In this document: positions 1 to 20,740 of the stretch, one piece after another
Position numbering within the stretch: the first letter of the stretch is position 1
Layout of the letters: each line of letters starts with the position of its first letter
The notes under the pieces: generated by a model
Databases searched by the model: none
Told to the model about the DNA's origin: nothing
What the model saw: only the letters and a program-made list of their open reading frames with translations
Virus record (IMG/VR): IMGVR_UViG_3300025120_000713
Coordinates: 1-20,740 of that record
DNA length: 20,740 nucleotides
Origin: a virus
Strand: one strand, 5' to 3'
Made by a program: the position numbers and the translations under genes

Positions 1-374
1 ATACTCCTAATGCACAAGGCTTAACCCATGTTAGAGTTTCTAACAACAGTACAATTATTACAAGTGGTTATAATCTATGTCTTCTGGAAGGAGGCTCAGG
101 TAGTACACCTATTTGTAGAGATAGTTCAGAAACACTAGCAAAAAATACCACCACTGTTGCCAATCAGTTATTATCAGGGCAGGTTGTGATAACTAGAACA
201 GATGGAACAAATGGAAGCACATTTGATTATCATGCAAGTTCCAGCATTAATATTGGCCCTATACGTGTGACGCAAGGTTCTGCTAATATTACTTTAAGTG
301 CAGTTTTAGAAAGAATTGAAATAGATTTTGAAGGTAACTCTACTGGTGGTGATGTTACTTTGTATGGAGGATAA
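1..374 (+). CDS. C-terminal part of a phage tail/fibre-like structural protein (5' truncated)
   Basis: The reading frame is open from the left edge (first whole codon at base 3) to the TAA at 372-374, so only the last 123 or so residues are present. An internal ATG at 186 is not a convincing start because the frame continues upstream without a stop. The peptide is rich in Ser, Thr, Asn and Gly with alternating hydrophobic residues (for example GYNLCLLEGGSGSTPIC and GGDVTLYGG at the end), which suggests beta structure as in tail fibres and receptor-binding proteins. No conserved family was recognised. A GGAGG in its last codons serves as ribosome-binding site for the next gene. Its place directly before a tail-assembly-chaperone-like gene supports a tail or fibre role, but this is inference. 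Confidence 0.6.
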   Translation, partial: TPNAQGLTHVRVSNNSTIITSGYNLCLLEGGSGSTPICRDSSETLAKNTTTVANQLLSGQVVITRTDGTNGSTFDYHASSSINIGPIRVTQGSANITLSAVLERIEIDFEGNSTGGDVTLYGG

Positions 375-376
375 CA

Positions 377-658
377 ATGGCTAATACAAAAATAGAAATA
401 AACTGTGCAACAGGTTCTAAAACATCTGTTAATAAAACAGATTCTGAAATAGCAGAAAAACAAAACAGGTTGACAGTTCAACTTACACAAAATAACCGTT
501 ACGATAGAAATGTTTTACTACAAGAAACAGATTATTTAGCTTTAGCAGATCACACCTTATCTTCTTCTATGACAGTTTATCGTCAAGCACTACGTGACTT
601 ACCTGACCACTCCAACTGGCCTAACTTAGAGTCAGATGACTGGCCTACGAAGCCGTAA
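377..658 (+). CDS. Tail assembly chaperone-like protein (Phage_tail_APC-like C-terminus)
   Basis: A 93-aa protein. Residues from about 43 onward (RNVLLQETDYLALADH, then SSMTVYRQALRDLP and a Trp/Pro-rich end WPTKP) match the pattern known for the small phage tail assembly chaperone family: R-N-x-L-L-x-E-T-D, Y-R-Q-A-L-R-D and a terminal W-P-x-K-P. Family members sit beside tail-fibre genes and are thought to help fibre or tail assembly. The first 40 or so residues are polar and unassigned. The start is well supported: GGAGG lies six bases before the ATG, inside the end of the preceding gene, and only two bases separate the genes. The family call rests on motif recognition from memory. The exact function in this phage is inferred. 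Confidence 0.65.
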   Translation: MANTKIEINCATGSKTSVNKTDSEIAEKQNRLTVQLTQNNRYDRNVLLQETDYLALADHTLSSSMTVYRQALRDLPDHSNWPNLESDDWPTKP

Positions 659-661
659 GCT

Positions 662-916
662 ATGAGTAATATAAACCTTACACCAGAAGAGTTAGAGGAT
701 ATGCTAGATCGTGCAGCTAGACGAGGAGCTAAACATGCTCTTAGTTCTATAGGTTTATTAGATGATGATGCACATAAAGATATTACAGAAATGAGAAGTC
801 TTATAGAAGCTTGGCGAGATACACGTAAAGCATTTTGGACTACTACCATAAAGGTAGCTACAGTTACTGTCCTAACTTTTATTGCTGGTGCAGTATGGAT
901 GACAGTAAATAAATAA
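662..916 (+). CDS. Small C-terminal membrane-anchored protein (DUF6127-like)
   Basis: An 84-aa protein. The N-terminal half is charged and helical (LTPEELEDMLDRAARRGAKH at residues 6-25, then DITEMRSLIEAWRDTRKAF), followed by one hydrophobic stretch at about residues 62-81 (TTTIKVATVTVLTFIAGAVW) that would span the membrane. The layout, with LTPEELE, RGA, LIEAWRD and a terminal membrane helix, resembles the small DUF6127 proteins found in alphaproteobacterial phages and prophages. That match is from memory. A holin or other lysis-related role is possible because the next gene also ends in a membrane helix and a transglycosylase lies downstream, but nothing proves it. The gene starts three bases after the preceding stop, with only a weak ribosome-binding site. 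Confidence 0.6.
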   Translation: MSNINLTPEELEDMLDRAARRGAKHALSSIGLLDDDAHKDITEMRSLIEAWRDTRKAFWTTTIKVATVTVLTFIAGAVWMTVNK

Positions 917-931
917 TGAGGAACTACTGTC

Positions 932-1399
932 GTGATAGAAGTATTAGCATTAGCTGGTGCAGTAACTAAAATAGCAAGTTCAGTAAGTGCTGCAGTACAA
1001 GCAGGACGAGATGTATCTGACTTGTTACCTCACTTTGGTAGGTTAGCTAAACTAGAAGCTGAAATAAATATTGCAGAGCAAGGTAGGCATAAAGGCCCAC
1101 TAGGTAGACTAACATCCTCAGAAGAAGAAGGCTTTGCAATAGCACAAGCCAAGATGAAACATAAAGAAGCACAGAATGAACTTAGGTCTGTGTGTCAACT
1201 ATATGGCCCACCCGGAATGTGGGATTTAGTTGTAAAAGAACAAGCTGCTGCTAGAAGTAGACAAAAGAAAGCATTGGAAGAGCAAGCTGCTGCTAGAGAC
1301 AAATTATTTTGGGGTATCTCAGTTGTGCTAGGAACACTAGTTTTTATTGGGGGAACAGTCTTAATGATCTGGGGTTTAGATACAGCAGTTAATGGATAA
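932..1399 (+). CDS. Coiled-coil protein with C-terminal membrane helix, function unknown
   Basis: A 155-aa protein starting with GTG, with a GAGGA about eight bases upstream. Residues 3-30 form an amphipathic alanine-rich segment and the middle is strongly charged and helical. Two copies of EQAAAR 14 residues apart (15 identical bases at 1241-1255 and 1283-1297) give a heptad-compatible coiled coil. A hydrophobic helix follows at about residues 128-150, ending a few residues before the stop. The topology would be a mostly cytoplasmic or periplasmic helical stalk with a tail anchor. Family not recognised. Next to another small membrane protein, a lysis role (holin or spanin-like) or an inner-membrane virion accessory role can be imagined but is not shown. 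Confidence 0.6.
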   Translation: MIEVLALAGAVTKIASSVSAAVQAGRDVSDLLPHFGRLAKLEAEINIAEQGRHKGPLGRLTSSEEEGFAIAQAKMKHKEAQNELRSVCQLYGPPGMWDLVVKEQAAARSRQKKALEEQAAARDKLFWGISVVLGTLVFIGGTVLMIWGLDTAVNG

Positions 1400-1414
1400 A
1401 GTAAAGGTAAAATT

Positions 1415-4400
1415 ATGGGAATTACAAGCAAACAAAAAGCAGATATAGATAAACTTACCGAAGGTAACTCTGCTGCTAAAGCTCGTATTCAAGCAAGAGT
1501 AAATAAACTCCTTCAATCCAAAGGTAAAAAACCTGTTATGCAAATGGCTCCGGGTGGTGATGTTCGATATCGTAGTCAGTACGATAAACTTGTAGCTCAA
1601 CAGCAAGGCTCAACACAACCTGTTATGCCCGGAACTCCCGGTACAGAAAACTATCAAGATAGTCTTGGCCCTGCAAAAACTGACAATCAAAACTTTCAAT
1701 TACCCGGCTTCGGAAAACCAAGACCACGAGCAAAAGAACCAGTAGAAACACCAGTAGAAACACCAGTAGAAACACCAGTAGAAACTACTACTGCTGCACC
1801 TACACTTACAACCCCAGATAATTTAACAACTACTTATGCTATAGATGACCCTCGTAATCCTAATTATGTAGCACCAGATCAACCAATAAATATACCTTCA
1901 GATGATCTTATTGTCCGACCTAATATACCTGAAGAACAACCTTACAATTACTTTAAAACTTTAAACCCAGATGGAACTTATAATTACAAAAGAGTTCAAG
2001 GTATGGGTAGAACTGCAAATGATCTTGAATCAACTAAAGAAGAATATGAAGCTTCTCTAAAAGATAAAGAAACAGAATCTTTACCTGATCCTAAAGATAG
2101 TGTTGTAAAAGAAGAAGATATACCTGACACACCTAACGGAAAGTTTGCTAAAGAAATACTAGAAATGTCAACAGGTTTAAGAGAACCTGATTTAAAGTAT
2201 GACTTTAATGGTGATGGTAAAGTTACAAGTCAAGATGCTTTAGATATGGCTAAGTATGATATTACTTCACCAGCACCAGTAATGCCCGATGATGTTGTAG
2301 AACCTGTTAAAGATGAAGCTATCTTTGATGCTGAAGCTTATATGGATGCTAACCCTGAAGTTAGAGAGTCTTACGAAGCTACACCACCCGGCAGAACACC
2401 TTATGATAGTTATGTAAGATATGGTTCAAAAGAAGGTAAAGAATTTCCTATTGATAAAGTTAAACTTAAAGAATTATATCCAGAATATTCTAATGCTAAA
2501 GAAAACTTTGATAAACAAACAAAAATTTATGAGGCATATACAGACTTTAGTCTTAGACCTCAAGAGTTTGATTCAAGTGTTACTGTAGATTATCAAACTG
2601 AATTAGACAATCTTCAAAATGATTTAGCTAAACAATCTTCTATGATTACTACTATGCCTACAGGTGTAGCTCCACCTGCTGAAGGTGAAGAAGATACAAG
2701 AACCTACGAAGAAAAAGCACAGTTTGAAGCTAATCAATCAGCATTAAAAAAGTTTGCAGAAACACAAACACAAACAAATGTTGCAAAGAAAAACCTTAAA
2801 AATGCAGGAACAAAATCAGGTGTTGAACTTCTTGCAGGTATTCAAGAAGACCCTATGGCATCTGTTACTAAACAAGATGTATCTAAACTGGCTGATAAGG
2901 TAGACCCTAATCAATTTATTGACGAAGATACTGGACAAGTTAAAACTAAAACACAAGCAGGAGTAACAACTGTTTCAGGTACTGCTGTCGCAGATGATCC
3001 TACTGCAGTAGATGAAGCTACTTATGATGCTGATACTGTAACTACAGAAGCTAAGAAAGAACTAGAAGGTCTAGCTGGTGCTGAGTCAGAAGGCCCAAGT
3101 AAAACTATTGTTGGTCAAAAAGGTAAACTTAGTACTCGATCTGTAGCTGACGATGCTATGAAAGTTAATGAAGATCGTATTAACAAAGTAAAAACAAAAA
3201 CTAATATTACTGTAGATAATGATCAACTAGCAGAATTTAAAGGTGAAGACTATGCAAAAGTTGTAGCTGATATTGCTGTATCAGATGCACTGGTTAAAGC
3301 TAAAGCACAAACAGGCTCTGTAAGACTAGAAGAACTTCCTCCACCAGCAGAAATTGCTGAAGATCAAATGGCTTCTGCACAAGCTATGCAGGATATAGGA
3401 TTAGTTGCAGATGCTATACCTGTTGCTGCTAGAATGGCAGCTTTTAGTGTAAAAGATGGTACACTTGCACTAGCTATGGAAGGTAATGTAGATGCACTGA
3501 GTACTGTAGAGGGTCAGCTAAGTAAGCTTATGAAGTCTTTTGATGATGGTACACCTTCATGGGCTTCTGGTGCTATACGTGCTGCTAATGCAGCCTTAGC
3601 TTCTCGTGGATTAGGTGCATCTTCTATGGCAAGTGTAGCTATACTTAATGCAGCTATGGAAAGTGCATTACCGATAGCACAACAAGATGCTAATACTTTT
3701 GCTACAATGGGTTTAACTAACCTAAACAATCAGCAACAGGTAGCATTAAGTAATGCTGCTGCACAACAAGGACTATCGTTAGCTATGCTTAGTAATGAGC
3801 AACAAGCTAACTTACAAAAAAGTTCTAATGCTTTTGCATTACAAACACAAAATTTATCTAACAGGCAAAGTGTAGAACTTGCTAATGCTCAGATACGTGC
3901 TACGTTACAGGGTAAAATTCTTGACAACACACAACAGTCTAACATTATTATTGCTGCTAGGTATGCTGAATCTGCTAACATTAATTTAAGTAACAAACAA
4001 CAGGCTGCAATGCAAGACAGTGTTGGTTCTTTACAAACTAATTTAGCTAACTTAACTGCTAAGTCTCAGTCATATATTACAAGTGCTAATCTTGCTGCCA
4101 ACTTACAAGGTCAAGTACTAAGCAATGATCAACAGGTGGCTATTACTAATGCAGCTAGATACTCTGAAGTATCTAACATAACTTTTTCTGCTGATCAACA
4201 AAGGGTACTACACAACTCTTCTTTGATGCAGTCAATAGGTCTTGCTGAATTAAGTTCAGAACAAGCTGCTGTCTTACAAAATGCTGCTAATTTTGCTGGC
4301 TTGGATATGACTAACCTATCTAACCTTCAACAGGCACAGGTAGAAAATGCTAAAAACTTCTTAAACATTGATTTAGCTAACTTGACAAATGATCAACAAG

Positions 4401-4978
4401 CTATTATGTTTAAAGCACAAGCAACACAGCAAGCATTGTTATCTGATCAAGCTGCAGAGAATGCTGCATTAAACTTTAATGCTTCTTCTGAAAATCAAAT
4501 CAATCAGTTTAATGAAACTATGAAGGCTCAAGTAAGCCAGTTTAATGCTACACAAACTAATGCTATAGCACAGTTTAATGCAGGGGAAATGAATGCTACT
4601 GAAAAGTTTAACACTCAGTTAGAAGCAGACAGGAAAAAGTTTAATGCACAGAATGCACTAATTGTAGAGCAAGCTAATACTAAGTGGAGACAAGACATAG
4701 CTACTATAGATACTGCTGCAGAAAACTCTGCTAATGCTGCTGCGGCTGCGGCTGCTAATGAACTTACTCAAGCAGCTATAGGTGAAGTATGGCAACAAGA
4801 ACGTGACTTACTTGATTATGCATTTACTGCTGCTGAAAGTGAAAAAGATAGAACTAATAATATTATAGTAGAAAAAATGAGGGCTGACTCTACTACTGAT
4901 GCTGCAAAAATGAAAGCTGAAATGGATGCTGATGCCACTATTGGTGCTGCAGTTCTTCAATTTGCATTCGGTAAATAG
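1415..4978 (+). CDS. Giant repeat-containing virion-module protein (putative internal/ejection protein)
   Basis: A 1187-aa protein with clear modules. Residues 1-50 are basic. Residues 100-130 are a Pro/Thr linker with four PVET repeats. An EF-hand/dockerin-like loop lies at 263-275 (DFNGDGKVTSQDA). Residues 304-342 contain AYMDANPEV and YGSKEGKEFP, the pattern of short modules seen in some secreted and S-layer proteins. A long acidic region follows. Residues 712-768 contain an Ala-rich stretch (PSWASGAIRAANAALASRG) that I associate from memory with marine phage structural proteins. Eleven exact 22-residue repeats span 770-1011 and six 11-residue repeats span 1020-1085. The end is helical. 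There is no signal peptide. AAGG lies seven bases before the ATG. Directly upstream of the transglycosylase, it probably belongs to the internal-core or tail machinery. A tail or host-contact role is an alternative. Confidence 0.7.
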   Translation: MGITSKQKADIDKLTEGNSAAKARIQARVNKLLQSKGKKPVMQMAPGGDVRYRSQYDKLVAQQQGSTQPVMPGTPGTENYQDSLGPAKTDNQNFQLPGFGKPRPRAKEPVETPVETPVETPVETTTAAPTLTTPDNLTTTYAIDDPRNPNYVAPDQPINIPSDDLIVRPNIPEEQPYNYFKTLNPDGTYNYKRVQGMGRTANDLESTKEEYEASLKDKETESLPDPKDSVVKEEDIPDTPNGKFAKEILEMSTGLREPDLKYDFNGDGKVTSQDALDMAKYDITSPAPVMPDDVVEPVKDEAIFDAEAYMDANPEVRESYEATPPGRTPYDSYVRYGSKEGKEFPIDKVKLKELYPEYSNAKENFDKQTKIYEAYTDFSLRPQEFDSSVTVDYQTELDNLQNDLAKQSSMITTMPTGVAPPAEGEEDTRTYEEKAQFEANQSALKKFAETQTQTNVAKKNLKNAGTKSGVELLAGIQEDPMASVTKQDVSKLADKVDPNQFIDEDTGQVKTKTQAGVTTVSGTAVADDPTAVDEATYDADTVTTEAKKELEGLAGAESEGPSKTIVGQKGKLSTRSVADDAMKVNEDRINKVKTKTNITVDNDQLAEFKGEDYAKVVADIAVSDALVKAKAQTGSVRLEELPPPAEIAEDQMASAQAMQDIGLVADAIPVAARMAAFSVKDGTLALAMEGNVDALSTVEGQLSKLMKSFDDGTPSWASGAIRAANAALASRGLGASSMASVAILNAAMESALPIAQQDANTFATMGLTNLNNQQQVALSNAAAQQGLSLAMLSNEQQANLQKSSNAFALQTQNLSNRQSVELANAQIRATLQGKILDNTQQSNIIIAARYAESANINLSNKQQAAMQDSVGSLQTNLANLTAKSQSYITSANLAANLQGQVLSNDQQVAITNAARYSEVSNITFSADQQRVLHNSSLMQSIGLAELSSEQAAVLQNAANFAGLDMTNLSNLQQAQVENAKNFLNIDLANLTNDQQAIMFKAQATQQALLSDQAAENAALNFNASSENQINQFNETMKAQVSQFNATQTNAIAQFNAGEMNATEKFNTQLEADRKKFNAQNALIVEQANTKWRQDIATIDTAAENSANAAAAAAANELTQAAIGEVWQQERDLLDYAFTAAESEKDRTNNIIVEKMRADSTTDAAKMKAEMDADATIGAAVLQFAFGK
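1739..1786 (+). repeat. 12-bp tandem repeat, four copies (PVET linker)
   Basis: Four head-to-tail copies of CCAGTAGAAACA, identical except for the final base of the last copy. They lie in frame in the 1187-aa protein and encode PVET four times (residues 109-124), a flexible proline-rich linker. Perfect copies of this length can expand or contract by slippage without breaking the frame. Confidence 0.9.
3722..4447 (+). repeat. Eleven tandem 22-residue (66-bp) protein repeats
   Basis: Residues 770-1011 of the 1187-aa protein divide into eleven consecutive units of exactly 22 residues with no insertion or deletion. Each unit begins L/F-[S/N/D/T]-x-x-x-[Q/S/A], most often LSNxQQ, then x-x-[L/I/V/M]-x-[N/S/K], and most carry Leu, Ile or Val near position 20. 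The DNA copies have diverged, so this is an old protein-level repeat. The LSN start looks like a helix cap, so each unit may be one helix of a solenoid or one double hendecad of a long coil. Confidence 0.9.
4472..4669 (+). repeat. Six tandem 11-residue (33-bp) FNA repeats
   Basis: Residues 1020-1085 of the 1187-aa protein form six units of exactly 11 residues, each starting [N/Q/K]-F-N-[A/E/T]. Phenylalanine recurs every 11 residues (1021, 1032, 1043, 1054, 1065, 1076). This is a hendecad pattern, typical of right-handed or straight coiled coils, and half the period of the preceding 22-residue repeats. Confidence 0.85.
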
Positions 4979-4981
4979 GGA
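4977..4981 (+). promoter_or_regulatory. Ribosome-binding site fixing the transglycosylase start
   Basis: AGGGA, overlapping the stop codon of the preceding gene, lies seven bases before the ATG at 4989. An in-frame ATG at 4926 would overlap the upstream gene by 53 bases and add a hydrophobic N-terminal extension with no such signal, so 4989 is preferred. Confidence 0.6.
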
Positions 4982-4988
4982 TAAATAT

Positions 4989-5849
4989 ATGACACTTTTT
5001 AAACCTAAACAACTTAGCTCTGCATCTCTTACTTCTCTAGCCCCTCAAATTGCTAGTGCAGATCAAAGATATGCTGGGCTTATGATGAAGACTATGAACA
5101 CTAAAAAACTAGCTAATAAAATTAATTTAGAAGGTAGAAGTCACCAAGCAAATTTACAAGCAGAATTATTAAGTGGTGGTAATATATATCAAACTGCTAG
5201 TGCAAGAATGAATGCACTTCCCAACATGGGTTGGTTAGCTAGTCAAGATGAAATAGATAAAGAAGTAAAAGAAAAATCTTCTGATTTTAATTTATCAGAA
5301 GAGCTTTATGGTAAAAAAGGTACAGATAATAATACTGTTGTAAATTGGTCACACTACAATGATGATGTACCTGTAGAAGGCTATACTCGTAATGCTGGTG
5401 GTGCTCCTAAAGAAGTGCAACAATCTATTATAAAACAAATTATACAGGTTGGTCGTGCACTTCAATCTACTGATGAAGAAATAGCTACTGCTTTAGCAAT
5501 AGCTAGACATGAGTCTGGTTTTAATCCTTATGCTGCTGCTAGAATAAGTAGTGCCTATGGTATAGGTCAATTCTTAGATGGAACAGGTAAAGAGTACGGA
5601 TTAAATCAACAAAATAGAGATGATGTTGGAATGCAAATTCAGGCTTTAATAGAGTTTACACAGAAAAACTTTGAGACTGCAAAGAAAAGAGGAAAAGGTT
5701 TAGAGTATGTATATAAATATCACCATGACGGTTCAGCAGTAGGAGCAGATAGTGGTGGGCTTGCTCTTTCACAAAATAAAATTATGCCTTTCATACCAAA
5801 GTACTTAAAGATAGTAGAAGGATACTCACAAGATGAACAAGGAATTTAA
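4989..5849 (+). CDS. Virion-associated lytic transglycosylase (SLT/lysozyme fold)
   Basis: A 286-aa protein when started at 4989. Residues 163-205 carry the lytic transglycosylase signature: ALAIARHESGFNP with presumed catalytic Glu175, then a short gap to SSAYGIGQF (188-195), the usual E-S-x-F-N-P ... A-x-G-x-x-Q-F pattern. Such enzymes cleave the MurNAc-GlcNAc bond of peptidoglycan without water. The N-terminal 140 residues are polar and helical, with no signal peptide, and are unassigned. In T7 the equivalent domain is the N-terminus of the huge internal protein gp16. Here it is a small separate protein between two proteins of about 1180 residues. It most likely cuts the cell wall locally during DNA entry. 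A role in final lysis is possible because no other endolysin is visible in this window. Confidence 0.85.
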   Translation: MTLFKPKQLSSASLTSLAPQIASADQRYAGLMMKTMNTKKLANKINLEGRSHQANLQAELLSGGNIYQTASARMNALPNMGWLASQDEIDKEVKEKSSDFNLSEELYGKKGTDNNTVVNWSHYNDDVPVEGYTRNAGGAPKEVQQSIIKQIIQVGRALQSTDEEIATALAIARHESGFNPYAAARISSAYGIGQFLDGTGKEYGLNQQNRDDVGMQIQALIEFTQKNFETAKKRGKGLEYVYKYHHDGSAVGADSGGLALSQNKIMPFIPKYLKIVEGYSQDEQGI

Positions 5850-6363
5850 TGCTCCAATACCGGGGCAGTCTTTAACTAAGACTCCGGGGAACTATCCTTG
5901 GGAAAGACCACCTGAAATAACTAATGTAGACGAAGCTGTTAAACGTCACATAGATAATATATCAGAACCAGAAGCTATTGATAATATTCTTTTCGTATTA
6001 AAAGCAGGACTGCCTGTAAATATTTTAACAGAAACATTACTTACTACTGCTGTTAGTAAGGGAATACATAGCATAGATATTAGTTTACTAGTTGGCCCTA
6101 TTTTATTTAGAGAAATAAAATCTTTAGCAGAAGAATCTGGTATAGAATATAAAGAGTTCTTTGATGACTCAGAGTTACAAGAAAATGATAAAAGAAGTAA
6201 AGCAAATGTTCTTCTTAGAAAAGCTATAGCTGATACACCTGAAGAAGAAAAAGACTCTGGCTTTGAAATACTACAAGAACTTTCCAGTGAGTTATCTCAA
6301 CCAACAGAACAAGAAGAAAAACCTATGGGTCTTATGAGTAGGAGTACATCTAATGGTAATTAA
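5833..6363 (+). CDS. Virion-module protein with PGQSLT...PWERPP N-terminus, unknown function
   Basis: A 176-aa protein that overlaps the transglycosylase by 17 bases and the next gene by 11, so translation is probably coupled. The N-terminus (PIPGQSLTKTPGNYPWERPP, residues 8-27) is proline-rich and extended. I recall similar N-termini in proteins of marine phage structural modules, without an assigned function. Residues 35-110 are predicted helical with hydrophobic segments (ILFVLKAGLPVNILTETLL, ISLLVGPILF). The C-terminal third is acidic and low in complexity (EEEK, QPTEQEEK). GAAGG about 10 bases upstream is a modest ribosome-binding site. No enzymatic motif is visible. Its position between the transglycosylase and the large 1176-aa protein suggests a virion or assembly function. 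Confidence 0.6.
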   Translation: MNKEFNAPIPGQSLTKTPGNYPWERPPEITNVDEAVKRHIDNISEPEAIDNILFVLKAGLPVNILTETLLTTAVSKGIHSIDISLLVGPILFREIKSLAEESGIEYKEFFDDSELQENDKRSKANVLLRKAIADTPEEEKDSGFEILQELSSELSQPTEQEEKPMGLMSRSTSNGN

Positions 6364-7270
6364 TTTAAAGGTTGCACTTGGCGGTGCTGCTGGTCAATAC
6401 TTACGTAATGTAGAAGCTGAAGAAGAATATCTCAGACAGATGAGAACTAAACGATCTGACTATTTATTTGCAAAGGGTGAAGAAAAATTTACAGAAATAG
6501 AAGAGCTAAGTAAAGCTGCTAAAAAAAGAGTTAAAGATGCTACTGCTTTTGGGTTTAGTCAAGAGGCAGCAATGGTACTTGAAGTAACTGATCAACTTGC
6601 ACCACAATTAAAAAGATTAAAAACAGAAGAAGAAAAAGGTGGGGCTATAAATACAGATGCCATTAAAACAGTTAGTAAACTTGTAACAGATACTTTTTCA
6701 GAACAACCAGAGCTTATGGCTGAAGTACTTAAATATATGGGTAATGGTGGCTATCCAGAAAATATAAACGAAATGCAAGACAAGTTCTCTACTATACTAC
6801 TTAGTGTAACTGGTGACATGGACGAAGCAGCAAAGATACTACGTAACATGGATGCTCTTGATGTTCCTGACGTTGGGCCTATCTCGTTTCAAACAAGAGC
6901 CTTAACAGATATGGGTGCTACTGAACGTAACAGTGTAATAAAAAATATTCAAGCTACTCTTGGTGGTTATATAAATGATACAACAATTAATGAGCAAGGA
7001 ACTTGGGTGGGTGCAAATAAAAATGCTGCACAAAGAATACAAAATGAAATTTTAAATTACTATACAAAACAAAGATCGAATCCTTCATACACTGGTGATA
7101 TAGGAGATGTGTTAAGTGAAGCAGCACAAAGTATTCAACGACAAGTATCAGCAGATGGTGCAAACTTAAGCACCATAACTATTTTTAATCCTCCTGTTGA
7201 TGAAGATGAAGAGGATATTACTCTACCAATAAGAAGACCTGAACCACTACCAATTCGACTTGAACCATAG
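6353..7270 (+). CDS. Helical virion-module protein, unknown function
   Basis: A 305-aa protein starting inside the end of the previous gene (11-base overlap). Residues 1-16 contain a small alanine/glycine-rich segment (VALGGAAGQYL). Residues 20-95 are highly charged and helical (AEEEYLRQMRTKRSDY, EEKFTEIEELSKAAKKR), consistent with a coiled coil. The middle is mixed. The last 30 residues form an acidic then proline/arginine-rich tail (PVDEDEEDITLPIRRPEPLP). No known catalytic motif or family was recognised. Its place in an unbroken run with the transglycosylase and the two giant proteins suggests one of the internal or ejection proteins, in the way T7 gp14 and gp15 accompany gp16. That is positional inference only. 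Confidence 0.6.
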   Translation: MVINLKVALGGAAGQYLRNVEAEEEYLRQMRTKRSDYLFAKGEEKFTEIEELSKAAKKRVKDATAFGFSQEAAMVLEVTDQLAPQLKRLKTEEEKGGAINTDAIKTVSKLVTDTFSEQPELMAEVLKYMGNGGYPENINEMQDKFSTILLSVTGDMDEAAKILRNMDALDVPDVGPISFQTRALTDMGATERNSVIKNIQATLGGYINDTTINEQGTWVGANKNAAQRIQNEILNYYTKQRSNPSYTGDIGDVLSEAAQSIQRQVSADGANLSTITIFNPPVDEDEEDITLPIRRPEPLPIRLEP

Positions 7271-7278
7271 GAAATAAA

Positions 7279-10200
7279 ATGGACTCTTATTTAAATGGCA
7301 TAGAAGATAAAAGCTTTGCAGAACTTAAAGATAATATAGACTTTAAGTATGACCTAGTTGATTTTTTTAAAGGTGATAGATATGCTATGACCGAAGATGA
7401 AATGGTAGAAGAAGGTTATGAGGGTTTAACTAAAAAGTTTATTGAGCATATGAGATTTCAAGAATGGAATGATGCTACTGCTGTAAAAGATTTAAACTTT
7501 ATTAACAATAAAAAAGCTGACCCTCAAAGTAAAGTAGCTTTTGGCAGATTAATACAAGCTTGGGATAACTCTGCTAAAGCAGGTACAGGATTTCTTGATG
7601 GTGCTGCAGATGTAGGTGAAGCATTAATTAAATCTCCTTCTACTTACTTAGGTTTTGGATCGTTAGGTCTTGCTAAAGTAGGTGCTAAAGGTGCTACTAA
7701 AGTTGCACAGTTAGCTGTTAGGAGTAGGATAAAAGAATATTTTAAAAAGAAAGCAGTGCTTAAAGGTGCAGCTACTGGTGCTGCAGTTGAAGGTTCTATT
7801 GGTAGTGTACAGTCGTATGGTATGGGTGAAAGCAGAGAAGCACTTGCAGAACAAGGTAACTTTATAGAAGGTTACGAATATTCTAAAGGTGACTTAGCTC
7901 AAGATGTTGTACTTAACTCTACAGTTGGTGCAGTCTTTGGTGGTCTTGGTGGAAAATTAAATAGTAAAATTGTTAAGGATAAGGAAAAACTTTTTGGTGA
8001 AAGAGAAAAAGCTATTGCTGCTGCAAAAGAAAAGGCAAAAGAAACTGCCAGTGAAACAATTAAAAAAGCCGAAGACGAAACTCCTGATGTTGTTAAAGAA
8101 GCCCTTGAAAGAACTGTAACAATGGTGAACACTCTTTCTGCAAGAAGGGGTGGTAAAAATGTATTAGACCCACTTGATCCACAAGAAGTAGCAATGGGTG
8201 AAGCAATTAAAAAAGGTATAATAGATACTGGTGTAGATGAAGGTGGTGCATTTTCCTCTGGCTTAGACATTACTACTATACGTTCTATAGCTGCAGCTAC
8301 AATAGAAATAAGTAAAAAGTTTAACGTAAACCCTAAAGAAAGAATAACCTCTGCTATTGCTACAGCAATTCGTGACCCAGACTCAGACGCATTTAGTTTT
8401 TTAAATGACACAAGAGAAAAGTTTAATCTAACAAAAGAACAAATGTCTTTTATTTATTTAGCAGATGTATCTAATGCAGGTAAGATACTTGCTGAACAGT
8501 CTGCTATTGTACGAAAAGGTAATAAGGCAGCTACTTCAGGTAGAAGCACAGCAAAAAAAGATTTACGTAATCAACTAACAGATTTAAAAGTGCTTGCTGA
8601 AGGAGGTTTAAGTAGTATAGATGACATCGAAGCAACAGATATATCTGCAAATGTCGTAAAAAATACTGCTGTAAGAGGTGGTGTAGAAATAACTTACAAC
8701 TTCTTACAAGACTTAGACCAAATGCGTATTGCATTTATGACATCTCAACCTGCTACTACTGCAAGGAACGTAGCATCTACTGGATTACTAGCAGTGGTAG
8801 ATGTAATGGATGAATCTTTTAGGAGTATCTTTAGGGCTGGAAAAGGAGAAAGAGCTAACTTTAAAAATATTTTTTCTGTTCTAAAAGGAATGACATACGG
8901 TAAATCTGAAGCATCTTTAATGAGAGACATGCTGCAAACAGAAATGCCTGAAGTATATCAAAGAACATTTCACGACACCCTTAGGATGGAAGTAGCTACT
9001 AAAAGTAATTCTCGATTTGCAAAGGTTGGTCGAATAGTAAATATGGCAAACACTGCTACTGATACTGTGTTTAAAGAAACAGCTTTTTATGGTAGCATAG
9101 ACAGACAACTAAGGTTGTTAAATGATAAAACTCTTGGTACTAGTGTTAGAGATTTTATAAATAAAGGTGGTAAATTAGATAGCCTAAAAGAAAAAGTAGC
9201 AAAAGGTTTAGAGAATAAAGATAAAAAAATACCGGGAGATGAACAGGGCACTAGCATACTAGATAAAGCAGTAGATGATGCTAATAGATTTACTATGCAA
9301 AGAACTTATGTAGGTGATCAGTCTTTATTTGGTAAGGGTGCAAGAGTAGCATCAAAACTAAATGAAAGGATGCCATTTGTTATTTCTGGATTTATGGGTA
9401 TACCTTTTCCAAGATATATAGCAAACCACATGGAAATGATAATGGACTACACCCCTTTTATTCCAGAGATGCTAAACGTACTAGAGGATCAAGCTGCAGC
9501 TAAAGGAAAAAAAGTTACTTATATTACAGGCGATCCATATAAATCATTAGAAGATAGAAGGGTTCGTCAACTTACTGGTGCATCCCTTATCTTAGCAGGT
9601 TCATATATAGCAAGTCAAAAAGAAGGGGAAATAGATTACAAATCATTAGAGAACCAGATAAAAGGTGAGGATGATATCTCTTCTTCCTTAGGTTTTCTTA
9701 TTGCTCCTATCTTTATAGGGGATACAATTTACCGGGCTAATAATGGACTACCGTATAGAGAAACTGTATTAAGAGATACTGCTAGTGTACTAGGTGGAAT
9801 AGAAGACATGGGGTTTGATGCTACTGGTCTTAAAACACTTGCCGATACTATTATGAGTGATAAGAAAAAAGCAGAAAGCCGTGCAGAGAAAATGTTTGGT
9901 AACATTTTTTCTGTCTTTACTTATCCAGCAACTCCAATAAGAGATTTAATGGGGCAGTTTAATTACGACTCTTCTGGTTCACCATACACAAGGCCACTTG
10001 GTATGGGAATAAAAGATGATCCTAGCACACCTGATGTTGACGAATCAGTATCTGATAGCCAAAGACCAGAAGGAATATTTGTAGGTCAGGCTACAAGATT
10101 TTTACCTGATGTAGCTTTTAGGCAATACAGTCAAAGCAGAGAAGGTAATCCTAATTATGACTATGAGTATTACAGCATACTTAATAAGCAACCTATTGCT

Positions 10201-10809
10201 ACAATGAACCCACTAAAGAAAACCTTTACTGGTGTTGCTGCTAATCCCACACTAACTGAGTTAGGTAGAGAGTTTAATAAATTAAAGATTGAAGAAAGAG
10301 ATGTATACAATAACAACAAAAATGTTAATCCTGTTGTGGACTATGTTGTAAGAAGAGATTTGTCTCAAAACCTAAGCCTAATATTTAATAAGTGGGCAGA
10401 AACTAACGTGTTTGATGATGGTGAAGAGGCAGGTAAAACCTATAACCAACTAACTGATAGTGGTCAAAAAAAAGATAGGCTATTAAAATTTGTTAATCAA
10501 AGAATTAAAGAAACAAGTGAAAAGTATAATAATGCACTTACAAACTTAATGAGCACTAATCCTATAAAAGCTAGAGGTTACATTAGAAATCAATACATGC
10601 TTAAAGTAAATGAAATAGGTATAGCTAAAATGGACTTTGCTACTAAGTATATGTATGATGCAGGTATGATAGATAAAAAGTATTCCTCGGCACAAGAACT
10701 TTTAAGTAGTGCCGAGAACTTAAACCAAGAAATGCAAATAAGACTGAAGCTTATCTTTGTTGCTAACTCCAACAGAGTAGATTCAAAAGCTGAGAAGCTA
10801 GTAGATTAA
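7279..10809 (+). CDS. Large internal virion / putative DNA-ejection protein
   Basis: A 1176-aa protein, the last gene of the + strand block. AGGAA six bases before the ATG supports the start. Residues 101-226 are rich in Gly/Ala and hydrophobic residues (AGTGFLDGAADVGEAL, YLGFGSLGLAKVGAKGATK, LKGAATGAAVEGSIGSV, VGAVFGGLGG), a composition common in phage proteins that insert into the cell envelope during DNA entry. Residues 230-275 are a charged helix rich in Ala/Lys/Glu. Two more hydrophobic stretches lie near 765-782 and 803-814. The rest is long and helical, with no nuclease, protease or ATPase motif seen. Size, position at the end of the structural operon and the neighbouring transglycosylase suggest a functional counterpart of T7 gp16 that lacks the enzymatic domain. 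Homology to gp16 was not established. A terminator-like hairpin for the opposite strand lies inside its last 130 bases. Confidence 0.6.
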   Translation: MDSYLNGIEDKSFAELKDNIDFKYDLVDFFKGDRYAMTEDEMVEEGYEGLTKKFIEHMRFQEWNDATAVKDLNFINNKKADPQSKVAFGRLIQAWDNSAKAGTGFLDGAADVGEALIKSPSTYLGFGSLGLAKVGAKGATKVAQLAVRSRIKEYFKKKAVLKGAATGAAVEGSIGSVQSYGMGESREALAEQGNFIEGYEYSKGDLAQDVVLNSTVGAVFGGLGGKLNSKIVKDKEKLFGEREKAIAAAKEKAKETASETIKKAEDETPDVVKEALERTVTMVNTLSARRGGKNVLDPLDPQEVAMGEAIKKGIIDTGVDEGGAFSSGLDITTIRSIAAATIEISKKFNVNPKERITSAIATAIRDPDSDAFSFLNDTREKFNLTKEQMSFIYLADVSNAGKILAEQSAIVRKGNKAATSGRSTAKKDLRNQLTDLKVLAEGGLSSIDDIEATDISANVVKNTAVRGGVEITYNFLQDLDQMRIAFMTSQPATTARNVASTGLLAVVDVMDESFRSIFRAGKGERANFKNIFSVLKGMTYGKSEASLMRDMLQTEMPEVYQRTFHDTLRMEVATKSNSRFAKVGRIVNMANTATDTVFKETAFYGSIDRQLRLLNDKTLGTSVRDFINKGGKLDSLKEKVAKGLENKDKKIPGDEQGTSILDKAVDDANRFTMQRTYVGDQSLFGKGARVASKLNERMPFVISGFMGIPFPRYIANHMEMIMDYTPFIPEMLNVLEDQAAAKGKKVTYITGDPYKSLEDRRVRQLTGASLILAGSYIASQKEGEIDYKSLENQIKGEDDISSSLGFLIAPIFIGDTIYRANNGLPYRETVLRDTASVLGGIEDMGFDATGLKTLADTIMSDKKKAESRAEKMFGNIFSVFTYPATPIRDLMGQFNYDSSGSPYTRPLGMGIKDDPSTPDVDESVSDSQRPEGIFVGQATRFLPDVAFRQYSQSREGNPNYDYEYYSILNKQPIATMNPLKKTFTGVAANPTLTELGREFNKLKIEERDVYNNNKNVNPVVDYVVRRDLSQNLSLIFNKWAETNVFDDGEEAGKTYNQLTDSGQKKDRLLKFVNQRIKETSEKYNNALTNLMSTNPIKARGYIRNQYMLKVNEIGIAKMDFATKYMYDAGMIDKKYSSAQELLSSAENLNQEMQIRLKLIFVANSNRVDSKAEKLVD
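10675..10716 (-). terminator. Putative rho-independent terminator of the - strand block, inside the opposing gene
   Basis: CTCGGCAC (10686-10693) and GTGCCGAG (10709-10716) are perfect 8-bp complements around a 15-base loop. Read on the - strand, the stem is followed after six bases by five T's (10679-10675). It lies about 90 bases beyond the last - strand stop codon, within the 3' end of the + strand 1176-aa gene. A GC-rich stem in very AT-rich DNA plus a T-tract fits a terminator, though the gap before the T-tract is longer than ideal. Confidence 0.5.
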
Positions 10810-11024
10810 TCATCGTCCTCTAACATAAAGTCTGCCCAATCATATGCTGCACGTTTTACATCAGCCATGACAACAGCCCCTCGACTTCCTGAAAGTATTC
10901 CAGCTAGAGCTTGTCCAGCTAGATACCTTCTTGAGGTGAGGGGCTTTATTGTTTTTGTAGTTTGTTTTCTTTTAGAGTATTGTTTAGCTTCTTCGGCTAA
11001 TGGTGTTTTATCCTTTTGACTCAC
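10806..11024 (-). CDS. Small conserved-type phage protein, unknown function
   Basis: A 72-aa protein, last gene of the - strand block. The start is GTG, 17 bases inside the end of the preceding gene, with AGGAA close upstream (short spacing). The N-terminal half is basic (KQYSKRKQTTKTIK). The C-terminal half (RRYLAGQALAGIL, VKRAAYDWADFMLEDDD) is helical and ends in acidic residues. The pattern of Ala-rich helix, then A-Y-x-x-A-D-x-M-L resembles small uncharacterised proteins common in early regions of phages, but I cannot name a family. Its TAA shares TTAA with the stop of the convergent 1176-aa gene, and it contains the terminator-like inverted repeat of the + strand operon. Confidence 0.6.
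   Translation of the reverse strand: MSQKDKTPLAEEAKQYSKRKQTTKTIKPLTSRRYLAGQALAGILSGSRGAVVMADVKRAAYDWADFMLEDDD
10875..10957 (+). terminator. Putative terminator of the + strand structural operon, inside the opposing gene
   Basis: AGCCCCTC (10875-10882) and GAGGGGCT (10938-10945) are perfect 8-bp complements. On the + strand the second arm runs straight into TTATTGTTTTTG and further T-rich sequence. The loop is long (55 bases), which is unusual, although a few weaker pairs could extend the stem inward. It lies 65 bases after the stop of the last + strand gene, within the 72-aa gene of the other strand. Confidence 0.35.
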
Positions 11025-11166
11025 GTTCCTGTACTTTCTTTAAGTTCCTGAAGTATTCGATATTAAAACCGTACTCCCAATCCCTGTTACTTCTAGTGTT
11101 GGCAGGGTAGGGATTACCCAAGTTGCCTTTCTTAAAGGCTTGCTTGCCTTCATCATGTGGTTTCAT
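11008..11166 (-). CDS. Rmf/CrpP-like small protein
   Basis: A 52-aa protein, short enough to be missed by length cut-offs. Its ATG overlaps the stop of the DUF3310-like gene as ATGA (11163-11166), and its end overlaps the next gene by 17 bases, so it sits in a translationally coupled chain. The pattern E-G-x-x-A-F-x-x-G ... N-P-Y ... W-x-x-G-F (DEGKQAFKKGNLGNPYP, then RDWEYGFNIEYF) matches the ribosome modulation factor/CrpP superfamily. There a G-x-x-A-x-x-G helix, a (C/N)-P-Y turn and W-x-x-G-W/F are conserved. E. coli Rmf dimerises 70S ribosomes in stationary phase. What phage members do is not established. The family assignment is by motif, and ribosome binding is inference. Confidence 0.6.
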   Translation of the reverse strand: MKPHDEGKQAFKKGNLGNPYPANTRSNRDWEYGFNIEYFRNLKKVQERESKG

Positions 11167-11459
11167 TTATGCTTCTCCTTCATAGCTTCAAGCATTTTGT
11201 TTAAGTACCATTGTGCTTTTTCCATATCCTCAACAGGCTTCCTCTTGTAGCCGTGACGGTGTTGGTATTTAATTAGATTACCATGACAGTAACCCTTGAA
11301 CTCTTCTGCTGTTAGGACTTGTTTGATATAGTCGATACACTCAATCCCCTCACCAATAGTGTAGTGAGGTGGACTGTTTACACTGTCGTACTTAGTGTCA
11401 AGAGTTATTGTAGTGTCACTAATATCTATAGTACCACCATCGAATGTTAATGTATCCAT
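11163..11459 (-). CDS. DUF3310-like phage protein
   Basis: A 98-aa protein. Residues from about 27 onward match the DUF3310 pattern known from many phages: V-N-x-P-x-H-Y (VNSPPHY), G-I-E-C-I-D (here GIECIDYI), F-x-G-Y/F-x-x-G-N-x-I-K-Y (FKGYCHGNLIKYQHRHG), then V-E-D-x-x-K-A-Q-W-Y-L. The biochemical role of the family is unknown. It is often found among nucleotide-metabolism and replication genes, as here. The first 25 residues are Thr/Asp-rich and variable. Its ATG shares one base with the stop of the upstream gene (TAATG), and its own stop overlaps the Rmf-like gene, indicating translational coupling. Confidence 0.75.
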   Translation of the reverse strand: MDTLTFDGGTIDISDTTITLDTKYDSVNSPPHYTIGEGIECIDYIKQVLTAEEFKGYCHGNLIKYQHRHGYKRKPVEDMEKAQWYLNKMLEAMKEKHK

Positions 11460-11902
11460 TAGTGCATCTCCACTAGTTCTGCTGACTGATAGGGAATGTG
11501 AAAGAACTTCTCACCCTTACGGATGTACCTACCATGTGCTTCTTTAAGACTATCCTTAGACATCAGAGTATCTTTTATTCTCCATGCTTGAGATAAGTCT
11601 TGCTTAAAGACGTAGAAGTTTAAGACTCCTTTCTCTCCTTCATACATATCCAATAGTCTTTTCTTACGTTCTGGAATACGTATCTCTGCCCAACTGGTAG
11701 GCCATTCTTTATCCCATGCTACCTTTACTTCTGCTTCATTGAAGTAAGTGTAACCATTTTTCTCTGAGACTACATCGACATTATAATCTTCTTTGTCACG
11801 AAGAATCGTATGACCCTTAGCTTTTAAGAACTCTATTAGTTTTTCCTTTGCTGGTTGATCGTAAGCTTTATAAAGAGCTTTGCTAAATTTTCTCTTGATC
11901 AT
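11459..11902 (-). CDS. Possible PD-(D/E)XK-fold nuclease, unassigned
   Basis: A 147-aa protein when started at the second of two adjacent ATGs (11902). AGAGG at 11909-11913 is six bases from this ATG but only three from the first one (11905), so the second is preferred. After a basic N-terminal helix comes a stretch compatible with a PD-(D/E)XK core: Asp residues in DYNVDVV, a short beta hairpin, then EAEVKVAW with a Glu-x-Lys, then a basic IPERKKRLL. The C-terminal part holds aromatic/basic segments (YVFKQDLSQAWRIKD, GRYIRKGEKFFHIPY). I recognise no named family. The nuclease idea rests on the D...ExK spacing and on its place in a replication operon, so it is tentative. Confidence 0.5.
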   Translation of the reverse strand: MIKRKFSKALYKAYDQPAKEKLIEFLKAKGHTILRDKEDYNVDVVSEKNGYTYFNEAEVKVAWDKEWPTSWAEIRIPERKKRLLDMYEGEKGVLNFYVFKQDLSQAWRIKDTLMSKDSLKEAHGRYIRKGEKFFHIPYQSAELVEMH

Positions 11903-11906
11903 CATA

Positions 11907-11913
11907 CACCTCT
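11907..11913 (-). promoter_or_regulatory. Ribosome-binding site (AGAGGTG) deciding between two adjacent ATGs
   Basis: On the - strand AGAGGTG precedes ATGATG. The core AGAGG is three bases from the first ATG and six from the second. Normal spacing favours the second ATG at 11902. Confidence 0.5.
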
Positions 11914-11932
11914 TGGTAGTTGTAAACAGTGG

Positions 11933-11962
11933 GTTAAAACATAAAAACTTTTTGCTTGTCGA
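11933..11962 (-). promoter_or_regulatory. Weak sigma70-like promoter candidate before the terminal small-gene cluster
   Basis: In the 70-base gap after the reductase gene, the - strand has TCGACA (11957-11962; 5 of 6 matches to TTGACA), an 18-base spacer and TTTAAC (11933-11938; 4 of 6 matches to TATAAT). Transcription would start about 20 bases before the next start codon and keep its ribosome-binding site. In AT-rich DNA such matches are common by chance. Confidence 0.25.
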
Positions 11963-11975
11963 GATAAGATAAACA

Positions 11976-13874
11976 TCAGACCAAATCTACGATCTCACAT
12001 ACATCTCCAGAGCAAGCCATTGTTTGCATTGACACAGTGTTATCCTCCTTTTCATAATCAGATAGTTTAGACCAATCAATTTTCTTTGGCATCAGTGATA
12101 GTAACATACTGTAATCTGATTTGCCAACCTCTTGATATGGTGCTTGTTGATAAGTGTGATCTGAGTGTGGCAAGAATGACACACCTGACATCTCGTCAAA
12201 GTGTTTGTAAACAAATGCACCTACTTCAAACCACTCATCATTACGGACAGTACAAGTAATACTTGGCTTATGTTCACACCAATGTCTTTGATATATCAAC
12301 CAAGTCTCTAGCTGTTGGATAGCTGATAGATCATTACGTGTAACTGAATTGTTAGGTGAGTGAACAGGGAAACTAAATACTGTAGTAGCATCAGGCTTCA
12401 TTACATCAGGCTCACTAGGTACTCCTTGCTCCTTCATAAACTCTGTTAAGGGGTCTTTGTTGTCACCTCTGACGGTTCTAATATAGTACTTTGAATGTCG
12501 TGCATGGATTCCAGAGGCTGAATCAACAAGTTGGGAGACTGTCCCAGATGGTTTAACGCAGGTGATGGCTGTCGAGGGTGGAATACCCAAACGGTCAGCC
12601 CAAGTATTATTAGTAGTAACAGCAAGTTTACGTAGCTTTTCAAGGGTTTTCTCCAATCCTTTATTAACAGTTGTCATAAGTGGGTTGTCCATTATCCCGG
12701 TGAGTGACACACCGAGCAGACGTTCTTCTTCTGTGTTGGTAGTCCACACTTTTCGCAAATATGGGAACTTGGTGAAGGTAGATTGGATCGTCCCAAGTAT
12801 AGTGGCACATCGGACTTTTCGTTCCAAGTCTTTAATCGTATCAGTGGCTCGTACCACAACCTCTGTAAGATTGCAGAACTGGTTTGGCCTAAGTATGATT
12901 TCACTGCAAGGATTAGTTCCAAACTCATGGTCAGAATCACGCCTACCATATTTTTCAGCTTGTTTCTTACTTGCTTCACGATTGAATATACCACGTTCAC
13001 CACTCCCTGATTCTACCAGTGACATCCACTCCCTCATAAAGGAGATGGCATCTGGTTTTTCTGTGTAACTAACAGAGTTGTTAGCCAATGCACGTTGTTT
13101 GTTGTTATCCCACCAAGCTCCTGACTTGGCATGACGCATACGATCATCTGATAAATTAGATAAACTAATCATAGCAGACCTACGTACCCCACCTACAACT
13201 ACTACCTCTCCGATCTTACACATTAGATCGTGACATTCAATGCTGGAAAGCCTACGTCCTTCTGCATTCTTGAAAATAGTAACAGCAAAATTAAACAGAT
13301 CAACTAGAGGTGCAGGGCCACTAGCTCTACCACCAAAAGTTTTTAGTCTTGCACCAGCAGGACGAACACGAGAGGTATCCCACTGTGGTATCTCTCCAGC
13401 CCATAGGAGAGCAAGCACTTGTCTAAAAGCCTTAGCCCAACCTTCCTTACTATCCCTTACAACGACAGTAGTATCACTGTAGAACAAGGGAGGAACCTCA
13501 GGGAGCCTCTTAATGAACTGCCTCTCGACACTGAACCCAACACCAGTACCACACAAGAGGATAAACATAGCCTCATCGAAGGACTTAGGGTCATCTACGG
13601 TTAGGTAGCTGCAGTTGTACCCTGCAGTGTTGTCTCGTTGCAGTGCAGGGCCAGCAGTCATCATAGCTCTCATACTAGGCATAACCTCTAGGTTAAGTAT
13701 AGCAAACATAATATCATCTTTAGTAGTAGGATCAACCTTGTTGCCAATTACATGCTCCATGTATCTGTCTACTGTTTCAGACCATGACTCCCTACGGCCC
13801 TCGTCTTCCAACCACCTAGCATACCGTGATGTATGTATGAATGCTTGATAATCTGTTGGTAAAAAGTTATTCAT
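11976..13874 (-). CDS. nrdJ: Class II (adenosylcobalamin-dependent) ribonucleotide reductase
   Basis: A 632-aa protein of the monomeric class II type, best known from Lactobacillus leichmannii RTPR (739 residues). It reduces ribonucleotides to deoxyribonucleotides using a thiyl radical made with coenzyme B12, without oxygen or a second subunit. Visible residues are Cys88 (NTAGYNCSY) and Cys334 (NQFCNL), which fit the redox pair; Cys323 and Glu325 in NPCSEI, the radical and proton-transfer site; Asn321; and the C-terminal shuttle pair Cys621/Cys626 (ACSGDVC). The spacing of 11 between Cys323 and Cys334 equals that between Cys408 and Cys419 of the Lactobacillus enzyme. The glycine-rich FLLCGTGVGFS stretch is also typical. 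The ATG overlaps the mazG-like stop (ATGA). Being about 100 residues shorter than RTPR, it may be trimmed in peripheral elements. The host must supply or take up cobalamin. Confidence 0.93.
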   Translation of the reverse strand: MNNFLPTDYQAFIHTSRYARWLEDEGRRESWSETVDRYMEHVIGNKVDPTTKDDIMFAILNLEVMPSMRAMMTAGPALQRDNTAGYNCSYLTVDDPKSFDEAMFILLCGTGVGFSVERQFIKRLPEVPPLFYSDTTVVVRDSKEGWAKAFRQVLALLWAGEIPQWDTSRVRPAGARLKTFGGRASGPAPLVDLFNFAVTIFKNAEGRRLSSIECHDLMCKIGEVVVVGGVRRSAMISLSNLSDDRMRHAKSGAWWDNNKQRALANNSVSYTEKPDAISFMREWMSLVESGSGERGIFNREASKKQAEKYGRRDSDHEFGTNPCSEIILRPNQFCNLTEVVVRATDTIKDLERKVRCATILGTIQSTFTKFPYLRKVWTTNTEEERLLGVSLTGIMDNPLMTTVNKGLEKTLEKLRKLAVTTNNTWADRLGIPPSTAITCVKPSGTVSQLVDSASGIHARHSKYYIRTVRGDNKDPLTEFMKEQGVPSEPDVMKPDATTVFSFPVHSPNNSVTRNDLSAIQQLETWLIYQRHWCEHKPSITCTVRNDEWFEVGAFVYKHFDEMSGVSFLPHSDHTYQQAPYQEVGKSDYSMLLSLMPKKIDWSKLSDYEKEDNTVSMQTMACSGDVCEIVDLV

Positions 13875-14245
13875 CTTTTATCACCGTTCCCTTTGAGTGT
13901 TCCTCTCGACTTACGATCTAATAGTTTTTCTAGGTTAGCTAAAGCTAAGTCAGCCATACTGACGTTTAAATCCCTACACATAGCAGCAATGTACCACATG
14001 CAATCACCTAACTCTTGTGTCACACCTTCTTTATCAAACTCATTATCTCTCATCATCTTTTTTACTTTGTTTGCTACCTCACCTGCTTCACCAGCAAGCC
14101 CTAGTGCAGGGTAGAGTATGGCATGTTTACTTGCATAGATAGCTGTTCTTTCAGCAGCTTTTTGATATGCATTCAAATCCATAGGCTTGCTCTTCCATTG
14201 TTCTTTCCAATATTCAAAAGCTTCAAAATCATCTTTACTTATCAT
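13871..14245 (-). CDS. mazG: MazG-like nucleoside triphosphate pyrophosphohydrolase
   Basis: A 124-aa protein, the size of single-domain MazG/all-alpha NTP pyrophosphatases. The metal-binding signature ExxE...ExxD is present as Glu53-A-G-Glu56 in LAGEAGEVANKVKK and Glu78-L-G-Asp81 in TQELGDCMWYIAA. The family hydrolyses (d)NTPs to (d)NMPs and pyrophosphate. In phages it is thought either to clear non-canonical nucleotides, to feed dNMP pools, or to lower the host alarmone ppGpp. Which applies here cannot be read from sequence. The ATG lies within the end of the 55-aa gene (11-base overlap), with GAGG about nine bases upstream, and the stop overlaps the ribonucleotide reductase start (ATGA). 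It is therefore tightly coupled to dNTP synthesis. Confidence 0.85.
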   Translation of the reverse strand: MISKDDFEAFEYWKEQWKSKPMDLNAYQKAAERTAIYASKHAILYPALGLAGEAGEVANKVKKMMRDNEFDKEGVTQELGDCMWYIAAMCRDLNVSMADLALANLEKLLDRKSRGTLKGNGDKR

Positions 14246-14402
14246 GTTTGTTTACCTCACATTTTTCTATTGTTAAATCATCTATATCGTACAAACTATT
14301 CAGGATTAACTCCTGAACAATAGGAGAGTGATCGTCACGATCTACCTCTAAAAAGTTTGCATCCTTATCTACGGACACCGTTATGTATACCTCATATTCC
14401 AT
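14235..14402 (-). CDS. Small acidic protein of 55 aa, unknown function
   Basis: A short gene that fills the space between the 89-aa gene and mazG. AGAGG lies seven to eight bases before the ATG, and the stop is 11 bases inside mazG. The product alternates hydrophobic and charged residues at the start (MEYEVYITVSVDKDA), then is acidic (LEVDRDDH) and ends with EKCEVNKHDK. The size and pattern suggest a small single-domain beta/alpha protein. No family was recognised. The good ribosome-binding site, lack of alternative genes in the interval and operon-style overlap support it as real. A promoter-like sequence lies just upstream. Confidence 0.6.
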   Translation of the reverse strand: MEYEVYITVSVDKDANFLEVDRDDHSPIVQELILNSLYDIDDLTIEKCEVNKHDK

Positions 14403-14416
14403 AGTGAAAGCCTCTA

Positions 14417-14444
14417 GTTATACTCATACGAACTTCATTGTCAA
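14417..14444 (-). promoter_or_regulatory. Sigma70-like promoter candidate
   Basis: On the - strand, a consensus -35 TTGACA (complement of 14439-14444), a 16-base spacer and TATAAC (complement of 14417-14422; 5 of 6 matches). It lies almost wholly in the 38-base gap between the 89-aa and 55-aa genes. The predicted transcript would begin near 14410, at or inside the ribosome-binding site of the 55-aa gene, so it might serve mazG and nrdJ better than the first gene. Confidence 0.45.
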
Positions 14445-14710
14445 TGACCATGTTCAATTTCGTGTTCTATTTCTAACGGTTCGATGTTAGATTTAAAATA
14501 TTTTACCATCTCGTAAGCAGAATTAAAGTCATCAAAGAAAAGTTCTATGTCTTCTATCTCCCCATCTTTTTCTACCTTGCATAAATTAAAATGTAAATCT
14601 TCTGGAAGGTCAGATGGTGCATCAGGTACTACATCTTTTACAGAGTATGGCCCCTCAATTACATCCCAGACTTTTACATTCTTACCTCCAAAATCGTTAC
14701 CTATTATCAT
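14441..14710 (-). CDS. Acidic 89-aa protein, unknown function
   Basis: A small, strongly acidic protein (DAPSDLPEDLH, DGEIEDIELFFDDF) ending in a Glu/His-rich tail (EIEHEIEHGH). The middle, FNLCKVEKDGEIEDIELFFDDF, suggests a beta hairpin, and SAYEMVKYFKSN a helix. No family or active site was recognised. AAAGG about eight bases upstream supports the ATG at 14710, which lies 14 bases inside the end of the nuclease-like gene, so translation is probably coupled. Acidic small proteins in phage early regions are often inhibitors or DNA mimics of host factors, but nothing here shows that. Confidence 0.55.
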   Translation of the reverse strand: MIIGNDFGGKNVKVWDVIEGPYSVKDVVPDAPSDLPEDLHFNLCKVEKDGEIEDIELFFDDFNSAYEMVKYFKSNIEPLEIEHEIEHGH

Positions 14711-15050
14711 TGTCTTTACCTTTCAGTAGCCTGAGGAAGAGTGGTAATTCTGTTACAACTAACCAAGACTGTCTGTCTGATCTATAGAACACAACAGGAT
14801 CATCTTTGGTATGGTTCGTTGCTTGTTTCATCCAATCATATACTGTTTTAAGACCTGATCTCCTACGTTTAACCTCTATTGATATAGGTATTAATTTTCT
14901 CGCAGCAGGAGATAATTGTATATCAGCACCAGTATCACCCATGACAGTACTTTTTATGTCATCGGGTTCAAGCATAGGAAAAGACTCAAGCAGAGCATCT
15001 CTTATCTCTTGTTGCCCAAGCCTTCCCTTCTGCTTGCCCTGTCTACTCAA
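14697..15050 (-). CDS. Small PD-(D/E)XK-type nuclease (candidate resolvase/endonuclease)
   Basis: A 117-aa protein. The core of a PD-(D/E)XK nuclease is visible: Glu15 in the first helix (GRLGQQEIRDALL), Asp43 in GDTGADIQLSP, and Glu59-V-Lys61 in ISIEVKRR, followed by a basic loop and a helix. Size and motif order resemble small resolvases, VRR-NUC-type domains and the T7 gp3 endonuclease I role (branch cutting and host DNA breakdown), but I cannot choose among these. The last segment (SWLVVTELPLFLRLL) is hydrophobic and probably structural. It starts with an ATGA overlap on the Cas4-like gene, so two nucleases are made side by side. Confidence 0.65.
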   Translation of the reverse strand: MSRQGKQKGRLGQQEIRDALLESFPMLEPDDIKSTVMGDTGADIQLSPAARKLIPISIEVKRRRSGLKTVYDWMKQATNHTKDDPVVFYRSDRQSWLVVTELPLFLRLLKGKDNDNR

Positions 15051-15898
15051 TCAATTAACTCCTGTACTTTAGGTTTATTTACTATGTCTATTAGATATTC
15101 TTTACCTGTTGAGTATTGAAACACCCTAGCCTCAGGCCAACACAACTTTCTGTACTCACAACCTGAGCAAGTGTAGGAAAGTTTTGTGTTCTTAGAGCTA
15201 GAAGACTGAGGTATAGGAGCAATACGTTCTTTAGGAAGTCTACCTGATACAACTTTCTTTACTGTTTGTATTTCATTTACTTTGTTATCCAGTTCATCAC
15301 TAAAGTCATACACATCTAAGCATAGATTGAATGTATCTTTCTGTACGACAAGGAAAGCTCCACGTTTTTTATCTGTTACAAGTGGATCGTCCTTAGCTGC
15401 ATAAACATAAGAACTTAATTGACTAATGTAACCGTAAGGATCATTCTTTCTAAGTGTATGGTTCACAAACTTCTGCATACCATAACGTGAAGCAGACTTC
15501 ACATCTATTGTAACACCGTCTATAACCGCATCTCTGTGACCCTTTATGCCTACTGCATCCATCCTGTCTTGTTCACCCTGAACGTCATGCCCTGCAGCCC
15601 TAGCTAATGCTAGGATGAGGTACTCTAATAAATCCCCATAAAAGAAAAGACCTAGTAGTTGAGCCTTTAGTGGTGCAGCTTCTTCTGTTTTATTTATTCT
15701 GTACCAAGTCTTTCTTTTACAGGGTGAGCCAACAGAGGATAAACTTAGATACCCTCTAGGCTTCTGAGGTTCTTTGAACCTAGCTTCTGCCGTAGCAGCT
15801 ATGTTCGTAGCAAGATATTCTGTGATAGTCTCGTCCCACCCACCCTTACCTTCGATGACTGCATAAATATCTTTGACCAGTGTTTCGATCTTAGGCAT
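15047..15898 (-). CDS. Cas4/RecB-like PD-(D/E)XK exonuclease with predicted Fe-S cluster
   Basis: A 283-aa protein. Residues 119-134 (KGHRDAVIDGVTIDVK) hold the nuclease core: His121, Asp123, Asp132 and Lys134. Gln160 and Tyr164 in ISQLSSYVYA form the RecB-type motif QxxxY. Four cysteines, Cys60 (in GSPCKRKTWY) and Cys244-x2-Cys247-x5-Cys253 near the C-terminus, match the split 4Fe-4S site of Cas4 and AddB-type nucleases. This fold degrades DNA ends, usually exonucleolytically. In this phage it would fill the role of the T7 gp6 exonuclease, recycling host DNA or processing recombination ends. No cas1 or cas2 is nearby, so a CRISPR role is unlikely. A strong AGGAGGG ribosome-binding site lies four bases before the ATG. 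Confidence 0.82.
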   Translation of the reverse strand: MPKIETLVKDIYAVIEGKGGWDETITEYLATNIAATAEARFKEPQKPRGYLSLSSVGSPCKRKTWYRINKTEEAAPLKAQLLGLFFYGDLLEYLILALARAAGHDVQGEQDRMDAVGIKGHRDAVIDGVTIDVKSASRYGMQKFVNHTLRKNDPYGYISQLSSYVYAAKDDPLVTDKKRGAFLVVQKDTFNLCLDVYDFSDELDNKVNEIQTVKKVVSGRLPKERIAPIPQSSSSKNTKLSYTCSGCEYRKLCWPEARVFQYSTGKEYLIDIVNKPKVQELID

Positions 15899-15912
15899 AT
15901 AACCCTCCTATA

Positions 15913-16434
15913 TTAAAATGGAATTTCATCAGACACTAACTCTTTAGTTAGTGGTGGTGGTGTAGGAGAACCTAAGTTCTCTGAAAACTTATCTACACCC
16001 ATAGGCTCACCATAAGATACATGATCCAGAACTTTGATACGATCCAGCCGTGTACTTACAACCTCATACTTAGGACTCTCATAGATATCCAGTTCTACCA
16101 GAACTTCAGAGCCATTACCTATCATACCATCGGTAGATAAATCCCAACGTGAACCATCTAACTTGAACACATCAGGTGCTCCTGAGTTAAAGTCACTACC
16201 TGTTTTAAATTTACGGTTGAAAGTAAACAACCGTCCTGCACCATCAGGGTTTTCTTTACCCTTACTCATGCAACCAGAGTCCAACACTTTCTTTGTATTG
16301 GCATCATCAAGAAGCACTGTAATAGTGCAACGTCCATCAGTATCTACCCACTGATTCTTGTAACCAGTTAGGTCACGGTTTTCAGCAAAGACCTTAGCCC
16401 AACTTGCTGTTCCTTGTACTGTAATTTTTGCCAT
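15913..16434 (-). CDS. ssb: Single-stranded DNA-binding protein
   Basis: A 173-aa protein resembling the T7 gp2.5-like phage SSB group: a beta-rich OB-type core with GTASWAKVF near the start, YKNQWVDTDGRCTITVLLD, and IGNGSEVLVELDIYE in the second half. A proline linker (PTPPP, 157-161) follows, then an acidic tail that ends SDEIPF. The tail is close to the DDIPF tip of bacterial SSBs, with the same terminal Phe. It would coat single strands and recruit the polymerase, primase-helicase and nucleases through the tail. It lies between the polymerase and the nuclease genes, with an AGGAG eight bases before the ATG and its own upstream gap holding a promoter-like sequence. Confidence 0.8.
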   Translation of the reverse strand: MAKITVQGTASWAKVFAENRDLTGYKNQWVDTDGRCTITVLLDDANTKKVLDSGCMSKGKENPDGAGRLFTFNRKFKTGSDFNSGAPDVFKLDGSRWDLSTDGMIGNGSEVLVELDIYESPKYEVVSTRLDRIKVLDHVSYGEPMGVDKFSENLGSPTPPPLTKELVSDEIPF

Positions 16435-16464
16435 GTTTATGACTCCTATATGTTTTAGAATTTA

Positions 16465-16494
16465 ATTGTAGCATGTATTAAAAAGAACATGCAA
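16465..16494 (-). promoter_or_regulatory. Promoter-like region with inverted repeat upstream of ssb
   Basis: The 67-base gap before ssb holds, on the - strand, TACAAT (complement of 16465-16470; 5 of 6 matches to -10) and 18 bases upstream a weak TTGCAT (complement of 16489-16494). Between and across them lies a perfect inverted repeat, GCATGT (16471-16476) and ACATGC (16487-16492), separated by 10 bases. The arms abut the -10 and overlap the -35, the position expected for an operator, though a chance repeat is possible. Confidence 0.35.
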
Positions 16495-16501
16495 GAACTT
16501 T

Positions 16502-18352
16502 TTAATGTATATCCGAATATTTATTTCCGAACTGTACATCAATACCTAACTCTACGTTAAGCTTTAGCTCATCGTTGAGTCTGTCTATTGCTGCTACTAG
16601 TACAGCTTTGTGTTTCTTTTCTTCTCCTTTCTTAATAGAGTTGATTGACTCGTCATGGAACTGACCAACGATGTTGGGCCTAGCTCCTAAGTATCCTGCT
16701 ACCCACCTGTCGAAACAGTAAGCACCAGTACTTTGATTAAGAGTGGAGAAGACATCTTTCTCATAACGTAGGGTATGCCAGTAGCTACTGACAGGATTCT
16801 GTACCCACATCTGTCCATTGATTCTCTTTACTTTACGTAAGTTATCATCAGAGAACTGTGCTACTGCCCAGTTTCTTTCCCAATATGCTTCAAGTAATAG
16901 CTTTGCTTCACCTTCGGACATACCTGTTTCTCTCGACAACTTAGCTGCACCAATACCATAGGTAGCAGAGTAGTTGACTACCTTGAAGTTCTTACGTAAT
17001 GCCTTGAGACTTACGACACCAGAGTTATGCTTATCTATATCGGACTGTGTTACAGCCCCTGCATGTTTGGCAAGGTCAAGGTGTGGATCAAAACCATCTT
17101 GTGACATTTCTGCCACATACTCAGGGTCATATGGTTTCATATAATGTCTCTTGGTTGTATCTTCAAGAGATGTCATATCAGCACCACATAATACATGGCC
17201 TTCCTCTGCAATCAAACAACTACGTACCTCATTACCCCAAGGCTTATCAACTCCCGGTAGGTTTACAAGAGGCTTCTTATGTTTGAACCTAAGAGTATTA
17301 GTAAGACCATCAATTCCTGCATGAACAATACCACCTTTCTCACAAGAGATGAAGCCCTCAAAGATACCAAGTCGGTGTTGTATTACAGTCAATCCATCAA
17401 GTACTTTTACTGCAGGTTCTTTGTCGATCAACAGTTTGACTGAGCTAGTAAGCTCACCATTCTTACGTACTTGTGGTATCTTTCTATCAAAGCCTGTCTC
17501 TTTATCCTTGACATACTTGTAGGTGCAAGGCTTCCACCCCAGCTTAGTCAACCAATCTTTTACCTGATCAGATGAGTTAGGATTAGGTGGATCAATGCGG
17601 TGGAGTACATCTACTTCACCGATATAGTTAGAGGGATACCCCTCAGCCAGAAGTAAACGTAGCCAAGCCTCACCATGATTAGATAGTGAACCATCCTTTT
17701 TGTTCATAACTTTAGGTGGTGACTTCTTTTTATATACACTACGCATTGGCATAACTTCTTTAAGTTCTTCTACTTTAAACTCTTGCTCTGATCGTAGCTT
17801 GTCGATGCAGTTCTGTGCTAGCTTTTTGTCTAATCTCCAACCAGATTTCTCAGCCATATATGCACATTGCATTTTAAATGTAAGATAACATAAGAACTTA
17901 TTAAGATGTTTGTTACACTTGTATACTAACATAAATCTTTTAGTAAGATTTTTCCAAAGTTTATAGTTAATCTTAACATCTTCTTCACAACGATGAATGT
18001 ATTCCTCTGATGAAAGGTTTACCCAATCAGTGATAGGTGGTTTAGGTATACCAAAGTCTTCACCAAATGATTCTAGTCCATGCTTAGGTCTATCTGTATT
18101 GAGTACCCAAGACATAGGTAAAGTATCATAGAACTTTATACCATCTAACTTAATACCCAGTATTTTTTCTATTACTGGTACATCATACCTAATTATATTG
18201 TGACCTACCAAATACTTTTGAGTAAGTAGTATGTGTCTCATTGCATCGTAATCAGTTGTCGATACAACTAACTTACCATCTTGAGTATAGGACAAGCAGT
18301 GTATCTTAGTAACCTGATCAAGCAATCCATCTGCTTCGATGTCTATAATCAT
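16502..18352 (-). CDS. polA: Family A (T7-like) DNA polymerase with 3'-5' exonuclease domain
   Basis: A 616-aa replicative polymerase. The exonuclease domain shows Exo I DIEADGL (Asp4, Glu6), Exo II GHNIIRYD (Asp57) and Exo III around HRCEED (Asp125). The polymerase domain shows motif A GADMTSLE (Asp392, Glu397), motif B R453-x3-K457-x3-Y461-x3-Y465-G and motif C QFHDES (His566, Asp567, Glu568). Tyr461 aligns with T7 Tyr526 and E. coli Phe762. The segment NPNSSDQVKDWLTKLGWKP (258-276) matches the part of T7 gp5 just after its thioredoxin-binding insertion. Here the preceding region is shorter and differs, so thioredoxin use is uncertain. The protein is about 90 residues shorter than T7 gp5 (704). 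Exo III lacks the usual YxxxD tyrosine. The ATG overlaps the primase-helicase stop (ATGA). Confidence 0.93.
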   Translation of the reverse strand: MIIDIEADGLLDQVTKIHCLSYTQDGKLVVSTTDYDAMRHILLTQKYLVGHNIIRYDVPVIEKILGIKLDGIKFYDTLPMSWVLNTDRPKHGLESFGEDFGIPKPPITDWVNLSSEEYIHRCEEDVKINYKLWKNLTKRFMLVYKCNKHLNKFLCYLTFKMQCAYMAEKSGWRLDKKLAQNCIDKLRSEQEFKVEELKEVMPMRSVYKKKSPPKVMNKKDGSLSNHGEAWLRLLLAEGYPSNYIGEVDVLHRIDPPNPNSSDQVKDWLTKLGWKPCTYKYVKDKETGFDRKIPQVRKNGELTSSVKLLIDKEPAVKVLDGLTVIQHRLGIFEGFISCEKGGIVHAGIDGLTNTLRFKHKKPLVNLPGVDKPWGNEVRSCLIAEEGHVLCGADMTSLEDTTKRHYMKPYDPEYVAEMSQDGFDPHLDLAKHAGAVTQSDIDKHNSGVVSLKALRKNFKVVNYSATYGIGAAKLSRETGMSEGEAKLLLEAYWERNWAVAQFSDDNLRKVKRINGQMWVQNPVSSYWHTLRYEKDVFSTLNQSTGAYCFDRWVAGYLGARPNIVGQFHDESINSIKKGEEKKHKAVLVAAIDRLNDELKLNVELGIDVQFGNKYSDIH

Positions 18353-19947
18353 GCAACCTCACTTTCATCTGAGAACAAATCTTCTCGTAGTATGGTAGTA
18401 ACAGGATCGTAGTAGACTGAACCAGCCCTACCTAGCTTGGCGAATGGTCTGTTCTTATCTACGATAAAGGTAGTGGTGTTCTGTTCTACCTCGTCTTCAC
18501 TTTCTGCATTACGTTCTATCTTGATGCAGATGATAGCTTCTTCTTCAAGAGAAGCAGCATACTTGGTACGTCCATCGTCATTGACCTGAGAGATAAACAC
18601 TACACCAATGTTTAACTCCTTAGCCAACTGAGCCATACGAGAGCCTAGTGTAGTAAGTGTGCTTGTAGCACCATCAACACCAGAGTTAGACAGATAAGCT
18701 AGACGTTGAACATGGTCAATAAAGATGTACCCTGCACCATAGACAGTGGCTGATAGTCTTACGTAGTCGAGTAGCTTGAGTGGATCATCGTGAGACATCA
18801 TCTCAAAGATGATTGTCTTTTCACCACCAGTAGCTATCTTAGCTGCCTCAATAACATTCTGTTCTGATACATTATTATTAGCTGCATCTTCTTTAGTCCT
18901 GACATTGACACCTAGATGGTAGGTTGCCATTGCTCTGTAGGTAGTAGACTTCATCTCTTCCATGTGTAGCATAGCTACAGCAGTCACACCATTAGAGAGT
19001 AAGCCTGTTTCAAAGTAACGTATGACCTCAGTCTTACCTGTACCTCTTGGTGCTTTGATGAAGGTGAGTCCACCCTTTACCATTCCACGTATCTTACTGT
19101 CTAATCCTGTATGTCCTGTTTGTACATACTCGTAAGGGTTCTCATTCTTGATTGCCTGTTCAACAGCTTCATCAGTACAGAAGAAGTTCTCAGGTGAATA
19201 TCGTTGTGGACTTCTAGCTGACCACATCAGGCTGTTAGCCTTACCCTTCTCAAGAAACTCATTAGCATCTTTGTGTTCGTTCATTGGTACGAAGTAGAAT
19301 TTCTCAGGGAAAGCTTGATACAACTTATCTGCAGCACTACGGCCCGGTGCATCAAGCTCACCAGCATACACAATTTCTTTGAAGGCAGAAAGATACTTGT
19401 GATTGTATTCAATAAACTTCTTACCAATAGAGGAAGAAGGTAAAGACTTAACAGGAAATGTCTTGCCAAGTATCTGATACAAAGAAGCAGCATCGAACTC
19501 ACCTTCAGTGATATAGATACGTGAGCTAGAGCCAGCATTAAAATCAGGGCCAAAGAGGTGATTCATACCTACACCTTTGTCTTTGATCCAAGACTTAGAT
19601 TTGTCGTGACACATACGATACTTAATAGTATGAGGATACTTGTATGCATATCGTACATCCTCACCATTAGAACCTGTCTGTATCTGGATGCCATACATCT
19701 TACATACATCAGGATCAATGCTCCTGATACCAGTGTACTTGACACCAGTGACAGGTATAGCAGCAGGTTGCCTACGATCCTGCAGTGGGTACTGGGTCTT
19801 AGCCCAATCAAAAGTCTGTGGCATATTCTTCATAGGGTAAGCTCTGTGACATGAGTGACAGTGACCGTAGCCATCATCGTTCCAGTTAAATGCATCGGAT
19901 GATGCACACTCTTCATATGGACATGCACTATGTGGATTATCAACCAT
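18349..19947 (-). CDS. Bifunctional primase-helicase (T7 gp4-like)
   Basis: A 532-aa protein (T7 gp4 has 566). The zinc ribbon at 9-33 has Cys9, Cys14, Cys30 and Cys33; the first pair is CX4C instead of T7's CX2C. The TOPRIM primase domain has YITEGEFDA (Glu148) and YAGELDAPGR (197-199), where the usual DxD is ExD. The RecA/DnaB-type helicase has Walker A APRGTGKT (299-306), Walker B YIFIDHVQ (Asp411), a sensor-like VVFISQVNDD, and the C-terminal VDKNRPFAKLGRAG with candidate arginine finger. It would unwind the fork 5' to 3' as a ring and lay down RNA primers for the neighbouring polymerase. AAGGAG seven bases before the ATG is a strong ribosome-binding site inside the preceding small gene. 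Confidence 0.92.
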   Translation of the reverse strand: MVDNPHSACPYEECASSDAFNWNDDGYGHCHSCHRAYPMKNMPQTFDWAKTQYPLQDRRQPAAIPVTGVKYTGIRSIDPDVCKMYGIQIQTGSNGEDVRYAYKYPHTIKYRMCHDKSKSWIKDKGVGMNHLFGPDFNAGSSSRIYITEGEFDAASLYQILGKTFPVKSLPSSSIGKKFIEYNHKYLSAFKEIVYAGELDAPGRSAADKLYQAFPEKFYFVPMNEHKDANEFLEKGKANSLMWSARSPQRYSPENFFCTDEAVEQAIKNENPYEYVQTGHTGLDSKIRGMVKGGLTFIKAPRGTGKTEVIRYFETGLLSNGVTAVAMLHMEEMKSTTYRAMATYHLGVNVRTKEDAANNNVSEQNVIEAAKIATGGEKTIIFEMMSHDDPLKLLDYVRLSATVYGAGYIFIDHVQRLAYLSNSGVDGATSTLTTLGSRMAQLAKELNIGVVFISQVNDDGRTKYAASLEEEAIICIKIERNAESEDEVEQNTTTFIVDKNRPFAKLGRAGSVYYDPVTTILREDLFSDESEVA

Positions 19948-20089
19948 CGTATAACTCCTTTAGTGTTTCATCAAAGGCTATATCTAATTGGTATAGCTCT
20001 ACTATTTTTATTACATCTTCTTCAGATAGATTATATTTCTTCATTACTTTTTTTAATGGACTGTCTTCTACTATCTTCCATTTAGCCAT
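19940..20089 (-). CDS. Small 49-aa protein between thyX and primase-helicase, unknown function
   Basis: A short gene overlapping thyX by eight bases at its start and the primase-helicase by eight at its end. The product is highly charged and helical (KIVEDSPLKKVMKKYNLSE, EDVIKIVELYQLD), with a pattern consistent with a small helix-turn-helix-like or helical bundle domain. No specific family was recognised. Its 3' end supplies the AAGGAG ribosome-binding site of the primase-helicase. It could be a small regulator or simply a coupling gene. The snug fit between the two overlaps and lack of other coding in the interval support that it is translated. Confidence 0.6.
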   Translation of the reverse strand: MAKWKIVEDSPLKKVMKKYNLSEEDVIKIVELYQLDIAFDETLKELYDG

Positions 20090-20740
20090 TATCATATCCT
20101 TCCATTAATGCCACCCATGAGATAGGATATAATTCATCTAGTGACTCAGCTACTCTAGCTGCTACTACTTGAGTTTCATATTGTGTGGTAACTGAAAGTC
20201 TAAGTTTACACATATCTACAAAGGCGTCAAGACTACCTGACCAATACCATTCTGTCATGGTGCTCTGAGGCAACACCATACGTGCTTGCTCTGGGCATAC
20301 ACCTACATCTAATAGAAGTCTGTAACGAGCAACAATATCATCATATACGTCCTCTACAATATCATCTGATATAGTTATATTACCCTCACTGCCTTGCTTC
20401 TTATCTTTACTGCGTCCACGCCATTGATCAGGCACATAGAACTCAGGCTCATCATCTACATACCTACGGCTGATCTCATTCCAACGTAGGAACTTATGCT
20501 TGACTAACTGCCTAGCTACGAAGATAGGAGCCTTGACGTGGAACGACACAAAGCAGTGACCAAAGGGTGACATGTGTTCATGCTTGGCTAGGTAGTTAAT
20601 TAACTTTACATCTCTATCGTGTAAGATGGGACGCATAGTGCCACCGTCTGCACCAGTGTAGCCAAGGGCTTCTACCTTTTTACCAAAGGATACCCTAGCT
20701 GCATTGACCACTGTGAGGTCATCACCCATGTGGTTTATGT
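20082..20740 (-). CDS. thyX: Flavin-dependent thymidylate synthase (5' end outside window)
   Basis: The visible part is about 219 residues. The frame stays open through the right edge (INH precedes MGDD), and family members normally have about ten more residues before MGDDLTVVNAARVSF, so the ATG at 20729 is probably internal and the gene is truncated by the window. ThyX makes dTMP from dUMP using FAD, NADPH and methylene-tetrahydrofolate. The signature RHRX7S appears as KHKFLRWNEIS followed by RRY, with both arginines replaced by lysine. Other family features are HEHMSPFGHCFVSFHVKAPI and the C-terminal PEQARMVLPQS, with the conserved Arg of the dUMP site. It works with nrdJ and mazG in the same block to supply dNTPs. 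Confidence 0.92.
   Translation of the reverse strand, partial: INHMGDDLTVVNAARVSFGKKVEALGYTGADGGTMRPILHDRDVKLINYLAKHEHMSPFGHCFVSFHVKAPIFVARQLVKHKFLRWNEISRRYVDDEPEFYVPDQWRGRSKDKKQGSEGNITISDDIVEDVYDDIVARYRLLLDVGVCPEQARMVLPQSTMTEWYWSGSLDAFVDMCKLRLSVTTQYETQVVAARVAESLDELYPISWVALMEGYDNG

Follow-up and report, generated by a model that had tools for sequence, protein, structure and literature searches.

What constrains the length of a large phage protein in which a single 22-residue unit is repeated without interruption, what fold such an array adopts and what the protein does are the questions raised by the locus analyzed here. The window, i.e., the whole stretch of DNA under analysis, is a viral record 20,740 bases long. 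It represents part of the genome of a podovirus akin to Puniceispirillum phage HMO-2011 and also encodes a class II ribonucleotide reductase, a family A DNA polymerase, a primase/helicase and a Cas4-type exonuclease. The repeat gene and its parts were located as follows:

1415..4978, + strand: coding sequence of the repeat protein, 1187 aa (open reading frame; relatives by tblastn)
1415..3478, + strand: N-terminal region, residues 1-688, poorly conserved (mean column identity 9%) and proline-rich compared with the array
1738..1785, + strand: perfect 12-bp DNA repeat in four copies (TRF), encoding PVET-type repeats within the N-terminal region
2180-2257, + strand: weak dockerin-like EF-hand, residues 256-281 (Dockerin_1 E=0.0042, below its cut-off)
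3479..3721, + strand: conserved N-anchor, residues 689-769 (PxWAxGAxRAANAAxASRGLGASSMA...MESALPIAQQDA)
3722..4051, + strand: units 1-5, one five-unit block (110 aa), absent from 6-unit relatives
4052..4183, + strand: units 6-7, which together with units 8-11 form a six-unit C-terminal set
4184..4447, + strand: units 8-11, the four C-terminal units, common to most classes
4475..4672, + strand: hendecad region, six FNxxxxxxxxx repeats of 11 residues
4673..4975, + strand: conserved C-terminal region (EQANTKWRQDIAT...WQQERDLLDYA), followed in some relatives by a Peptidase_S74 domain

Repeat array of the window protein

The array comprised 11 units of 22 residues with no insertion or deletion, and covered residues 770-1011 of the 1187-residue protein (window positions 3722-4447), exactly the limits proposed in a preliminary description of this DNA. 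The eleven gapless units reported there were upheld by a control of 2000 permutations of those 242 array residues: the mean pairwise BLOSUM62 score between units was 20.1, against -9.0 ± 1.3 in the shuffled arrays (z = 22.8; top shuffle -3.8). The same description held that the DNA of the repeats had diverged, which was also confirmed, given that TRF detected no tandem array over 3722-4447 and that DNA identity among units was approximately 0.29-0.62; mean amino acid identity among the 11 units was 28%. The unit consensus in the window was L-S-N-x-Q-Q-A-x-L-x-N-A-x-x-x-A-x-L-x-L-A-N, and the consensus of 1548 units was L1, S/N/T/D2, N3, Q5, Q6, L/V/I9, N11, A12 and N22.

The array runs straight into a series of hendecads (FNAxxxxxxxx, 11 residues each), whose phenylalanines are at residues 1021, 1032, 1043, 1054, 1065 and 1076. 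An 11-residue period with a hydrophobic core position, as in a hendecad coiled coil, was found in this C-terminal region only; the periodicity within the array was 22 and not 11. The hendecads suggested in the preliminary description are real, both as the C-terminal repeat and as the half-unit (11-residue) steps found among relatives. Across relatives, proline was absent from 70,387 array residues and from 47,504 C-terminal residues, and accounted for 6.3% of the N-terminal region.

Homologues of the repeat protein were found by tblastn in 27 phage records, every one with identity below 60% (HMO-2011, CRP roseophages, pelagiphages, Slicky01, CHOED and others), as well as in several hundred viral contigs. 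Nearly all of those in phage records were annotated as hypothetical proteins; HMO-2011 gp25 and the CRP roseophage, pelagiphage and CHOED proteins are true homologues by sequence and hypothetical proteins by annotation. They differ in the number of units: 11 in the window, 9 in HTVC115P, 6 in both HMO-2011 and CRP-1, 4 in Slicky01, 3 in CRP-235 and 2 in CHOED. No significant Pfam, PHROG or PDB match to the array was obtained with single proteins or alignments, in agreement with the earlier statement that no named family with this exact unit was known, and Foldseek searches of PDB and BFVD retrieved nothing beyond homologues of the protein itself and designed helical repeats (top PDB match, designed proteins, E=0.026). 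A leucine-rich repeat, considered on account of the LxLxNL motif at the joint between units, was discarded, as there was no Pfam match and no strand in the AF2 models.

Unit number varies in steps of five

The main finding of this work, beyond the reach of any single-sequence reading, is the quantization of the array in five-unit steps across phages, which as an observation is well supported. Unit number was taken as the distance between the N-anchor (SALPIA) and the C-anchor (SDQAAxNA) in a final set of 402 loci, with 318 distinct arrays. Some contigs were fetched repeatedly and loci were chosen by similarity to the queries, so that counts do not represent a census; for this reason, loci were also tallied as distinct arrays and as 70% clusters. 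Arrays ranged from 2 to 39 units, and 316 of the 318 distinct ones fell on an 11-residue lattice. Among arrays of at least 7 units, 169 out of 171 had a unit number of exactly 1 or 4 modulo 5 (6+5n or 4+5n), the two exceptions being one of 11.5 units and one of 26 units minus two residues (L090, a genuine 26-unit array with a two-residue deletion). Single-unit steps were not seen among these long arrays, while short arrays (2, 3, 4, 5.5, 6 and 6.5 units) were less regular and followed no single ladder.

The pattern was stable as the dataset grew. The first 68 loci carried 6, 11, 16, 21 or 26 units, or 4 and 9 units in a second lineage, with a few half-unit cases; two more scans (236 loci) gave the same ladders and added a 14-unit class. 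Two further scans, performed once the ladder had been stated, yielded 79 of 79 loci at 14 units, and 52 loci at 3 units. The classes of 19, 24 and 39 units surfaced only after that statement, and all three were on the ladder.

When a tree was built from the flanks outside the repeat, eleven disjoint clades, each supported at 0.9 or more, mixed ladder rungs only, a count that recombination between flank and array could inflate. Comparing pairs on the array itself avoids this problem: among pairs with at least 62% identity, 172, mutually non-independent, differed by 5 (152) or 10 units (20). The closest pairs differed by one contiguous five-unit block whose phase varied between pairs, with identities outside the gap of 85% (L024/L089), 85% (L101/L135) and 81% (L091/L102); in alignments of 11- with 6-unit arrays, the gap spanned the first five units of the longer one. 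Units whose spacing was a multiple of 5 were the most similar in 21- and 26-unit arrays (permutation p about 0.001); in the 11-unit class, similarity was not raised at lag 5.

Taken together, these comparisons show a helical repeat protein that occurs in HMO-2011-like and related podoviruses and consists of 22-residue units; their number changes almost only by whole five-unit (110-residue) blocks. The repeat is real, has no name, and is far more regular across phages than one genome could show. The proposal of a fixed length holds only within this genome and its class: relatives span 2 to 39 units, albeit in a quantized manner.

Fold of the unit

According to established capping rules, the consensus can be read as a hydrophobic residue, an N-cap, an S-x-x-Q capping box and a C-terminal Asn, which points to one helix per unit. 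AF2 monomer models, of low confidence, were consistent with this reading. For the window region (20 sequences, mean pLDDT 49.8), helices were predicted at 22-residue spacing, followed by one continuous helix over the hendecad region (about residues 992-1097). For a 16-unit relative (31 sequences, mean pLDDT 63.1, with 70-80 across most of the array), one helix per unit was predicted, with a shorter helix recurring at 110-residue intervals (160-171, 270-281 and about 380-394). The predicted helix covers unit positions 3-18. The capped helix per unit advanced in the preliminary description is therefore favored by the S-x-x-Q box, N22, the extent of the modeled helix and the lack of proline, and the structure prediction recommended there gave, at low confidence, a regular 22-residue helix spacing.

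TPR- and HEAT-like alpha-solenoids are built of tandem helices joined by short turns, with two antiparallel helices per unit. The array shares with them the tandem helices and short turns, but would have a single helix per unit; it matched no Pfam profile of such two-helix solenoids, and it changes by five units rather than by whole helix pairs. In an up-down arrangement, every helix after an odd step of five would point the other way, making a two-helix period unlikely, whereas a one-helix period would allow single-unit steps, none of which was seen in long arrays. A period of five helices is the simplest reading of these data. Apolipoprotein-type amphipathic repeats of 11/22 residues are commonly punctuated by proline; they resemble the array in unit length and in the relation to hendecads, but differ in this frequent proline.

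Explanations for the five-unit step

The explanation that best accounts for the data as a whole, and that we consider somewhat probable, combines a five-helix structural period with a role as an ejection protein. Each unit would be one helix of ~16 residues ending in a tight NLS turn, with five such helices per structural period, either a superhelical turn or a five-helix module; the conserved ends and the neighboring subunits would then stay in register only if whole periods were gained or lost. The protein may pass out of the head via the portal as a thin helical chain free of proline, refold on the outside and oligomerize through its hendecad C-terminal helix. It would then form a rod or the wall of a tube spanning the envelope, with the adjacent lytic enzyme opening the peptidoglycan; added five-helix blocks would lengthen the rod or tube part. 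A more specific version, which we put forward only tentatively, is an unnamed solenoid with one helix per unit and five 22-residue helices per turn, acting in the injection apparatus of marine podoviruses as an extensible rod or wall and evolving by the gain or loss of whole turns (6+5n, 4+5n, up to 39 helices).

The step of five could instead be historical, a five-unit block having been duplicated once and its copies having later undergone unequal recombination, with no structural rule involved. Homologous exchange would yield multiples of five, in line with the highest lag-5 similarity in 21- and 26-unit arrays, and crossovers at different points would give the varying phase of the gaps. Nevertheless, lag-5 DNA identity averaged only 0.41-0.52, compared with about 0.40 at most other lags; in the 11-unit class similarity was higher at lag 3 than at lag 5, yet no three-unit step occurred in that clade; and both ladders, with many independent changes, obey the rule. 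We regard a purely historical origin as possible but rather doubtful, historical and structural causes not being exclusive.

Genomic context and putative role

Downstream of the repeat gene, the following genes were identified:

4989..5849, + strand: SLT transglycosylase gene (SLT E=3.1e-07), likely starting at ATG 4989 rather than at the listed 4926
5833..6363, + strand: small cassette partner, 176 aa (PIPGQSLT...GIHSIDISLLVGP)
6353..7270, + strand: cassette gene, 305 aa, no family
7279..10809, + strand: large cassette gene, 1176 aa, no family

The same cassette order was found in relatives: the repeat protein, a variable gene, a protein of ~170 aa, one of 300-900 aa and one of ~1200 aa. Homologues of the 176-aa protein lay just downstream of the repeat gene in 218 of 236 relatives, and ~1200-aa homologues of the large cassette gene were present in 100. 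The slot following the repeat gene was occupied by an SLT transglycosylase in the window and in L025, by Phage_lysozyme in L030, by Phage_lysozyme2 in L034 and L041, and by peptidoglycan-binding domains in L111; a LysM domain was found in CRP-235. That unrelated enzymes acting on the cell wall have repeatedly replaced one another here suggests the peptidoglycan as the cassette's site of action. The position of the array beside a transglycosylase, noted at the outset, is correct for this genome; across relatives, the slot accommodates several unrelated lytic enzymes, of which the transglycosylase is just one. A general link between the two genes was discarded, since a profile seeded on the window enzyme matched only 7 relatives and other enzymes occupy the slot.

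Based on synteny and setting, the repeat protein is probably an ejection (internal virion) protein, a role favored over that of a tail fiber. Virion genes, a peptidoglycan hydrolase and a protein of ~1000-1400 aa, the components by which an ejection cassette is recognized, occur together here. As reviewed in PMC8954989, podoviral ejection proteins come in cassettes of this type and build a conduit across the periplasm; those of T7 (gp14/gp15/gp16) and P22 (gp7/gp20/gp16) likewise form a small virion operon that includes a peptidoglycan hydrolase and has a ~1200-aa protein as its last product, and they are largely helical, variable in size and rebuilt outside the head. They showed no sequence match to the repeat protein, the review sections consulted describe no 22-residue repeat in five-unit blocks for them, and, unlike in T7 and P22, the lytic enzyme of the window cassette is a separate, exchangeable gene. 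In phage SU10 (Kuravirus), gp20-24 form a five-gene cassette of similar sizes, with the transglycosylase in gp20, and disappear from the particles once the genome has been released (PMC9509320). A PDB sequence search gave no homology to a characterized ejection protein; hhalign against the injection proteins of SU10 and Cronobacter phage GAP52, with shallow profiles, gave a probability of 0.1%, i.e., no homology; no 22-residue array was seen in the SU10 and GAP52 translations; no description of repeats of this kind in ejection proteins was found in the literature; and neither virion proteomics nor a structure was found for the present family. The periplasm-spanning conduit envisaged in the preliminary description is a putative function that fits the cassette.

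A trimeric tail appendage (fiber, spike or needle), with the helical repeat as shaft, a coiled-coil stem and S74 maturation in some relatives, was also weighed. A C-terminal Peptidase_S74 domain is more typical of trimeric tail fibers. It was found in L022, L105, CRP-3 and CRP-235. PHROG tail-fiber profiles match the S74-bearing region; the long hendecad helix and the RTX and DUF4214 domains in variable N-termini would also suit an appendage. As in S74 tail-fiber proteins, the domain follows a coiled-coil region in these relatives, but most relatives end before it, and Pfam detected none in the window protein. Moreover, the GAP52 protein that ends in S74, like some relatives, is a DNA ejection protein (by annotation only). 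The C-terminus is conserved and the N-terminus variable, the reverse of ordinary fibers, and the gene has lytic enzymes and a ~1200-aa protein as cassette partners and is located downstream of the many annotated HMO-2011 tail-fiber genes. We therefore judge an appendage unlikely.

The molecular ruler of fixed length suggested earlier, in which unit number would set a tail, core or head dimension, is in keeping with a quantized and constrained length but highly improbable, as arrays vary from 2 to 39 units, their unit number correlated neither with the length of the ~1200-aa gene (rho 0.06, p 0.59) nor with that of the gene preceding it (rho 0.02, p 0.86; 87 arrays), contigs of about 50-57 kb carry anything from 5.5 to 26 units, and the phages concerned have short tails.

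A helical repeat restricted to five-unit steps across hundreds of divergent phages represents a natural experiment on the tolerance of repeat folds, and the rule provides a testable prediction of repeat geometry. If the protein belongs to an injection apparatus, its variable length raises the question of which envelope feature selects for more turns.

As a separate observation, and as a lead only, unit number was correlated, before any correction for relatedness, with the length of the N-terminal region (rho 0.69).

Genes flanking the repeat gene

The slot directly after the repeat gene is occupied, in different relatives, by unrelated peptidoglycan hydrolases or peptidoglycan-binding proteins, a case of repeated non-homologous replacement. 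The slot genes (L-numbers denote loci of relatives carrying a homologue of the repeat gene) were:

4989-5849, window, SLT transglycosylase
4877-5701, L025, SLT transglycosylase
9011-9748, L030, Phage_lysozyme
3806-4558, L034, Phage_lysozyme2
3895-4725, L041, Phage_lysozyme2
8966-10555, L111, peptidoglycan-binding domains

In pelagiphage HTVC115P, a HlyC-type lysine acyltransferase (L006 7447-7893; Pfam E=1e-15) is encoded immediately 3' of the repeat gene, and a protein of the five-gene cassette headed by the latter might be its acylation target. Most loci with nine units carry, at the same position, a gene of matching size (149-154 aa).

The repeat gene is accompanied most consistently, at 218 of 236 loci, by a 176-aa gene, PIPGQSLT...GIHSIDISLLVGP (window 5833-6363), which has no family match in PHROG, Pfam or PDB. 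In three relatives, HMO-2011 gp25 among them, the repeat protein itself closes with an additional C-terminal extension common to all three, FRxWLxxxAPKWxxxxYxKHGExFAKxIxxKPxLKW, without Pfam match:

7388-8161, L003
1898-2671, L159
9955-10737, L015

Variation within the repeat protein

The N-termini are variable (for example CRP-235, L247 2207-4738) and contain, depending on the relative, LysM, PASTA, RTX calcium-binding repeats or DUF4214; in the window protein, a weak dockerin-like EF-hand was found in this region.

Genome bins assigned to Flavobacteriales, Neomarinimicrobiota, Rhodobiaceae and Euryarchaeota also contained contigs with the repeat gene (L249-L254); these contigs are probably misbinned phage sequences, and therefore the bin labels tell little about hosts.

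An array of 39 units (858 residues) was detected in L397 (ORF around 2501-3451), where like units recur at a spacing of ten units, equal to two five-unit blocks.
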